Source: Desulfuromonadales bacterium
GTDB lineage: Bacteria; Desulfobacterota; Desulfuromonadia; Geobacterales; Pseudopelobacteraceae
DNA: 62,685 nucleotides
Direction: 5' to 3'
Assembly (NCBI GenBank): GCA_016650295.1
Contig: JAENWA010000005.1
Span: forward strand, 1-62,685
The notes under the pieces are model-generated. The model was not told where the DNA came from. It saw only the letters and a list, made by a program, of their open reading frames with translations, and ran no database searches. Below, piece by piece: positions 1-62,685 of this stretch. Numbering within the stretch: the stretch's first letter is position 1; every line of letters begins with the position of its first letter. Both the position numbers and the translations under genes were made by a program.

Positions 1-1460
1 CCGGCATCGTGAGGTATGGTCAGATAGGAGAAGGCGTCGAATACCCGGTAGAACAGTTTGTAGGCCACCCGCATGAAAAAAGGAGCTTCCCGCTTGACCC
101 GGCTGCCATAGACCACGTCGTACCCTTCGCGCCACTTTGCCACGAACTGTTCGATAAGTTCGGGCGGGTCCTGAAGGTCGCCATCCAGCAGCACGCAGGC
201 GTTCTTGGACGCGACCTCCATACCGCTTCGGAAAGCGGCCTGGGATCCGAAATTGCGAGAGTGGGATATTCCGGTGACACGCTTGTCCCGGCGGGTGATG
301 GCGCGGATAACCTCTTCGCTGTCGTCGGGGCTGTTGTCGTTGACGAAGATGATTTCATAGTCGATCTTGAGCCTGGAAAAGGTATCCTTGAGGCGATTGT
401 ACATGACCGATATGGCCTGATTGTCCTTGTAACAGGCAATGATGGCCGTCACGCTGTGAGTGGTATCGAGGCTGAACTGCTTGGACGAAAGGTAATATTT
501 TTCAGGGTCAGGCAGCGCCGAATACCACTCTACGGTTTTTGCGAGCCCTTCGCGCAAAATAGTTCGGGGTTGCCATTCCAGACTTCGAGCAGCCTTTCCG
601 GGATTTGCGTACCACTCGCTGACATCCCAGGACCGGTCGTTCATGGAGGAAAACCGGGGCTCGTGCGCAATCCCGAACTGATCGCGGGCTATCGCCGCTA
701 TGTCGGCAATGGTGGTTTTGGAGCCGCTGCCGATATTGAACGACTCGCCGTAGTCCTCTTCCCGGAGGTTGAGCGCCGTTGCCACAAATGCCTCAACCAC
801 ATCGTCGATATAGACGAAGTCACGGGAGATATCGGGGTTGACGAAGTCCGGGTAATCCCCGGCCACACCCTTGCGGATGACGGCCGGGATCAGGCGTGAA
901 GAATCCTCCAGAGGCCCATAGACCGAATAGAGCCTGAGATTGGCGCAGGGAAGACCTTTCTTGTGACCGAAGTAGCTGATCAGGGCGGCGCTGGAGACCT
1001 TGGAGACCGCATAATCGCTGTTCGGAGCCGGGGGGGACATCTCATCGGGGGCGGCACAGTTATCACCGTATTCCGACGAACTGCCCGAGTGGACGTAACA
1101 TGAGATGGAGCGTTTCTCCAGCAGGTGCAGCAGCCGTGTGGTCAGGTTGAAGTTCGTCTGGTAGATGAGCTCGAAATCGGTCTCAAAGGAGTAGCCGCCA
1201 TAGGAGACGCAGTTGAAAACCGTCTGGGGGGCGATGTCGGAAAAGAGCTTTTCAAGATCGGCGTCCACCAGCAGGTCGACCACGGCCTTGTTCTTCTCCG
1301 GCACGTCTTCCAATCGCCAGGCATCAAAGTTTGAGGTCGTCCCGAACACGTCGTCCCGGTGCGCCAGCAGCGTCCGTACCAGGTTGGCTCCGATGAAGCC
1401 GCTGCCGCCGAGTACGAGAATCGGTCCCTGGAGGCGTTTGATATCATGTGCGATGGTCAT
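1..1460 (-). CDS. NAD-dependent epimerase/dehydratase fused to GT2 glycosyltransferase (3' end cut by window)
   Basis: I translated this directly; it runs off the window edge without a stop. The start is ATG at 1458-1460, with GGAG about 11 bases upstream. Residues 1 to about 330 are an extended SDR: Rossmann motif GGSGFIGANLV near residue 18, an SSSEYG stretch and YAVSK, the YxxxK catalytic pair. The same frame continues without a break into a GT2 domain from about residue 335 (TAIIACYKDN, IIFVNDNSPDDS, LLDGDLQDPPELI), closest to bacterial DPM1-like transferases. The epimerase half probably makes or modifies an NDP-sugar, and the transferase half probably moves a sugar to a lipid or polymer acceptor. 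The substrate is unknown. It is the last gene visible of the minus-strand polysaccharide run. Confidence 0.88.
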   Translation of the reverse strand, partial: MTIAHDIKRLQGPILVLGGSGFIGANLVRTLLAHRDDVFGTTSNFDAWRLEDVPEKNKAVVDLLVDADLEKLFSDIAPQTVFNCVSYGGYSFETDFELIYQTNFNLTTRLLHLLEKRSISCYVHSGSSSEYGDNCAAPDEMSPPAPNSDYAVSKVSSAALISYFGHKKGLPCANLRLYSVYGPLEDSSRLIPAVIRKGVAGDYPDFVNPDISRDFVYIDDVVEAFVATALNLREEDYGESFNIGSGSKTTIADIAAIARDQFGIAHEPRFSSMNDRSWDVSEWYANPGKAARSLEWQPRTILREGLAKTVEWYSALPDPEKYYLSSKQFSLDTTHSVTAIIACYKDNQAISVMYNRLKDTFSRLKIDYEIIFVNDNSPDDSEEVIRAITRRDKRVTGISHSRNFGSQAAFRSGMEVASKNACVLLDGDLQDPPELIEQFVAKWREGYDVVYGSRVKREAPFFMRVAYKLFYRVFDAFSYLTIPHDA

Positions 1461-1505
1461 AAGAATGTTTGCTCCAATAATAAGAGTTGCAATTTCTATC
1501 ACCTG

Positions 1506-2258
1506 TTAAAAATCAGCAGTTACCGTATATCCAAGACAGTCATCGGTTGACCCCATATCACGCCGCAAGGACAGCTGTCCAAGGATGAGAACCGGAACGG
1601 AAATGGGGAACAACATAATACCGGCTATCATGCCGAGCGGTCCGGACCTCATCCATCGGTAGATTATAGATATGTTCTTATAGGCCGCAACGGTTATATC
1701 GTTTCCCCGGGGCCTGATCCCTATTCGGCTGAAGCCGGCCTCGACCAGCATTCTTTCCAGGGCAGCCGGGGTGTATCGAAAAAAATCGTTTGGTATGTAA
1801 TGGTAGCGGGCCTGGAAAGGTACGGTAAAAAACATCGAACCTGTGGGCTTTAGCACCCTGCGGCACTCAGAAAGAAACTCCCTGCCATGGTAGACATGTT
1901 CCAGCACCTCGGTATGAAACAGGTTATCAAATGAGCTGTCTTTAAATGGAAAAATATCCCCATTGTAATAGGTCGTATCGGGGAGGCGATAGTTGAAATG
2001 GGCTTCCGCCTGTTCCCAGTCCAGACCGGTATAGCGACAATTGGAAGACACGAGATGCCGGTAGGGCTGCGCTCCGCACCCTACCTCCAGTAATGTGCCG
2101 CTTCGATCTTTCAACCAGAGACGAAGGTGACGATATACGGATGCCACCTGCATATCCAGTACGGTACGAATAAAAAAGCGCAGCTTGCCGATAAACGTAT
2201 CACCTGGAGGATTGTTTGAGACCGGCGCCAGCCCCTCGTTTTTTTCCCTGTTCATCAT
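1506..2258 (-). CDS. class I SAM-dependent methyltransferase
   Basis: A 250-residue protein with the SAM-binding motif I LLEVGCGAQPY (about residues 57-67) and an acidic motif around YTGLDWEQAE. The LFHTEVLEHVYH and RRVLKPTGSMFFTVPF stretches are typical of the Methyltransf_11 group. It probably methylates a sugar or lipid-linked glycan, given its neighbours; the acceptor cannot be told from sequence. The ATG overlaps the stop of the upstream membrane protein gene by four bases (ATGA), indicating translational coupling. The C-terminal 60 residues are hydrophobic and may contact the membrane. Confidence 0.82.
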   Translation of the reverse strand: MMNREKNEGLAPVSNNPPGDTFIGKLRFFIRTVLDMQVASVYRHLRLWLKDRSGTLLEVGCGAQPYRHLVSSNCRYTGLDWEQAEAHFNYRLPDTTYYNGDIFPFKDSSFDNLFHTEVLEHVYHGREFLSECRRVLKPTGSMFFTVPFQARYHYIPNDFFRYTPAALERMLVEAGFSRIGIRPRGNDITVAAYKNISIIYRWMRSGPLGMIAGIMLFPISVPVLILGQLSLRRDMGSTDDCLGYTVTADF

Positions 2259-4213
2259 GGTTTAGGTGCCAATTTGGCCATCCTGGCTGCTACAACAGTG
2301 TCACCAACCGGCACATTGTAATTGTACAGCAGATCAGCAAGCAGAAACTTCATCTCCGGGGAACAGACCAGATAATAGCCGTTATCCAGCAGGCCCTGAA
2401 GAAACCTGTTAAGATCCTTGGAAAATATCCACGTCTTGAATGGATTGCAGTATCCGACCGGCGTATATCCACCATAGAAGTAGCGATCAAAGTCAAATCG
2501 ACTGACAAAATATACCCTGCTGCTGTTATTCGTCACATACCGGATAGCGTTTATGTAGCCTTGAAAAGCGTATCTATCAAAGTCACGAGGATAGATCAGT
2601 TGCCCTTCTCGGGCATTACCGAGCTGTATGGCAGCTTTTTTCTGGATCGAACCCGAGTAGAATACCGTCATCACGGCGATTACAAAACCGGCCGCGGAAA
2701 GTACGCCATAACGGCGCAAAACCGAACGCGGCGCATCGTTACCGGCACCGCTGTCCACAAAGCGTGCGATAAGGTCAAACAGGAAGAATAGCAGAAACAA
2801 AAGCACGATTGCAATGTTCAGGATATTGTGTTCATGGCTTCTACTGAAGAAGTAAATCGAGTTTCCGATGGCACAGTAAGTCAACAACAGGCCGGAAGCC
2901 ATGTAGGCCGGGGAAAGGTCCTTGCGCATCCTGAACAGCAGGATTATCACCACACTCAACAACGCTGGGACATACCAGTAAAAGGAGTTCGATGAAATCT
3001 GTATGAAGCCGATGCCGATTTTTTGATAGTAGCCGGAATAATTTCCAAACTCGCTGTTTCTGAAAAGAACAGAGCTTACGCCGCCGCACAACGCGATGAT
3101 TGCAACTGGAGACAAGCAGCGCTTCCCGAACTCCAGCAGACTCCGACCCAGCGATGTCCTGTTCCCTCCATCGTAATAGCTGAACACAAACAAAGTTATC
3201 AGCAACTGGAAATATGCCAGACTGTAGATAATGCCGAAGTTTTTGAGCAGCAGCAGCAAAAGCCCGCATATCAGCCCGGACGACCAGTGATACGGTCCAC
3301 GCCAGTACACTACCGCCAGCAACGGCAGCCAGAGATCCAGCCGCAGCGGTGTCACCTGAAAGGTGGACACCACATCCCACGGGCTGGCGTAGATGCGCCC
3401 CAGGATAAGGGCTGCCACCAGAAACAGAGCGAGTTGCTTCTTAAGGAAGAGTTTCCCCGAAAGAAGGAATACCCCCAAAATAGTGGCGTAATAGGCCGCC
3501 TGACCAAGAACCTGAAACGTATTCAGATCCAGGTCAAGCTTCATCCAGGATACCGCAAACAGGGATGGCAACAGGTCATACTGAAAATAAATGTCCCGGA
3601 TTGGAGCGCCCTTCAGCAGCCGTAGGGCAGGGGCAAATATATAGGTGTAATCATCCCATGAAATGGGCGCTGTCGCAATGAAACAGACCGGAGCCAGCAC
3701 AAGGGCGACAGCCGCCGCTGCCCATCGGCTGGAGCGCCGCTGCAGGTACCAGAGAAAGGCAATAAAAGAAAAAATACCCGCCATGACTGACAGGGCTTTC
3801 AGAAGAGCCTTGGGTGACATGCCACCCTGTAGGGAGTTCATCGGCGGGATAAAACCAATGGTTATACAATAGATAAATGAAAATACAGCACAAAAGGCAA
3901 CAATTAAAAGGCGCGCCCGTTTCCCGGTATCGCGTCCCATGAGTCCAGCCACGGACACCGCGGTGACAATATTCACAAACATCAAAATATATAACGCATA
4001 GATCTCGACACCATCGTGCTCCCCGGTCCATTCCAGTATCCAGGGTGTGACATCAGCCGGTTGAAAAGGGATGTTCCGGCTCCATATCCAGGGCGCCAAA
4101 AGATAGTAGCCGTAATAGCTCAGACCGGCGATCGAGAAAGCCAGCACGATGGTTTGCAGCAGCTCCCACATGCTGCCGGGGCATCGATCCTTCAGAATAC
4201 TTTCAGGCTCCAC
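2255..4213 (-). CDS. polytopic membrane protein, GT-C-like glycosyltransferase candidate
   Basis: A protein of about 652 residues with a dozen or so hydrophobic segments, followed by a soluble C-terminal region with aromatic-rich FDFDRYFYGGYTPVGYC. An acidic pair just after a membrane segment (ISWDDYTYIFAP) resembles the first-loop acidic motif of GT-C enzymes that use polyprenyl-phosphate sugars. That assignment is inference. I chose GTG at 4213 because GAGGGG lies seven bases upstream, giving an 11-base overlap with the transketolase gene. A longer reading to 4279 would overlap it by 77 bases, and an ATG at 4171 is the alternative. Confidence 0.72.
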   Translation of the reverse strand: MEPESILKDRCPGSMWELLQTIVLAFSIAGLSYYGYYLLAPWIWSRNIPFQPADVTPWILEWTGEHDGVEIYALYILMFVNIVTAVSVAGLMGRDTGKRARLLIVAFCAVFSFIYCITIGFIPPMNSLQGGMSPKALLKALSVMAGIFSFIAFLWYLQRRSSRWAAAAVALVLAPVCFIATAPISWDDYTYIFAPALRLLKGAPIRDIYFQYDLLPSLFAVSWMKLDLDLNTFQVLGQAAYYATILGVFLLSGKLFLKKQLALFLVAALILGRIYASPWDVVSTFQVTPLRLDLWLPLLAVVYWRGPYHWSSGLICGLLLLLLKNFGIIYSLAYFQLLITLFVFSYYDGGNRTSLGRSLLEFGKRCLSPVAIIALCGGVSSVLFRNSEFGNYSGYYQKIGIGFIQISSNSFYWYVPALLSVVIILLFRMRKDLSPAYMASGLLLTYCAIGNSIYFFSRSHEHNILNIAIVLLFLLFFLFDLIARFVDSGAGNDAPRSVLRRYGVLSAAGFVIAVMTVFYSGSIQKKAAIQLGNAREGQLIYPRDFDRYAFQGYINAIRYVTNNSSRVYFVSRFDFDRYFYGGYTPVGYCNPFKTWIFSKDLNRFLQGLLDNGYYLVCSPEMKFLLADLLYNYNVPVGDTVVAARMAKLAPKP

Positions 4214-5159
4214 TATGCTTCCCCTCAGTCCGTGTTGGCCAGAGCCTTTGGAAGGCCGTTGCAATTGAATCAGCATCAAGGCCGGATCGGGTCAGCAGGG
4301 TCTCACGGTCATAACAGGCGTCCGGGAACCCCGCCTGTATGGCCAGCATCCTGAAACGGTTGCCCCTGCCCGCCTCGGCAACAACCCTAGCCGTCTCTTG
4401 CCCTAGCCCCCCGGTTGCAACATGCTCCTCAACCGTCATGAGCGGACTGCCGTCCGTGATGAGCATACGGATGAACTCCTCCGGGAAAGGACGCAGGGTG
4501 GTGACGCGCACAACAGCGGGGTTGAGACCACTCTGATTGAGGAGAGAGACAGCCTTGAGCACTTCATGGAGTATGAAACCGCAGGTAAGGATAACTCCGT
4601 CACTCCCCTCCCTTACGAGGGCAGGGCGGGAAATATCCGGCGTATTTTTCAGCGAGTCGAAGACATGCGGTTCCTTGTTGCGCCCCAGACGCAGATAGGC
4701 CGGGCTGTCAAGGGAGGTTGCCGCCCGGACGCACAAGCGGACCTCGTGTGAATCGGCAGGGGTCCAGACCGTCAACCCCGGCAGACAGCTCAAGACGCCG
4801 ATATCGTCAACACCGTGGTGCGTCGGACCATTGGGGCCATAGGCAAATCCGCCGCCCACACCAACCACCACCACATTAGCCCGGTTATAGCAGAGGTCGA
4901 TCTTGATCTGCTCCAGGCAGCGCAGCGTCACAAAAGGGGTGATTGAGTAGACGAATGGCAGTAATCCCGTCTTTGCCAATCCGGCCGAATAGCCGATCAT
5001 GCCCGCCTCGCGGATGCCGCAGTTGATGACCCTGGCCGGGTCGTGTTCCCTGAGCTGATCGAAGAGTTTGTAACCGAGATCACCGGTTAGAAATACCACC
5101 CGTCGATCATTCCGAAACAAGGTTAGCAGTTCATCGAAGAAAGCATCACGCATCGGCAA
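4203..5159 (-). CDS. transketolase, C-terminal subunit
   Basis: A 318-residue protein matching the pyrimidine-binding and C-terminal domains of transketolase: GIREAGMIGYSAGLAKTGLLPF near residue 45, HHGVDDIGVLSCLPGLTVWTPAD near 110, and TVEEHVATGGLG near 245. It lacks the TPP-phosphate-binding half, which the next upstream gene supplies (14-base overlap). The pair should form one active enzyme moving two-carbon units between ketose and aldose phosphates. Split transketolases are common in anaerobes. Inside a glycan locus it may make a special sugar precursor rather than serve the pentose pathway, but that is inference. Confidence 0.9.
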   Translation of the reverse strand: MPMRDAFFDELLTLFRNDRRVVFLTGDLGYKLFDQLREHDPARVINCGIREAGMIGYSAGLAKTGLLPFVYSITPFVTLRCLEQIKIDLCYNRANVVVVGVGGGFAYGPNGPTHHGVDDIGVLSCLPGLTVWTPADSHEVRLCVRAATSLDSPAYLRLGRNKEPHVFDSLKNTPDISRPALVREGSDGVILTCGFILHEVLKAVSLLNQSGLNPAVVRVTTLRPFPEEFIRMLITDGSPLMTVEEHVATGGLGQETARVVAEAGRGNRFRMLAIQAGFPDACYDRETLLTRSGLDADSIATAFQRLWPTRTEGKHSGA

Positions 5160-5967
5160 GTCTCCTCAACGCCTCATCGCGCTCCTTTCCTCGCACAGGG
5201 CGGTAATGCCACTCCAGATCTCCCTCCATGAAATCAACCCCTTTTCCCTTGAAAGTGCGGCACAGGACAACCCGTGGCAGACCGGCAGTGGGAGGGCGCC
5301 CCAGAATATCCACAAGCCCCCGATAATCGTGGCCATCGGCTTCCACAACATCCCAGCCAAAGCCTCTCCAGCAGTCTGCCAGAGCAAGGCCGGGGGAGAG
5401 ATCCTCGCATGCGCCGCAGGCCTGAAGACCGTTCTGATCAACGATGGCAACCAGGTTGTCAAGATTCCCGGCGCGGGCCAATGCGGCAGCCTCCCACACG
5501 CTCCCTTCGTTGCACTCGCCGTCTCCCAGCAGGACGTAGACCCTGGCCCCAATCCCCTGAAGTTTGAGCCCCCCCGCCATTCCGGCCCCGATTGCAAGAC
5601 CGTGCCCGAGTGATCCGGTTGCACACTCCACCCCGCTGACCTTGCCCGCCAGCGGGTGCTCGGCCAGGAGCGACCCGTTGTGGCCATAGGTTGTCAACTG
5701 TTGTCGATCTATGAACCCCATCCGGGCCAGTACCGCATACAGCGCCATGCAGCCGTGACCTTTGGAGAGGATGAAGCGGTCCCTTTCCGGACTATCTACT
5801 GTTGCGGGAGTGCAGTTGAGAACATCCGCATACAATGCAGCCACTATATCGACGCATGACAGCGCCACTCCGACATGGCCCGAGTGAGCGGCCATCATGA
5901 TGATGTCGCGCCGCAAATCCTGTAAAAGCTGGTGTTGTGCTGTCTCATCATTACACGTATTTTTCAT
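5146..5967 (-). CDS. transketolase, N-terminal (TPP-binding) subunit
   Basis: A 273-residue protein with SGHVGVALSCVDIVAALY, DRFILSKGHGCMALYAVL and the thiamine-diphosphate motif beginning GDGECNEG and ending at VAIVDQNG (GDG then about 25 residues then QN), which binds Mg-TPP. It is the catalytic N-terminal half of a two-gene transketolase whose other half follows directly. The ATG at 5967 has GGAG seven bases upstream. No third subunit or aldolase is nearby. Confidence 0.9.
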   Translation of the reverse strand: MKNTCNDETAQHQLLQDLRRDIIMMAAHSGHVGVALSCVDIVAALYADVLNCTPATVDSPERDRFILSKGHGCMALYAVLARMGFIDRQQLTTYGHNGSLLAEHPLAGKVSGVECATGSLGHGLAIGAGMAGGLKLQGIGARVYVLLGDGECNEGSVWEAAALARAGNLDNLVAIVDQNGLQACGACEDLSPGLALADCWRGFGWDVVEADGHDYRGLVDILGRPPTAGLPRVVLCRTFKGKGVDFMEGDLEWHYRPVRGKERDEALRRLADA

Positions 5968-6013
5968 GAAAACACTCCGGTATCAAACTTCAAACCACCC
6001 AACGAATATCACC

Positions 6014-7414
6014 TTACTCAAAAGGAGACAACTGCACATTCACATCCCCGTCAGCACCCAGACCGCAGGTAATAAGTACTGATGTTTCACCCGGTTTTGC
6101 ATGAAAATTTCCAGGATCTACAATATAGGTGATGGATTGATTTTTGTAAAATCCCCGCAAAGCCTGCTGGATAAAAGCACGCCCAGCAGGAGTATTAATT
6201 ACAAAAATATGGGTATCGGGGGGAAACATGGGCACCTGTTTCTTAAGATTGACAAGGAAGCTTTTCATCAGGTCGCCAATGTCACGCCATTGCTCTCCAC
6301 GAGAAGATAGCAGGCGATAATTATACGGCACATACAGCAGCAGGAAAAGCACGGCGGCAGCAACAGCTGTTCTCCTCGAAAAACGCTCCCGCACGCCGGC
6401 CAGTAATGCGGTGTAAACGATTGCAGCCCCGATCGAAGGTAGATACAGGTGCCTGCTTAACGATACGGAGATAACATCCTTCGGCTCGAACTGGGACATG
6501 CCGCTGAGACTTTGCGGCAGAAAGGAGAGAAAGATCCATCCGAGCCCCAGGATAAGGAGGTGTCGGTCTTTTACCAGAAGAAAGCTAAGCGGGACAAGCG
6601 CGGCTGTGACGTAAATACGGGGATCGTTGATGGCAAGTCGGCCGTCGGGAACAAGAAAAAAAACCGTCCAACCGGAAAAAAGTGAGTGAAACGGCCTGAA
6701 CCTGAACATATGTGCCAGTTCCGACTGCACATGCAAAACCTGGTAAATGACTATATAATTCATCAGAATTGAAAAAACTATTACAGCACCATAGACGAAA
6801 ACCCGGCGTACGACCCCCCTGACATCGTCAAAGCCTTTGAAATACAACCATTCAAGCAGGACTATCACCAACGGCAGTGATGCCGCTTCTTCCTTGCTGA
6901 ACATCGCCATAACAAAGCAGGCGATTGAAAGACGCCATTTCCCAACTTCTCCGGTCTGCCGAAAAATCGTATAGGTGTACAGAGTCAGGAGATAGAATGT
7001 TACATTGAGAAGCGTACCGCTGGCGGCGCGCCAGAGAACGGCGTCTGCTCCAACGGCCGATGCCGTGAAGATGAAACCGGCTACCGCTGCCAGGATGGGG
7101 TTATCAAGCAATCTTCGGAGGAAGCGATATAGGAGAATGGCATTCAAGAACCAGAGCAGCATGCCGAACAGATTGTAGCCGAACGGATCGTAGCCGGAGA
7201 GAGCATACAGCGGCATCCAGACGGAATTGTTTACAAAGCGGAGGGTGTAGTTATAGCCAAGCAATATTGCTTTCGGGCCGCGGGTGACCAGTTCAAGGAG
7301 ACCAAAATCATCATAGGCAAAAAAATTATGCAGAAAAGGGCCGTAGTAAGCACAGGTCACTATTGCGGCCAAGACAACAAAAATCAGAAATACCGTACGT
7401 TCAGTAAGCCTCAT
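6014..7414 (-). CDS. polytopic membrane protein, GT-C-like (related to the membrane part of the TPR proteins here)
   Basis: A 466-residue protein with about ten hydrophobic segments. The N-terminal loop after the first segment reads FLHNFFAYDDFGLLE, an acidic DD motif typical of GT-C type transferases. The arrangement resembles the membrane halves of the two membrane-TPR proteins at 19165 and 33196, but there are no TPRs; the C-terminus is a short soluble domain. It probably transfers a sugar from a lipid carrier on the periplasmic side (inference). The ATG overlaps the upstream gene stop by four bases. Confidence 0.7.
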   Translation of the reverse strand: MRLTERTVFLIFVVLAAIVTCAYYGPFLHNFFAYDDFGLLELVTRGPKAILLGYNYTLRFVNNSVWMPLYALSGYDPFGYNLFGMLLWFLNAILLYRFLRRLLDNPILAAVAGFIFTASAVGADAVLWRAASGTLLNVTFYLLTLYTYTIFRQTGEVGKWRLSIACFVMAMFSKEEAASLPLVIVLLEWLYFKGFDDVRGVVRRVFVYGAVIVFSILMNYIVIYQVLHVQSELAHMFRFRPFHSLFSGWTVFFLVPDGRLAINDPRIYVTAALVPLSFLLVKDRHLLILGLGWIFLSFLPQSLSGMSQFEPKDVISVSLSRHLYLPSIGAAIVYTALLAGVRERFSRRTAVAAAVLFLLLYVPYNYRLLSSRGEQWRDIGDLMKSFLVNLKKQVPMFPPDTHIFVINTPAGRAFIQQALRGFYKNQSITYIVDPGNFHAKPGETSVLITCGLGADGDVNVQLSPFE

Positions 7415-8397
7415 ATATCATTCGCTCCACGAGGCGATGCACCTTCATACATCTTCACCAGAACATACGGCAGGACATCCCCCAGAACGCAGGCTATCCT
7501 GAAAACCAGCAGCGACATCATCAAACTCTCTTTCGGGTACCCATATACCGACATCAGCACCATGGAGACCGACTCTTTCACACCCAGTCCGCCCGGCACA
7601 CCGGGTGTGAGTATGCTCATGTAACCGGCAATGCTCAGCGCCGCATTTGCATTGAAAAAATCGACCGGCCTGATGTGGAAATCAAGCACCAGATCACACA
7701 GATAGAAATAGAAAGCACAGTTCAATACAAAACAAACCAGGGAAATCACCGACAATTTGGCACACAACACCATAAAACCAACGCTACAAAATCGCTGCGC
7801 TCTCTCTTTCAATTTCCTTGACGTCACCCTCAGCTCTTCGTTGCGAACAAAGTACCTGTAGAGATAAATAATAATAAGACCGCCGGCAGCACCTAATGCC
7901 GAATAACCGGCAATTTTGTTTAAATCAAGTTTCATCGTTATCTGCGGCGGTATCGTTATAAGACCGCAGACGATGAATATTATGATGATAATTCCGGTAA
8001 GTCCGGATCCGAATATATACTCCAGAAGACTGCTGAAAGCCATCTCACTGTTTTTCCAGCCCAGTTTGCTTCCAAGGTAGTTCCTTCCGGCATAATGCAT
8101 AACGTTTCCGGGGAGATATTTGGCAATATTCGATTTCAAATAGACCGGAAAAAGATCTTTTGCGGGGATGGGTGCTCCGTTTACGAACTCAAGAATCAGT
8201 TTCCAGTTGTATGCGCCGACTACAACGAACAGGGAAGCCCATAGTCCAAAAAGCAGAATAAACAAAATCGATACGAATGGATTTTTGAACTGCAAAGAAT
8301 GCCAATCGAGTTGGAATAAAACTACACCCAGATAGCCTACCGACAAGGCAGTTACTATATAGCCGATCGGTTTGAAAAAGCTTTTCAGTTTGTCCAC
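7411..8397 (-). CDS. UPF0104/LPG-synthase-type membrane protein (flippase-like)
   Basis: A 328-residue integral membrane protein resembling the AglD/UPF0104 (LPG_synthase_TM) family. Visible marks are NIAKYLPGNVMHYAGRNYLGSKLGW in the first third and LTPGVPGGLGVKESVSMVLM near residue 265, both recurrent in this family. Members sit in polysaccharide and lipid-modification loci and are thought to move or modify lipid-linked substrates; the exact job here is unknown. The start is GTG at 8397, and the gene is coupled to the next by an ATGA overlap. Confidence 0.78.
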   Translation of the reverse strand: MDKLKSFFKPIGYIVTALSVGYLGVVLFQLDWHSLQFKNPFVSILFILLFGLWASLFVVVGAYNWKLILEFVNGAPIPAKDLFPVYLKSNIAKYLPGNVMHYAGRNYLGSKLGWKNSEMAFSSLLEYIFGSGLTGIIIIIFIVCGLITIPPQITMKLDLNKIAGYSALGAAGGLIIIYLYRYFVRNEELRVTSRKLKERAQRFCSVGFMVLCAKLSVISLVCFVLNCAFYFYLCDLVLDFHIRPVDFFNANAALSIAGYMSILTPGVPGGLGVKESVSMVLMSVYGYPKESLMMSLLVFRIACVLGDVLPYVLVKMYEGASPRGANDI

Positions 8398-8431
8398 AAA
8401 TTCATTCCCGTTTCATCATACGGCATCTCTG

Positions 8432-9139
8432 TTACAATTTTCTGAACGCATAATACGTCAGTACCGCCGGCTTATATCCCCACATGCCAACCCGTTCGGT
8501 CATCGGCACCTGTTCAATCAGTTCGAACCCCATACTTTGAAATAATGTTGTCTCTTCTTCAGGAGACGTTTCGTAGTTGACCGTTATCCCGTGCCGAGTC
8601 ACATGTATCCTGTAATTCGACGAAAACCCCAGGATAATCTTTGTCAGTGTCAGGTTGAGTAGCGCATACAGCGCCAGCGGGTAAAAACGGTTGAACGAGC
8701 TGAAAATATAGACACCGCCCGGTTTCAAGACCCGTTTGATTTCATCTATTGCCGCCATTCGCTTCTCTTCGGGATGCACATAACAGAGGCCGTTGTACGA
8801 AAAGACCAGCACATCGAACAAATTGTCCGGAAAGTCCATTCTGACGGCGTCCATAACCCTGAAATCCATTGAAGGGAATTTTTCCCGTGCCGCTCCTATC
8901 AACGCTTCAGAGAGATCAATGCCGATGACATTTTCGGTTAGTAGTTTGATATGTGAGGTTGTCCTTCCCGCACCACAGCCGATATCCAGAACAGATTGGC
9001 CGCTGCGTATATGCTTTAAAAACAGATCTTTTTCAGCCGGCAGCAACTCAAAAAATTCTTCTTTATAATAGGCAAGCTGAGCACCTTTGCTGAAATAGTT
9101 GCAATTAACCCTGTTAACATCAAAACCGGAAAATTTCAT
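8432..9139 (-). CDS. class I SAM-dependent methyltransferase
   Basis: A 235-residue protein with motif I VLDIGCGAGRTTSHI (about residue 50), IGIDLSEALIGAAREKFP, an acidic DAVRMDFPDNLFDVLVFSYNG stretch and a VLKPGGVYIFSSFNRF post-motif, as in Methyltransf_11/25 proteins. The substrate is unknown, but a glycan or lipid-linked sugar is likely from context. The ATG at 9139 has AGGA six bases upstream. It is one of three methyltransferases in this locus, which suggests a heavily methylated surface polymer. Confidence 0.82.
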   Translation of the reverse strand: MKFSGFDVNRVNCNYFSKGAQLAYYKEEFFELLPAEKDLFLKHIRSGQSVLDIGCGAGRTTSHIKLLTENVIGIDLSEALIGAAREKFPSMDFRVMDAVRMDFPDNLFDVLVFSYNGLCYVHPEEKRMAAIDEIKRVLKPGGVYIFSSFNRFYPLALYALLNLTLTKIILGFSSNYRIHVTRHGITVNYETSPEEETTLFQSMGFELIEQVPMTERVGMWGYKPAVLTYYAFRKL

Positions 9140-9174
9140 GTACTATCCTCGAACCGATCTGGCCGGACACAACT

Positions 9175-11157
9175 TCATTTAAAAACCTTAAATTTTTTAA
9201 GACACAAAGCAAATCTGTTAATATCACCTTTGAACAACACTTTGAGGAGCATCGAGAATAGTAGTCCCGGTACAATCAGCGGCCCCCGGAACTTCACATA
9301 AGAATAGGTATCAACCAGATTCCCGCCAAATTTCTTTTTGAACTGGTACAGGCGATATTGGTCGCTATTCTTGTCCTCAGTGGGCAGCATCCAGCTCAGA
9401 TCGAAATATGAATAATGCATATCCTGGGCGTACTGGACGGCATGCCAGATTAAAAGCTCCTGCTCGCAGAACCTGTGCAATGTTGCACAATATTTATCCA
9501 GCAAATATCTCCCATCAGAAGAGGGAAGAAGCCCAATACCGCCAAGGTATTCGCCTTCGGCCGAGACTGCATAAAATATAACCAGTTTGTTAAGTTCATC
9601 ATCCTGGACGACCAGAATTTTGTCCTTTCTTTTTGGAGCGGCTACGAACGCCCGATAAAAATCATAAAATTTCTGTTTTTCCTCTTCAGTTTCAGCCATT
9701 TTCACTATTACGTTGTCTTTCAATGCCTTCCTGATTTTATATCTGGCCCCTTTAGCCTCGAAAGCGGAAAAGATTTCATCTCTGGTCTTGCTCAAGTCAA
9801 TAAGAAAAGTTTTGTAGCGGAATTTTAATAAATATTCCTTTTCAGCCAGTTCGTCATGTGTTCGCAGCAGGGAGATGAGATTTTTTGATCTACAAAATGC
9901 TGTGGAATCCATCCAGTAATAGTGGAGCGTGAAACAGAGCAGTTTTCTTTTTTCAACAAGTCCGGATGAATCGTGAGGAGGGGACTTCACGATATAATTA
10001 TTTTCGTCATCAAGTACGCGTTTGATCTCGTGAAGGTCCCTGCAATTTAACGCCCCATACACCGGGAGGGACATCGTCTGACGTGCAGCAATACGGGCAT
10101 TGGGATAAGCATCCTGATCAGTGCCATAGTGAAACGGAAACAGGAAAGCGACATCAATGCCCTTTTCGAGGCATTTGGCATAAAAATATTCCCGGTCAAA
10201 TCCTTTCAGCCTGATCGGGAATTTCAGCAGCGCAACCTTGACACCCTCAGGGATCACAGGAGGTATGATATTTCCGTTTCTACAGGATTCCCGCAGATAA
10301 AAATCTGTAATCTCATCTCTTTTCCTTACGACGTTACCCAACCGCTTCATACCCAGGAATGCCAGCTTTGCTCTCATTTCGTCACAGGCAAGACGATATG
10401 ATTCATTCTGCTTCGTCAGATCATACGAGGGGGACGATGCACTGTTTCCTCTCGTTCGTTTGAAGAGAGTATAGGTGAACGGATAGAGCCATTTATGGGT
10501 AGCATAGGAATAGGCCAACGCAACAAGCATATAGCGTAGCGACTTCATTGCGCCGGGTTGTACAGTCGCCTGGTCATGCATGCCCTTTATCGTATAATAC
10601 AGCTCCTCGTCGTTGAAGAGGATCGCCCCACCCTTGCCCGATACAATTGTTTTTGAATGATCAAAGCTGATAATTGCGGCAGCACCGAAACTACCGGTCT
10701 TCTTACCTTTGACTTCGGAACCCAGCGCTGGCGCATTATCTTCGATTACTATGCAGTTCCGCTCCCGGGCAAGTTCCGTAATTGCTTCTATGTCACAGGG
10801 AATCCCAAATTGGTGGGTCGCCAGGATGATGGAATCAGCAACGAGGGTGGCCCTGAGCTTTGCCACATCCATGTTGTAGTCGTCCAGGCTGATATCGACA
10901 TACTCAATGTCCATGTTCGCGTACAAGGCCGCCTCGGTCACGGCCCAGCAATTGTAAGCAGGCAGATAGACCTTTTTGTGTGGCAATGCCTTGAAAAGGA
11001 AGTAGAGGCCAGTTCGGCCCGAATGGGTCAGCAGCGCTTTTCGGACGCCAAAGTATGCGACTAATTCGTTTTCCAGCTTGGTGCCATATCCCCTGTTCCA
11101 AAAGAGGCTACGAATGGCATCGAGCAGGCGTATTTCACTCCGTAACGGCGCAATCAT
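9175..11157 (-). CDS. DegT/DnrJ/EryC1 aminotransferase fused to FemAB/GNAT-like acyltransferase domain
   Basis: A two-domain protein of about 660 residues. Residues 1 to about 385 are a PLP-dependent sugar aminotransferase: CIVIEDNAPALGSE (Asp140) and SFDHSKTIVSGKGG with Lys169 as the PLP lysine. Residues from about 400 onward look like a GNAT/FemAB-type fold (KGARYKIRKALKD, YLGGIGLLPSSDGRYLLDKY, and YQFKKKFGG near the C-terminus). The pair could aminate a sugar and then acylate or aminoacylate the new amine in one polypeptide, which is inference. I chose ATG at 11157. A TTG at 11181 would extend the frame by eight residues into the previous gene, and no clear ribosome site decides it. Confidence 0.85.
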   Translation of the reverse strand: MIAPLRSEIRLLDAIRSLFWNRGYGTKLENELVAYFGVRKALLTHSGRTGLYFLFKALPHKKVYLPAYNCWAVTEAALYANMDIEYVDISLDDYNMDVAKLRATLVADSIILATHQFGIPCDIEAITELARERNCIVIEDNAPALGSEVKGKKTGSFGAAAIISFDHSKTIVSGKGGAILFNDEELYYTIKGMHDQATVQPGAMKSLRYMLVALAYSYATHKWLYPFTYTLFKRTRGNSASSPSYDLTKQNESYRLACDEMRAKLAFLGMKRLGNVVRKRDEITDFYLRESCRNGNIIPPVIPEGVKVALLKFPIRLKGFDREYFYAKCLEKGIDVAFLFPFHYGTDQDAYPNARIAARQTMSLPVYGALNCRDLHEIKRVLDDENNYIVKSPPHDSSGLVEKRKLLCFTLHYYWMDSTAFCRSKNLISLLRTHDELAEKEYLLKFRYKTFLIDLSKTRDEIFSAFEAKGARYKIRKALKDNVIVKMAETEEEKQKFYDFYRAFVAAPKRKDKILVVQDDELNKLVIFYAVSAEGEYLGGIGLLPSSDGRYLLDKYCATLHRFCEQELLIWHAVQYAQDMHYSYFDLSWMLPTEDKNSDQYRLYQFKKKFGGNLVDTYSYVKFRGPLIVPGLLFSMLLKVLFKGDINRFALCLKKFKVFK

Positions 11158-11158
11158 T

Positions 11159-11950
11159 CTACTTAACACAAAAGCTATCAAGCTGTTCTACCTGTTTTTT
11201 CAACACCCAAATATAGGTCGGAGTGGCAAAATATAACTTAGGCAATACATAATTAGCTACTCTGTGCTTCCATGTTCCCGAAAGCAGCATATCAGTAGCC
11301 ATAAATTTCTCAGGTTCACGTAACACCGCAAGGGTATAGTCGGAGACAAAAAAATCTATTACAAGCTTCCTGAGTTCGGGAAGAAACAAGAAGTTTTCGT
11401 TGTAACGTGCTTTCTTTCTAAATAGGTTAAGGTAACTATTAGCGAGTGTTTTAGGCATGAGAGTTAAAAATGGCAGACAATGATGAGGTTCCATAAAGCA
11501 GAGTCGATTCCCTGCAGCAAAATAGCAAATCCCGTCGGGACGTAAAACCCTGTGTATTTCTCGCATCATTGTTTTCGGATGCAAAACATGCTCATATACA
11601 TGTGAACATATTATCACATCAAAAGATTCGTCTTGAAACTCAAGTCGTTCAGCATCCATAACATGGAAAACATCGCGCTTTGAATCACCTGCTTTATTCA
11701 CTGCACGTTCAATATTTTTTTCATCTATATCAATCGCCACATATTTTTGAAAATGCGGCAAAAGCCGTAGCGAAATCTCGCCCGTGAAACATCCAACCTC
11801 CAGAGCGCACAACTCTGAAAGTGGTCGATTCAATGCGTCGGCTATAATTGCGAGAGTCTTGAGTGACTTTATTTCTCTCCCGGCCTCATATTGAAGTTCA
11901 TAAGGTGACTCTTCCGAATAGAAGTCAATTTTAGTACGACCAGTATTCAT
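11159..11950 (-). CDS. class I SAM-dependent methyltransferase
   Basis: A 263-residue protein with LSELCALEVGCFTGEISLRLLP (motif I is EVGCFTG), YVAIDIDEKNIERA, DAERLEFQDESFDVIICSHVYEHV and HRVLRPDGICYFAAGN, a standard Methyltransf_11 layout. The ATG at 11950 overlaps the upstream GT stop by four bases, so it is translationally coupled. Its last bases touch the start of the aminotransferase-acyltransferase gene. It probably modifies the same glycan; the acceptor is unknown. Confidence 0.82.
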   Translation of the reverse strand: MNTGRTKIDFYSEESPYELQYEAGREIKSLKTLAIIADALNRPLSELCALEVGCFTGEISLRLLPHFQKYVAIDIDEKNIERAVNKAGDSKRDVFHVMDAERLEFQDESFDVIICSHVYEHVLHPKTMMREIHRVLRPDGICYFAAGNRLCFMEPHHCLPFLTLMPKTLANSYLNLFRKKARYNENFLFLPELRKLVIDFFVSDYTLAVLREPEKFMATDMLLSGTWKHRVANYVLPKLYFATPTYIWVLKKQVEQLDSFCVK

Positions 11951-12903
11951 TTGCTCGATTCCATATCAAACAGCATGGCAAACAACAAAAACTGGAATCC
12001 CGAAATCAGCATCAGGGCGTCCAGTACGGCACGCGGGGCGGTGACGTTGTACCCGCCGTAGAACAGCCTGTCTACCGCCAGGTAACAACCGAAACCGAGA
12101 CCGAGGGGAATCAACAGAAACGACAGGTAGTAGAAAAAGACGAGGGGATGGAAGTCCACGAACAGATACTTGAAGTTCAGACGCCAGAAAAAGTTCCTGA
12201 TCAGCATCGGCGAGACTTTCAAGGCATAACTGAAGCCCTTGATCTGCGATTGCCGCTCTCCGGGCAGATACACCGCCGTTCGCGGCACTTCAACGATCTT
12301 GAAACCATAGGCATTGAGCCTGATCAGGAAATCCATCGGGTAACCATAGCGCTTCCAGGCCCTCGACCAGTCGATGACATCGATGGCTTTCTTGGTGATG
12401 GCGGTATAGCCGTCAACAACATCCATGGTTTTATAGTAGCCCGACGCTATTTTAGTCAGCACGGTTATCATCCAGTTACCGAACAACCTGATTTTCGGCA
12501 TCTTCGCAAGGGTATCCTGTAGCTTGGACAGCATGAACCGGTTGCCTTTGGCATAATCGACAGCGCCGTCAATGATCGGGTCAAGAAAATGGTTAACTTC
12601 CGACAGATTCATCTGAAAATCGCCCCCAACGACAACCGTAATGTCGTGGTCATCCGCGCTTGACCTGATATAGCCGGTGATAATGGCGCCGCCCGGCCCC
12701 TGGTTTACCTCGTGTCTGATCAGGCGAATGCGCAAGTCCTTTGCGGCACAAACCTCAATGACGGCATTCTGGTTGTCGGGACTTTTGTCATCGACAACAT
12801 ACACTGTGTCGAAAACATCCGGTATATCTTCAAGAGTTCTGGCGATCAGCGTTTCTTCATTGTAAGCCGGGATTACCAGAGCTATCTTCTTGTCTCGGTA
12901 CAT
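11947..12903 (-). CDS. GT2 glycosyltransferase, DPM1-like, with C-terminal membrane segments
   Basis: A 318-residue protein. The GT-A domain spans residues 1 to about 230: IALVIPAYNEETLIARTL, VYVVDDKSPDN, GGAIITGYIRSS, VVVGGDFQMN. It is followed by two hydrophobic segments near the C-terminus (FFYYLSFLLIPLGLGFGCYLA and FQFLLFAMLFDM). Such proteins load a sugar onto a polyprenyl phosphate at the inner face of the membrane. The start is ATG at 12903 with AGGA seven bases before it. Confidence 0.86.
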   Translation of the reverse strand: MYRDKKIALVIPAYNEETLIARTLEDIPDVFDTVYVVDDKSPDNQNAVIEVCAAKDLRIRLIRHEVNQGPGGAIITGYIRSSADDHDITVVVGGDFQMNLSEVNHFLDPIIDGAVDYAKGNRFMLSKLQDTLAKMPKIRLFGNWMITVLTKIASGYYKTMDVVDGYTAITKKAIDVIDWSRAWKRYGYPMDFLIRLNAYGFKIVEVPRTAVYLPGERQSQIKGFSYALKVSPMLIRNFFWRLNFKYLFVDFHPLVFFYYLSFLLIPLGLGFGCYLAVDRLFYGGYNVTAPRAVLDALMLISGFQFLLFAMLFDMESSK

Positions 12904-12930
12904 TTCATGTTCCTTTTGGAGCTGTGTTCA

Positions 12931-13017
12931 GGTTGATAGGCTGAAGGGGATTAGACTGAAGGTATAAACTTTCAGCCTTCAGCCTTCAGCCTTCAACCTT
13001 CAACCTTCAGCCTTCAT
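12931..13017. repeat. heptamer array, GGCTGAA/GGTTGAA type, fold-back
   Basis: On the minus strand (coding strand of the upstream aminotransferase) units of GGCTGAA and GGTTGAA run from within the last codons of that gene. They are followed by CCTTCAG, CCCCTTCAG and similar complementary units up to 12931. The two halves can pair imperfectly. The aminotransferase ending NEG-stop is encoded inside the array. Confidence 0.85.
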
Positions 13018-14116
13018 TTTTTACTGCCGTCACCAGCAATGAACAGACGCGCTCTATCTGCTCCGGGGTCAGTTCGGGATACATGGGAAGACTCACAATA
13101 TGCCTGGCGGCATGCTCGGCAACCGGAAAATCTCCCTCCCGATATCCCAAGAATTTCAGGGCAGGCTGCAGATGCAGGGGGATCGGATAATGGATCGAAG
13201 CCGACACGCCGTTCTCTTGCAGATACGAGATGACCGTGTCCCTGTTGGGGACCTGGACGACATACAGGTGGTACACATGCTCGGAAAGTTCGCGGGAAAA
13301 GGGGAGTTGCAGCCCCTCGACATCATGAAGCAATGAAGAATACCGCTGTGCATTGCTGCGCCGCTGCTCGGTCCAGCGCTGCAGATACTTCAGTTTGACA
13401 AGCAGGATGCCGCCCTGTAATCCGTCCATCCGGTGGTTATACCCGATTATGGTATGGATGTACTTGGAATCCCTGCCGTGGTCCGCAAGCAGCCGCATCA
13501 TTTTTGCACGATCGGGATCGCCGGTAATGACGGCGCCCGCGTCCCCGTAAGCGCCAAGGTTCTTGCCGGGGTAAAAGCTGAATGCGCCGGCATCTCCGAA
13601 TGTGCCCACCGGCCTGGTGTTGTACGTTGCCAGATGTGCCTGGGCGCAGTCTTCGATCACCCTGAGATCATGCGCCCGTGCCAGGGCCATAATGCTGTCC
13701 ATATCGGCTGGATTTCCGTACAGATGCACGGGCAGTATGGCCCTGGTTTTTGAGGTGATTCTGGATTCAATCAGGGAGGGGTCAATGGTATAGGTAGCCG
13801 GATCGATATCGACGAACACCGGAACCGCACCCACATGACAGATAGCCTCGGCGGTTGCGATGAAGGTTGCGGGAGTCGTAATGACTTCATCCCCCGCCTT
13901 GATGCCGGCGGCCAGCAGCGCGAGGAATAGCGCCGATGTGCCGTTGGAACAGCCGACAACATGGTCGCACTGCTGCAACCGGGCAAACTCCGTTTCGAAG
14001 GCAGTCACGTACCTCCCCTGGATGAAAGACCTGGAATTGACGACATCCCTGATTATTTCATCGATCTCTTCTTTGATCTGCAGATACTGGGCTTCCAGGT
14101 CAACCAACGGAATCAT
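13007..14116 (-). CDS. DegT/DnrJ/EryC1 sugar aminotransferase (WbpE-like candidate)
   Basis: A 369-residue PLP enzyme with GCSNGTSAL (near 55), VIEDCAQAH (Asp156) and FSFYPGKNLGAYGDAG with Lys185 as the Schiff-base lysine. FYPGKNLGA is typical of the 3-amino-sugar group (WbpE, QdtB and similar). It lies directly after an acetyltransferase and a WbpB-like dehydrogenase. Together these match the oxidise-aminate-acetylate order used for 2,3-diacetamido uronic acids, but no WbpA homologue is in the window. The last residues (NEG) and the stop are encoded within a heptamer array. Confidence 0.9.
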   Translation of the reverse strand: MIPLVDLEAQYLQIKEEIDEIIRDVVNSRSFIQGRYVTAFETEFARLQQCDHVVGCSNGTSALFLALLAAGIKAGDEVITTPATFIATAEAICHVGAVPVFVDIDPATYTIDPSLIESRITSKTRAILPVHLYGNPADMDSIMALARAHDLRVIEDCAQAHLATYNTRPVGTFGDAGAFSFYPGKNLGAYGDAGAVITGDPDRAKMMRLLADHGRDSKYIHTIIGYNHRMDGLQGGILLVKLKYLQRWTEQRRSNAQRYSSLLHDVEGLQLPFSRELSEHVYHLYVVQVPNRDTVISYLQENGVSASIHYPIPLHLQPALKFLGYREGDFPVAEHAARHIVSLPMYPELTPEQIERVCSLLVTAVKNEG

Positions 14117-14128
14117 GTCAATTTCTTT

Positions 14129-14725
14129 TCAGTAATGGATTTTTCTCAAAAAAACAGCCGGATTGCCGGCATAAATCGAATCCGCCTGCACATCCCTGGT
14201 GACAACGCTCCCGGCGCCGACCAATGCATTTTCGCCGATCGTTATGCCCGGCAAGATAGTTGAGCCGGCGCCGATCTTGGCGTTCCGGAGTATGATCGCA
14301 CCGACAAGTTCATTTTTTACATCGGGAGACTTTGGAAACCTGGCATTTGTAACCGTTACCTGCGGCCCGATCCAGCAACCCTCCTCAAGAACGGAGAATT
14401 CGGGAATGAATGCCTGGGTGTGGATGCGCACATTGTCAGCTATGGCGACATGATGCTCCACAACCGAGAGCGTGCCGATGCTGACGTTATGGCCGATGGT
14501 GTTGCATTCACGAATATTCGCCTTGTTGCCGCTCTGAAAATTATTTCCGATGACATTGCCTGCATAAATTACGGTATGTGAGCGGATGATGGCGTTATCT
14601 CCGATAACCGTAACGGTATCATCGGGCTGTCCCTTGAATGGAGCCCCGATGATGCAGAAATCCTCGATGACGGCATTGTCGCCCAGCTTCACGCTCGGAT
14701 GAATGATTGAAGTTTTAGCAATCAT
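14129..14725 (-). CDS. left-handed beta-helix N-acetyltransferase (WbpD-like)
   Basis: A protein of about 198 residues made almost entirely of hexapeptide repeats (VKLGDNAVIEDF, AIIRSHTVIYAGNVIG, AKIGAGSTILPGITIGENALVGAGSVVTRDV), the trimeric LbetaH acyltransferase fold, ending with AGNPAVFLRK as in NeuD/WbpD-type enzymes. It probably acetylates the amino group installed by the following aminotransferase using acetyl-CoA. I chose ATG at 14725: it overlaps the upstream stop (TAATG) and has AGGGA seven bases before it. A reading from 14746 adds seven residues. Confidence 0.88.
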   Translation of the reverse strand: MIAKTSIIHPSVKLGDNAVIEDFCIIGAPFKGQPDDTVTVIGDNAIIRSHTVIYAGNVIGNNFQSGNKANIRECNTIGHNVSIGTLSVVEHHVAIADNVRIHTQAFIPEFSVLEEGCWIGPQVTVTNARFPKSPDVKNELVGAIILRNAKIGAGSTILPGITIGENALVGAGSVVTRDVQADSIYAGNPAVFLRKIHY

Positions 14726-15786
14726 TATTTCATCCCTAATTTGCATTTTAGCGGTTTGAACCTCAGAAAGACTTCTCTTCCCGTTTCGATCGATTCGTAG
14801 ATGGCGGAAATCAGTTCCAGGCTTTTTCTGCCTTCAAGCCCGTCGATCAACGCTTTTTTATTATTGAGAATGCAGTCCACAACATGCTCGTAATATGCCT
14901 TGTGACCGAAGCCATATACATCGGGGGGGTTGACGGAATAGTTTGCAAGCATATCATCATCATCGGTCTCTTTTTCGATAAAACTCCATGTTTTCATCTG
15001 ATTGACCGCAAAGCCGCCAATCTCGACCGTCCCCTTTTCGCCCAAGATGGAAATGGAACCTTCCAGATCCTTCGGCCGTGTCGCGGTGGTGGCTTCAATC
15101 AGCCCCAGAGCGCCGTTGCGGAATTTGAGCACAGCCATTCCCGTGTCTTCGGTTTCGATATCCACCAGGGCCGTAATGCTCTTGGCAAAGACGGATTCCA
15201 CATCTCCCATCATCCATTCAAGCAGATCGATATGATGACTGGCCTGGTTTGCAAATACGCCTCCGTCAAAAGCCCAGGTGCCCCTCCAACGATCCATGTC
15301 ATAGTAGGCCTGATCGCGGCACCAGCGCACGCGGATAGTGCCGAGCACGAGCTTGCCGAAGCGCTTGTTGTTCAGCGCTTCTTTCAACTTGCACACCGGG
15401 AGGTTGAACCTGTTCTGCTTGATGACAAACAATTTAATTCCGTTTTCATCACAGATTCTGATCATGGCATCAGCGTCATCAAGGGAAAGTGCCATCGGCT
15501 TTTCAACGATGAGATGTTTTTTATACGGCGCCAGGGCGATGACATGTTCTGCATGCAAGCCGCTGGGGGTCAAAATGGAGATGATATCGACATCTTTCTC
15601 TTGTGCCGCCAATTCGTGCATATCCGCATACCAGGGCACACCGTAGCGATCAGCCAATCGGCGGGCTCTGTCGATGTCGGGATCACAGACAGCCGCCAGC
15701 CTGGCATGGGCGACCTGGCTGTTCCCCAGCAACTCGGCATGTCGTTCGGAAATTCTGCCGCAGCCGACTAATGCAATATGTAACAT
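14725..15786 (-). CDS. Gfo/Idh/MocA sugar-nucleotide dehydrogenase (WbpB/WlbA-like)
   Basis: A 353-residue protein. The N-terminal Rossmann domain (HIALVGCGRISERH) has the family EKP at residues 95-97. The C-terminal domain reads KQNRFN, RVRWCRDQAYYDMDRWRGTWAFDGG and NQASHHIDLLEWMMG, a pattern strongly reminiscent of WbpB/WlbA, which oxidise C3 of UDP-GlcNAcA with NAD. With the following acetyltransferase and aminotransferase it forms a three-gene set for a 3-acetamido sugar. Whether the substrate is a uronic acid is inference. Confidence 0.87.
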   Translation of the reverse strand: MLHIALVGCGRISERHAELLGNSQVAHARLAAVCDPDIDRARRLADRYGVPWYADMHELAAQEKDVDIISILTPSGLHAEHVIALAPYKKHLIVEKPMALSLDDADAMIRICDENGIKLFVIKQNRFNLPVCKLKEALNNKRFGKLVLGTIRVRWCRDQAYYDMDRWRGTWAFDGGVFANQASHHIDLLEWMMGDVESVFAKSITALVDIETEDTGMAVLKFRNGALGLIEATTATRPKDLEGSISILGEKGTVEIGGFAVNQMKTWSFIEKETDDDDMLANYSVNPPDVYGFGHKAYYEHVVDCILNNKKALIDGLEGRKSLELISAIYESIETGREVFLRFKPLKCKLGMK

Positions 15787-15815
15787 CCCTCACCTCTCAT
15801 CTTTCCTCCCTTTGT

Positions 15816-15900
15816 CCGGGGATCGGGGATCGGGGATCGGTAAAAGCCTTTCCTGTTTCCTGTTTCCTGTTCCCTGTTCCCTGTTCCTCATCCCTCATCC
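15816..15900. repeat. heptamer array, GGGAACA then CGATCCC type
   Basis: Read on the minus strand, the end of the upstream aminotransferase gene enters GGATGAG units, then GGGAACA/GGAAACA units. After AAAGGCTTTTACCGATCCC come CGATCCC repeats. The core AAAGGCTTTTACCGATCCC (15834-15852 on minus) recurs exactly at 62012-62030. The aminotransferase ends DEG-stop inside the array. Confidence 0.85.
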
Positions 15901-16988
15901 AAAATTGCTATTATATTTTCACAGATGTACTCAATCGACGCGTCATCAAGATCAAAATACGATGGCAGGTTTATGCCGCGCTGATGCAGCTCATGCGACA
16001 CCGGCGTATCTGCATCGACATACATGGGCATATCGGATACGGGATAAAAATAGGGACGGGAATCGATATCTCTCTGTTTCAGCTGTTCCATGAATGCGTC
16101 TCTGCGCTCTCCGCTGAAACCCTCGACCTCCAGACATACCATCCAGTACACGTTTTTCGCCCACGGAGCCTCCCGATTCAGCCGAAGTCCCGGATAGCCG
16201 GAGAGTAGCCTCTGGTAGATGTGGAATATTTCCCGTTTCCTTTCCAGCAGTTCGTCGATCCTCTCCAGCTGCGCAACACCGAGGGCCGCCTGGAGGTTTG
16301 TCATCCGGTAGTTGAATCCGACCAGCTCATGCCAGTACCGGCGCTCTTTGCTCATCGCATGATCTCTGAAAACTTTCAAGCGTTCATAGAGGGCCTGATC
16401 ATCAGTCGTTATCATGCCCCCTTCACCCGAGGTAATGATCTTGTTGCCGTAAAAGCTGAAAATACCGCAATTCCCCAACGAGCCGGCCCGCTTGCCCAGA
16501 ACCTCGGCGCCGTGGGATTCTGCTGCATCTTCGATGACGACAAGACCGTGCTGCTGCGCGATCCTCCGCAATGAGACCATATCGGCAGGATGTCCGTAGA
16601 CATGAACAGGGATTATCGCCCGCGTCCTGTCGGTTATCGCCTCTTCAACCTTGCGGGGATCAATGCAAAGACTGTCTTTATCCACATCCACGCACACCAC
16701 GGTGGCGCCGGTATACTGGACGGCATTCGCGGTGGCGATAAACGTCAGGTCAGGTATGATGACTTCATCTCCCGGGCCGATATCATGCGCGACCACTGCC
16801 AGATGAAGCGCGGCTGTGCCGTTCGATGCTGTCACGGCATAGCGCGTGCCGACGAACTCGGCGAACTTTTCTTCGAAAATATCGATATATTTTCCCAGAG
16901 AAGAAACCCAGCCCGATTTCACGGCATCGGTCACATAATCAATTTCTTTCTGCGTTATGGAGGGCTGGGATATTGGAATGAAGTTCAT
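15888..16988 (-). CDS. DegT/DnrJ/EryC1 aminotransferase, perosamine-synthase-like
   Basis: A 366-residue PLP enzyme with VTASNGTAALH, VIEDAAESHG (Asp near 154) and FSFYGNKIITSGEGG with Lys183 as catalytic lysine. GNKIITSGEGG is characteristic of the GDP-perosamine synthase/RfbE and PseC-like branch, so it probably aminates a 4-keto-6-deoxy sugar nucleotide. The start overlaps the upstream GT4 stop by one base (TGATG). The C-terminal DEG comes from a GGATGAG heptamer array. Confidence 0.88.
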   Translation of the reverse strand: MNFIPISQPSITQKEIDYVTDAVKSGWVSSLGKYIDIFEEKFAEFVGTRYAVTASNGTAALHLAVVAHDIGPGDEVIIPDLTFIATANAVQYTGATVVCVDVDKDSLCIDPRKVEEAITDRTRAIIPVHVYGHPADMVSLRRIAQQHGLVVIEDAAESHGAEVLGKRAGSLGNCGIFSFYGNKIITSGEGGMITTDDQALYERLKVFRDHAMSKERRYWHELVGFNYRMTNLQAALGVAQLERIDELLERKREIFHIYQRLLSGYPGLRLNREAPWAKNVYWMVCLEVEGFSGERRDAFMEQLKQRDIDSRPYFYPVSDMPMYVDADTPVSHELHQRGINLPSYFDLDDASIEYICENIIAILDEG

Positions 16989-18214
16989 CAGGATACAGCT
17001 CCGTTTAACAAGTGTCGATATTTGGCTATGCTTTCTTCCCAGGAATAGTGATCTTTTATAAATTGCCGCGACTCCCTGGCATAACGATCCAGTTGTGCAT
17101 GATCAGTCACAAGCATTGTAATCTTTTCTGCCAGATCATTAGAATTCCCGGCTTCAAAATAACAGGCACCCTTGCCTTCTTCTATAGCGCCGATATTACC
17201 ACCGATACAACTAATAATTGAAGGAGTTCCGCATGCCATCGCCTCGAATGCCGCAGTTGCTGAACCTTCTGTGTCACCATTCGCGTCAATACAAGAGGGT
17301 AATACATGCAGATCGGCAGCCTGGAGAATGGGGACGAGATCCTCTTCGGGCAGGAAACCAGGCATTTCAATCACGTCTTCCAGGTTCAAATCGTTTCGCA
17401 GTTGGTGAAGATACGGAAACAACGGCCCATTGCCGCCCAGCAGCAGTTTTATGTCGAGATTTTCATCTTTTATTATTTTCATGGCTTCAATCAGAAACCT
17501 GTGCCCTTTTCTCTCAACCATCCGCCCGGTAAAGAAGATCACCCGTTTCCCAGAGCAATTATATTTGGCAAGAATTTCATGGCTAATTTTACCAGGGGCA
17601 TAATAGTCCATATCGATGCCGTCGGGGATGACATGGATATCATCTCGTCCGCTGATTGCTTTTGCCGCATTAACCGTTTCCATGCTGATACCGACCAGCA
17701 GGTCCGCCCCTGTCAATGCCCTTATCAATAATCTTTTTATCAGGGCATGTCTTCCTGCAATGACCGGAAACAGTTCCGCTCCGTACAATGTCGTTACCAG
17801 CATGCTCCGCGTTATTGATTTAAGGATCAACCCGATGTACCCGGTTGGAAACCCCCAATGCGCATTTATAATCGGGATCTTGTGTTTCTTGATAACCATG
17901 AGCGCATTGACGATCAGTCCTGCAACATAGAAAGGCACAAGCAGCTTGTTTTTGATCTTTTTTATGTTTTCCGGAATTCCGGATCCTTTGGTCAAGGTTT
18001 CATGGTGAGGTAAAAAATAATGAAATCTATGTATGACAACGCCATCTTTCAGTTCGTACTTCGGGGTGCCACGCTCATGCTGGGTGACAACATGCACCTC
18101 GGCACCGCTCTTGACAAGATATCTGGCCATGTCATGGACAAATTTGCCCTTGATTATTTCATCAGCTCCCTCATGCCAAGTCGGATATGAGGTCGTAAGT
18201 ACACAGATTTTCAT
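16988..18214 (-). CDS. GT4 family glycosyltransferase
   Basis: A 408-residue GT-B enzyme. The N-terminal acceptor domain has TSYPTWHEGADEIIKGKFVHDMA, and the C-terminal donor domain has GRMVERKGHRFLIEAMKII, LLLGGNGPLFPYL, VLPSCIDANGDTEGSATAAFEAMACGTPSI (the E-x7-E donor region) and IISCIGGN. It probably adds a sugar to a lipid-linked glycan on the cytoplasmic side. It is the first gene of the minus-strand polysaccharide run seen here. Upstream of it (18215-18508) there is no gene, only a terminator. Confidence 0.9.
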   Translation of the reverse strand: MKICVLTTSYPTWHEGADEIIKGKFVHDMARYLVKSGAEVHVVTQHERGTPKYELKDGVVIHRFHYFLPHHETLTKGSGIPENIKKIKNKLLVPFYVAGLIVNALMVIKKHKIPIINAHWGFPTGYIGLILKSITRSMLVTTLYGAELFPVIAGRHALIKRLLIRALTGADLLVGISMETVNAAKAISGRDDIHVIPDGIDMDYYAPGKISHEILAKYNCSGKRVIFFTGRMVERKGHRFLIEAMKIIKDENLDIKLLLGGNGPLFPYLHQLRNDLNLEDVIEMPGFLPEEDLVPILQAADLHVLPSCIDANGDTEGSATAAFEAMACGTPSIISCIGGNIGAIEEGKGACYFEAGNSNDLAEKITMLVTDHAQLDRYARESRQFIKDHYSWEESIAKYRHLLNGAVS

Positions 18215-18323
18215 AGCGATTATCCGGCCTCACATTTACCGGCAGTGCAGTGCAGACAATATAAAGAGCCATTGTAGCAAAAACATCATGAATAATGCTA
18301 TCCCGTTCATTCTGAGCAGGATA

Positions 18324-18361
18324 AAACCGTAGCCCTGGAAATCAATCCCCAGGGCTACGGT
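18324..18361 (-). terminator. strong hairpin, rho-independent terminator
   Basis: A perfect 12-bp inverted repeat (CCGTAGCCCTGG at 18327-18338 and its complement at 18349-18360) with a 10-base loop. On the minus strand it is followed by TTTTA, so it should end transcription of the secreted-protein gene at 18509. Confidence 0.8.
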
Positions 18362-18508
18362 AAAAAAGCAGTAATTATTCATCACACTGCAAAATCTTTT
18401 TTTGGTTTTGGTGTTTTATTTACGATAGTGCTAAATAATTACAATTTACTTACGTGTCCTGACCACCTGTCTGCTCATCGAACCAAACGGACAAGTGGAA
18501 CATCAAGT

Positions 18509-18985
18509 CTATAAATCTTTCAGTTTGTATCTGGTCACCAGGTGAAAATACGTCTCTTCAATGGGTGCTCTACGGCCAATCCTGTGCCACGTTTTGTCGT
18601 AATCTTTTCCCATATCCTCATCGGTGCAGACTAATTCATTGGCTTTATTGTAGTTTCTCTTTGCAAGACGCCGAAATTGGCCATTTTTGATTTGATAGTC
18701 AACCTGGTGGTGAGTCACCTCGCCTTTTTTCGCTATGCTCTGTTTGCAGGCCTCATACTTCGAGAGATTCTGGTTATAGGGCTTTATCCTGTCGCCTGCT
18801 ATGACAGTTTTCTCTGTCCAGCTTAACGTCTTATCTGCGACCTTGACGCTATCGGCGTCATGATAGTTGGCCTCAATGGTCGTTTTTTCATTATGGTTTT
18901 GTATCCAGTTTTCTGCATGGCCATCAACTGTTCCAAACAACAATGACGAGGCCATGATTCCTGCCAATACAACAAGCTGTCTCAT
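18509..18985 (-). CDS. small secreted protein, surface-adhesin-E-like
   Basis: A 158-residue protein with a clear signal peptide (cleavage probably after VDGHA, residue 24). The mature part has two cysteines (YEACKQ and LVCTDED) that could form a disulfide. The pattern of a Trp, then YHDADSVK, then LSWTEK, then a Cys pair resembles the surface-adhesin protein E family, but similarity is only by eye. The start has AAAGGAG seven bases upstream. It appears monocistronic, with a strong terminator downstream. Function unknown. Confidence 0.75.
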   Translation of the reverse strand: MRQLVVLAGIMASSLLFGTVDGHAENWIQNHNEKTTIEANYHDADSVKVADKTLSWTEKTVIAGDRIKPYNQNLSKYEACKQSIAKKGEVTHHQVDYQIKNGQFRRLAKRNYNKANELVCTDEDMGKDYDKTWHRIGRRAPIEETYFHLVTRYKLKDL

Positions 18986-19164
18986 TTTTTTACTCCTTTA
19001 GCTTTGATTGTGCTTTGTTATACCACAACTCCATACTTCAACAAAACATTTTACAGCGGCGCGTGATGATGTTCATACTGAAAAAACAGGGCATGAGGCG
19101 GTCTGAAGAGTGGGTTGTTAATTATAGATACGCTGAGAAGTGATAAATGATTATACTCTTCCGT

Positions 19165-20910
19165 CTACTTCCCGGATTTTCGCCCTTTCAGCTTCAATGC
19201 CAACTGCAAATTTTCCCCGGCTTTTCTGTCGTTCGGATTCAGTTCCAGCGCCCGGGTAAAATGTTCCACCGCTTCGTCAAGCCGATCCTTTTGCGCCAGC
19301 ACAGAACCGAGATTAGTATGATATATGGCATTTCCCGGCGCTATCTTTAACGCTTCCCCATAGGCAGCAATGGCTTCATCGCTTCTGCCGAGTTTTTCCA
19401 GGACAACCCCCAGGTAAAAATGAGCCTCCGCATTTCGGGGATCACGCCGAATAGCTTCGTCCAAATACTCAAGCGCCTCGGCCGGTCTCCCCTGATTATT
19501 CAAAAATGATCCCACTGCCAGGTGAATGTATTTGGCACCAGAATTGATGCGTATTACTTCTTGATAGTGGGCAAGGGCAAGATCAGCTTTCCCTTGTTTT
19601 TCATATATCTCCCCCAAAACACGGTGAACGAAATAATTATTTCTTGTAATCTCAAGCGTATGGAAAAGAAGCCGTTCATTGTCCTGCCAATACCCCAGGC
19701 GATTCCAGGTAACGACAGCGAAAAACAGCAGTATTCCCCCCGCTGCCAGACCGGCAATTCTGCCGGACACTTTCAGTTTCCCGGCAAACTCGGCCCCACC
19801 CCAGGCAATCATGATGAAAATACCGATATACGGGATATATGTATAGCGGTCGGCCATTGCCTGGGAGCCGACCTGAACCAGGCCGATCACCGGCAGCAGC
19901 GTCACAAGAAACCAGAGCCAGCCGACCGCCAGATAAGCTTGCTTGTTGACACGCCACACTACAATCGCAAGCAGGGCACAGATCAGCACTGCCCCGAAAA
20001 CGGCCTTCCAGCCTGGCACCAGAGCGTATGGATAATACACCGCCAGGTCAAAGGGGAGGAACAGCTTTTTCAGGTATTCAACCGTTGACCACAGTGCATT
20101 GTAACTGCGCAGGAAAACCGGTATCTCTCCCAGGGTGGCAACCGCTCCGCCGCTGTGCTGGGCAAAGACAGTTATGATGGATGAACCAGCTGACAACAAC
20201 AGAAAGGGAACTTTTTCCAACAGCAGCCTTTTCAGGCTGACTATGCCGTGGCCACCATCCGCTCCGGAAATGCCGGAGTCGGCCCCAAAGATCGAGGGAA
20301 GTTTCACACGCTGCAATGGCCAGATATCCAGCAGCAGCAGGATCACCGGGAGCGTAACCAGCATCGACTTGGCCATCAAACCAAGAACGAATGCCGCCAG
20401 TGAAAGCAGATACATGCTGCGTTTTGAATGTTGCACATATCTGGTGTAAAAAAACAGCGTCAGCAGAAAAAACAGGGTCGAGAGAACATCCTTGCGTTCC
20501 GCAATCCAGACCACCGATTCCACATGGAGCGGGTGGAGCGCAAAGCAAGCTGCGACAAATGCGCTTCTCCACAGCGCTCCGCTCATTGACGTCATCAACA
20601 GACATAGCAATGCGGTATTAAATGCATGAAGGACAACATTATCCAGATGATATCCCATGGGATTCATCCCGAACAATTGACCATCCAGCATGAGTGAAAG
20701 CCAGGTCACCGGATGCCAGTTGCCTGCGTAAAATGTTGTGAATGCCCATTTTATGGAACTGATGGAATAACCGCTGGTTACAATATAATTTTTTGTTACA
20801 TAGACTGGATCATCGATTGCGGAAAAGGGGAAATATGCGGTTTGTGAATAAAGTGCAGCGGTAACGGCAAAAAGAATTAACGGTACCGTCAAATTTGCGC
20901 GTATTTTCAC
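19165..20910 (-). CDS. membrane protein with C-terminal TPR repeats (TMTC-like)
   Basis: A 581-residue protein. About ten membrane segments cover residues 1-410, with an acidic FSAIDDPVYVTKNY motif in the first loop, HPLHVESVVWIAERKDVLS near residue 110, and GSQAMADRYTYIPYIG near 320. Four to five TPRs follow from about residue 425. This layout matches TMTC/DUF1736-type O-mannosyl or sugar transferases. The start is GTG at 20910 with only a weak ribosome site. It is a paralogue of the 688-residue protein at 33196. Confidence 0.8.
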   Translation of the reverse strand: MKIRANLTVPLILFAVTAALYSQTAYFPFSAIDDPVYVTKNYIVTSGYSISSIKWAFTTFYAGNWHPVTWLSLMLDGQLFGMNPMGYHLDNVVLHAFNTALLCLLMTSMSGALWRSAFVAACFALHPLHVESVVWIAERKDVLSTLFFLLTLFFYTRYVQHSKRSMYLLSLAAFVLGLMAKSMLVTLPVILLLLDIWPLQRVKLPSIFGADSGISGADGGHGIVSLKRLLLEKVPFLLLSAGSSIITVFAQHSGGAVATLGEIPVFLRSYNALWSTVEYLKKLFLPFDLAVYYPYALVPGWKAVFGAVLICALLAIVVWRVNKQAYLAVGWLWFLVTLLPVIGLVQVGSQAMADRYTYIPYIGIFIMIAWGGAEFAGKLKVSGRIAGLAAGGILLFFAVVTWNRLGYWQDNERLLFHTLEITRNNYFVHRVLGEIYEKQGKADLALAHYQEVIRINSGAKYIHLAVGSFLNNQGRPAEALEYLDEAIRRDPRNAEAHFYLGVVLEKLGRSDEAIAAYGEALKIAPGNAIYHTNLGSVLAQKDRLDEAVEHFTRALELNPNDRKAGENLQLALKLKGRKSGK

Positions 20911-20942
20911 GGAATCACCCAGCTCTGATCGTATTAGTGCAA

Positions 20943-20961
20943 TTCAACCTTCAACCTTCAA
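20943..20961. repeat. short heptamer array, TTGAAGG type
   Basis: Two to three TTGAAGG units on the minus strand begin inside the last codons of the ResB-like gene, whose FEG-stop ending they encode. No C-rich partner half is present. Confidence 0.7.
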
Positions 20962-22210
20962 ATGACTTCCTGTCCGTCCTTCTCATTTCAAGAAGATCCA
21001 GCGCCTCATGAAATACCCCTTCATGCTTCCTACCCCTGCCCTCCGCCCTGGAAAAGGCCTGGATTCGATCCGGTCCCGATCTGAACAGCATCTCGCTGCG
21101 AGGAAAGAAAATACGTACCGGCAGCCAGAAGCACCCTGCAATGACAAATAGTATTCCCGACGCCCAGATCATCAGAACACCATAATCCCGAATGAAATCC
21201 GTAATTACCAAACGTCTGGAATCACGAAACGCCAGGCGGTAGCCATCACGAACAAATTCGCCACCACGGGGGGCGCTACCTGTCAGCACAAGATCCTTCC
21301 CCTTCAGCAGTTTGAAGTTGAAGTTCATGCGCCCGGTGGTGTACGGGTCGGTCTCATCATCGGGTCCAACAAGACTGAATACGAGGCGGTAGGGGGAACC
21401 GGGGATCACCGAAGTGGCTTCCTTTCCCGGCGGGTAAATATTCAGAGGGGAAAATGTTTCATAGCCTGCCGGCAGTTCAGGGGCGGTAAAATTAAAGAAG
21501 AGACCGATACCCAGGTAACGCGGATAGACAAAGGCGCCTTGATAGAGGGACGGCGGGTACACTCCGAAAACATTCTTACCCTTACCGGAGCTCGCAGCTA
21601 CTTCCATTGATAATTTTTTAGCCAGGATCAGTCCGGAAGAGGGCTCAAAGGTTATCCGCTCAACAATGCCGCTCTCTCCCGTTGACGAGGAAAACTTTTC
21701 CCCTTCGACAATAGCCACCCGCTCAGAGGTCCGGGTTGTAAGGCTTATGAGGATTCCGGCATAGAGGAGGAAAACTCCCGCGATAAATAATATTCGCGCC
21801 GGAAAGATGCTTATCCCCCGCCATGCGCCAAGCGCGCCTGCTATGCGCCGCGTTTTGTATCCCAGCGCCTCAAGGTGGCTTTGCAGCTGTTCAAAGGAGG
21901 AGGTAACCGTCAGCTCTACGGTTTCATCAAACAACCCCGGCTGCACATCTTCCGTACTGACCATGACAACCCGGCGCATTTTCAAATATCCGATCGTCTC
22001 CACCACCAAGCGGACGGCGAAGTTAAGCGGAAGCAACGCGAGCATTGCCGTCAGGAAAAAGCTGGTGCGGGTGTACCTCATAAGAGCGATCAGGGTCTCG
22101 TCGGTGATAAAAGCGATCCCGACATACACCAGCAGGAAAAAGCCGATGACAAATGGAGGTGTGGCTCGTGAAAAGAGTATGGCCCAGATGATACGCAGGA
22201 GGCGTTTCAC
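20951..22210 (-). CDS. ResB-like membrane protein
   Basis: A protein of about 419 residues. Two or three membrane segments near the N-terminus (FVIGFFLLVYVGIAFI, TAMLALLPLNFAVRLVVETIGYL) are followed by FPARILFIAGVFLLYAGILIS, a long periplasmic region and a final membrane segment (VLMIWASGILFVIAGCFWL). This is the ResB topology. I chose GTG at 22210 with GGAGG seven bases upstream; it overlaps the preceding stop by four bases. It is encoded with a DUF2318/ABC module rather than next to a CcsA gene, so it may be a specialised haem- or redox-handling protein. Confidence 0.75.
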   Translation of the reverse strand: MKRLLRIIWAILFSRATPPFVIGFFLLVYVGIAFITDETLIALMRYTRTSFFLTAMLALLPLNFAVRLVVETIGYLKMRRVVMVSTEDVQPGLFDETVELTVTSSFEQLQSHLEALGYKTRRIAGALGAWRGISIFPARILFIAGVFLLYAGILISLTTRTSERVAIVEGEKFSSSTGESGIVERITFEPSSGLILAKKLSMEVAASSGKGKNVFGVYPPSLYQGAFVYPRYLGIGLFFNFTAPELPAGYETFSPLNIYPPGKEATSVIPGSPYRLVFSLVGPDDETDPYTTGRMNFNFKLLKGKDLVLTGSAPRGGEFVRDGYRLAFRDSRRLVITDFIRDYGVLMIWASGILFVIAGCFWLPVRIFFPRSEMLFRSGPDRIQAFSRAEGRGRKHEGVFHEALDLLEMRRTDRKSFEG

Positions 22211-23541
22211 TTGCTGCCCTCCTTTACCCGCGCAGTGGTCTGAACCGTGGTGCTCCAGGTATTGATGAGTGTGAGGCCGTCGATATACACGCCATCCTTT
22301 TTTTCCGTAAAATGAATGGGGACCGGGTTGCATCCTCCGGGTTTACCCACTGTTTCCAGAGGAATGAGCGTCTTGCAATAATAACAGAGTACTGTCCCTT
22401 CAGTCTGTCCATACCCGTCAGGCTTGCAGATGGCGCAGGCATCAAGATCGACGGTCAACTGACCGGTCGGGGTCATCAGCACGAAGAACCGTGCTTCCTT
22501 CCCCCCTTGACTGAACAGGTACTTGTGCAGCTTGCCATCCTTCAAATCCACCTCGCCTTTGAGTGGAATGACAATTTCTCCGGACGGACCGGCAGAAATG
22601 ACAATCGGCTTGGGATCCCAGTACTCCACTGCGGGGAAACGACTCTGATAGCCGGCCCCCGCAAGCACCAGGATCGTAATTCCCGGCACCACAAGCCTGA
22701 AGCGTCGGGCTCTGATAGCGGTCGCCACTACCGTGCGCCTCTGCGCACCCTGACGGATATGGGCCACTGAAGGCAGCCGTTCGAAGGAAATAGCCAGGGC
22801 GATGAGAATCGCCGGTGCAAACCAGATGATCAGCCCCCCCCAGAAACCAACTTCTTTACCGAATAATAGGCCGATGTACCTCCACAGGTGGATGTGGATG
22901 AAAAGATGGTCAGGAATCAGCATGGACTCGAAAAACTGATGAACAAAGTCGTGAGTAAACTTCATTACTTTCATGGAGAGGGGGGAAAACAGATCGAGCC
23001 TGAGAATGGAGGAAGAACTGAAAAGAAGAAGCGCAACCACGCCTGCCATGAGAGCAGAGTTAGAAACCGTGAACGAAGGCGGCAGGAGCCTCTCAATCGC
23101 CAGCGATTCGAAAACCAGTACACATGCAACCAAAACAAGAATAAGTAACATCAGCATCCCGCCGCTGGTCCCAAGCCTGCAAACGCTGATCGCTCCGGCT
23201 ATCATGCCGGACATGAAGGCGCCGACGCCGGCAAAAAAGATCGAGGCAAAGAACCTCTCTCCCCATGATAGCGGAAAATTCCTGACCGTACTACGGTAGA
23301 TGGACGCAACAGCTATGCCCCAGAGAAGGAGAAAACTCCCACCCACAACATCCCTGATTAATGAGAAAGAGAAGTCTCCGGGAAATGAACGGAAGAGGAA
23401 AAACGTTCCGGCCACGCCTAACGCGAAACCCGCTCCGACGGCAACAGCGACAACCCGCTTGCGCTCCGGAAAGCCTCTTAACAGGATCAGCACGATTCCG
23501 ACCCAGGAGAGGATATGGGGAATGAGTTTTATGGCAACCAT
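22207..23541 (-). CDS. membrane protein with C-terminal DUF2318 (Fe-S/metal-binding) domain
   Basis: A 444-residue protein with about eight membrane segments, then a periplasmic domain carrying LDACAICKPDGYGQTEGTVLCYYCKTLIPLETVGKPGGCNP. The CxxC, CxxC and later Cys are the hallmark of DUF2318. Homologues (the Cj1660 type in Campylobacter, FtrD in others) work with P19/Ftr iron uptake, probably shuttling iron or electrons. The next genes are the ABC ATPase and two MacB-like permeases of the same conserved module. The FTR1 permease and P19 protein are not in this window. Confidence 0.85.
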   Translation of the reverse strand: MVAIKLIPHILSWVGIVLILLRGFPERKRVVAVAVGAGFALGVAGTFFLFRSFPGDFSFSLIRDVVGGSFLLLWGIAVASIYRSTVRNFPLSWGERFFASIFFAGVGAFMSGMIAGAISVCRLGTSGGMLMLLILVLVACVLVFESLAIERLLPPSFTVSNSALMAGVVALLLFSSSSILRLDLFSPLSMKVMKFTHDFVHQFFESMLIPDHLFIHIHLWRYIGLLFGKEVGFWGGLIIWFAPAILIALAISFERLPSVAHIRQGAQRRTVVATAIRARRFRLVVPGITILVLAGAGYQSRFPAVEYWDPKPIVISAGPSGEIVIPLKGEVDLKDGKLHKYLFSQGGKEARFFVLMTPTGQLTVDLDACAICKPDGYGQTEGTVLCYYCKTLIPLETVGKPGGCNPVPIHFTEKKDGVYIDGLTLINTWSTTVQTTARVKEGSK

Positions 23542-24215
23542 CAGGAGTTCATCCGTTCTTCACGCACCAATACCCCGTCATCGAGGTAGATGGTCCGGTC
23601 ACCCCAGGCAGCCACTTCCTGGTTGTGGGTCACCATGATTATGGTGAACCGCTCTTCGTCCCGCAGTTCCTTGAGAAGATCCATCACCATGACTGTGCTC
23701 TTGTGGTCAAGGTTACCGGTCGGCTCGTCACCCAGCAGGAGTTTCGGGCTATTGATGATTGCCCGTGCGATACAAACCCGTTGTTGTTCCCCGCCCGACA
23801 ACTCGCCGGGCCGGTTTTTCAGACGGTGGCCAAGCCCGACCCGCTCCAGGGCCAGTCTAGCCTCGGCCTCATCGGGAACACTATGAAAGTACTGGGCCAT
23901 CATAACGTTTTCCACTGCCGACAAGTAAGGAACCAGGTGGTGTTGCTGGAAAATTATTCCGACAAATTCCCTGCGGAAACGGGCCAGACCGTCCTCGGTG
24001 AGAGCCAGCAGGTCTTTCCCCCCGACTTGCAGAGAACCTGCGCTAGGCCGATCGAGCCCCCCCACCAGGTTCATGAGGGTACTCTTGCCGGAGCCGGAAT
24101 GCCCCATCACCGACAGCCACTCCCCTTCCGGAACTTGCAGGTCTAGTGGTTTCAGCGCGCAGATGTCGCCGTAATTTCTGGTCAGGCTGGTTGTTTCGAT
24201 AATCGCTGTTGCCAT
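23541..24215 (-). CDS. ABC transporter ATPase (LolD/MacB type)
   Basis: A 224-residue nucleotide-binding subunit with Walker A GHSGSGKST (38-46), signature LSGGEQQR, Walker B LLLGDEPTG and a switch histidine in IIMVTHNQE. The family pairs with MacB/FtsX-type permeases that act mechanically in the periplasm. Here its partners are the two permeases at 24329 and 25817. Its stop overlaps the DUF2318 gene start by one base. Confidence 0.92.
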   Translation of the reverse strand: MATAIIETTSLTRNYGDICALKPLDLQVPEGEWLSVMGHSGSGKSTLMNLVGGLDRPSAGSLQVGGKDLLALTEDGLARFRREFVGIIFQQHHLVPYLSAVENVMMAQYFHSVPDEAEARLALERVGLGHRLKNRPGELSGGEQQRVCIARAIINSPKLLLGDEPTGNLDHKSTVMVMDLLKELRDEERFTIIMVTHNQEVAAWGDRTIYLDDGVLVREERMNS

Positions 24216-24238
24216 TTTCTATAACCTCTTTAAAAAAT

Positions 24239-24323
24239 GATGAGGGATGAGGGATGAGGGATTAGAAATTCATCTCTCATCGGTTCTAACTCATCTCTCA
24301 TCGGTTCTAACTCATCCCTCATC
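24239..24323. repeat. heptamer array, GATGAGG type, fold-back
   Basis: On the minus strand, just after the permease stop, GATGAGGGATGAG units alternate with TTAGAACC. They then turn into CCCTCATC units, giving a potential long hairpin between the permease and ATPase genes. Confidence 0.88.
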
Positions 24324-24328
24324 AAAGT

Positions 24329-25489
24329 TTACTCTCCCCTGAGGCTTCTGACCGGATCGAGTTTGAACACCGATATCATCGGCCCCAGGCTTCCCAGCAG
24401 CGCCAGAAAGAGACTAACCCCCAGGGAGATGCAGGCGAACCATGGGATGAACTCGGCTGAGGCGGAGAAGACTGTTCTGGTGATAAACTGGGCGATGGCA
24501 CTGCCGAAGAGATACCCGGCCACTCCGCCTGATACGCCCAACAGTGCGGCCTCTCCACAGAAGATAAGCATGACCTCCCAGCGGGTGCCTCCCATTGCTT
24601 TCATGAGTCCGATCTCCTTGCCCCGCTCAAGCACCGTGGTGCTCATGGTACCGGCTACACTACTTCCTGCGGAGATAAGCACCACCGCTGTCACCATGAG
24701 CATAAGCAGCTTGACTTTGGCGAGCAGCCCCTCGGAAGTCCGCGCAGTCTGGCGTACTTCGTTGACCTTTACCTTGGGCAAGAGCAACTGAAGGGCGGCG
24801 GCGCTCTTTTTGAGACTGTCTCCCCCCGCGGTGACCATCAGTCGAACCAGTGTAAGTTGACCATTCAGCCCGAGTGCCTGCTGGAGTTCCGGCAGCGCAA
24901 GAAACAGCAGGGCGTCTTCCTCGCCGCCCGAAGAGACGATTCCTGAAATGCGCAATCGAACCAGTTGATCCTTTCCGACCAGTTCCATGGTATCACCCGG
25001 TTTGAGCTTCAGACGGGTCGCCAGATCGTTGCCAACCACCGTCTCCCCGGCAACAGGCCAGTTGCCCTTTATCTGCCACCAGGGGAAGAGGCGGCGTATA
25101 TCGGCAAAGTTTACACCTTCCACAATGATGTCGGCATCTTTCCAATGCAGGGTTCCACGCAGATGGAAGGACCGCTCCGCATGCAGACCGCTCAGTGCTA
25201 AGGCATCTTCCACCTGACGCTGTAGCAGGTAGGTCGGTTCGCTGACAACGCCGAAATTGAGCCCGCCGCTTCCGACGTCAAGCCGTGCGGTCTCTGGAAT
25301 AATGACCAGATTCGCTCCGTATTTACGCACCTCTTCCGCCACCCTTTTTCCCATGGAGGACGAGACGATGCCAAGGGCCGTGGCCAGGCTTGAAGCCATT
25401 GCCAGCACCGCCAGAAGAAGTATTGTTCTTCCTTTACGATGGGCAAGTGCCCGCAAAACAAGATGTATAAGCCAGCGGCGACGGTTCAT
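24329..25489 (-). CDS. MacB/FtsX-type ABC permease
   Basis: A 386-residue protein. The N-terminal membrane segment (TILLLAVLAMASSLATALGIV) is followed by a periplasmic MacB_PCD-like domain (residues about 45-240) and three C-terminal membrane segments of the FtsX domain (VVLISAGSSVAGTMSTTVLERGKEIGLMKAMGG). One of two permeases for the neighbouring ATPase, as in the Campylobacter Cj1661-Cj1663 set. It is separated from the second permease by a 327-bp repeat region. Confidence 0.87.
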   Translation of the reverse strand: MNRRRWLIHLVLRALAHRKGRTILLLAVLAMASSLATALGIVSSSMGKRVAEEVRKYGANLVIIPETARLDVGSGGLNFGVVSEPTYLLQRQVEDALALSGLHAERSFHLRGTLHWKDADIIVEGVNFADIRRLFPWWQIKGNWPVAGETVVGNDLATRLKLKPGDTMELVGKDQLVRLRISGIVSSGGEEDALLFLALPELQQALGLNGQLTLVRLMVTAGGDSLKKSAAALQLLLPKVKVNEVRQTARTSEGLLAKVKLLMLMVTAVVLISAGSSVAGTMSTTVLERGKEIGLMKAMGGTRWEVMLIFCGEAALLGVSGGVAGYLFGSAIAQFITRTVFSASAEFIPWFACISLGVSLFLALLGSLGPMISVFKLDPVRSLRGE

Positions 25490-25499
25490 TGTTGAAAAC

Positions 25500-25812
25500 C
25501 GATGAGAGAAGAGCTGAATACGATGAGGGATGAGGGTTGAGGGATGAGAAAACCTCTCTGAAGACCGATGAGAGCTGAGGAATGAGGGATGAGAAGATCT
25601 CTCAGAAGACGATGAGAGATGAGCGTTGAGGGAACAGAAAATCTCTCAGAGACCGATGAGGGATGAGCGATGAGGGATGATAAACCTCTCAGTACATTAT
25701 TTTTCTCAACTCTCATCTCTCAACCCTCATCAGATTTTTCTCATCCCTCATCATGCTTTTTCCATCTCTCAACGTTTTTCCCTCATCTCTCATCCCTCGT
25801 CCCTCATCATGA
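25500..25812. repeat. longest heptamer array, GATGAGG then CTCATCC, fold-back (whole 25490-25816 gap)
   Basis: This fills the gap between the two permease genes; nothing else is seen there. Minus strand: GATGAGG, GATGAGA and GTTGAGA units for about 140 bases, a short turn around ATAATGTACTGAGAGG, then complementary CCTCATC, CTCAACG and CTCATCT units for about 170 bases. Interspersed CTGAGAGATTTTCT-like phrases repeat about four times. Short open frames here are only translations of the repeat. Confidence 0.9.
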
Positions 25813-25816
25813 TTTA

Positions 25817-27046
25817 TCATCCTTTCAACACCCTCACCGGCTCGATCAGCAATGCCCTGCGCAGAGGCGCCACACTACCGGCAATAGCCACAAACAAAGC
25901 CGAGATAATGGCGGTGGGAAAGAGCCAGAGAGGTGATGCAATGGTGGAGTTGAAGACTGTGCGGCTGATGACCTCGGCGAGCTGATCGCCGAGCAGATAG
26001 CCGAGCACGCCGCCCGCAACTGAAATGATCAGGGTTTCCCCGATAAAAATGGCGCTGATCTGGAAGCGGTCGGCGTCGACTGCCTTCATCAGGGCGATTT
26101 CAGGACTCCGCTCTGCCATGGAGGCCATCAGGCTCGTAGAGACGGAAATTGCGGAAGCGCCCAGCGCCAGCACGGTCAGAAATATCATAACGGAATTGAG
26201 CTTCTTGAGGAGAGCACCTTCCGCACTGGCAATCTGCCAGATCGGCTTGGCACGGCTGCCGGCCATGACCTCTTCCACATTTTTGGCTATCGATGTGACA
26301 TAGGCCGTGCAGTACCACTTTTCGAACTCATCCTTGCTCATAGTAGCGGGATCTTTTTTGCCGAATTCGTCCATCGGCACGGTAAGGGCGCTTACCAGCA
26401 CCCGTGAAACCTTTCCCTGTTGCTGCAAAAGCGACTGGACCGTAACCAGAGGAGCGAAAAGCTGTTCCTCCTCATAACCGCCGGTAGTGACGATACCGAC
26501 AACGCGAAACTTTTGGTTCTGCCCCCGTACAATAGTCGTAACATCACTCCCGGAAGCAATTTTCAGACGTTTGGCCAGGGCGGCTCCGACAATTGCCTCG
26601 TCGGCAGCTTCTGGCCATCTCCCCTGTACATCCCACCATGGAGCGATCCCCTGGATCCCCTGAATGGAGGGGTCCTCCCCAGGCACCTCCAATTGTTTGG
26701 CGAACCACGTTCCGGAAATAACCCCCCGCTCCTTTTTCCCGCCAGCCGAAAATTCGGCGACGCCAAACAGATATGGAGTAAACCCGGTAATATTATACTT
26801 CCAGAATACAGTTTTGATTTTCGGCAGGTCCTCTTCGCGTAAAAAACCGCCGGCCTCAACGGCAGACGGTTCAAGCAGGATGTTGGCGCCATAACTGCGA
26901 AGTTCCAGCGCCATCTTGTGGGAAACCTCACCGGTGATACCGAGGAAAGCCGTAGCTACGGCAGCACCCATGGCAATCGACAGGAAAACCAAAAATACTG
27001 CTTTTGGGCGTTTGAGGAAGGAGTTTTTGAGGATGCGTAGAAGCAT
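25817..27046 (-). CDS. MacB/FtsX-type ABC permease
   Basis: A 409-residue protein with an N-terminal membrane segment (AVFLVFLSIAMGAAVATAFLGI), a large periplasmic domain and three C-terminal FtsX segments (TVLALGASAISVSTSLMASMAERSPEIALMKAV). It is a paralogue of the 24329 permease and probably forms a heterodimer with it. The ATG at 27046 follows a short GGCTGAAGG repeat hairpin. Confidence 0.87.
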   Translation of the reverse strand: MLLRILKNSFLKRPKAVFLVFLSIAMGAAVATAFLGITGEVSHKMALELRSYGANILLEPSAVEAGGFLREEDLPKIKTVFWKYNITGFTPYLFGVAEFSAGGKKERGVISGTWFAKQLEVPGEDPSIQGIQGIAPWWDVQGRWPEAADEAIVGAALAKRLKIASGSDVTTIVRGQNQKFRVVGIVTTGGYEEEQLFAPLVTVQSLLQQQGKVSRVLVSALTVPMDEFGKKDPATMSKDEFEKWYCTAYVTSIAKNVEEVMAGSRAKPIWQIASAEGALLKKLNSVMIFLTVLALGASAISVSTSLMASMAERSPEIALMKAVDADRFQISAIFIGETLIISVAGGVLGYLLGDQLAEVISRTVFNSTIASPLWLFPTAIISALFVAIAGSVAPLRRALLIEPVRVLKG

Positions 27047-27065
27047 GAGTTAAACCTTTTATATC

Positions 27066-27115
27066 AGGCTGAAGGCTGAGGGTTTAAAAACCTTCAGCCT
27101 TCAGTCTTCAGCCTG
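27066..27115. repeat. heptamer hairpin, GGCTGAA type
   Basis: On the minus strand GGCTGAAGACTGAAGGCTGAAGG runs directly into TTTTTAAACC and then CCTCAGCCTTCAGCC, a near-perfect hairpin of about 50 bases. The preceding gene ends QAED-stop inside it. Confidence 0.85.
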
Positions 27116-27529
27116 TACCTGCATTTCCGGCGGTAACGACTCCTTGAGCAGTTCAACCTTCTTCTGCATCCGTCGCCACGCATAAATCCCCCATACCACA
27201 GCCGCGAACATCATGACATGCTTCACCGCCAGCGCCGGGATCTGCAGCTTGTCGGCCGCATTGGCCCATTCAAAGCTGGTGTAAAAGATAGTGCGGGGGA
27301 CGCCGCCGAGGATGACCCACCAGAGGGCAAACTTGAAAAGCTTCTTCATATGGCTGTTTGTCTTCAGGAAGAAGAGGGTTGCCTGCGGCGTGTTCATGGA
27401 CGCCTGGATACGGAGAATCGCATGCAGCGCAAAACCGCTTCCCACTAGCAGCCCAGTGGCCATGTCATGAAAATAATTATTCATCATGATGGCGACCCCG
27501 AGGCCTGGGCCAATTTCAAATGTCGGCAT
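27101..27529 (-). CDS. small membrane protein of unknown function
   Basis: A 142-residue protein with three or four hydrophobic stretches and conserved-looking histidines (NNYFHDMATG, FALHAILRI, AVKHVMMFAAVVWGIYAW). Histidines at membrane edges could bind haem b, but that is speculation. It starts at ATG 27529 with AAAGGA upstream. It lies between the WG-repeat lipoprotein and the ABC permeases, so it may belong to the same metal/haem module. Confidence 0.68.
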   Translation of the reverse strand: MPTFEIGPGLGVAIMMNNYFHDMATGLLVGSGFALHAILRIQASMNTPQATLFFLKTNSHMKKLFKFALWWVILGGVPRTIFYTSFEWANAADKLQIPALAVKHVMMFAAVVWGIYAWRRMQKKVELLKESLPPEMQVQAED

Positions 27530-27555
27530 GATTACAAATCCTTTTTATTAATACT

Positions 27556-27644
27556 TGATGAGGGATGAGTTAGAACCGATGAGGGATGAGAAAACCATCT
27601 CTCGTCAGATTTTTGCTCATCTCTCATCTCTCATCTCTCATCAG
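27556..27644. repeat. heptamer array, GATGAGA type, fold-back
   Basis: Minus strand after the WG-repeat gene: GATGAGAGATGAGAGATGAG, a short spacer, then TTCTCATCCCTCATCGG and CTCATCCCTCATC. The TTAGAACC phrase is shared with the arrays near 24.2, 28.8 and 30.3 kb. Confidence 0.88.
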
Positions 27645-27663
27645 GCTTTTGCTCGTCCCCAGA

Positions 27664-28746
27664 CTATTTGTCTTTTGCCACAGAGGGCACAAAATGGGTG
27701 TAGTAGTGTGTGTATTGATCTATGGCACGTTGATCCCATTCAAATCGTGGTTCGATCACCATCTTGCCGTTTTTGTCGATACAACCGAGCTTGCCGCCAA
27801 GCATGACAGGCGCAAGACCATTTACAAAGATCGAGCCGGACTCAAACTGGGGCTTGATGACCATCTTGCCGGTCTTGTCCATATAACCGACCTTCTTATC
27901 AACCATTAGCGGCGCCAACCCCTCGGAATATATTGTTGGAGAAGGGAATTCCTTATTGATTGTTGGTTTTCCGGTACGATCGATAAGCTGCCATGTACCC
28001 TTTGTTTTCACCGCTGCCACACCGTCGTTGAAATTAGTTCCCTCGGTATACTGGGCCGGTATGATCATGTTGCCGGTATTGTCTACAAAGCCAACCATGC
28101 CGAACTTGCCATTGATCTTGACCATGGCAAGCCCTTCGCGGAACATGGCCGCTTCATAAAACTGAGGCTGAATCACCATCTTGCCGGTTTTATCAATATA
28201 GCCATGCTGTCTTCCGACCTTGACGGCAGCCAAGCCTTCCGAAAAATGCGAGGCATCGTCAAACTGCGGCTTGATGACGTACGTGCCGTTGACATCGATA
28301 AACCCGGCTTTCCCGGCGTTACCCTTGGGAATGACCACTGCAGCGAGACCTTCGCTAAATCCGAACGTAGAAATATAGTCAAATCCGGTAACCGGTGTGC
28401 CAGATTGACCAATATAGGCATACCTGTCGCCCTTCTTGACCGCTGCCCTGCCGTTCAGAAAGAGGGAACCGAAATCAAAGCTCGGTGGTATAACCACCTT
28501 GCCATTGACGTCGATATAGCCATCCTTGCCCTTGATGCGTACTGTCGCGAGTCCCTCGGAAAAAAGAGAGGCCGAGTCGAACTGGGGAGGAATGACAGTT
28601 GTCCCGCCTTGGTCGCAATAACCGTATTTACCATTAAAATTGACAAGAAAACGGAACGAGCTGTCCAGCTTTACCGGCTTTTCCTCTTTATGGCAGGCGG
28701 TGCATAGTGCGAGTGCCAGCAGTGTGAGAATTAGTAAGCGTTTCAT
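27664..28746 (-). CDS. WG-repeat (KWG) exported protein
   Basis: A 360-residue protein: a signal-type N-terminus (LLILTLLALALCTAC), then about nine WG repeats of 35-45 residues (DGYIDVNGKVVIPPSFD, HGYIDKTGKMVIQPQF, VGYMDKTGKMVIKPQFE and so on). WG repeats form beta-rich binding surfaces of unknown role. The cysteine at the end of the leader would suit a lipoprotein, but it also reads CTACH, a CXXCH haem motif, which is odd in this cytochrome-maturation context. It has a good ribosome site (AAGGAG, ATG at 28746). Confidence 0.85.
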   Translation of the reverse strand: MKRLLILTLLALALCTACHKEEKPVKLDSSFRFLVNFNGKYGYCDQGGTTVIPPQFDSASLFSEGLATVRIKGKDGYIDVNGKVVIPPSFDFGSLFLNGRAAVKKGDRYAYIGQSGTPVTGFDYISTFGFSEGLAAVVIPKGNAGKAGFIDVNGTYVIKPQFDDASHFSEGLAAVKVGRQHGYIDKTGKMVIQPQFYEAAMFREGLAMVKINGKFGMVGFVDNTGNMIIPAQYTEGTNFNDGVAAVKTKGTWQLIDRTGKPTINKEFPSPTIYSEGLAPLMVDKKVGYMDKTGKMVIKPQFESGSIFVNGLAPVMLGGKLGCIDKNGKMVIEPRFEWDQRAIDQYTHYYTHFVPSVAKDK

Positions 28747-28770
28747 TTTTTATATCTCCTTGGAAAACTT

Positions 28771-28868
28771 GATGAGAGATGAGTTAAAACCGTTGAGGGA
28801 TGAGAAAAACAATTGAGGGTTTTCTCATCTCTCATCTCTCATCGGTTCTTTTCTCATCTCTCATCGGT
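28771..28868. repeat. heptamer array, GATGAGA type, fold-back
   Basis: Minus strand: the ResB gene end enters ACCGATGAGAGATGAG units, with more GATGAGA units, then CCCTCAATTG and TTCTCATCCCTCAACGG and CTCATCTCTCATC. The last ResB residues (DER) and stop are encoded by the first units. Confidence 0.88.
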
Positions 28869-30212
28869 TTTTCGAACTATTCCACTAAACAACTTAACAA
28901 ACTCATCTTCAGCAAGGCTCTTGTAATATTCCGAGCGACCTGCAACCACAAGACAGAGCTGCCCCTCTTTTTCGCGGATGGAGCCAATAATCTCCCGACG
29001 GAAAAAAAGCAGCCGCCAGATGACACCGATGGTAGCGAGAGCAAAACCGGTGTACACGATAGAGAGCCCGCGCTGCTTGTTGACATAAAAACGGACCCAG
29101 AAGGGCATCTCCTGCATTTCGAGACGATAACCTTCAAAGGTCATGGTGCCATTTTTGGGAACGGTCCCCTCGGCAATTTTTTTCCCGTCACGCTCTACTG
29201 AAATAACGAATACCTGATTATTAAATTCCATCGATCGGGTAACCGGCTTCCCATCTACCAGGGCATAATCCGGGTAGAAACGGGTCGCGAACAGCAATCC
29301 ACCCAGAGTGAAGTGATCCGGTCCACCTTTCAGGACATCAAGCTTCATGTAGGCCCCGCCGATCTCTTTACCGGACGAATCCTTGAGAATGAATAACGGA
29401 GCCACTCCAAGATGCTTGAACATGACCGATGTATGATTCGTATTGTACGGTACATTGATACCGACTTCATGGGATTTTCCGCGGCTGTCAACCAGCATGA
29501 TGCTGATGCCGGTCGGGGTATTGCGGACAACCCGCGGAACAATACTTTTTATGGTGAACGACACATCGGGGAGAGAGCCTATTTCAGGCAGTTTGGGGCC
29601 TGGGTCATCCTTATAGCGTTCAAGCTCACCCTGAAAGGTTTCACCCTGAGCAAGCTCGACATACCCGCGGAACTCGGTATACACACCAATAATGCCGCCG
29701 AAGAGGATCAGGAAGAAACTGACATGAAACAGGGCAAATGCAATTGGGGACAGGCGGTTTTTCACCCCGTAGAACATGTTCCCATTCCCCAGAATGGTGA
29801 AACCGTGTTTGCGGAGCGCCGCGAAGATCTTGTCTTCATTCAGGCCATCGGGCAACGGGTAGTAACTATGGAACGGATAGCCGCCTGCGCTTTCGGGATC
29901 GACAATTTTTGATTCGGACAACACAATCCGGCTCTTGATTACCGGAATGCGCTGCCAAAGGACCAGTGACAGGTTCAGAAAAAACAGAAGCCAAAGGGTC
30001 ACGGTGATCGGCGAGGTATAAATAGTCGTTAACCCGAAAGAATCGAGGAAAGCGACCAAGTCGGGCGACTTTTGCTGCCAATCGAGGTAAATAGTCTTTA
30101 ACAGCCGTTTCTGCGGCACCCACAAACCGGCGGCAAATATTACACCCAGCAGGCAGATAAGCCAGATCGTAAACCGTAGTGAACTGAGAAATTTGTATAA
30201 TTTAGTGAACAT
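28854..30212 (-). CDS. resB: cytochrome c biogenesis protein ResB
   Basis: A 452-residue protein with three N-terminal membrane segments (FTIWLICLLGVIFAAGLWV, ITVTLWLLFFLNLSLVLW, SPIAFALFHVSFFLILFGGIIG). A periplasmic domain of about 200 residues follows, then a final membrane segment (LSIVYTGFALATIGVIWRLLFF), the ResB layout of System II. With CcsA from the next upstream gene it delivers and ligates haem to apocytochromes in the periplasm. His107-like positions cannot be confirmed by eye. The C-terminal DER and stop come from a heptamer array. Confidence 0.9.
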   Translation of the reverse strand: MFTKLYKFLSSLRFTIWLICLLGVIFAAGLWVPQKRLLKTIYLDWQQKSPDLVAFLDSFGLTTIYTSPITVTLWLLFFLNLSLVLWQRIPVIKSRIVLSESKIVDPESAGGYPFHSYYPLPDGLNEDKIFAALRKHGFTILGNGNMFYGVKNRLSPIAFALFHVSFFLILFGGIIGVYTEFRGYVELAQGETFQGELERYKDDPGPKLPEIGSLPDVSFTIKSIVPRVVRNTPTGISIMLVDSRGKSHEVGINVPYNTNHTSVMFKHLGVAPLFILKDSSGKEIGGAYMKLDVLKGGPDHFTLGGLLFATRFYPDYALVDGKPVTRSMEFNNQVFVISVERDGKKIAEGTVPKNGTMTFEGYRLEMQEMPFWVRFYVNKQRGLSIVYTGFALATIGVIWRLLFFRREIIGSIREKEGQLCLVVAGRSEYYKSLAEDEFVKLFSGIVRKTDER

Positions 30213-30224
30213 GTCTGTAAAACA

Positions 30225-30412
30225 GATGAGGGATGAGGGATGAGAGATGAGGACTTCACAAACATGAGCCCCTCAATACTCAACACTCAACACTCATAAG
30301 CCTCTCTCTCATCTTTCATCGGTTCTAACTCATCCCTCATCGGTTCTAACTCATCCCTCATCGGTTCTAACTCATCCCTCATCGGTTCTAACTCATCTCT
30401 CATCGGTTCTAA
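30225..30412. repeat. heptamer array with 21-bp higher-order unit, fold-back
   Basis: The minus strand after the CcsA gene has about five consecutive copies of a 21-bp unit (three heptamers: GTTAGAACC plus GATGAGGGATGA), nearly identical to each other, at 30318-30412. Then come TGAGAGAGAGG, TGAGTGTTGAGTGTTGAGTATTGAGG and finally CCTCATCTCTCATCCCTCATC. The CcsA stop codon TAG is inside the first unit. Confidence 0.9.
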
Positions 30413-31245
30413 CGTACTTGAAACATATGCAGACTGGTATTAACCACCAGATTGACACCAAAGAAGCAGATGATGACAGTGCTCAGAGCAGCAATCGCCA
30501 GCCAGGCCAACCTCTTCTCGCGCCAGCCGAAGGTAACCCGCAGGTGGATGGTGATCCCATAGATAAGCCAGGAGATAAGAGACCAGGTCTCGACAGGATC
30601 CCAGGCCCAGTAGCTCCCCCAGAGGTCTTTTGCCCAAATGGCGCCGGCTGATATCATGATGGTATCGGTGATAAAACCAAACACCACATAACGGAATATC
30701 AACTCGTCCAGACGACCCAGGGAGGGAAACCGCTCATATGACGGATTCGGCACCTCCTGTGCTTCACTCTTCTGTTTCAGCAGAAAAACCACCCCCGCCG
30801 CCATAGCAAGGGAGTAGCCGCCAAAGGAAAGCCAGGCAAAATAGACGTGGATATACAGCCAGATGGTTTTGAGGCTGGCAGCCATTGGGGTCAGCGCCGG
30901 ATTTTGCATGTATCCGTAGCCAAGCATGATGAGCACCAGGGGGACGGTTCCAACCGCTAGCCCTTGCAATTGTTTATTCTGCCAGCCGACGAAGAGGGTA
31001 CCGGCAATGATGAACCACCCCCCCATCAGGGCGTATTCATAATGGCCCGACCACGGGAGGTGCCCCGTGGCATTGAAACGGGCGAGAATAGCCGCCGTTT
31101 GGGCAATAAATCCAAAGAGGACCAGAAGCGTGACCTTTGAAACCACCCGCGGGTTCTTGAACACGAAAGAGTAAATGAAACCGCCGCCCGCAAGAGCGTA
31201 GATCACCATCGATACCAAGTAAAATATTGTTTCCCAGTAAGCCAT
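30409..31245 (-). CDS. ccsA: cytochrome c biogenesis protein CcsA (ResC)
   Basis: A 278-residue protein with about eight membrane segments and the haem-handling WWD-type motif (LWGSYWAWDPVETWSLISWLIY, residues about 215-235). Histidines lie at membrane edges (HVYFAWLSFGG, SLHMFQVR). This is the System II haem lyase/transporter core that works with ResB. The ATG at 31245 has AGAGG six bases upstream. The C-terminal VR is followed by a stop inside the repeat array. Confidence 0.93.
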   Translation of the reverse strand: MAYWETIFYLVSMVIYALAGGGFIYSFVFKNPRVVSKVTLLVLFGFIAQTAAILARFNATGHLPWSGHYEYALMGGWFIIAGTLFVGWQNKQLQGLAVGTVPLVLIMLGYGYMQNPALTPMAASLKTIWLYIHVYFAWLSFGGYSLAMAAGVVFLLKQKSEAQEVPNPSYERFPSLGRLDELIFRYVVFGFITDTIMISAGAIWAKDLWGSYWAWDPVETWSLISWLIYGITIHLRVTFGWREKRLAWLAIAALSTVIICFFGVNLVVNTSLHMFQVR

Positions 31246-31264
31246 TGTAACCTCTTAACATCTT

Positions 31265-31743
31265 GATGAGAGATGAGAGATGAGAGATGAGAAAAACAGG
31301 AAAATATTACTCATTTCACGTCATTCATCATTTTAATTTGGGAAGTGCGTAAAGCCGCTAACTTCTCTGCAAGTGTATCAATTTTAGAATTAACAGCGGT
31401 CAACTCACTAACCGCTACAAATCCGAGATCGCAGGCAATTTCGAGCTGGCACGCAACCTCCATAAGAGAGCCATACGCCAGTTGTGTGAAATGAGCCTGA
31501 TCTTTACGACTGGTTCTACCGCTTCCTTCGGCAATATTCGAAGCAATTGAAATCGCAGCTCGATTGAGTTGTGATACTAATCCAAACTTTTCCTCAGCAG
31601 GAAAGTTTTTTGTTAACTTGTAAGCATCAATTACTAGGCCTTTCGCCAGGTGCCAAACCTGTAATTTATGAAAAACGAATGCTGTTCTCATCACTCATCA
31701 CTCATCACTCATCACTCATCCCTCATCCCTCATCCCTCATCAG
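31265..31743. mobile_element. candidate complete repeat element: G-rich heptamers, four-helix-bundle gene, C-rich heptamers
   Basis: On the minus strand: GATGAGGGATGAGGG units, then four GATGAGT units (31688-31743), then the four-helix-bundle gene, then CTCATCT repeats (31265-31292), which are the reverse complement of the upstream units. The gene thus sits between the two halves that lie side by side at the other loci. Treating this as a mobile element is inference from layout; there are no target duplications I can define. Confidence 0.5.
31311..31694 (-). CDS. four-helix-bundle protein, 23S rRNA intervening-sequence (S23/IVP) family
   Basis: A 127-residue protein with the family pattern FHKLQVWHLAKGLVIDAY, KNFPAEEKFGLVSQLNRAAISIASNIAEGSGR and FTQLAYGSLMEVACQLEIA. 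It forms a helical bundle; relatives occur in intervening sequences of 23S rRNA genes, and Avd of diversity-generating retroelements has a similar fold. The cellular role is unknown. The start codon lies in the last unit of the GATGAGT array (GTGATGAGAACAGC). It interrupts the otherwise functional ResB-CcsA operon. Confidence 0.9.
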   Translation of the reverse strand: MMRTAFVFHKLQVWHLAKGLVIDAYKLTKNFPAEEKFGLVSQLNRAAISIASNIAEGSGRTSRKDQAHFTQLAYGSLMEVACQLEIACDLGFVAVSELTAVNSKIDTLAEKLAALRTSQIKMMNDVK

Positions 31744-32898
31744 ATTCCCAGTTTCTTTCCCAACCGCCCACACTCTGCATCCCGCCTCGTCCTCTTCCAG
31801 CCAGACTCGCTGAGCACTGAATACGATCCGCAATAAAGCTCCGGCTGCCGCCACAAGCCCCCACATCACCATCAATCCGGAATGCCGCTTGCGCACAACC
31901 TGAATCTCCGACCACTGCCCCATCTTCTCACACGTGAGGACAAGCCCTCCCTGTACCACCTTTTGGTCCAACTGGAAGTGCATCCCGGCGTCCAGAATCA
32001 GTTTGTCCCTATTTTTGATAACTACCTTTAAAAGGCCCTGTTCCGGCTGATAATAGGCGTCCACATACATCCTGTCAACCACGGCTTGCCCGTAATAATC
32101 AAAATTTCCCTGTCTCTGGGCCAACCGGTTGAGCTTGACCGGTCCGTTGAATACAATATTAGAGTCCTTGGTCCTGACCATTAAAATCGGCTCGAACAGC
32201 ATGCGCGACATGTAAATTTCGTAGTCGCGATAGGTGAAGCGTTCGCCAGGCTTGAGCGTTCGTAACTGCTCCTTGTTATCCTTGGAAACCAGTAGAATTT
32301 CCGTCGCTCCGTCCGGATACTTCGCGTCCGGCAGGAATTGCTTGATGACCTGCATCCGCGGCAACTCTTCCGGTTTTGGCGTCAGTGGCCCCTTTTTGAG
32401 GACTTGATAGATCTCCACATTATTCAGTTTGGTCGCAATCCCTACGCCGTCCAGCAGTGTCCCGGAAAACTGCCGCAGACTGTCCCATACGCCGGTAAAC
32501 AGGAGCATAAGTATGCCCCCGTATATCAGCGTCGTGCCGAGATAGCCGCTGTCCCGCTTCTCGCCATAATTTCCGCTTGCGTCAAAGCGATATCCTGCGG
32601 TACTCAGCGTCTCCCGCACGTCCGCAACGGGGCGGGAGAACGTCTCACTCTGTCGGGGGCGACGATACCAGGAGCCGTACCGGATGGGTTTCCTTAAAGT
32701 AAGGAGGTTGTACACGAAGCGGAGTGCAATCAGAAGAGCAAAGCAGCTATTGTTGATCAGCAACGGCTTGTATCCGGCCAACGGAATCCGGACATGAAAG
32801 GTGATACTAAGAATGACGCTGAGGGGTATAACGAGAAATATGAGGGGAAACCAGGGAGAAACGAGCGCCAGCCTGGATAGTTTCGATTCGGCTTTCAT
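31723..32898 (-). CDS. ResB-like cytochrome c biogenesis protein
   Basis: About 391 residues. Two N-terminal membrane segments (WFPLIFLVIPLSVILSITFHV, NSCFALLIALRFVYNLL), a third near residue 115 (LGTTLIYGGILMLLFTGVW), a periplasmic domain of about 200 residues and a final segment (SGLMVMWGLVAAAGALLRIVF). ResB topology, third such protein in the run. ATG at 32898 is chosen; an ATG at 32910 sits too close to the AAAGGA site, and a TTG at 32967 has none. The last residues LMRDEG and the stop are encoded by the GATGAGG array, implying the original C-terminus was altered. Confidence 0.82.
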   Translation of the reverse strand: MKAESKLSRLALVSPWFPLIFLVIPLSVILSITFHVRIPLAGYKPLLINNSCFALLIALRFVYNLLTLRKPIRYGSWYRRPRQSETFSRPVADVRETLSTAGYRFDASGNYGEKRDSGYLGTTLIYGGILMLLFTGVWDSLRQFSGTLLDGVGIATKLNNVEIYQVLKKGPLTPKPEELPRMQVIKQFLPDAKYPDGATEILLVSKDNKEQLRTLKPGERFTYRDYEIYMSRMLFEPILMVRTKDSNIVFNGPVKLNRLAQRQGNFDYYGQAVVDRMYVDAYYQPEQGLLKVVIKNRDKLILDAGMHFQLDQKVVQGGLVLTCEKMGQWSEIQVVRKRHSGLMVMWGLVAAAGALLRIVFSAQRVWLEEDEAGCRVWAVGKETGNLMRDEG

Positions 32899-33195
32899 TG
32901 AGATATGCATTTCCTTTGACGGTGAACTTATGGAGTTGGGGCTGCCCAAAGTTTGAGATAATAGCAAATATCACAGATAATGGGAACAGAAATGTTCCGG
33001 CGTTTGTCAGGGTTACCATTTGACCGGCCGGTCACATCCCCTACCTCACATTGGTAGCAATGGCTCACAAGACCTTCCCTTTGTTGTGACCAAAAGGCAG
33101 TTCCCGCCGCTCTGCTTCTCTATGCGGTTAGTTAGTCCAACATGTGCCTGCGCTATCTCGTAGAACCGTAGTTGTCATTTTTCTGGCCTGATCAC
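32899..33195. other. intergenic, no feature recognised
   Basis: Nearly 300 bases upstream of the ResB-like gene and downstream of the membrane-TPR gene. It must contain the promoter of the cytochrome-maturation run, but I cannot point to convincing -35/-10 boxes. No repeat array and no open frame worth calling. Confidence 0.5.
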
Positions 33196-35262
33196 TCATC
33201 GTTTTTTTTTGGCAAGAGCTAGTCCTAGATTGTTCTGTGCATATGTGTCATTGGGACTAATCCGAAGTACATTCTGGAATTCCTGAATTGCAGCGTCCAG
33301 ATCCCCTTTTTTAGCAAGAACAACTCCTAAGTTGCAATGTGCATCGATGTCATTGGGACTTAACCGAAGGGCATTCTGGTATTCCCGAATCGCTGAGTCC
33401 AGATCCCCCTTACTAAGAAGAGCATCCGCCATATTGATATACGCATCTTTGAAATTGGGGCTTATCCGAAGTGTTACCTGAAATTCATGAATTGCAGCGT
33501 CCAAGTACCCTTTTTTAGCGTAAACACGTCCCAGGTTGTAATGCGTTTTCGTATCGTCAGGATTTATCTGAAGTGCAACTTTGTATTCCCGAATCGCTGA
33601 GTCCAGGTCCCCCTTTCGAACAAGAGCAACTCCCAAATTGTTATGTGCTTTCAAGTTATTGGGACTTATCCGAATTGCTTCTTGGTATTCTCGAATTGCT
33701 GCTTCAAGGTTTCCATTCATATCAAGAGTAAATCCCAAATTATAATGTGCTTTCGCATCGTTAGGGCTTAACTGAAGTGCTACTTGGCATTCCCGAATCG
33801 CTGCATCCAAATCCCCTTTTTCAGCAAGAGCAAGCCCAAGGCTACCGTGTGAATCGGGGTGATTGGGCCTTATCCGAATTGCTTCATGGTATTGGTGGAT
33901 TGCTGCATTAAGGTTCCCTTTCTCAGCAAGAGCAAGTCCAAGGTTGTAATGAACTGAATAGCTTCCGGGGGCTACTTGAAGTGAATGTTGGTAAAGAGAA
34001 ATACTGTCTCGCCAGTAACGGAGTTGCTGCCACGTTAATACGACCGATGCAAAAATGACAGCACTACCAACCAGAGCAAGAATGCCATCCCGGTGTTGCA
34101 TACCCCTTATTAAATCCGGAACTCCCCATGCAGCGATGATGAAAAGACCTATCGAGGGGATGTAAGAGTAGCGGTCAGCCATTGACTGGCTTCCCACCTG
34201 GATTAAGCCAATAACCGGCAGAAGTGTAACTATAAACCAGAACCAACCCACTAGAAGATACGGAAATCGGAGCCTGGTTGCTATAACCGCTATCGATACA
34301 AGGAGCAGAAATGACAGTGAGCAGATAATTTGCCAGAACTGGAACTCCGAGGGTAAAGGGTACAAGACAGCAAGATCGTGGGGCCAGACTGTTTTGCCAA
34401 TGTATTTTACATAGGCAATCATGGCATTTTCAATGCGGTAAATTAAGGATATTGATTCAAAGCTGGATACCGCCCCTCCCTCATGCTGGGCATATATGGT
34501 TACGATACCCGAAATGAGTGAACAGGCAAAGAAAGGGATTTTTTCTTTTATTAAGGAGATTATAACAAAATGCTGACGTTGACCTTGTTTATGCTCCTCA
34601 TGGACATATCTATCGAAAGGCCAAAAATCAATCAAGAGCATAACTAATGGGAGGGTTACGAGCATCGGTTTAGACATAAGACCAAGCATGAAGGAAATGA
34701 GAGAAAAAATGTAACTCGCAGGTCTATGCTTTACCACGTATTCGGCATAAAAGAGGAGTGAAACGAACCAGAAAAACGCACTTAGGACATCCTTCCGTTC
34801 AGCAACCCAAGCCACCGACTCCACATGCAAAGGATGGAGGGCGAACAAAGCAGCGACAAATATACTTTGCCAAAGTGAGCCAGTTAAACGGAGCAGGAGG
34901 AAAATAAGGAGCACCGTGGAGATGGAATGAATAAGAACATTTGTGAGGTGATGACCACGAGGGTTCAAACCGTAAATCTGGGCATCTGTCATGTGCGAAA
35001 GCCAAGTAATTGGGTGCCAGTTGGCAGCTTCAACGGATGAAAAAGCCCAAGATATATTTTTGCCGGTTATTCCGGATGAAATATGGACGTTATCTGTTAC
35101 GTAGGAAGGATCGTCAAAAGTCGAGAACGGGTGATCGCCTACCTGGAAATAAACGGCTAGGGTAATGACAACTAATGCTATGCAAAGTACGATAACATTG
35201 CGCTTGCTATTGCACTTTTCGAAGGCAATGGCTTTCTCCCCTATCCAATCGAGCATCGTCAT
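33196..35262 (-). CDS. membrane protein with C-terminal TPR repeats (TMTC-like)
   Basis: A 688-residue protein. About ten membrane segments in residues 1-435 carry FSTFDDPSYVTDNVHISSG in the first loop, HPLHVESVAWVAERKDVLSAFFW and GSQSMADRYSYIPSIG. From about 450 on there are seven full TPRs and a partial one (AHYNLGFTLDMNGNLEAAIREYQEAIRISPNN and similar), highly alike, suggesting recent internal duplication. Similar to the 581-residue paralogue at 19165. Probably a periplasmic or membrane glycosyltransferase by family analogy. The ATG at 35262 has AGAGG upstream. Confidence 0.82.
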   Translation of the reverse strand: MTMLDWIGEKAIAFEKCNSKRNVIVLCIALVVITLAVYFQVGDHPFSTFDDPSYVTDNVHISSGITGKNISWAFSSVEAANWHPITWLSHMTDAQIYGLNPRGHHLTNVLIHSISTVLLIFLLLRLTGSLWQSIFVAALFALHPLHVESVAWVAERKDVLSAFFWFVSLLFYAEYVVKHRPASYIFSLISFMLGLMSKPMLVTLPLVMLLIDFWPFDRYVHEEHKQGQRQHFVIISLIKEKIPFFACSLISGIVTIYAQHEGGAVSSFESISLIYRIENAMIAYVKYIGKTVWPHDLAVLYPLPSEFQFWQIICSLSFLLLVSIAVIATRLRFPYLLVGWFWFIVTLLPVIGLIQVGSQSMADRYSYIPSIGLFIIAAWGVPDLIRGMQHRDGILALVGSAVIFASVVLTWQQLRYWRDSISLYQHSLQVAPGSYSVHYNLGLALAEKGNLNAAIHQYHEAIRIRPNHPDSHGSLGLALAEKGDLDAAIRECQVALQLSPNDAKAHYNLGFTLDMNGNLEAAIREYQEAIRISPNNLKAHNNLGVALVRKGDLDSAIREYKVALQINPDDTKTHYNLGRVYAKKGYLDAAIHEFQVTLRISPNFKDAYINMADALLSKGDLDSAIREYQNALRLSPNDIDAHCNLGVVLAKKGDLDAAIQEFQNVLRISPNDTYAQNNLGLALAKKKR

Positions 35263-35676
35263 CTTAACCTCTGTAACCTGTCATAACCCTGATATTCGAC
35301 CTTCTGTTAAGAAGTCTTACCTCTCAACTTACAGATTTCCTTCGCGTTCTCGCTTGGAAGCGCCTACTTTTGGTTGCTTCTTCGCGGTTCAAATGCCGGA
35401 TTCAGGATTATTCGACGGTTCAAGGGATACTGGAGCAAGCATATAGCAGTGCAGCGACAAGAGCCGGGAAAATCAGGAATATAAGACCGGGAGGGTAGAT
35501 GAGATACTGCTTCGAATCAGCCATTGCGGACAAATACCTTGGTACTCTTTATCTTCCGCACCAAACCCTTCAAACCTTCCCCTTATCAAGGGAGATTTAA
35601 AAGCTTCCCCCTTTATGCCCCAGAGGGTACTGACAAGGGGGGACTGAGGGGGGTTGGTTTTAGATTTTACGCGGCA
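35263..35676. other. intergenic, degenerate sequence without a supported gene
   Basis: About 414 bases between the membrane-TPR gene and a small secreted-protein gene. It contains runs such as CCCCTTATCAAGGGAGATTT and ACAAGGGGGGACTGAGGGGGG, a C/G-rich palindromic phrase common as dispersed intergenic repeats. A plus-strand open frame crossing it has no plausible protein features, and I do not call it. Confidence 0.45.
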
Positions 35677-35940
35677 CTAATCTTCTTCATCTGTTTTGTT
35701 TGCCGCCTTGCGCGCGGCTCTCTTTTCATTCAGCTGCTTCTTCTGTTCAACTTTTTGTACTACGGCCTTTTCCTGTTTTTCCCGCTCTTCTTTAATGACA
35801 ATAGCCGCCTGTTTATCATCATCTCCGCCGTTGTATTCGATAATGATTTCCGTATCGGTCTCCCTGATGGTTCCCTGACCGGCATGCGCAGACGGGGCCA
35901 GCAATGTAAACCATGCAACAAGATAGAGTATATTTTTCAT
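35677..35940 (-). CDS. small secreted lysine/glutamate-rich protein
   Basis: An 87-residue protein with a clean signal peptide (LYLVAWFTLLAPSAHA, cleavage near residue 20). A short beta-like stretch (TDTEIIIEYNGGDDDKQAAIVI) leads into a highly charged region (REKQEKAVVQKVEQKKQLNEKRAARKAA) that probably forms one long helix. AGAGGA precedes the ATG. Function unknown; it is followed on the same strand only by non-coding sequence. Confidence 0.72.
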   Translation of the reverse strand: MKNILYLVAWFTLLAPSAHAGQGTIRETDTEIIIEYNGGDDDKQAAIVIKEEREKQEKAVVQKVEQKKQLNEKRAARKAANKTDEED

Positions 35941-35950
35941 GTTGGTTCCT

Positions 35951-36058
35951 CTTTGACTTCCTTCGACTTCCTTCGACTCCGCTCAGGACAGGCCGCTCAG
36001 GACAAGCCTTTCAGCCCTTCACCCTTCACCCTTCACCCTTCACCCTTCACCCTTCAAC
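35951..36058. repeat. heptamer array, GGGTGAA type
   Basis: Minus strand just after the lipoprotein stop: GGTTGAA, then six GGGTGAA units, GGGCTGAAAGG, then TCCTGAGCGG twice and GTCGAAGGAA twice. Only the G-rich half is present. The adjoining GACTCCGCTCAGGACA phrase is a common dispersed repeat. Confidence 0.8.
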
Positions 36059-36541
36059 CTATTTCTTACGTATATCTTTCTGATTCAAACCACACAATTC
36101 CATTTTTCCACTTTTTGAGCGGGCGGTGGTCAGGCGCAGCTCACTTGCGATATTTTTATACTGAACATGATAGATGATGAAATTAAACTTCTCCGGACTG
36201 GTTACAAAACTGACCTCCTTCGAACTTATGAAGGGACCGGTTTTCTTGCGCGTCTTCTCCATCATGGCGACAAAACCGTCCTCGGCGCCCATCTCCTTGA
36301 AAATGGGCGAAGCAGCTTTATAGATGGCGGCAAACTCTCCCGACTTGATCTGGGCCAATACGGTTGTAGCCACGGCAGCGGCATCGATCTTATCCTGCGG
36401 AGGCGCGACAATCGCAGCCGGCTTTTGCAACGGGGCAACGGGGGCGACGGCGGCATCTTTTTCTTTTTTAGAAGAACAGCCGGCAAGCGCGGCAAGAGCA
36501 ACCGACAAAGCAACGATAGCAACAAAACGTACAAATTTCAT
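36059..36541 (-). CDS. lipoprotein of unknown function
   Basis: A 160-residue protein with a lipobox (LAALAGCSS; lipidated Cys near residue 22), an Ala/Pro-rich linker to about residue 50, then a compact domain (AIYKAASPIFKEMGAEDGFVAMMEKTRKKTGPF, FIIYHVQYKNIASELRLTT). That domain resembles small DUF4019/DUF3887-type periplasmic domains, a comparison made by eye only. GGAG lies seven bases before the ATG. Confidence 0.75.
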   Translation of the reverse strand: MKFVRFVAIVALSVALAALAGCSSKKEKDAAVAPVAPLQKPAAIVAPPQDKIDAAAVATTVLAQIKSGEFAAIYKAASPIFKEMGAEDGFVAMMEKTRKKTGPFISSKEVSFVTSPEKFNFIIYHVQYKNIASELRLTTARSKSGKMELCGLNQKDIRKK

Positions 36542-36707
36542 GCATCACTCCAAATGTGTGTAATTGGGGCCAAACCCTTAAACGTACTGCACAAGAATAC
36601 CAAAAATACCGTGCCGCCGTCAATGGCAATATCCTGGACGCAAGCCGAGCAGGCCGGAAACAATAATCAACCTGAGTAGTTCGAATCTGTCGCTTGGCCT
36701 AATTTCT

Positions 36708-36788
36708 GTCATTCCCGAGGTAGTAATCGGGAATCCAGTCTCTAAAACCTAAAAATTTGGATCCCCGACAAAGACACTCGGGGATGAC
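36708..36788. repeat. palindromic dispersed repeat (GTCATTCCCG...CGGGGATGAC)
   Basis: The outer arms TGTCATTCCCGA and TCGGGGATGACA and the inner arms ATCGGGAATCCA and TGGATCCCCGA would fold into a branched hairpin. The sequence class (CATTCCCG/CGGGAATCCAG) is a common intergenic repeat in many proteobacteria. It is distinct from the heptamer arrays. Confidence 0.65.
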
Positions 36789-36876
36789 AAACGATTTAGC
36801 GGAAGATCAGAACGAATCAGAATAATCAAAGTGTATCTCTCCTCTTGCAAGAGAGGGATAGGTTATGATCGACCAT

Positions 36877-36904
36877 AAAAAAGGCCGGCGCCTGAGCGCC
36901 GGCC
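36877..36904 (-). terminator. rho-independent terminator after the cytochrome gene
   Basis: GGCCGGCGC, a four-base loop and GCGCCGGCC form a perfect 9-bp GC-rich stem. On the minus strand it is followed by TTTTTT. It closes the cytochrome run that starts near 50.2 kb. Confidence 0.88.
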
Positions 36905-36958
36905 TGAATTGCATGTGTGACAGTGAGAGGGGGTTGCCCCCCTCTCGTGAGGATACTA

Positions 36959-39900
36959 CTAGTAACTGACCGGACGCAGAACCTTACGGGTTACGCCTGC
37001 GCCGCCGGTGGCAACGGTGCCGCCGACAGGATCGATCCAGCCGGTATTAGCGCCAGCTGTAGTATTGCCCTGAATTGTGCCGGTTGAGAAGGCCTTGCCG
37101 TGGGCATTACCACGGTGGTCGTCGCAGCCGCCCCACTCGCCGAACAGTGGCTGCGGCGGAGTCTGGGTATTATGCTGCTCGTAAGCAGGCGATACGCTGT
37201 ACGGAGCTTCTGCTGGCTGTAATTGAAGCGGCTTGGCCGGATCCGCAAACGGTCCTGTCTCCGGAACGATGGTGTAGCAACCGGAGTTGTCAACAACCCT
37301 GTTTTTAGTAACACCATTGATGACTTTTGTGGTGCTAGCACCACCTACGGCAGTCGCTACGGTTATTATTGTCTTGTTATACGTGGTAGCAAGGTATCTC
37401 TGCTCCCAGTTCAGATCGGAAACGCTGCCGATGGTTGCGGAAGAATATCCGGCCTGGAGCGTCATTGCTTTGATCTCTGCAGGGGTACCGGCCGAACCGA
37501 GAGAACCCGGTACGAACGCGGTGTTGCCCAGACCCGGCAGGAAGCGGCGTGGTAACTGCTGTGCGGCGTTTGCATCGGAGTAGACGTTAACCTTGCTGCC
37601 GTGGATACCGCCGAACGCATTGTTCGGACCGGAATTGTGGCAGTTGGCGCACTGCATACCGAACAGGTTGGAGAAGTCGGTATCAGACGTTTGTGTGGAC
37701 GACAATTTGCCAGCAATTGAACCCGTCCATCCGGTGTAATCCATTTGTCCAAGGCCGCTACGGAAGGCGTAAGGCTCTTCAGTACCGTTGCTGGTGGTAT
37801 AACCGGCAAAGCTGATGGTATTGATCGAGCCGTTGCAACGGTTTGCTTGTGAATACTCGCCGGCGTGGTTGCCAACGCTGTTGCCGGTGGAACCAATCGA
37901 GTTGTAGGTATTATTTGCGTGGCAGTTGAAGCAGACCAGATATGGTGAACCTGGATTGGTGACAACAAAGTTGCCGTTAGTGAGTGAGGTACCAACATTG
38001 GAATAGGTCATACCAACATGACGTTCGTCGGTGCCGATGCTGTTACGCAGCATGTACTCGTTGGCGGAGCCGTGAGCGCCGATTACTGCGTTGTTTAGAG
38101 ATGCAACGCCAACATCTGATGCTTTGAACTGACCGACAGTGTGGCAATCGCCGCAGTGAAGGACGGAGTCGTCGCCCAAGGTGGTATCGGTGGTGCCGGG
38201 TGCAGGTGACAGTGTGTTGTAGGTAGTTGCGAACTTACCTGCGTCGTAGATGGTAGTACGTTTACCATACAGGACTGCGGATGAGTTCTGGGTGAATGTT
38301 GCAACTTCAGGAGCGGTCATGGCACGTGCATCAGCGCCTACGATTCTGGAACGTTTGTTGTACTTGGCGCCACGTACGGCGTGGTGCGAAGCGTTGCCTG
38401 TTGCGAACTGGCCTTTTGCATCAACAACTGCCGGACGCTGCATCTTGTCGTAGCGGTTGGAGATCGTGTCGCCGAACGGGTTGGATGCAGAAGCGGTTTT
38501 GCCGGCAGCGCGACGTGTTGCATCGGCATTGAGCCAAGTCTGAATCTTGACGCTTTCGTCTGAAATTGCGCCGTCGTCATCATGGCAGCTCATGCAGAAG
38601 TTGTCCATGTTGGTGTGGTTCGGAGCAGCTGGATTCCACTCAATTTTATTGTCGTTGTCGGCATTACGCAGGTGAGTTGTTGCGTCGGCCATATGATTGG
38701 CTGTGTCAACAACAATTTTTGTACCATCGGCTGAGGTTTTACCTTCAAGGTGACAGGCAACGCACTGGCCGTCGTTAACATCTACGCCGGTTACGTGGTG
38801 TGACCATTTCTGGAATTCAGTGGTGATGGCACGAACGCCGTTGTTGTCGTCAACAAAGTCGCCGAGATGCTTCTGTCCTACAGCGTGGCAAACTACGCAG
38901 GAGGTTTTGAGGTTGGCAGCCGTGGTGGTCTTGATGCTGTGCGGATGTCCGCCACCAGCATGGCAGTCCTGGCATTTTGAGCCAGCGGGTGCAGTAGCAT
39001 TTAATACTTCAAACGCATTGTTGGTTCCTGCTGCATGGCATGCATCGCAGCTCGGTGCTTTACCATGGAGGCTGGTTTCAGTTGTACCGTCTATTCCATG
39101 GCAGAATGTGCACTTATTACCAACATTTGTGCCATTGGCCGAGAAATGGACCGAAGTAATGAAGCTGTTGTTTCTGCCGGTATGGCAGGTTGCGCAGTCA
39201 GCCTGTGAGATGGAAGCCAGTGTAACTGCGGAGCCTGGCTTGACGGTGTGGGCGTCGTTGCTTGTTGCATGGCATGCCAAGCAGGTTGCCGCAAGGCCGG
39301 CAAATTTGTGAGGGATTGCAGGATTGACAGAACCAACAGCCGGATCTCCGCCTTTATCAGCATGGCAGTTGGTACATACCGGCGTAGCGCCCGGATGTGC
39401 ACCGGTATTTGCGCCGACATGGCAGGTATAGCACATGACGAGGTGGGTGCTGTGGGCCGAGGTGGACCAGTTGCTGTAGACACCGACGCCGATGCCGGCA
39501 CCGCTGTGACAGTTCACGCACTGAGTCTTGGCGGCCAAGGATGCCGAGGTGTTCACGGCGATGGTAACAGTGCTGGTAGCTGAATCGGAGCCCTTGGTAG
39601 CGGTCAGTTTCAGGACATAGTTACCTGCGACCGGAAAATTGATGGTCGGGGCTGTGCCCGTTGCCGACCAGGTGGCGCCCAACGACGGGCCGCTCTGCTG
39701 GGTCCAGGCATAGCTATCTGCGACCGGAAGAGAAGATCCGGCCAGGGTGGCGGAACTGCCGGCCAGGATGGTCTGCGCCGCGCCGGCATTGGCAACGATG
39801 CTGAGAAACGAGCCGACCAGATTCACGGGGCTGGCCGGAACGGTGATAGTCGCCTTGACTACGCCCGCATAGGGGAGGCTCACGACGGCGTCAGACGAGT

Positions 39901-40378
39901 TTTTAAGGGTGTAGACAACCGGCAGGTTGGAGATGCTCACTACGCTGTTACCCGCTGCAGGCGTAAAGGTGTAGGTTGTGCTTTTGCCTACCTGCAGGGT
40001 CTGGGCCGTAGTCGGATATACAGTGCCGCCGGTAGTGGTGGTGGCATATACGCTGACCAGTTGCTTGGCAAAACTGACCGTAACGGACTGTGACGTGGCC
40101 TTAAGCGGCACAGCAAGTGGGCTGCTAAGCGCCGGAGTGGCGCCGGTCAGGGTCACCGCCGAAATGGAGTATCCCGGAGCGGGGGTAATTATAACTGATG
40201 CGGCCACCGCGAAGGATTTGGTGACGGTGCCATTGTTCGCGTTTTGCGTGGTGACGTTGTTGTCCGTGGAAATGGTCCCACCGACAGTCATGACCCTGGT
40301 TGATATGTTCCCGGCAAATGCCACCATCGGGATCATACAGGCCAAAAGTGTTAGTAGCGACAAGCTTCTCTTTAACAT
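36959..40378 (-). CDS. 14-haem exported c-type cytochrome with N-terminal Ig/PKD-like domains
   Basis: A 1139-residue protein. The signal peptide (LSLLTLLACMIPMVAFAG) is followed by about 280 residues of beta-rich domains, the last PKD-like (AGSSATLAGSSLPVADSYAWTQQSGP and VAGNYVLKLTATKGSD). Fourteen CXXCH motifs then run from CVNCH (about residue 287) to CANCH (about 930). The final 200 residues have no haem. It is probably secreted or on the cell surface and passes electrons outward; family specifics are unknown. AAAGGAG lies seven bases before the ATG. It is the last gene before a strong terminator. Confidence 0.93.
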   Translation of the reverse strand: MLKRSLSLLTLLACMIPMVAFAGNISTRVMTVGGTISTDNNVTTQNANNGTVTKSFAVAASVIITPAPGYSISAVTLTGATPALSSPLAVPLKATSQSVTVSFAKQLVSVYATTTTGGTVYPTTAQTLQVGKSTTYTFTPAAGNSVVSISNLPVVYTLKNSSDAVVSLPYAGVVKATITVPASPVNLVGSFLSIVANAGAAQTILAGSSATLAGSSLPVADSYAWTQQSGPSLGATWSATGTAPTINFPVAGNYVLKLTATKGSDSATSTVTIAVNTSASLAAKTQCVNCHSGAGIGVGVYSNWSTSAHSTHLVMCYTCHVGANTGAHPGATPVCTNCHADKGGDPAVGSVNPAIPHKFAGLAATCLACHATSNDAHTVKPGSAVTLASISQADCATCHTGRNNSFITSVHFSANGTNVGNKCTFCHGIDGTTETSLHGKAPSCDACHAAGTNNAFEVLNATAPAGSKCQDCHAGGGHPHSIKTTTAANLKTSCVVCHAVGQKHLGDFVDDNNGVRAITTEFQKWSHHVTGVDVNDGQCVACHLEGKTSADGTKIVVDTANHMADATTHLRNADNDNKIEWNPAAPNHTNMDNFCMSCHDDDGAISDESVKIQTWLNADATRRAAGKTASASNPFGDTISNRYDKMQRPAVVDAKGQFATGNASHHAVRGAKYNKRSRIVGADARAMTAPEVATFTQNSSAVLYGKRTTIYDAGKFATTYNTLSPAPGTTDTTLGDDSVLHCGDCHTVGQFKASDVGVASLNNAVIGAHGSANEYMLRNSIGTDERHVGMTYSNVGTSLTNGNFVVTNPGSPYLVCFNCHANNTYNSIGSTGNSVGNHAGEYSQANRCNGSINTISFAGYTTSNGTEEPYAFRSGLGQMDYTGWTGSIAGKLSSTQTSDTDFSNLFGMQCANCHNSGPNNAFGGIHGSKVNVYSDANAAQQLPRRFLPGLGNTAFVPGSLGSAGTPAEIKAMTLQAGYSSATIGSVSDLNWEQRYLATTYNKTIITVATAVGGASTTKVINGVTKNRVVDNSGCYTIVPETGPFADPAKPLQLQPAEAPYSVSPAYEQHNTQTPPQPLFGEWGGCDDHRGNAHGKAFSTGTIQGNTTAGANTGWIDPVGGTVATGGAGVTRKVLRPVSY

Positions 40379-40493
40379 GAAATCTCCTTTAAAAGATTTT
40401 ATTCAGTCAACGTTCGGGGCTTTCAGGTCGGATCGTTGTGGGCTAACACACCACCCTCATCGATCCCGCTTTTGGCCCGGTAACTTTTGATAA

Positions 40494-41294
40494 TTACTTG
40501 ACGTGGCAAGAGAGGCAGATAGCCGAGCCAGCTTCCTTAGCGTAGAGGAAGTAGTTCGGTCTGGTGGTGCCATCGGTACTAAGATCGTTTATAACGTTCT
40601 CTTTGTTATGAACCTCATGGCAGGTAGCGCAGGTCATGATGTCGCCGCCGAAAAGGGTCGAGCCGATGGTTCTCTGACCGTTACGGGTCACCGTGGTGTA
40701 TCCTGCTTCGTTTATGGCAACCGCGGATGCAAAACGTTCAGACGCCGGCACGATCTCATCAACCGCGGTGGTACCTAAGGCTGCATCAGCTAATATGTTT
40801 CTTTTCACAGCGTCGGAATACTTGAATCCGATCGGGTGAGTAGATTCCAGGTTTGCGCCGATGCCGATTGCCCTGTTGCCGGTAAGCTTCAAGATACCGA
40901 CTTCCGGTGTGGCAGGGCCGTGGGTGTCGACTGCGATGCTGCCGTCATGGCAGGTCACACACAGACGGGAAGGTCCGACCAGGGGATCAGCGATGGCGCC
41001 GATTGCGGCCAGGTTATCCGGGGTAGCCCACTGATAGGGGACGTACGTAGCAACCGACACGGTCTTGTTCCAGAGCGGGAGCCGTTCGGTACCGTCTACG
41101 CCCGTCACGACCGCGTTGTGCGGGGTGTGGCAGAAAACACATACTCGCCCGTACACATCCGGAGTTGTGCCGGAGACAACATTCATGTCATGGAATGAAC
41201 CGTTGACCCCTGTGCGTGCATTCATACCCGCGTAGGACATCGTTGCTGTTGCTGCCACTGCGACTACTGCTGCCAAAACCGTGCTTTTCTTCAT
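40494..41294 (-). CDS. tetrahaem exported c-type cytochrome
   Basis: A 266-residue protein with a signal peptide (STVLAAVVAVAATATMSYAG) and four haem sites: CVFCH, CVTCH, CATCH and CLSCH. The CVFCHTPHN and CHDGSIAVD phrasing matches the N-terminal part of the 12-haem cytochrome upstream, so the two are related. ATG at 41294 is preceded by AAGGAG; the open frame continues 46 codons further up but without features. Periplasmic or outer-membrane electron carrier. Confidence 0.92.
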   Translation of the reverse strand: MKKSTVLAAVVAVAATATMSYAGMNARTGVNGSFHDMNVVSGTTPDVYGRVCVFCHTPHNAVVTGVDGTERLPLWNKTVSVATYVPYQWATPDNLAAIGAIADPLVGPSRLCVTCHDGSIAVDTHGPATPEVGILKLTGNRAIGIGANLESTHPIGFKYSDAVKRNILADAALGTTAVDEIVPASERFASAVAINEAGYTTVTRNGQRTIGSTLFGGDIMTCATCHEVHNKENVINDLSTDGTTRPNYFLYAKEAGSAICLSCHVK

Positions 41295-41880
41295 TTTGCT
41301 TCTCCTTTTTTTGCTTGGTTTAAACTCCAATATAATTGCTTGTCTTACTTTATAGCAATTCCCAAGCCAGATACCCCCACCCACCCAAAAAAAATAACGA
41401 ATACATACTTTGTTTCGGCCAGATACCTGCATTTTAAGCTTGTTAGCTAAAGGAGAATTTTATTTTTCCCGCTTGTGTACGTCTCTATTGGGCAGCAAAG
41501 ACACGATTGGCGCCGCGATATCACCGCCATTGCGCGGCATGACGCTGGCATATCGCGTTGCATCTTTCGGGATACGACCGGGTTACCGTCACCCCGCCCA
41601 AGGCACCACTAAATGTTCCCTTGAAGCCCGAAGCCTTGTGAGATGTGCCTGGCGTGACCCCGCATAAACGGGACTCTTGCAGAAGCGCCTTTAACTGCAG
41701 CGTAAGCGCTGGTAAAAGCAGGGGTCTCAAGCTGCGCCAGGCGAATAGTATCGGGACTACCAGATTGCTGTGTTGGCAGGTATGCCCCTCCCAGAGGGGA
41801 GGGGACGGTGGCAGGGTGATCTGGTGTTTTCGCGTTATGGCCTTACTAAAGTTGCCATTACGCGGACCGCTGCAGCATGT
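41295..41880. other. 586-bp hairpin-rich region without a gene, inside the cytochrome run
   Basis: Several inverted repeats are seen: CGCGATAT at about 41515 pairing with ATATCGCG at about 41551 with a nested GCCA/TGGC pair, CAGCG/CGCTG at about 41697-41710, and CCCCTCCC/GGGAGGGG at 41785-41804. No supported open frame. It could be a structured leader or regulatory RNA for the two downstream cytochromes, or a decayed segment. I looked for the c-di-GMP (GEMM) riboswitch core GGGACGCAAAGCC and did not find it. Confidence 0.4.
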
Positions 41881-43659
41881 TCACGGGGCATAGGAGTGGG
41901 TGGCTCCGCCGACACTGTGGCAGCTTACCGTACAGCTGCCCGACCGGGAGGAAAGCGTCTGATAGAAAGGAGATGGCACCGAGGAGTTGGCAGCATAGTC
42001 CACGTTAAAGTTGATCAGGTGGGCATTGTTTTGCGGGGTCCCCGGGGGAAGCGATAGCGAGGAAACCCCGTGCGGATCGTGACAGGCGAAACAGGGCACC
42101 CCGCGATCCCTGACGTGGGTCGCATGTTCGCTGGCGCCGCTGGCGACGAACCCCGAGCTGCTGCCCATGATAAAGCTTTCGGCATGACAGCGAAAACAGA
42201 GGTCATATAAGCTTGCCGAGTAAGAAGAGCGCGGCGCCTGGGCCAGCGGCATGTCATAGCGAAACATGAGGATATGCTCATACCTTGAGCCGTGCGGGCC
42301 GCTGGGGCCGCTGCCACCGGCCTTGATGCTCTCGTCGCTGTTATGGCAATCTGAGCAGTAGACCATGAGCATGGTGGATTGCAGGGCGGTGATCAGGCTG
42401 GAGCCATTGGTGCGGCGCTGCGCCACAACCGGGTGAAAGGACGGGTTCATCCCGTCGAAGCGCTTCATCTGGTCCGGCTCCTGGATGACACGGTTGGGAG
42501 GGCTCTCGGTGAACCCGCTGAACTTGTTGGCGTTGCCGCCCGCATGACACTTGAAACAGATCTCGTATTCCCTGGTGGCATTGGCCGTGCTGTCTTTTCT
42601 CACCCCGACCAGCGAGCCATTGATTGCGGGAGGGTTGGACAAAGGCGTACCCGGACGGTAGGCCCGATGCGGGTTATGGCAATCGACGCATTGCACATGA
42701 TAATTCTGGGCGGGGAGCAACTCCTTTTCATCGTGTACACCGGTAGTGGCATCCATCGGATGCCGGTGCCTGGACGAATCGAAGAGCGGCTTCACATTCT
42801 GCTGGGCGGGTCCGCTGCTGTTATGGCAGTTTAGCAGACAGGTGTCCTCCTCCTTCTTGCTCTTCAGCAGCCGGACGGGCTGAGGAGCATTGTGCACGTA
42901 ATGACAATTGAGGCAGCCCGAGGCGAGCTCCGGCGTGTTCTGCGGATTGTGGGAAGAACCCGGCCAGCCTGCATTTTTGTGGCAGGCAATGCAAAGGGGT
43001 GAGCCGGATGCGTTATTGTTTATCACCATAAAATTGCCGAACTCGTTGTTGTGCGGGTCGTGACAGGATGTGCACTGCAGTTGCGTCCCCTGCTCGAGCT
43101 TGACCTGGTAGGGGAGCGCCGACGGAGAGGCAAGCTCCCCCTGACTGGTTGCCAGAGCCTCTGTGTAAGCAAAAGAGATCGGGTGATCATCGGAGAGATC
43201 GGTGGAAAGGTTGGGGTTGTTGGTCGGATTGCTGTCCCAGGGCATGGTGGTGGAACTCAAAATGGGGCTGCCGACAAACTGGCCGAGGGCAATGGTGCCG
43301 TCGTGGCAGCTCAGGCAGAGTCGCGAGGCGCCGGTGGGTTTGTCCGGCTTCGGATTGGCCTTCAGGGTACTTGAGTCGTAGGGCTTGTATGCTTTGTCCG
43401 GCAGCGCGCCCCGCCCCCAGAGCGGCCCGGAGGTATTGGCGTTGTGAGGTGCATGGCAAAAGATGCAGACGCGCGTTTCATCCGCGAAGGCGACACCGTG
43501 TTTACCACGGGCGCCACTGGCGGAGAGGTTGTGGGGGGAATTCAGTACGCTCGCCGCAGCAAAGGCCGTAGCAGCCCCAAGGGTCGCCGCGGCACACAGT
43601 GCGGCACAAGCAGAAAGCATTGCTCCAAGACCTGGGGAAGTACGTTTTTTAAACATCAT
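41881..43659 (-). CDS. multihaem exported c-type cytochrome (10 CXXCH plus 2 CX3CH)
   Basis: About 592 residues: signal peptide (LGAMLSACAALCAAATLGAATAFA), then CIFCH, CLSCH, CTSCH, CIACH, CLNCH, CLLNCH, CVDCH, CFKCH, CSDCH, CFRCH, CFACH and CTVSCH. CLLNCH and CTVSCH have three residues between the cysteines; I checked both at codon level. ATG at 43659 follows AGGAG by seven bases and lies 10 bases past the upstream NHL gene stop. Probably the periplasmic or surface cytochrome of the conduit encoded with the barrel upstream. Confidence 0.92.
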   Translation of the reverse strand: MMFKKRTSPGLGAMLSACAALCAAATLGAATAFAAASVLNSPHNLSASGARGKHGVAFADETRVCIFCHAPHNANTSGPLWGRGALPDKAYKPYDSSTLKANPKPDKPTGASRLCLSCHDGTIALGQFVGSPILSSTTMPWDSNPTNNPNLSTDLSDDHPISFAYTEALATSQGELASPSALPYQVKLEQGTQLQCTSCHDPHNNEFGNFMVINNNASGSPLCIACHKNAGWPGSSHNPQNTPELASGCLNCHYVHNAPQPVRLLKSKKEEDTCLLNCHNSSGPAQQNVKPLFDSSRHRHPMDATTGVHDEKELLPAQNYHVQCVDCHNPHRAYRPGTPLSNPPAINGSLVGVRKDSTANATREYEICFKCHAGGNANKFSGFTESPPNRVIQEPDQMKRFDGMNPSFHPVVAQRRTNGSSLITALQSTMLMVYCSDCHNSDESIKAGGSGPSGPHGSRYEHILMFRYDMPLAQAPRSSYSASLYDLCFRCHAESFIMGSSSGFVASGASEHATHVRDRGVPCFACHDPHGVSSLSLPPGTPQNNAHLINFNVDYAANSSVPSPFYQTLSSRSGSCTVSCHSVGGATHSYAP

Positions 43660-43669
43660 GATCATGCTC

Positions 43670-44743
43670 CTATCGCGGCCCGGATGACACAGCCCCTGTC
43701 CCGCCGGCATCCGGTTGTGTCTTTGAGAGATAACGAAAAATCTGGATGCGTCGATTATAGCTATCCGCCACCAACAGATAGTCCTGCTGATCGATGTACA
43801 GGCCGGAAGGCATCCAGAATTCGCCGTTACCCGTGCCGATGCTGCCGAAGGAGAGCAGGAACTGTCCGCCGGCATCGAAGACCTGGACCGCATCGAGCAG
43901 GGCGTCACTTATGTAGATGTGGCCTTCGCTATCGACTGCCACCCCCTTCGGTTTGTTGAGACGCCCCAACTCGACCCCCGGCGTTCCGATCTCGTTCAGC
44001 AATTGTCCCTCGGGGGTAAATATCTTGATCCTGTAGTTGAGGGGGTCCGTCACGTATACCCGTCCTATCTTATCGACGCAGATATCAGTGGGATGATTGA
44101 AAGACGAGCCAAAACGCACCTTTTCAGCCCCACTCTGGTCCACGGCAACTACTTCATTAGCGCTGGTGTCTACGATATAGATGAGCTTGTTGACCGCGTT
44201 GAAAGCGATTCCCGTGGGCCGGGTCAGCTGGGGTACCGGGAAGAGGCTGGCCACGCCGGATGCGAGTTCGTAGCGGATAACTTCCCCGCTCGTCGAATCG
44301 GTGATATAGAGACGATTTTGCAGATCTTCGGTCAGGCCGATAGGTGTTCGCAAGCGACCGCCCCCCCCGCCATCCAGCACCGAATAGCGCTGCTCTTTCA
44401 GATCCATCAGGTGGACCACCCCGGCGCCCGGATCGGCAATAAAAAGCCTGTCGCTCTGGTCCAGGAGAACGCCATAAGGCCTGAGCATGTGGCGCTGATC
44501 CGCACCTGCGATAAAATCAAGTGCCTTTTTCCAGAAAGGCTTGGAGATCCCCGCCCCCGCAGGATCTTCCACCGTCCTGATCCACTGTATCCTGGGCTGC
44601 AGCGGTTTCTTCGGCCAATACAGGTCCGTTTCGGGCTTCGACTTGAGGTTTGCCACGGGACCTGCGCAGGCCATGAGGGTGCACAGCATGACCGCAGCAA
44701 CGACACCTCTTCCCTGCCATCTTCTCAGCAATCTTCTCAACAT
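43670..44743 (-). CDS. NHL-repeat lipoprotein
   Basis: About 357 residues. A lipobox-type leader (VVAAVMLCTLMACAG) and about six NHL blades (LRPYGVLLDQSDRLFIADPG, LRTPIGLTEDLQNRLYITDSTSG, FNHPTDICVDKIGRVYVTDPLNYRIKIF, LNKPKGVAVDSEGHIYISD and so on) form a beta-propeller. Such proteins accompany Geobacter porin-cytochrome clusters; their role is not established. ATG at 44743 has GGAG six bases before it. Confidence 0.88.
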   Translation of the reverse strand: MLRRLLRRWQGRGVVAAVMLCTLMACAGPVANLKSKPETDLYWPKKPLQPRIQWIRTVEDPAGAGISKPFWKKALDFIAGADQRHMLRPYGVLLDQSDRLFIADPGAGVVHLMDLKEQRYSVLDGGGGGRLRTPIGLTEDLQNRLYITDSTSGEVIRYELASGVASLFPVPQLTRPTGIAFNAVNKLIYIVDTSANEVVAVDQSGAEKVRFGSSFNHPTDICVDKIGRVYVTDPLNYRIKIFTPEGQLLNEIGTPGVELGRLNKPKGVAVDSEGHIYISDALLDAVQVFDAGGQFLLSFGSIGTGNGEFWMPSGLYIDQQDYLLVADSYNRRIQIFRYLSKTQPDAGGTGAVSSGPR

Positions 44744-44883
44744 GGGCAACTCCGGTTGACACCTGTGAACCTGCAGAAATTAACCTGATCAGCGACAATA
44801 TTCAACAAAAAGCAGGCAACCTGCCGAGTCCCGCCGCTGCGTTCAGGGAAGTCGTCATTTCCCAGAGGAGCGGGAATAAAGTT

Positions 44884-46851
44884 CTAGAAAGTTCTCGATA
44901 TATCGAAGTGCAGGTTGTCATCCCGGGAATTTTGCCCTGACGAAACGCGCCAAATGGTTTGTCCCGCGAGATGGAAGTCCAGCCTGTTGATATGCCCGTT
45001 CAGAGTGGTTTTGAAAAAGACGTAGTCGCTGGAGCCTCTATTGCTGGTGTTATTGGCGTAGTTGAGCGACAGGACGAGCTTTGCCCAGCTGAAGAGGTTG
45101 CGCGAGTAGGTTGAGCCGGCGCTCAAATTGTTTTCCGTGCTTGTGCCACCTCCTGCGGTGGTTGATCCGTTCATGCTATAGCGATCCTGTACGTTAAAAG
45201 AGATAACGGACAAGGGCATCTGATGGAGATAGCGCCAGGAACCGCTCAGGTAGGAATACTTGGTGGGGCCGCTCTCGTAGGTTGTATATTCAGTGCTCAG
45301 CGTGTTATCGGTGTAATTGGCATCGAGGCGAATCCGGAAAGATGTGCTGGCGTACAGGCTGAGATTCGGGTCCCCTCCCGAGGAAGTCACGCTCTGAGTC
45401 GACATGTCGCCGGAGAGCTGGTAGCGGTTTTTCAGTATGGAAAGGGTACTGGAAAGGATAATGGAGTCGGTGGAGTATGCCACCTGAGGGTTGATCAGCA
45501 CCTGGTAGGAGATGAAGAGATCGGTCCCGGGAACGATGGTGCCGCCGTTCAGAATCTCGATGCGGCCGAGCAGCAGGTTGACCGAGTAGTCCCTGCCTTC
45601 CACATACAGGATTTCGGGGTTGCGACTCTTGATACTGACCACTGAACCGAGCCGCCCTGATAAACTCAAGGTGATCACCTGCCCCTGTTGCACCTGGGAG
45701 TGCAGTTCATCACGCACCGCAAGCACGGAACTACCCACTGCCCTGATGACCGTTTCTCTGCCCGTGCCTGCATTGAAAGTTAAAATACTCTGCTTCGGGA
45801 GCGTCTTACGATACCCGAAGTAGATCGATTCGCCATACGTGGTTTCAGTCCCGCCGAAGACGCTCCGCTCCTGATAATGACCGCGCAGTCGGGACTCCAG
45901 ACTCTGGAACAGCTTGTGGGAAAGGGCTGCGGTACCCGAATCGGTTTGCTGCACTTGATCGCTGCCGTCGAAGCCCAACGATTTGTTGTAGCTGTGCTCA
46001 TAGGTCAGGTTCCCCCGCAGCGCCGCGCCAAAACGGCCGGAAAGTATCTCCGTAATGGTAGCGGAGCGTTGCAGCACGAGGCCCTGGATCGAGTCCTGCG
46101 CTTGCACATTGGTACCAAGTGAATACCTCTTCGCTTGATCCATGCTCACACTGTTGCTGAATGCGAGTGAGTAGTTGCGTGAGTTGGTCACCTGCTCCGC
46201 CAGCTTGGACCGGGAATCATCGTAGGTAAGAGTAAGCTCCGAACTGCTGATGTCACGGTAGGTGTGGTTGGCGAGCAGCAACAGACCGTTGCCCGTGGTT
46301 AGCGAGTCCTGCTGGAGCCCCTGGGTATCAGTGGTAGTTCTGATATAGCGCAGTTGCAGGGGGAGAATGTTGTTGACCAGGCGTAGGCCGACCTTGGTGC
46401 TGTCCGTTGTGGCGGTGTAAGCCGGCAGAAAGGCGGTCACCACCGTGTTGCTATTGCGCGCATTGGAGACGGTCACCGGGTAGGGATTCGCAGTGAAGGC
46501 AGTGGCGTCGACGCTGTACTGATAGTTTATCTTCTGTGGGTTGGACGAGTCTTGCGACAAGCTGGCCTGGTCATAAATCAGATCGCCCCCCAGGTCAATG
46601 TGGAGCAAATCAGGATTTAAGATACTGAAAGCGCTGCCTATATGGTATTTTTCCTGAAAACGGTTCACCGTAGAGCTGGTATTTCCGGTGTGCCGTCCAG
46701 TGTATTCATAGAGCAAGGAAACCCTCTGCCGGAGCCCCTCATACTGCAGGAACGCCTGAGGGCGCACAACCTCCACCAGGGATGCGGCCATGCTGACCGG
46801 AACCGAGGAAAAACTGGTCAAAAGACAGATAAGGGCTATTCGTGTCAGCAT
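44884..46851 (-). CDS. outer-membrane beta-barrel (porin-like) protein of the cytochrome cluster
   Basis: A 655-residue protein with signal peptide (LICLLTSFSSVPVSMAAS) and many alternating amphipathic strands ending in aromatic residues (LSAGSTYSRNLFSWAKLVLSLNY, RLDFHLAGQTIWRVS), finishing with FDISRTF. A terminal Phe is the classic signal for outer-membrane insertion. Encoded among multihaem cytochromes, it probably encases one of them, as in porin-cytochrome complexes. A non-barrel insert near residue 405 (VEGRDYSVNLLLGRIEILNGG) is notable. It begins six bases after the 5-haem lipoprotein stop. Confidence 0.82.
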   Translation of the reverse strand: MLTRIALICLLTSFSSVPVSMAASLVEVVRPQAFLQYEGLRQRVSLLYEYTGRHTGNTSSTVNRFQEKYHIGSAFSILNPDLLHIDLGGDLIYDQASLSQDSSNPQKINYQYSVDATAFTANPYPVTVSNARNSNTVVTAFLPAYTATTDSTKVGLRLVNNILPLQLRYIRTTTDTQGLQQDSLTTGNGLLLLANHTYRDISSSELTLTYDDSRSKLAEQVTNSRNYSLAFSNSVSMDQAKRYSLGTNVQAQDSIQGLVLQRSATITEILSGRFGAALRGNLTYEHSYNKSLGFDGSDQVQQTDSGTAALSHKLFQSLESRLRGHYQERSVFGGTETTYGESIYFGYRKTLPKQSILTFNAGTGRETVIRAVGSSVLAVRDELHSQVQQGQVITLSLSGRLGSVVSIKSRNPEILYVEGRDYSVNLLLGRIEILNGGTIVPGTDLFISYQVLINPQVAYSTDSIILSSTLSILKNRYQLSGDMSTQSVTSSGGDPNLSLYASTSFRIRLDANYTDNTLSTEYTTYESGPTKYSYLSGSWRYLHQMPLSVISFNVQDRYSMNGSTTAGGGTSTENNLSAGSTYSRNLFSWAKLVLSLNYANNTSNRGSSDYVFFKTTLNGHINRLDFHLAGQTIWRVSSGQNSRDDNLHFDISRTF

Positions 46852-46857
46852 GCGCTA

Positions 46858-47433
46858 TTATCGGAGGAAATACTGTGCGTCGCCGGAATGGGGATCGTGA
46901 CAATCCGTACAGAGCATGCCCTTGGCAGTGGCTTTGTCATGCAGCCCTTCAGCTATCCTTTTCTCCTTGTGACAACTGGCGCACAAGGTTCTCTTTTCCA
47001 CCTTGAGCAGCGAAGGGAACTGCGAGGTATGAGGGTCGTGACACTCCAGGCATCCCCCGACAGACGCCGGCCCATGAACCATAGCTTTCTTTATGATGTC
47101 CGGGTGGCAGACAAAGCAGAGCTTGTCCTTCGGCACAATAAGCCCGGACTCCTTGGCCTTGTCATGACAACGGTCGCATTTCTTTTCCGCATAGGGCGGA
47201 TGCTCCGAGGCGATCGCTTTCGCAGCGGACGCTCCTTTGCTCATTAGCTCGTCACGCTCCTCCTGGAGTTTTTTCTCGTGATAATCCCGGCAAAATTGCT
47301 CCGGCGGCGGCATGCTGGGTACTCCATCGAATATGGTTGTGGTGACCTTGTGGACTGTAAGCGGATCACAGCCGCAGAGCACACCGGCTATGCAGACAAC
47401 CCCTATGACTTTTTTCCATTTCCGCGTCTGCAT
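46858..47433 (-). CDS. 5-haem c-type cytochrome lipoprotein
   Basis: A 191-residue protein with a lipobox leader (VVCIAGVLCGC) and five haem sites: CDRCH, CFVCH, CLECH, CASCH and CTDCH, with HDP/HGP spacing as in cytochrome c3/c7-like proteins. The lipid anchor and the adjoining barrel gene suggest it is the periplasm-facing or outer-membrane-anchored cytochrome of the conduit. It is directly coupled to the barrel gene, separated by six bases. Confidence 0.92.
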   Translation of the reverse strand: MQTRKWKKVIGVVCIAGVLCGCDPLTVHKVTTTIFDGVPSMPPPEQFCRDYHEKKLQEERDELMSKGASAAKAIASEHPPYAEKKCDRCHDKAKESGLIVPKDKLCFVCHPDIIKKAMVHGPASVGGCLECHDPHTSQFPSLLKVEKRTLCASCHKEKRIAEGLHDKATAKGMLCTDCHDPHSGDAQYFLR

Positions 47434-47502
47434 GTTCTCACCTAATCCGTGGCGGCTAGTCTTTTACTTCGAGGAGTTCAGTCTGGAACGCCCTTGCACC
47501 TA

Positions 47503-47538
47503 TTCTCCACCCCTGCTCGCCGCGGCAGGGGTGGAGAA
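47503..47538. promoter_or_regulatory. 14-bp perfect stem-loop between NHL and 5-haem genes
   Basis: TTCTCCACCCCTGC at 47503-47516 and its exact complement at 47525-47538, with an 8-base loop. There is no T-run on either strand, so it is unlikely to be a simple terminator. It may be an RNA processing, stability or attenuation site between two genes of one transcript. Confidence 0.6.
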
Positions 47539-47582
47539 AGGTGGCATGGCTTTTGGTACTACTTCTGCTCGGTGTCGGCGCT

Positions 47583-48749
47583 CTATTTTTTCTCGCTGCC
47601 GCCCTTCTTGCTGCCCTGCATCGCACCGATCCCATAGATGGAAATGGTGGAATTTATCAGGCTAGCGGACTGATTGGAAACAAAGACGATCTTCTCCAGA
47701 ATAAAGCCCGGTGCTGCCAGTTTCTGGAAATAGGGGAGGTTGTCCTTGCTGACCGCGATGCCGGTGGGCAGGTTCAATGAGCCGGCCGGCAATCCCGGCG
47801 TACCGAAGACCCCCAGCATCCCCTTCCTGTCATTCATAAAGATCTGTACGTTGGAAAATCCTGCGTCTGCCACATAGATCCAACCGTCATCGTCCACGGC
47901 GATCCCCTTGGGACGGGAAAATCCACCCGGGGTGTCGGTGGCACCGCCGAACTGAAAGATCAGATGCCCGTCACTGTCAAATTTCATGACATTGGACTTG
48001 GCTAAACTTGATACGTAAATGAAACCTTGCGGATCGACGGTCATGCTTGTGGGGAAGGCAACTGCATTTTGGGGATCCGCCTCGGTCCTGAGGCTGCCCA
48101 CCGTTCTCAGCTGCTCACCGCTCGTGCGATCCAACACGCGGATCTCACTGCCTCTTCCATCCAGGACATACACGAGATCACCATAGACGGCCACTCCGAC
48201 GGTGGTACTCTTTTTTTCCTCGGTACTGGAGGTCTTGCCCATCGACTTCAGGTAGTTGCCTTCGGCATCATAGACAACAATATCGTTCCTGGCCGTGTCT
48301 GCGACGTAGAGATTTCCCTCCTTATCCAGCGCAACACCGATCGGCGATCTCAGCTGTCCGGGACCCCGGACGTTTCCCTTGAGAAAATCGTATGTTTTCT
48401 TCGCGAAATCGATGACGATGACCTGCGATCCCGAAACCGAGCAGATATACAATTTGCCGTTCCGGGCGGCCATCCCGTAAGGCTTGCCGATTTTCTTGAT
48501 GAGCCCACTCTGTTCGCTGCCGGTCAGTACCATGGAAAACTTGGAAGACTTTCCTTCAATATCAGTCGAATCATTAATTCCCATCAGGAACTGTACATGA
48601 GGCTCATCCGGTGGCGGCGGGAAGAAGACCGGCCCCGCCGGGCCGGCAGTCTTGCCGGCGCATCCGGAAAGAAGCACGACAAAAAAAGTCACGAGCAGCA
48701 GCGGTTGCACGACTTTGGCCAGACACCTGATCTTAACATGTACGTTCAT
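47583..48749 (-). CDS. NHL-repeat lipoprotein
   Basis: About 388 residues: lipobox leader (LLLVTFFVVLLSGCAG), a Pro-rich stretch, then six NHL blades (IGKPYGMAARNGKLYICS, LRSPIGVALDKEGNLYVADTARNDIVVYD, FSRPKGIAVDDDGWIYVADAGFSNVQIF and so on). Like the NHL protein at 43670 it is encoded between cytochromes, and the pair may scaffold the complex. The C-terminal 50 residues (FILEKIVFVSNQSASLINSTISIYGIG) are outside the propeller. ATG at 48749 has GGAG five to six bases upstream. Confidence 0.87.
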   Translation of the reverse strand: MNVHVKIRCLAKVVQPLLLVTFFVVLLSGCAGKTAGPAGPVFFPPPPDEPHVQFLMGINDSTDIEGKSSKFSMVLTGSEQSGLIKKIGKPYGMAARNGKLYICSVSGSQVIVIDFAKKTYDFLKGNVRGPGQLRSPIGVALDKEGNLYVADTARNDIVVYDAEGNYLKSMGKTSSTEEKKSTTVGVAVYGDLVYVLDGRGSEIRVLDRTSGEQLRTVGSLRTEADPQNAVAFPTSMTVDPQGFIYVSSLAKSNVMKFDSDGHLIFQFGGATDTPGGFSRPKGIAVDDDGWIYVADAGFSNVQIFMNDRKGMLGVFGTPGLPAGSLNLPTGIAVSKDNLPYFQKLAAPGFILEKIVFVSNQSASLINSTISIYGIGAMQGSKKGGSEKK

Positions 48750-48840
48750 AATCACTCCCATTGTTACATCTGTGTGTTGATGTGTCCGCCCGGACACGCG
48801 GGCGGATAGGTGCTCCGACCTTGCAGGAAGGCGGCGCGAC

Positions 48841-50229
48841 TCAATAGGCAACCGGCTTTTCCCTGTCGTATTTGAAGGCCCGGTGACAGCCGGGCAGGCA
48901 CCCCCCTCCCGTCGGGGTGATCTTGAAGTTCATCGGGATTTTCCAGTCACCAAAGGACGCACCATCCTTATTGATGAGCCGTTCTCCGTCACTGGCGTGG
49001 GGCTGGTGACAGACACGGCAGGTGCGTCCTTTGCGGCTGTTGGCCACATGCAGGTAGTGGAGGTTCCGGTTGCCGTTGCGAAATCGAGTGTAGATCGTAG
49101 TTTCCGCGAAACGGAGCAGGTTCTTCTCATGACAGGCCAGGCACGCATCATACAGACCTTCCTTGTATGGAGCGTAGAGGCTGGCGGGATAGCTTCCCCG
49201 GAGCATCCGGAAGTTGTCCGAACCGTGCGGGTCGTGGCATGCCTTGCATTCACCCTTCTTGATGGGACCATGGAGATATTTTTTCCCGGCCAGTTCCTTT
49301 TTGATATTTCGCAGGGGGGGAGTGCCCAGGTTATCCTTGTCGTGGCAGCGCAGGCAGGTTGTTATCTCGTCGAACGGCAGCAACCCCTTGGCCTGAGAAT
49401 AGTGGGGCGAGTGGCAGGAGCCGCAACTGCCTTCCTGCTGGAGGGGCTTGTGCGGTACCTTCACTCCTGCCAGCTTCTTGCCTATCTTGACATGGCACTC
49501 GACACAGAGATCAGGCATCTTCTTCTTGAGCAGCTTGGAAACCGGCGACCCGTGGGGATTATGGCAGGCGGTGCAGGGGCCATCCTTGACCGGCGGATGG
49601 ACTACTGGCGATTCATTCAGGGACTTTCCAAAATCAGCGTGACATTTCAGGCACAGATTCCGAACCGGTCCTTCGAGGAGGCCCTTTGCCTCCGCCTCAT
49701 GAGGATCATGACATTTGTTACATGCGCCAACAGCAACGGGTCCGTGCATGAATTTCTGTTTGAACGGGGCGCTGTCATGACACACCAGACAGAGGTCAGT
49801 CCGGTCCTCGCCCACGTTCAGAAGAAACCGGCCGGACCCCCCGTGCGGTTTGTGGCAGGCAAGACAATCACCTTCCTTTACCGGCGGGTGCATCACCTTC
49901 TTCTTCCCGAAAGGATCGTGGCACTCTGCGCAAAGCGCGGGCACCTTGGCCTTCAGTTCCCAGCTTTTGCCACCCAGTAAGGGGTGCACCTTATTTTTCT
50001 GCTGGTGACACGCAAAGCAGTCTCTTTCCTTGACAGGGGCGTGCGGTTGCTCCGAACCGATAATCGAGCGGTGACATGAGGTTATCGAGCATGTGGAACC
50101 TTTCGCGACGGCGGGCACCGGAGTAGTGGCGGGCATCTGAACGGGAGCGGGATCCTGCGCGGAGACGGGCCCCTGAGATAAGATGACCAGGAATCCTGTG
50201 AGACATACGAAGATGACAAACCTGATCAT
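48841..50229 (-). CDS. multihaem exported c-type cytochrome (13 CXXCH, one CX4CH, one CX3CH)
   Basis: About 462 residues with a signal peptide (FVIFVCLTGFLVILSQGPVSA). Haem sites in order: CSITSCH (four residues between the cysteines), CFACH, CAECH, CLACH, CLVCH, CNKCH, CLKCH, CTACH, CVECH, CGSCH, CLRCH, CKACH, CLACH, CRVCH and CLPGCH (three between). The regular HPPVK/HGPIK-x-CxxCHxPHG phrasing shows an internally repeated doheme module (about 45 residues), as in NrfB/DmsE-like chains. First gene of the cytochrome run. ATG at 50229 is followed directly by the leader; an ATG eight codons earlier is possible. Confidence 0.92.
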   Translation of the reverse strand: MIRFVIFVCLTGFLVILSQGPVSAQDPAPVQMPATTPVPAVAKGSTCSITSCHRSIIGSEQPHAPVKERDCFACHQQKNKVHPLLGGKSWELKAKVPALCAECHDPFGKKKVMHPPVKEGDCLACHKPHGGSGRFLLNVGEDRTDLCLVCHDSAPFKQKFMHGPVAVGACNKCHDPHEAEAKGLLEGPVRNLCLKCHADFGKSLNESPVVHPPVKDGPCTACHNPHGSPVSKLLKKKMPDLCVECHVKIGKKLAGVKVPHKPLQQEGSCGSCHSPHYSQAKGLLPFDEITTCLRCHDKDNLGTPPLRNIKKELAGKKYLHGPIKKGECKACHDPHGSDNFRMLRGSYPASLYAPYKEGLYDACLACHEKNLLRFAETTIYTRFRNGNRNLHYLHVANSRKGRTCRVCHQPHASDGERLINKDGASFGDWKIPMNFKITPTGGGCLPGCHRAFKYDREKPVAY

Positions 50230-50569
50230 GATAAACCCCACAGACAATAACAACTTCCAACCGAAACGGCTTCATCGGGACGTGTACGTAAGATTTTATT
50301 TCGGTTACCGTGTTCAATGAGCCAGCATCTAGTCTTACAACATTTTACGAGTTTTGCGCAATAGAATTTTCAGTTAGTTGGGCACCTGTACTTTTAGAAC
50401 TAGCTTATATTACTTAACATTTATTATAGGTTGCTGTGAAGTAAGTGCCGTGGTGCGGAGAAATCGAACTGAAATCGGAACTGTATCTCACGCGACCATC
50501 AGTTTTTATGTGAGGCGAATTCTATAATCCAAGTGCAACACTAATTGGAGTAGAGTGTTGCCATGGAAA
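50230..50569. other. upstream region of the cytochrome run, no gene
   Basis: About 340 bases, AT-rich compared with the flanks, between the first cytochrome gene and an IS30 remnant. It must hold the promoter of the run. No convincing sigma-54 (TGGC-N8-TGC) or sigma-70 pair could be fixed by eye. Confidence 0.45.
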
Positions 50570-50570
50570 A

Positions 50571-51166
50571 ATGATACCAGTATTTTGGAGCTGGGGAGCG
50601 AGCCGTTGTGATGGTTATGCACCACAATGGTGATAGCTGAGGGGCAATTGCTAGGCTGCTCAAACGTTCTCCAAGTAGTGTGAGTCGAGAATCATCTCGC
50701 AACGTCGTACGTGGACTTCCATATGATGCCGTGCAAGCCGGCCAGTATGCACATGCCAAACAAATCAAGCGTCGCCGTGAACTGAAGCTGTCTCACGACA
50801 CAGCGTTATTCCGCACAGTCTGCCAGTATATGGGGGGATGGCTGGTCGCCGGAGCAAATTGCCGGTTTTCTGAAACGCAAATATCCCGACGACCCGGAAG
50901 GTACCGTGTCTCACGAAACTATCTACAATGCCCTGTATGTTAAGCTTCGTGGCGAACTGCGTACTGAACTGATCGCCTGTTTACGCCATGGGCGCAGAGG
51001 TCGGCGACCTCGATCCCGAGGTATTGATCGGCGTGGCCAGATTCCTGATATGGTGAGCATCCACTTGCGACGTTTCGAAGTGGAGAATCGGTTAATTCCA
51101 GGGCACTGGGAAGGTGACTTGTTCAGAGCCGTTGGTTTTACTGAACTACATCAATTAATGAATTGA
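50571..51166 (+). pseudogene. IS30-family transposase remnant
   Basis: Translated pieces read IARLLKRSPSSVSRE (helix-turn-helix), then after a frameshift near 50830 WSPEQIAGFLKRKYPDDPEGTVSHETIYNALY, then RRGQIPDMVSIHLRRFEVENRLIPGHWEGDL, all typical of IS30 transposases. There is an early stop near 50640, at least one frameshift, and the frame ends right after GHWEGDLF, losing the rest of the DDE catalytic domain. Inactive. Confidence 0.85.
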
Positions 51167-51351
51167 AATGTGGTATCTAACTACTCGAACACATTGCAAT
51201 TTGGTGCGAAATGCTGTACAACTTTTCGTAAAATAAGCTGAAATTCGCTTAAATAAATCACATCAATATCGGTGCGTTGTCTACTTGTTCCCACGTCTCG
51301 GAGATATGTTGTGGCAACTATCGATTAAAAGGCTTTTACCAGAGGGATGCT

Positions 51352-54180
51352 ATGTGTAATGTTTCAATATTTATTTCGATAATGATCTCTTTACTCCTTA
51401 CCGGATGCACTCATACGGAATCGCTGGGACAAAAACGGACGAGTATTTGTACGGTAAAGGTGAGCACATCCCTTGATTTCACGGATAGCAAGTTTACGAA
51501 TGAAATTATGGTAGCCGGTGATGAAAATGGAAATGCAATTTTCTCCGCTCAGGAGGATTCAAGGTTCATAATTACGTATCTTTCGCCGTCGGATCAAAAA
51601 GAAGTAAGAGGTATGCTTCATAACTCGTTGAAGTTGGGGAGCACTGCCGATAAGGAAAAGGCTGAAGTCCAGAGGTCGCTCGGCCACTTGAGAAAGCAAA
51701 ATGGTAAATGGGGGTGGCCCACGGACTTGGTAATGCAATTCAATGCATCAAGATCAGGAAAAATTTGGAATACCAGTTTTGAACTCTGCCGTATGATGCC
51801 TGCTCAATTTATTAAGAGTCCAGAAGAAAAAACCGATCCTTGCTATAAGAAAACGACCTTTTTCCTTAATAATGTATCCGTAATACAACTTATGAACTGT
51901 CTTGATATCCTATCATTTCCTACGCAAAATCTCACAGCCACAGCCGGCAATGCCCAGGCGCTGGTAAGTTTCTCGGCACCGGTGTCAGACGGCGAAAGCG
52001 CCATAACCGGCTACACTGTAACTTCCGATCCTTCTGGCGGAACCGATGTTAACGCCGGATCAACAGCGACGATTCATACCATTACCGGCCTCAAAAACGG
52101 CACCGCCTATACCTTCTCGGTGCAGGCTTCCAATGCCGCCGGGTCCAGTATTGCTTCCTCCCCCTCCAATAGCGTGACGCCGCTCCACGTTCCCGAAACT
52201 TCCGCCAACGTCACAGCTACAGCCGGCAACGCCCAGGCGATGGTAAGTTTCTCAGCGCCGAAGTCAGACGGCGGAAGCGCCATAACCGGCTACACCGTGA
52301 CTTCCAACCCTTCAGGCGGAACCGATATTAATGCCGGATCAACAGCGATGATTCATACCATTACCGGCCTCAAAAACGGCACCGCCTATACCTTCTCGGT
52401 GCAGGCTTCCAACGCAGTCGGGTCCAGTATTGCTTCCTCCCCTTCCAATAGCGTGACGCCATTCCTCGTTCCCGGAGCCCCCGTCAACGTCACAGCCACG
52501 GCCGGCAACGCCCGGGCGATGGTAAGTTTCTCGGTGCCGGTATCAGACGGCGGAAGCGCCATAACCGGCTACACCGTGACTTCCGATCCTTCTGGCGGAA
52601 AGGATGTTAACGCCGGATCAACAGTGTTGACTCATGCCATTACTGGCCTCAATAACGACACTGCCTATACCTTCTCGGTGCAGGCGGCCAAGTCAGCCGG
52701 AACCGGTCCTGCCTCCTCCCCCTCCAATAGCGTGACACCATCCGACGTTCCCGAAGCTCCGACCAACGTCACAGCCACAGCCGGCAACGCCCAGGCGATG
52801 GTAAGTTTCTCGGCGCCGGAGTCAGACGGCGGAAGCGCCATATCCGGCTACACCGTGACTTCCAACCCTTCAGGCGGAAAGGATGTTAACGCCGGTTCAA
52901 CAGCGTTTGCTCATACCATTACCGGCCTCAAAAACGGCACTGCCTATACCTTCTCGGTGCAGGCGGCCAACATCGCCAAGACCAGTCCTGCTTCCTCCCC
53001 CTCCAATCGCGTGACACCATCCGACGTTCCCGGAGTTCCGACCAACGTCACAGCCACAGCCGGCAACGCCCGGGCGCTAGTAAGTTTCTCGGCGCCGAAG
53101 TCAGACGGCGGAAGCGCCATAACCGGCTACACCGTGACTTCCAACCCTTCAGGCGGAACCGATAATAATGCCGGATCAACAGCTATGACTCATGCCATTA
53201 CCGGCCTCAAAAATGGCACCACCTATACCTTCTCGGTGCAGACGGCCAACATCGCCAAGACCAGTCCTGCTTCCTCCCCCTCCAATAGAGTGACACCTAT
53301 CGACGTTCCCGGATCCCCCGCCAACGTCACAGCCACAGCCGGCAACGCCCGGGCGATGGTAAGTTTCTCGGCGCCGGTGTCAGACGGCGGAAGCGCTATA
53401 ACCGGCTACACCGTAACTTCCAACCCTTCAGGCGGAAAGGATGTTAACGCCGGATCAACAGTGTTGACTCATACCATTACCGGCCTCAAAAACAGCACCT
53501 CCTATACCTTCTTGGTTCAGGCTTCCAAGACAGCCGGATCCGGTCCTGCTTCCTCCCCCTCCAATAGCGTGACACCATCCGACGTTCCCGGATCCCCCGC
53601 CAACGTCACAGCCACAGCCGGCAACGCCCAGGCGATGGTAAGTTTCTCGGCGCCGGTGTCAGACGGCGGAAGCGCCATAACCGGCTACACCGTAACTTCC
53701 GATCCTACAGGCGGAAAGGATGTTAACGCCGGATCAACAGCTATGACCCATACCATTACCGGCCTCAAAAACGGCACTGCCTATACCTTCTCGGTGCAGG
53801 CGACCAACAACGCCAAGACCAGTCCTGCTTCCTCTCCCTCCAATAGAGTGACACCTATCGGCGATCCCGGAGCCCCCGTCAACGTCACAGCCACAGCCGG
53901 AAGCAACGCCCAGGCGATAGTAAGTTTCTCGGCGCCGGTGTCAGACGGCGGAAGCGCTATAACCGGCTACACCGTAACTTCCAACCCTTCAGGCGGAAAG
54001 GATGTTAACGCCGGATCAACAGTGTTGACTCATACCATCGTCGGACTCATCAACGGCACAGCCTTTACCTTCTCTGTGCAGGCGGAAAACGCTACCGGGA
54101 CCGGTCCTGCTTCCTCCCCCTCAAATAGCATGATTCCAGTACACCCAGAAAAAATTGAGAGGAAGAACAGTAACATGTGA
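51352..54180 (+). CDS. lipoprotein with eight fibronectin type III repeats
   Basis: About 942 residues. Lipobox leader (VSIFISIMISLLLTGC), a unique N-terminal domain to about residue 190 with several cysteines, then eight FN3 domains of 93 residues each (TATAGNAQAMVSFSAP, GGSAITGYTVTSNPSGG, TITGLKNGTAYTFSVQA, ASSPSNSVTP). The repeats are nearly identical at DNA level (279-bp period). ATG at 51352 has GAGGG five bases upstream; the open frame extends to 51277 without features. Likely a cell-surface adhesion or carbohydrate-contact protein (inference). It lies between mobile-element remnants. Confidence 0.88.
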   Translation: MCNVSIFISIMISLLLTGCTHTESLGQKRTSICTVKVSTSLDFTDSKFTNEIMVAGDENGNAIFSAQEDSRFIITYLSPSDQKEVRGMLHNSLKLGSTADKEKAEVQRSLGHLRKQNGKWGWPTDLVMQFNASRSGKIWNTSFELCRMMPAQFIKSPEEKTDPCYKKTTFFLNNVSVIQLMNCLDILSFPTQNLTATAGNAQALVSFSAPVSDGESAITGYTVTSDPSGGTDVNAGSTATIHTITGLKNGTAYTFSVQASNAAGSSIASSPSNSVTPLHVPETSANVTATAGNAQAMVSFSAPKSDGGSAITGYTVTSNPSGGTDINAGSTAMIHTITGLKNGTAYTFSVQASNAVGSSIASSPSNSVTPFLVPGAPVNVTATAGNARAMVSFSVPVSDGGSAITGYTVTSDPSGGKDVNAGSTVLTHAITGLNNDTAYTFSVQAAKSAGTGPASSPSNSVTPSDVPEAPTNVTATAGNAQAMVSFSAPESDGGSAISGYTVTSNPSGGKDVNAGSTAFAHTITGLKNGTAYTFSVQAANIAKTSPASSPSNRVTPSDVPGVPTNVTATAGNARALVSFSAPKSDGGSAITGYTVTSNPSGGTDNNAGSTAMTHAITGLKNGTTYTFSVQTANIAKTSPASSPSNRVTPIDVPGSPANVTATAGNARAMVSFSAPVSDGGSAITGYTVTSNPSGGKDVNAGSTVLTHTITGLKNSTSYTFLVQASKTAGSGPASSPSNSVTPSDVPGSPANVTATAGNAQAMVSFSAPVSDGGSAITGYTVTSDPTGGKDVNAGSTAMTHTITGLKNGTAYTFSVQATNNAKTSPASSPSNRVTPIGDPGAPVNVTATAGSNAQAIVSFSAPVSDGGSAITGYTVTSNPSGGKDVNAGSTVLTHTIVGLINGTAFTFSVQAENATGTGPASSPSNSMIPVHPEKIERKNSNM
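51933..54150. repeat. eight tandem 279-bp repeats encoding FN3 domains
   Basis: Period 279 bases exactly (starts near 51933, 52212, 52491 and so on). The eighth copy has one extra Ser codon. Variation is concentrated in two short windows per unit (KDVNAGSTVLTH versus TDINAGSTAMIH, and SNAVGSS versus NIAKTSP), suggesting shuffling of sub-blocks by recombination. Confidence 0.9.
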
Positions 54181-54438
54181 TTACTTAAGTAATGCCAATC
54201 TCAGACTTTTCAGCTGGAATAACACAGGATGAAAACGTTTTCTGTATCTCCCTGTTGTAATAGATTCATTTCTATGTCCAAGAATTTCTGCGATCACAGC
54301 TTCATTGCACTCCTGATTATTGAAGGAGTCTGCCACCGTGTGACGAAATGAATGAAGGCACCACCCCGTGCACTTGGTACTTGAATCCGCCGCTTGTAAA
54401 TTTTCCCCATGCAACATTATCTCCATAAAATGTTGCAC
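54181..54438 (-). pseudogene. tyrosine recombinase (phage integrase) C-terminal remnant
   Basis: Eighty-five residues matching only the C-terminal catalytic part: HSFRHT (HxxR), VIAEILGHRN and the Tyr in TGRYRKR. The N-terminal DNA-binding and first catalytic Arg regions are absent. It abuts the stop of the FN3 gene tail to tail with no spacing. Probably a trace of an integrated element. Confidence 0.8.
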
Positions 54439-54642
54439 TTGGTTTTTGAGCGCGCCCTCTGTTTCTCAACTCCTCTCTTTTCAATTATTTTTTCAGGCCT
54501 AAGGGCTCGTTGACAATGCACTCTATATATTGACTGTCACCGTTATCCGTATAATAATTCATCCGTTTTTTGCTCAAGAAGATTTGAGTATTTTTTTCAG
54601 ATATCACCATACAAGGAGGCAACACCGATAAAAAAATGCAGC

Positions 54643-54771
54643 ATGTCGAAAAGAGTATGGATTGCTTTACTGGCCGGACTCACCCTTCTCTCTGTTCAAA
54701 CCATGGCCGGCGCCGCCAATCCCGCAGCCGCGACAACCACACCGGTCAAAAAACAACCCAAGAAGAAGTAA
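54643..54771 (+). CDS. 42-residue secreted basic peptide
   Basis: A very short frame: MSKRVWIALLAGLTLLSVQ begins a standard signal peptide with cleavage likely after TMAGA. The mature part is about 20 residues, Ala/Thr-rich then ending KKQPKKK. AAGGAGG lies 24-30 bases upstream, too far for ideal spacing; an ATG seven bases earlier is in another frame without features. A heptamer array follows the stop within five bases, as for real genes elsewhere here, and then a terminator. Function unknown. Confidence 0.55.
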   Translation: MSKRVWIALLAGLTLLSVQTMAGAANPAAATTTPVKKQPKKK

Positions 54772-54775
54772 TACT

Positions 54776-54840
54776 GATGAGGGATGAGGGATGAGGGATG
54801 AGGGATGATTTTCTCAACTCTCAACTCTCAACTCTCATCA
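54776..54840. repeat. heptamer array, GATGAGG then CTCAACT, fold-back (plus-strand orientation)
   Basis: Plus strand: four GGGATGA units, ATTTT, then CTCAACT units and CTCATC. This is the one array that follows a plus-strand gene, and its G-rich half is on the plus strand, keeping the same polarity relative to the gene as the others. Confidence 0.88.
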
Positions 54841-54849
54841 GTTTATTTT

Positions 54850-54888
54850 AAAAAGGGTTACAGTGCATCTCACTGTAACCCTTTTTCT
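54850..54888. terminator. bidirectional rho-independent terminator
   Basis: AAAAGGGTTACAGTG (54851-54865), five-base loop, CACTGTAACCCTTTT, then T-run. It serves the small plus-strand gene and probably, on the opposite strand, the convergent NHL gene. A related hairpin (ACAGGGTTAC...GTAACCCTGT) recurs at 57649-57680. Confidence 0.85.
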
Positions 54889-54990
54889 ATTATGGAGTTG
54901 GTAATTGCATTCGAGGAAGGCTGCCAGGACGGGCCGTTTCCAGATAAATTGATCAGGATACGCTACCCTTTGATGATATAGTGAGGCGGA
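54850..54990 (+). repeat. left copy of a duplicated terminator-plus-90-bp segment
   Basis: The hairpin is followed by GGTAATTGCATTCGAGGAAGGCTGC, GGGCCGTTTCCA, AATTGATCAGGATA and CTTTGATGATAT. The same phrases in the same order occur at 57649-57790 with about 75-80 percent identity by eye, so the NHL gene between them is flanked by direct repeats. Confidence 0.7.
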
Positions 54991-55067
54991 TTCCGACAAG
55001 GCCCGGCAGGATTATCTCCGGACGGGCCTTGTTAAATTTAATTACAAAAATAAATACAAATATTTTG

Positions 55068-57353
55068 TCACGGTTTGATCTTCAGATGATCCGCTTTTAC
55101 GGTCCCTGCCCTGATTTTTAATGAGCCGCTGATCGTGGAGTCGCCGGTCTGGCTTGTGAAACCCTGATCGCTATAGCCCCCTTTGAGCAGGATTGTCATC
55201 GGATTGGTCATTATGATGTTCTCGACGAAATCCGGTGTTGCCTGGACCCGGATGGTCGAGTTCTGGATCGGAACATCCAGGGCTGCGCCGATGGCGTAGT
55301 AGGATGTCGGGTCGCCTTCAATCTTGACCCTTGCCGGGACGAGGTTAAAGGTGGCGGTCACATCCTTACTGGAGTTTATAGTTATGTTGCACGTATTTCC
55401 TGATGAAGAATCACAGCCGGTCCAACTCAGGAGGGAATTGGCAGCAGGGGCGGCTGTAAGAGTCACAGCCGTGACGGAATTGTAGATTAAATTTTGAGTT
55501 CCGCCAGTGATGATAGTTTCCGGCGGGTTTACAAGTACAGAACCGCTTCCGTTACCAGTGATGGTAAATTTTAGGAGATATGTCGGAGTTGTCGGATAAA
55601 ACTTTTGTATGCGATTGTTGCCGGTGTCCGCTACATAAACATTTCCCGTTAAGTCAGTAGCCACTCCTCGGGGTGAAGAGAACTGGCCGGCAGAGCTTCC
55701 CTGTGTACCCCAAGCGGCGAGAAAGGCGCCATCCGTCGTGAATTTCTGGATACGGCTGTTGCCGCTATCCACCACGTAAACATAACCATCGTGATCTAGC
55801 GACACGCCTTGCGGGTTATTGAACTGCCCATCACCGCTACCGTGGGCACCCCATTGAGTGACGTAGGTGCCGTTCGCTTGAAACTTCTGGACACAAGGAA
55901 CACCGCTTTTAGAAAAACCAGCAACATAGACGTGCCCCGTGCTATCGACCGCCACTCCTATCGGGGCCAAGAGGGTTCCGGAGTCAGCCCATTGAGGATC
56001 GAACGTGCCGGCCGCTGTAAACTTTTGTATGCGATTGTTGCCGGTATCCGACACATATACATTATTCCCCGTGCTGTCTATCGCCACACCGGAAGGATTT
56101 GAAAGTGTGCCGAGGCCGCTGTTCCATTGAGTAACGTATGTGCCGGCCGCTGTAAATTTCTGGATGCGATTGTTTCCGCTATCCGCAACATATATGTTAC
56201 CTGTCCCGTCAACCGCCAGGCCGGTGGGGCTATTAAATTGACTGTTTCCTGGCCCGGTTGTTCCCCATTTTTTTACAAACGTGCCGTCCTGTGCGTATTC
56301 TACAATACTATTATTAATAGTATCAGCTACATAGACATAATTATCGGTTCCGCCCACTGCAACACCCCAGGGAGTGAAGTTCGCGGGTGTGCCGCTGTCC
56401 GGCAAGCCCAATACGGACGGAGATGTTCCGATATTTGAGAATTTCTGGATACGGTTGTTTAATGTATCGGCGACGTAAACATTGCCCATTCCATCCGCTG
56501 CCACACCTTGGGGAAATGAGAACTGTCCGTCACCGCCACCGGCCGATCCCCACGCAGCAATAAAGATACCATCCGAAGAGAATTTCTGGACCCGATTGCC
56601 AAACGCCTCCGTTACGTAAACGTTATTTACGTTGTCCAAAGACACGGCAGAGGGACCGTTCAACTTTCCGACAGCACTATTGGAAGAATCCCATTTGGTC
56701 AGAAACACACCGGAAGAATTAAACTTCTGTATTCGATTATTACTGCTGCTTAACTCAGCAACATAAACATTTCCTGATGTGTCAACAGCCACTCCCCAAG
56801 GTAATTTTAACTGTCCGTCACTGGAACCAGAGCTACCCCATTGAGTAACATATGTGCCGTCTGCCTGAAACTTCTGGATGCGACTGTTGCCGGTATCCAA
56901 TACATATACGTTACCCATTCCATCCGCTGCCACGCCTCGGGGTGAAGAAAAAAACCCATTGCCGGTACCGGATGACCCCCATTTTGTCAGAAACGTGCCG
57001 TTAGAGTCAAACTTCTGGATGCGGTTGTTACCTCTATCAGCTACGTAAACATTTCCACCGTTATCCACCGCCACCCCTATCGGTGCACTGAATTGTCCGT
57101 TGCCACTGCCTGCAGAGCCCCACTTAAAGAGGAAAGTCCCACCACGGGAAATTTTCACAATCTGATTATTATCGGTATCCGCGACATAAAGATTTCCAGA
57201 ACTGTCCGTTGCAACACCACCAGGACTGCTGACAGACCATGACTGCGGCCACTGAAGGTCAAACTGGTAAGGATCAACAGCAAGGGCGACCCGACTCATA
57301 CTGAAGAATAGACAGAAGGTAAACAGGCACATCAACATTTTTCGGACATTCAT
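55068..57353 (-). CDS. secreted 12-NHL-repeat protein with InlB-B-like and novel C-terminal domains
   Basis: About 761 residues. Signal peptide (MCLFTFCLFFSMSRVALAV) and twelve NHL blades of 44-50 residues (GVAADGMGNVYVADTLNNRIQKF and variants), enough for two six-blade propellers. Then comes a bacterial repeat domain (FTITGNGSGSVLVNPPE, LLSWTGCDSSSGNTCNITINSSKDVTATF), followed by 90 residues I do not recognise. I chose ATG at 57353 because the first ATG (57362) directly abuts AAGGA, while this one is nine bases from it. Extracellular binding role likely; ligand unknown. Confidence 0.87.
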   Translation of the reverse strand: MNVRKMLMCLFTFCLFFSMSRVALAVDPYQFDLQWPQSWSVSSPGGVATDSSGNLYVADTDNNQIVKISRGGTFLFKWGSAGSGNGQFSAPIGVAVDNGGNVYVADRGNNRIQKFDSNGTFLTKWGSSGTGNGFFSSPRGVAADGMGNVYVLDTGNSRIQKFQADGTYVTQWGSSGSSDGQLKLPWGVAVDTSGNVYVAELSSSNNRIQKFNSSGVFLTKWDSSNSAVGKLNGPSAVSLDNVNNVYVTEAFGNRVQKFSSDGIFIAAWGSAGGGDGQFSFPQGVAADGMGNVYVADTLNNRIQKFSNIGTSPSVLGLPDSGTPANFTPWGVAVGGTDNYVYVADTINNSIVEYAQDGTFVKKWGTTGPGNSQFNSPTGLAVDGTGNIYVADSGNNRIQKFTAAGTYVTQWNSGLGTLSNPSGVAIDSTGNNVYVSDTGNNRIQKFTAAGTFDPQWADSGTLLAPIGVAVDSTGHVYVAGFSKSGVPCVQKFQANGTYVTQWGAHGSGDGQFNNPQGVSLDHDGYVYVVDSGNSRIQKFTTDGAFLAAWGTQGSSAGQFSSPRGVATDLTGNVYVADTGNNRIQKFYPTTPTYLLKFTITGNGSGSVLVNPPETIITGGTQNLIYNSVTAVTLTAAPAANSLLSWTGCDSSSGNTCNITINSSKDVTATFNLVPARVKIEGDPTSYYAIGAALDVPIQNSTIRVQATPDFVENIIMTNPMTILLKGGYSDQGFTSQTGDSTISGSLKIRAGTVKADHLKIKP

Positions 57354-57362
57354 TGCATTCAT

Positions 57363-57944
57363 TCCTTTTCGTATCTAGAAATGTGGTCAACTGCGAGCAA
57401 ACAGATCATTTTTGTTAGAATGACGTATCAAGCTACCCCGGTTCGGTAACTCACATATTTACTATACTATCTGAAATCAATTGAGACTGTAAAGTTATTT
57501 AACTCAACTTTCGCACCGTCATAATCGGTGGTAACGCTTTTGTTTATACGCCCTTAGTCAGTATTTCCAAGCCGGAGTAAGCATCCTCCTCCAAAGGTGG
57601 GGGCTTTCAAAATTGTGATCCGCTCAAAGCGGTTTGTTCAAAAGATAAACAGGGTTACGGCATTTCGGCTGTAACCCTGTTGTTTTTAACGGAGCGGGTA
57701 ACGGCATTCGAAGAAGGCTGCTCGAACGAGCCGTTTCCATACACAATTGATCAGGACAAGCCAACCTCTGATGATATGGAAGCAATAGTATAGTAATTCT
57801 GTAGATTATATAAAAATAGTTCTTGACAGCTATTCTTTTTTTGACACTATTCAATCCACACTTATCTGGAGTTATAACAATGTCCGGTGTTGAACAGGCA
57901 AGATCAGAACTGAACAATCTGCAAGACGGGCGGCTTCAGCCAGG
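57363..57944. other. intergenic between NHL gene and cytochrome remnant
   Basis: 582 bases with the right copy of the duplicated segment (57649-57790), including its hairpin, and a small CCGCTC/AAGCGG palindrome near 57620. The part next to 57362 should hold the promoter of the NHL gene. No gene is supported. Confidence 0.5.
57649..57790 (+). repeat. right copy of the duplicated terminator-plus-90-bp segment
   Basis: ACAGGGTTAC/GTAACCCTGT hairpin followed by GGTAACGGCATTCGAAGAAGGCTGC, CGAGCCGTTTCCA, CAATTGATCAGGACA and CTCTGATGATAT. It matches the copy at 54850-54990 in order and orientation. Confidence 0.7.
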
Positions 57945-58318
57945 CAAGATAGTCACCTTCCTTTACCGGCGGGTGCATCACCTTCTTATTCCCAAAAGGA
58001 TTGTGACACTTTTCGCACAGCAGGGGTACCTTGGCAATCAGTTCCCAGCTTTTTTTACCGAGTAATGGGTGCTGTGTGTTTACTTGTTTGTGGCACGCGA
58101 AACAATCTATTTTCCTTGACTGGGGCGTGCGGCTGCTCAGAACCGATAATCGACCGGTGACATGAGGTTACCGAGCACGTGGAACCCTTCGCGACGGCGG
58201 GCACCGGAGCAGTGGCTGGCATCTGAACGGAGGCGGGATCCTGCGCGGAGACGGGCCTATGAGATATGATGACCATGAACCCTGCGAGAAATACTAAACT
58301 GACAAACCTGTACAAGAC
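57945..58318 (-). pseudogene. decayed 5' copy of the 15-haem cytochrome gene
   Basis: The first about 65 residues (leader plus CSVTSCHRSIIGSEQPHAPVK) match the cytochrome at 48841-50229 almost exactly. Then one inserted base shifts the frame. In the shifted frame the match continues: CFACHKQ, LLGKKSWELIAKVPLLCEKCHNPFGNKKVMHPPVKEGD, then YLAWLKP where the intact gene has CLACHKP. It ends in unrelated sequence. Upstream phrases (ACCCTCAGACAATAA) also match. A truncated, frameshifted paralogue. Confidence 0.88.
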
Positions 58319-58562
58319 AAACCCTCAGACAATAAAAGCTTCAAATAATCATATGGTGTTCCGGGATGTGGCCCGAGATTTCAAGTGCCGATGCAGTGGA
58401 CACGTAACCACATGCACAGCCATACTACATTTATACGTTAGAATCAAAGTGATCTTATACGGTTACAAGGGTATGTTCAAACGTCTTTAGCGACATCTGA
58501 AAAAACACATTAAAGAGCCGCGTCAACAGATGCGGTTCTTTGTGTACTGGTAATGGGTTTTC

Positions 58563-58603
58563 CCGATCCCCGATCCCCGTCTCCTAATCTCCGGTCCCGG
58601 TTT
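58563..58603. repeat. short heptamer array, GGGATCG type
   Basis: Minus strand at the end of the DUF2304 gene: CCGGGACCGGAGATTAGGAGACGGGGATCGGGGATCGGG. Only the G-rich half is present; the gene ends GTGD-stop within it. Confidence 0.7.
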
Positions 58604-58943
58604 TGGCCATTTTCTTCAACTCCTGCTTCAACAGTGCCACTTCCTGGGCAAGTTTGTGGTTGTTATCCGACAGGCGCGAGAGCGTAACCGCATAGCCGAT
58701 GTTGACCATGAGAAGAAAGAGGAGACCGAGCAGGAAGAGGAGTGACGGAGGGTAATAGATGCCGACGGCAATGGCCGCGGTTTCGAGAATCCGGCGTGAA
58801 GCCGCCAGGAGAATGATGACAATGCAGGTGAAGAGCCAGAGGAGGGCGTATTTCTCGCGCAGCCTTCCCTCTCTGATCAGCCAGATTACGAGTGTTAGAA
58901 TGGAGCCGCTCAACAGGAGCGAAACAAGCCTGGTTACATCCAT
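58584..58943 (-). CDS. DUF2304 membrane protein
   Basis: A 119-residue protein with three membrane segments (LVSLLLSGSILTLVIWLI, YALLWLFTCIVIILLAAS, LLFLLGLLFLLMVNIGYAVTL) and a C-terminal coiled-coil (DNNHKLAQEVALLKQELKKMAK). DUF2304 proteins are usually encoded next to a GT2 polyprenyl-phosphate glycosyltransferase, as here. The role is unknown but probably assists the transferase at the membrane. Confidence 0.85.
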   Translation of the reverse strand: MDVTRLVSLLLSGSILTLVIWLIREGRLREKYALLWLFTCIVIILLAASRRILETAAIAVGIYYPPSLLFLLGLLFLLMVNIGYAVTLSRLSDNNHKLAQEVALLKQELKKMAKTGTGD

Positions 58944-58946
58944 TGG

Positions 58947-59648
58947 CTAGGCTTCACTCCAGACGATCTTTTCCCGCATGGCGTCCACGATCAGCGCGAG
59001 AGATACCTTCAGCATGTAGTAAGCGGATTTTCTCCGGTTGATGGACGAATGTCCGGACTGCCGCGACCGCATCAGCACCGATTCCTCGGCAATGATCAGC
59101 CCGTTGCGGGAGGCGGTGATGATCGATTCAACTTCAGGGTAGTCGTCCGGATAGGCAAGGGAAAAGAGGCGGATCGCGTTGGGTCCGTAACAGCGGAAAC
59201 CGGCGGTCGGGTCGGCGACCCGCTTACCGGTCAGAATCCGGATCATCAGACAGAAAATCAGACTCCCGATCTTCCGGGTAAAGCCGCACTTGTAACCTTC
59301 CGCCAGTGTTCGTGTGCCGATCACCAGATCGGCTTTACCCGATTCCACCTGTGCGACGATCTTTTCGATCTGGTCCGCCCGGTGTTGGCCATCCCCGTCG
59401 AACTGAATGGCATAGTCATAGCCGTTGCGTTGGGCGTATTTCAGTCCGGTCTGGATCGAACCGCCGATGCCGAGGTTGAAAGGGTGGCTGACAAAGGCGA
59501 CACCCGCGCGACGGGCGACCTCTTCAGTGGCGTCTTTGGAGCCGTCGTTGACGACAAGGATATCACCGTCAAAACCCTGCAGGTCTTTCAGCACGAACGG
59601 GAGGTTCGTTTCTTCATTGTATGCCGGGATGATTACAAGTGCTTTCAC
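58947..59648 (-). CDS. GT2 glycosyltransferase (polyprenyl-phosphate type)
   Basis: A 233-residue GT-A protein: LVIIPAYNEETNLPFVLKDL, ILVVNDGSKDAT, GIGGSIQTGLKYAQRNGYDYAIQFDGDGQH (DxD-type motif), DPTAGFRCYGPNAI. It has no membrane segment of its own; the DUF2304 partner downstream supplies one. Starts at 59648 and faces away from the next GT2 gene. Confidence 0.9.
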   Translation of the reverse strand: MKALVIIPAYNEETNLPFVLKDLQGFDGDILVVNDGSKDATEEVARRAGVAFVSHPFNLGIGGSIQTGLKYAQRNGYDYAIQFDGDGQHRADQIEKIVAQVESGKADLVIGTRTLAEGYKCGFTRKIGSLIFCLMIRILTGKRVADPTAGFRCYGPNAIRLFSLAYPDDYPEVESIITASRNGLIIAEESVLMRSRQSGHSSINRRKSAYYMLKVSLALIVDAMREKIVWSEA

Positions 59649-59743
59649 AGGCCTGTTCCGTTTTTTAGCGTAATTATATATTCAATATGGCTGATAATGA
59701 TGCTTTGTGTTAGGTTCTGCAACATATATGCCGTATAAGCGGT

Positions 59744-59915
59744 GATGAGGGATGAGGGATGAGGGATGAGGGAATAGAGGAATAGGGAATAGGGAATAGG
59801 GAATAGGGGATCGGGAATCGGGAACGGCCGGGAATCGGGGTTCCGATTTTTTCGGATCCCGAGTTCCATCCTTAAGTTTTTTTCCGGTCCCGGTTCCCGA
59901 GTCCCGAGTCCCGTC
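59744..59915. repeat. heptamer array in a divergent promoter region
   Basis: Plus strand: five GGGATGA units, then GGGAATA units, GGGATCG and GGGAATC units, then a turn at TTCCGATTTTTTCGGATCCC and CCCGGTC, CCGAGTC units. It lies between two divergent gene starts (59648 minus, 59942 plus), so it does not follow a stop codon like the others. The remaining bases of this 293-base gap hold no gene. Confidence 0.88.
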
Positions 59916-59941
59916 TTTTAAGGGTTTTAAGGGGTGTAGCC

Positions 59942-60976
59942 TTGCAAGTATCGATTATCATCGTCAACTGGAACGGTAGGCAGCACCTCCCCGATTGCCT
60001 GGGCAGCCTGGAGAAACAGACGTTCTCCGGCTTTGAGGTTGTCCTGGTGGACAACGGCTCGTCAGACGGCTCCGTAGAGTACGTCAGAGAGTGCTACCCC
60101 TGGGTGAAACTGGTGATCCTGCCGAATAACAGCGGATTCGCCGCCGGCAACAACATCGGCCTCAGCCATTCCAGCGCGGAATACATCGTCACCCTCAACA
60201 ACGACACCATGGCCGAACCGGACTGGCTGGCGGAACTGGTGGCAGTCGCCGACGAGCATCCCGAGGCCGGCATGTTGGCCAGCCGGATCTGCAATTTCCA
60301 TGACCGCGACCAGGTTGATTCTATCGGTTTCAGGGTCTGCCGCGATGGCATGTCGCGCGGCGCTTACCGGCTGCAAAACTATTCCGCGCTTGCTCTTGAG
60401 CGGGTTGAAGAAACCCTCTTCCCTTCAGCCTGTGTAGCCCTGTACCGGCGGGCGATGATCGATGAAACCGGTTTTTTCGACGAGGATTTCTTTGCCTACT
60501 GCGAAGACACCGACCTGGGGCTGAGGGGACGTCTGGCGGGGTGGGGGGCGCTCCTGGCCAGGGATGCCGTTATCTATCACAAATATTCGCAGACGGCCGG
60601 AACCTTCTCACCTCTCAAGCTCTACCTGGTGGAGAGGAATCACTACTGGGCGGCACTCAAGACGTTTCCTCTCTCATTGCTTCTTCTGCTTCCATACTTC
60701 ACCGTTGCCCGCTTCCTGGTACAGGCCGCAACCGTCCTCAGCGGTAAAGGATCAGGTGGAGAATTCCTGGCCAGCGGTTCGCGCAGCGCGTGTATCGGGG
60801 CAATCCTGCGCGGGATCAGGGATGCGGTTCGCGGCATTCCACGGATACTCCGGCAGCGGCGCCAGGTGATGCGGACGCGCAGGCTTTCCGCCCCGGACTT
60901 CACCCTGCTTCTGAAGCGATACCGACTCTCCTTTCGGGAGCTTTTGGACGACGGGTCCGATGCAGTAAGACGGTGA
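59942..60976 (+). CDS. GT2 glycosyltransferase (rhamnosyltransferase-like)
   Basis: A 344-residue protein with VSIIIVNWNGRQHLPDCLGSL, VVLVDNGSSDGSVEYV, NNSGFAAGNNIGL, VTLNNDTMAEPDWLAEL and GFFDEDFFAYCEDTDLGLR, the pattern of WbbL-like GT2 enzymes. One C-terminal membrane segment (FPLSLLLLLPYFTVARFLV). The start is TTG with AAGGGG seven bases upstream. Adds a sugar to a surface glycan; followed by an ABC-2 exporter permease. Confidence 0.9.
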   Translation: MQVSIIIVNWNGRQHLPDCLGSLEKQTFSGFEVVLVDNGSSDGSVEYVRECYPWVKLVILPNNSGFAAGNNIGLSHSSAEYIVTLNNDTMAEPDWLAELVAVADEHPEAGMLASRICNFHDRDQVDSIGFRVCRDGMSRGAYRLQNYSALALERVEETLFPSACVALYRRAMIDETGFFDEDFFAYCEDTDLGLRGRLAGWGALLARDAVIYHKYSQTAGTFSPLKLYLVERNHYWAALKTFPLSLLLLLPYFTVARFLVQAATVLSGKGSGGEFLASGSRSACIGAILRGIRDAVRGIPRILRQRRQVMRTRRLSAPDFTLLLKRYRLSFRELLDDGSDAVRR

Positions 60977-61059
60977 CAACCTAAAAAAACTTGTCATTAC
61001 TGAGGTAACTGCCTTATCATGCCCGGCGATACAAGGGCGCGGCCTCATCACCTGAGCCA

Positions 61060-61106
61060 CCCCGATTCCCGGCTTTTACGAATCCAAGATTACCGATTCC
61101 CGATTC
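61060..61106. repeat. weak remnant of a C-rich heptamer array
   Basis: CGATTCCCGGCTTTTACGAATCC and ACCGATTCCCGATTCACAGG resemble the C-rich halves elsewhere, including a GGCTTTTAC phrase shared with the 15.8 and 62.0 kb arrays. No G-rich half. Confidence 0.45.
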
Positions 61107-61117
61107 ACAGGTGTTAC

Positions 61118-61927
61118 ATGCAGAGCATTCGGATGTTTCTCAACTTTCTTTCTGAACTCCTCTCCCGACGCACTGTCATCGTCGAGCTCACCAAACGGGA
61201 CTTCAAGTCCGGGTACCTGGGTTCCTACCTGGGTATCCTGTGGGCCTTTCTCCTCCCCCTCGCCCTGACCCTGATCTTCTGGTTCGTCTTCCAGATCGGC
61301 TTCAACTCTCAACCAGTGGCCGGTCATCCCTACATTCTCTGGCTGGTCTGCGGCATGTTTCCCTGGTTTTTCTTCCTTGACTCCATTACCAACGGCACCA
61401 ACTCCATCGTCCAGAACGCCTTCATAGTCAGGAAGGTTGCCTTCAGTATCGGTATCCTTCCAATCGTCAAGATCCTGTCGGCACTCATCATCCACAGTTT
61501 TTTCATCTGCCTCATCTGCGTAATGTTCCTGGCCTATGGTTTCAGCTTCGATATCTACGTGATCCAGGTTTTTTACTACCTTATCTGCGCCATTGTCCTG
61601 CTGGTCGGAATTACCTGGATCACCTCGTCCGTGGTGATCTTCTTCCGCGACCTTGGCCCCATGATTGCAATCACCCTTCAGATGGGTTTCTACCTGACAC
61701 CGATCTTCTGGGATCTCAAAAGGCTTCCTGACTCCTACCATTTCCTGCTGAAGTTCAACCCGGTCTTCTACATTGTCCAGGGGTACCGGGAGAGCTTCAT
61801 TCACAAGATATGGTTCTGGGAACACTGGGGTATGACCCTGGTTTTCTGGGGTGTTACCGGAGTCACCCTCGTGGTTGGCGCGGTGGTGTTCCGGAGATTG
61901 CGGCCGCATTTTGCTGATGTGTTGTGA
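61118..61927 (+). CDS. ABC-2 type polysaccharide export permease (Wzm-like)
   Basis: A 269-residue protein with six membrane segments. RRTVIVELTKRDFKSGYLGSYLGILWAFLLPLALTLIFWFVF and the C-terminal PIFWDLKRLPDSYHFLLKFNPVFYIVQGYRE are typical of Wzm/TagG exporters of O-antigen or teichoic acid. The ATPase (Wzt) would be expected beyond the window. ATG at 61118 has AGGTG six bases upstream; the frame is open from 61019 but without features. Its stop is followed within a few bases by a heptamer array. Confidence 0.93.
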   Translation: MQSIRMFLNFLSELLSRRTVIVELTKRDFKSGYLGSYLGILWAFLLPLALTLIFWFVFQIGFNSQPVAGHPYILWLVCGMFPWFFFLDSITNGTNSIVQNAFIVRKVAFSIGILPIVKILSALIIHSFFICLICVMFLAYGFSFDIYVIQVFYYLICAIVLLVGITWITSSVVIFFRDLGPMIAITLQMGFYLTPIFWDLKRLPDSYHFLLKFNPVFYIVQGYRESFIHKIWFWEHWGMTLVFWGVTGVTLVVGAVVFRRLRPHFADVL

Positions 61928-61928
61928 G

Positions 61929-62042
61929 GCTGGGATCGGGGATCAGGGATCAGGGAACAGGGAACTGAAGGCTGGGATCAGGGATCAGGGAACAGGGAAC
62001 AGGGAACAGCAAAGGCTTTTACCGATCCCAGATCCCAGCCTT
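61929..62042. repeat. heptamer array, GGGATCA/GGGAACA type, with 19-bp hairpin arms
   Basis: Plus strand, starting right at the permease stop: GGGATCG, GGGATCA and GGGAACA units twice over, then AAAGGCTTTTACCGATCCC and AGATCCC. The arms 61968-61986 and 62024-62042 pair at 18 of 19 positions. Contains the left copy of a perfect 30-bp direct repeat (61958-61987). Confidence 0.9.
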
Positions 62043-62066
62043 TCCCCGAGCCCCAAAGGGTTATGT

Positions 62067-62435
62067 ATGAAAGATCATAAGGAACTGGATGTATGGAAAA
62101 AGAGTATGGACTTTGTGCAGGCGGTGTACGAATTGACCGGTGCCTTCCCAAAGGAAGAAATCTATGGTTTGACAAGTCAGTTGAGACGCTCGGTAGTCTC
62201 TATTCCTTCGAATATTGCTGAGGGAGCGGCCAGGAACACGGATAAAGAGTTCCTCTATTTTCTTCATATTGCACAAGGGTCCGCTGCAGAAGCCGAGACG
62301 CAGTTGCTTATAGCCCAGCGTTTAAAATTTACTGATAATTTTGAGGCTGTTCTAAGTGAGCTAAGAACGGTCCAAAAGTTGCTGCACGGACTCATGAGAC
62401 ATTACAAGACAAAGGGATTGAAAGCTGATGTCTAG
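62067..62435 (+). CDS. four-helix-bundle protein, 23S rRNA intervening-sequence (S23/IVP) family
   Basis: A 122-residue protein: HKELDVWKKSMDFVQAVYELT, FPKEEIYGLTSQLRRSVVSIPSNIAEGAAR, FLYFLHIAQGSAAEAETQLLIAQRL. Clearly the same family as the gene at 31311 but diverged from it. ATG at 62067 follows AAAGGG; the frame is open further up only through the repeat array. Flanked by matching arrays on both sides. Cellular role unknown. Confidence 0.9.
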   Translation: MKDHKELDVWKKSMDFVQAVYELTGAFPKEEIYGLTSQLRRSVVSIPSNIAEGAARNTDKEFLYFLHIAQGSAAEAETQLLIAQRLKFTDNFEAVLSELRTVQKLLHGLMRHYKTKGLKADV

Positions 62436-62461
62436 AAAGAATAAAAGTAAACAGGGAAAGA

Positions 62462-62685
62462 CTGGTGATCAGGGATCAGTGAACAGGGAACAGGGAACTG
62501 AAGGCTGGGATCAGGGATCAGTGAACAGGGAACAGGGAACAGCCTCAACCGATCCCCAGTCCCCGGTCCCCAATCCCGGTTTTACAAGTCCCCAGTCCCC
62601 GGTCCCCAGTCCCGGTCTTACAGATTCCCGGTCCCCGATCCCCGGTCCCGCTGTTACCGATCCCCGGTCCCCGGTCCCCGATCCC
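62462..62685. repeat. heptamer array, GGGATCA/GGGAACA then CCCCGGT, running off the window
   Basis: Plus strand: GGGATCA, GTGAACA and GGGAACA units in two long copies (each about 40 bases, the second beginning with the right copy of the 30-bp repeat at 62491-62520). CCCCAGT, CCCCGGT, CCCCGAT and CCCAATC units then continue to the window end. The C-rich half resembles the heptanucleotide STRR repeats known from heterocystous cyanobacteria. Confidence 0.9.

What the first reader, a model, noticed from the sequence alone, without database searches (positions are those of the whole stretch)
31265..31743. Four-helix-bundle gene sits exactly between the G-rich and C-rich halves of an array
At other sites the two half-arrays are adjacent. 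Here the S23/IVP-like gene lies between them and its start codon is part of the last GATGAGT unit. It splits a ResB-CcsA operon. The simplest reading is that this is the complete element and the other arrays are gene-less derivatives, as MITEs are to transposons. The protein family shares its fold with Avd, the accessory protein of diversity-generating retroelements, so an RNA- or reverse-transcriptase-linked mechanism deserves testing.
Basis: inference. Interest (0 to 1): 0.85.

Follow-up and report, generated by a model that had tools for sequence, protein, structure and literature searches.

The report
Small gene enclosed in repeat hairpin
A small orphan bacterial gene (S23, "four helix bundle protein") sits inside a hairpin made of short tandem repeats between two genes of an operon, and the same gene-in-a-hairpin arrangement recurs in many bacterial phyla, which suggests a widespread mobile element related to the intervening sequences known from ribosomal RNA genes.

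Summary
An S23/IVP gene (31311-31694, minus strand) lies between an arm of eight GATGAG units and a complementary arm of four. Its start codon and the stop codon of the upstream ORF lie in the repeat. Comparison generalises this: 104 of 141 S23 genes have complementary arms (44/58 in the family, 60/83 in other named genomes), against 10/247 and 3/276 control ORFs. Arms belong to the S23 gene, not to the genome: own arms pair in 30/37 cases, same-genome swapped arms in 0/46. At this junction relatives are empty, carry gene-less repeats, or carry the gene. Gene-less GATGAG hairpins here have the same polarity (16/16). The protein is under purifying selection. The one ribosomal intervening sequence I read about (Coxiella) has heptamers directly before its S23 start codon. 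Best reading: a messenger-RNA counterpart of the 23S rRNA intervening sequence, probably mobile. Movement, RNase III processing and coupled translation are inferred, not shown. A reverse-transcriptase link finds no support (RT in 20/40 genomes with S23, 21/36 without, two RT-linked Avd-like cases set aside). That gene-less arrays descend from gene-bearing ones is possible but unproven.

The parts
31687..31742 (-). 5' purine-rich arm in gene sense, eight GATGAG units; holds the stop codon of the upstream ORF and the S23 start codon
31311..31694 (-). S23 / 23S rRNA-intervening-sequence-protein family gene, 127 aa, four-helix bundle
   Evidence: model pLDDT 95.7, best PDB match 2GSC
31265..31292 (-). 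3' pyrimidine-rich arm (TCTCATC)4 in gene sense, complementary to the 5' arm
31723..32967 (-). upstream ORF, weakly ResB-like (PF05140 E 0.031); its last codons and stop are array sequence
30409..31245 (-). CcsA-type gene directly downstream (PF01578)
62067..62435 (+). second S23 gene, flanked by period-7 arrays of another unit
61928..62045 (+). hairpin (GGGATCA/GGGAACA units, then GATCCCA) upstream of the second S23 gene
62453..62685 (+). G-rich then C-rich arrays downstream of the second S23 gene, to the window end
24239..24323 (.). gene-less GATGAG/CTCATC hairpin
25501..25808 (.). gene-less GATGAG/CTCATC hairpin
27557..27642 (.). gene-less GATGAG/CTCATC hairpin
28771..28865 (.). gene-less GATGAG/CTCATC hairpin
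30225..30413 (.). gene-less GATGAG/CTCATC hairpin
54776..54839 (.). gene-less GATGAG/CTCATC hairpin

Best explanation
The feature is an S23 hairpin element, a messenger-RNA counterpart of the 23S rRNA intervening sequence (IVS). Shown by sequence: an S23 gene enclosed by two complementary arms of short tandem repeats, placed at the stop codon of one operon gene and before the next; arms and gene lineage go together; the site is empty or gene-less in relatives; the protein family is under purifying selection. Inferred: the element is co-transcribed with its host operon; the purine arm carries stop and start codons in several frames, so the upstream gene still terminates and ribosomes re-initiate on S23; the arms pair into a long double-stranded stem that RNase III cuts, as in rRNA IVSs, separating S23 from the host cistrons and lowering the cost of insertion; the S23 oligomer recognises its own arm type and helps the element spread or persist. 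How new copies are made is unknown; recombination between arrays, or an RNA intermediate made with host enzymes, are both open.
For: Complementary arms (local score >=12 in 150-nt flanks): family 44/58 vs control ORFs 10/247 and swapped arms 199/3306; other named genomes 60/83 vs 3/276 and 235/6806; random window pairs at the same spacing 8/420 and 7/792. Further genes from the phylum 28/40 (23/35 if six near-identical rows of one genome count once) vs swaps 78/1560; cyanobacterial plasmids, 10 of the 13 records found, 7/10 vs swaps 13/90. Same-genome test: own arms 30/37, swapped arms of dissimilar S23 genes 0/46. Arms go with S23 lineage: 34 non-orthologous pairs (not independent, from a few lineages) at >=68% protein identity have mean arm similarity 17.0 (5') and 13.6 (3') vs 8.0 and 7.7 permuted, 0/2000 as high; same-genome pairs of dissimilar S23 reach the mark in 2/23 (5') and 0/23 (3'). 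Window gene vs a G033 copy at another locus: DNA similarity runs from 35 nt before the start to 54 nt after the stop. Junction with ccsA, 21 cases: gene in 3, gene-less repeats in 3, none by eye in 15. Stops in all 3 frames in the 40 nt upstream: 22/58 sense vs 1/58 antisense, controls 18/247 sense (family); 39/84 vs 15/84, controls 42/276 (named set). dN/dS 0.05-0.14 in the 14 pairs not saturated at synonymous sites. Gene-less GATGAG hairpins: 16/16 paired clusters run purine-first; 30/40 clusters lie between co-directional genes. GATGAG arrays (>=5 matches) in 4/4 genomes with a GATGAG-flanked S23, 8/72 others. Coxiella 23S IVS: heptamers directly before the S23 start, RNase III site at the first repeat (PMC4990558, abstract and sections 3, 16, 19 read).
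Against: 14/58 and 23/83 S23 genes do not reach the arm threshold (listed), and some have same-strand repeats instead (e.g. L054). Tandem periodicity (periods 5-10, 22 of 28 matches) shows on at least one side in only 31/59 and 26/84 genes, controls 18/247 and 25/276. Of 11 non-orthologous pairs aligned, similarity covers both sides of the gene in 4; in the others it fades at or before the gene end on one side. The window's second S23 gene lies between two whole hairpins. In the family, co-directional neighbours on both sides are no more common than for control ORFs (45/59 vs 132/172); only the named set shows an excess (68/84 vs 105/219), and some cyanobacterial plasmid copies are antisense to both neighbours. 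No target-site duplication or recent, clean insertion/empty pair was found. In Coxiella the S23 protein was reported as probably not made in vivo (PMC4990558). No RNA data.
Confidence: 0.6

Rival explanations
1. Landing-pad model. Gene-less inverted heptamer arrays are primary, spread or arise by their own means, and S23 cassettes enter them by homologous recombination between arrays of the same unit. S23 is a passenger.
For: Gene-less arrays outnumber S23 genes in this genome (83 GATGAG matches, 2 S23 genes) and abound in genomes where no S23 gene with that unit was seen. Gene-less repeats stand at the same ccsA junction in G038, G044 and the second copy of G000.
Against: GATGAG arrays (>=5 matches) occur in 4/4 genomes with a GATGAG-flanked S23 and 8/72 others (own flanks included). 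Most S23 genes in other named genomes have arms (60/83), which a mere passenger would not need.
Confidence: 0.2
2. Host regulatory module: S23 is a cellular RNA-binding regulator or chaperone that binds repeat hairpins between operon genes and tunes processing; not a mobile element.
For: Strong purifying selection; arrays placed at stop codons between operon genes; heptamer arrays have been read as regulator sites in Geobacter metallireducens (PMC2700814, passages) and Beggiatoaceae (PMC4679880, abstract, passages and section 10).
Against: Patchy presence: PF05635 over the cut-off in 42/76 family genomes and 153/297 phylum genomes; gene in 3/21 junctions here. Similar S23 genes sit at non-orthologous places. 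One genome can hold several S23 genes with unrelated arms.
Confidence: 0.12
3. Retroelement accessory: S23 acts with a reverse transcriptase in trans, as Avd does in diversity-generating retroelements, to copy the hairpin RNA.
For: Model matches Avd (4dwl, 8ub*) at TM about 0.70-0.76, Foldseek E 0.08-0.45, 7-9% identity. The PF05635 search also picks up Avd-like genes close to RT matches in G067 and G068 (over the cut-off) and G016 and G037 (below it) (by coordinates).
Against: RT (PF00078 over cut-off) in 22/42 genomes with a PF05635 match and 19/34 without, p 0.82; 20/40 vs 21/36, p 0.50, without G067 and G068. G033 has no RT match. The two RT matches of this genome lie on other contigs. Many genomes are incomplete drafts, and independence today does not exclude past use.
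Confidence: 0.05

Closest known systems
23S rRNA intervening sequence (IVS) with S23p ORF (Coxiella; Leptospira and others as cited there; PMC4990558, abstract and sections 3, 16, 19 read)
   Same: S23 ORF in the loop of a stem made by complementary ends; in Coxiella two or three heptamers plus a degenerate one directly before the start codon, number varying between strains; RNase III cuts in the stem; sporadic distribution.
   Different: Here in an operon of protein genes, not in rRNA; arms are longer tandem arrays whose unit differs from element to element; gene-less versions are numerous in the genome; RNase III cleavage not tested.
Heptamer repeat arrays GGGNATC in Xanthomonas and Nostoc (PMC4692102, abstract and passages read)
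   Same: Heptamer arrays near stop codons between aligned ORFs; 70 and 75 convergent pairs in two Xanthomonas genomes; mostly transcribed.
   Different: Interpreted as G-quadruplex repeats, generally not found with mobile elements by the authors; S23 not mentioned (0 occurrences).
Paired hepta/octanucleotide arrays in Geobacter metallireducens (PMC2700814, passages read)
   Same: Tandem 7- and 8-nt repeats, several classes in pairs on opposite strands, in a Geobacter.
   Different: Interpreted as global-regulator binding sites or regulatory RNA; S23 not mentioned (0 occurrences).
TAACTGA heptamers of Beggiatoaceae, Cyanobacteria, Bacteroidetes (PMC4679880, abstract, passages and section 10 read)
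   Same: Heptamer direct repeats close to start codons, some overlapping upstream ORF ends.
   Different: In the main genome studied 169 direct sets and one inverted; S23 not mentioned (0 occurrences).
Avd of diversity-generating retroelements
   Same: Four-helix-bundle fold (TM about 0.75); pentamer for S23 from PMC4990558, for Avd recalled.
   Different: 7-9% identity in the structural match; no RT on this contig.

Membership tests
S23 / IVP protein family (PF05635, TIGR02436) | match above curated cut-off over the whole domain | tested here: met
   115.8 bits vs 33.8; 107.5 vs 24
S23 / IVP protein family (PF05635, TIGR02436) | four-helix-bundle fold of XCC0516 | tested here: met
   TM 0.88 to 2GSC
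23S rRNA intervening sequence | insertion inside an rRNA gene | tested here: not met
   Lies between two protein genes. The draft assembly gave no LSU rRNA match at all.
23S rRNA intervening sequence | complementary ends forming a stem around the ORF | tested here: met
23S rRNA intervening sequence | ORF in the sense of the host transcript | tested here: met
   S23 and both neighbours on the minus strand; not universal elsewhere
23S rRNA intervening sequence | RNase III excision without ligation | not testable with these tools
   needs RNA
MITE / insertion-sequence derivative | target-site duplication and terminal inverted repeats of a known transposase | tested here: inconclusive
   Inverted ends present but they are tandem arrays; no transposase between the arms; no duplication recognised at the junctions (by eye)
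Diversity-generating retroelement | reverse transcriptase next to the Avd-like gene | tested here: not met
   RT matches of G000 lie on contigs C67 and C92, window is C5
Diversity-generating retroelement | template/variable repeat pair | not tested
   not searched

The most novel reading that the evidence does not exclude
S23 hairpin elements are a distinct, cross-phylum class of selfish RNA-level element: the S23 ring binds its own arm type, and ribosomal intervening sequences and at least part of the widespread gene-less inverted heptamer arrays (Geobacter, Xanthomonas, cyanobacteria) are all forms of it, rRNA being just one tolerated landing place.
Probability: 0.35. Interest if true: 0.9.

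Novelty: new variant of a known kind. Interest (0 to 1): 0.78.

Why it matters
S23 ("four helix bundle protein") is a widespread orphan family; PF05635 exceeded the cut-off in 153 of 297 genomes sampled from this phylum (a few such matches may be Avd). Showing that most S23 genes live inside cognate repeat hairpins gives the family a context and a likely ligand, ties ribosomal intervening sequences to intercistronic elements, and offers an origin for heptamer arrays that have been described separately as regulator sites or G-quadruplex repeats. Each step (stem cleavage, re-initiation, arm-specific binding) can be tested with a ~0.5-kb construct.

Tried and rejected
Summed duplex energy of 150-nt flanks did not discriminate (all flanks of that length pair somehow; own arms beat all 20 swaps in 22/58 and 29/83), so a local complementarity score was used; the threshold of 12 is mine and a range of thresholds is in that call. 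Strict period-7 scoring showed enrichment but missed units of 6 or 8 and degenerate arms. Reverse transcriptase co-occurrence: no association. The window S23 protein in phages: no match. 23S rRNA location of the sampled genes: not found (one unspecific motif hit twice).

Rows dropped or not taken. Of the 76-genome search, over-cut-off matches in G067, G068, G007:C40 and G019:C138 (short, split or Avd-like) were not fetched. Nine hits covering under 60 profile positions and all duplicate genes were dropped before the flank counts (143 kept: 59 family, 84 named); one gene of each set lacked 100-nt flanks. The named set is the best 80 loci of at least 508. In one search, 50 hits gave 41 kept and 40 with flanks; the genes are the best match of 30 genomes plus six stretches I picked. 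Junctions: only CcsA relatives of >=70% identity; L201 (58%, no upstream ORF match) and L214 (60%) were left out. Own-genome GATGAG places not fetched: C69:37756 and those on C100, C103, C114, C123; two of the 40 clusters are the halves of the S23 element itself. Plasmids: 10 of 13 records fetched.

Literature: nine searches of the held library listed no paper that, by title or start of abstract, links S23 genes outside rRNA to flanking inverted heptamer arrays; some searches listed only 15 of 156, 114, 53 and 92 papers, and subscription journals are mostly not held. STRR heptamers of cyanobacteria are recalled, not read.

Full report
What is there. On the minus strand the order is an upstream ORF (31723-32967), eight GATGAG units, the S23 gene, four CTCATC units, ccsA (30409-31245). 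The start codon is in the last units and the stop codon of the upstream ORF is in the array too, so the repeat forms the end of that ORF. The RNA folds with the ORF enclosed by the outer stem (z -4.5). The protein model (pLDDT 95.7) matches the S23 protein XCC0516 (2GSC, TM 0.88), BT_0352 (2RLD, TM 0.72-0.77) and, with a poor E-value but TM about 0.75, Avd of a diversity-generating retroelement. The draft genome has two PF05635 matches, both in this window; the second (62067-62435) is surrounded by arrays of another unit and lies between two hairpins, not between two halves of one.

Is it general? I collected S23 genes in 76 genomes of the same family (42 with a match over the cut-off) and 80 loci from named genomes (the best 80 of at least 508), fetched flanks and scored complementarity between the 150 nt before the start and the 150 nt after the stop. 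Score >=12: 44/58 in the family, 60/83 in the named set. Controls: other ORFs of >=150 aa in the same loci 10/247 and 3/276; arms exchanged between S23 genes 199/3306 and 235/6806; random window pairs at the same spacing 8/420 and 7/792. The record titles of the named set include Bacteroidetes, Fibrobacteres, Acidobacteria, Verrucomicrobia, Patescibacteria, Gemmatimonadetes, Planctomycetes (Phycisphaerales) and Proteobacteria (some phylum names supplied by me from the genus or order in the title). Forty further genes from the phylum gave 28 (23/35 with six near-identical rows of one genome counted once), swaps 78/1560, and ten cyanobacterial plasmid genes gave 7, swaps 13/90. Genes in one set can be related, so these counts are not fully independent. 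In the 104 genes with arms the median arm match is 28.5 nt, the matched part of the 5' arm ends a median 28.5 nt before the start codon and the 3' arm begins a median 9.5 nt after the stop.

Arms belong to the element. Units differ widely: GATGAGG, GTGAATG, AAGTTGA, GGGTCAG, TTTTGGA, CTGAAGG, GAGTAGC and others. In the 16 family genomes with two or more S23 genes, a gene's two arms match each other in 30/37 cases; arms of two dissimilar S23 genes of the same genome match in 0/46. Among S23 genes at non-orthologous places, those with >=68% protein identity (34 pairs from a few lineages) share arm sequence far above permutation (0/2000 for either arm), while dissimilar S23 genes of one genome do so in 2/23 (5') and 0/23 (3') pairs. 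The window gene and a copy at another place in G033 are alike from 35 nt before the start to 54 nt after the stop, whereas the G033 copy at the same junction is alike far beyond; but of 11 non-orthologous pairs aligned, only 4 are alike on both sides of the gene. This is what a moving unit of arms plus gene predicts, with arms that change fast. A model in which genes enter matching arrays by recombination predicts it too.

Allelic series at one junction. Twenty-one junctions before ccsA in 19 genomes were compared. S23 is present in G000, G033 and, broken, in G034. Gene-less repeats are present in G044 (same CTGAAG unit as G034), G038 (GATGAG units, purine side only) and the second copy of the gene pair in G000. 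The other fifteen show no array by eye; fourteen have 0-151 nt between the genes, one has 735 nt. So the gene is recent or often lost here, and two repeat types have occupied the same junction.

Gene-less arrays. The own genome has 83 matches to three GATGAG units and none to the reversed control. In the stretches I fetched there are 40 clusters, two of them the halves of the S23 element: 16 contain both arms and all 16 run purine arm first; 30 of 40 lie between co-directional genes, often touching the upstream stop codon. The second unit (GGGAWCA) also has further copies (26 matches in all). In 76 family genomes, the four with a GATGAG-flanked S23 have 10-83 matches; eight of the other 72 have >=5. 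Hence gene-less arrays go along with S23 elements but also persist without them.

Protein and expression. In the 14 pairs not saturated at synonymous sites dN/dS is 0.05-0.14; median pN/pS is 0.20 over 40 overlapping pairs, so the protein is maintained. The 40 nt before the start hold stops in all three frames in 22/58 family genes (1/58 on the other strand; control ORFs 18/247) and 39/84 in the named set (15/84; 42/276). A unit such as GATGAGN, seven long, brings overlapping ATG and TGA in every frame; that this lets the upstream gene end and S23 start is inference. In the named set both neighbours are co-directional in 68/84 genes (controls 105/219), but in the family 45/59 is no more than controls (132/172).

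Comparison with known things. The paper on the Coxiella 23S IVS (PMC4990558; abstract and three sections read) reports an S23 ORF with tandem heptamers directly before its start codon, their number varying between strains, and an RNase III site at the first repeat; it also reports that the protein is probably not made. That is the same architecture in rRNA. Heptamer arrays without the gene were described in Xanthomonas/Nostoc (PMC4692102), Geobacter metallireducens (PMC2700814) and Beggiatoaceae (PMC4679880), with other interpretations and, by text search of the main text, no mention of S23. Nine library searches listed no paper that joins these (see Tried and rejected for their limits). By location it is not a 23S IVS; by anatomy it is like one.

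Reverse transcriptase. RT matches occur in 22/42 genomes with a PF05635 match and 19/34 without (p 0.82). Two of the 42 (G067, G068) owe the match to a gene beside an RT, so probably Avd; without them it is 20/40 and 21/36 (p 0.50). G033, rich in arrays and with three S23 genes, has no RT match. The Avd fold likeness therefore stays a likeness.

What is not known. Whether the element moves as a unit, what makes new copies, whether the stem is cut, and whether S23 binds its arms. My verdict: real, general and, as far as I could search, new as a connection; a messenger-RNA IVS-type element is the best reading at 0.6.

Noticed in passing
L272, L274, L280: In cyanobacterial plasmids the S23 gene splits CRISPR operons: cas6-S23-cas4 (Pseudanabaena, Anabaena sp. 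90) and cas10-S23-cmr3 (Picosynechococcus).
   Followed up: partly
L271, L276: S23 gene antisense to both neighbours: between the two ribonucleotide reductase genes in Nostoc edaphicum (with GGGAGTA/TACTCCC arms), and between secretion genes in Calothrix.
   Followed up: partly
L265, L266 (G285): Several near-identical S23 copies with the same flanks and a shared in-frame TAG within a 21-kb stretch of a genome held as one contig.
   Followed up: partly
L056, L150, L152: S23 element (CTGAAGG arms) appears to lie inside a tyrosine-recombinase-like gene; read by eye from the flanks only.
   Followed up: no
family and named S23 loci: Many S23 genes stand directly before sugar-nucleotide or polysaccharide genes (by eye), as if such operons were frequent sites.
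   Followed up: no
L212 (G000 contig C1): A second copy of the upstream ORF-ccsA pair (CcsA 88% identical) in the same genome, with a small gene-less hairpin at the junction.
   Followed up: yes
G067:C58, G068:C14, G016:C10, G037:C63: PF05635 matches within about 0.6 kb of RT matches, probably Avd genes of diversity-generating retroelements.
   Followed up: no
51932-54133: Tandem repeat of 279 bases, about 7.9 copies.
   Followed up: no
33205-33837: Repeat of about 102 bases inside a 688-aa ORF, TPR-like by eye.
   Followed up: no
family genomes: Weak PF05635 matches (profile positions about 8-73) in open frames of about 190-310 aa in many genomes; may be another protein family with a related helix pair.
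   Followed up: no
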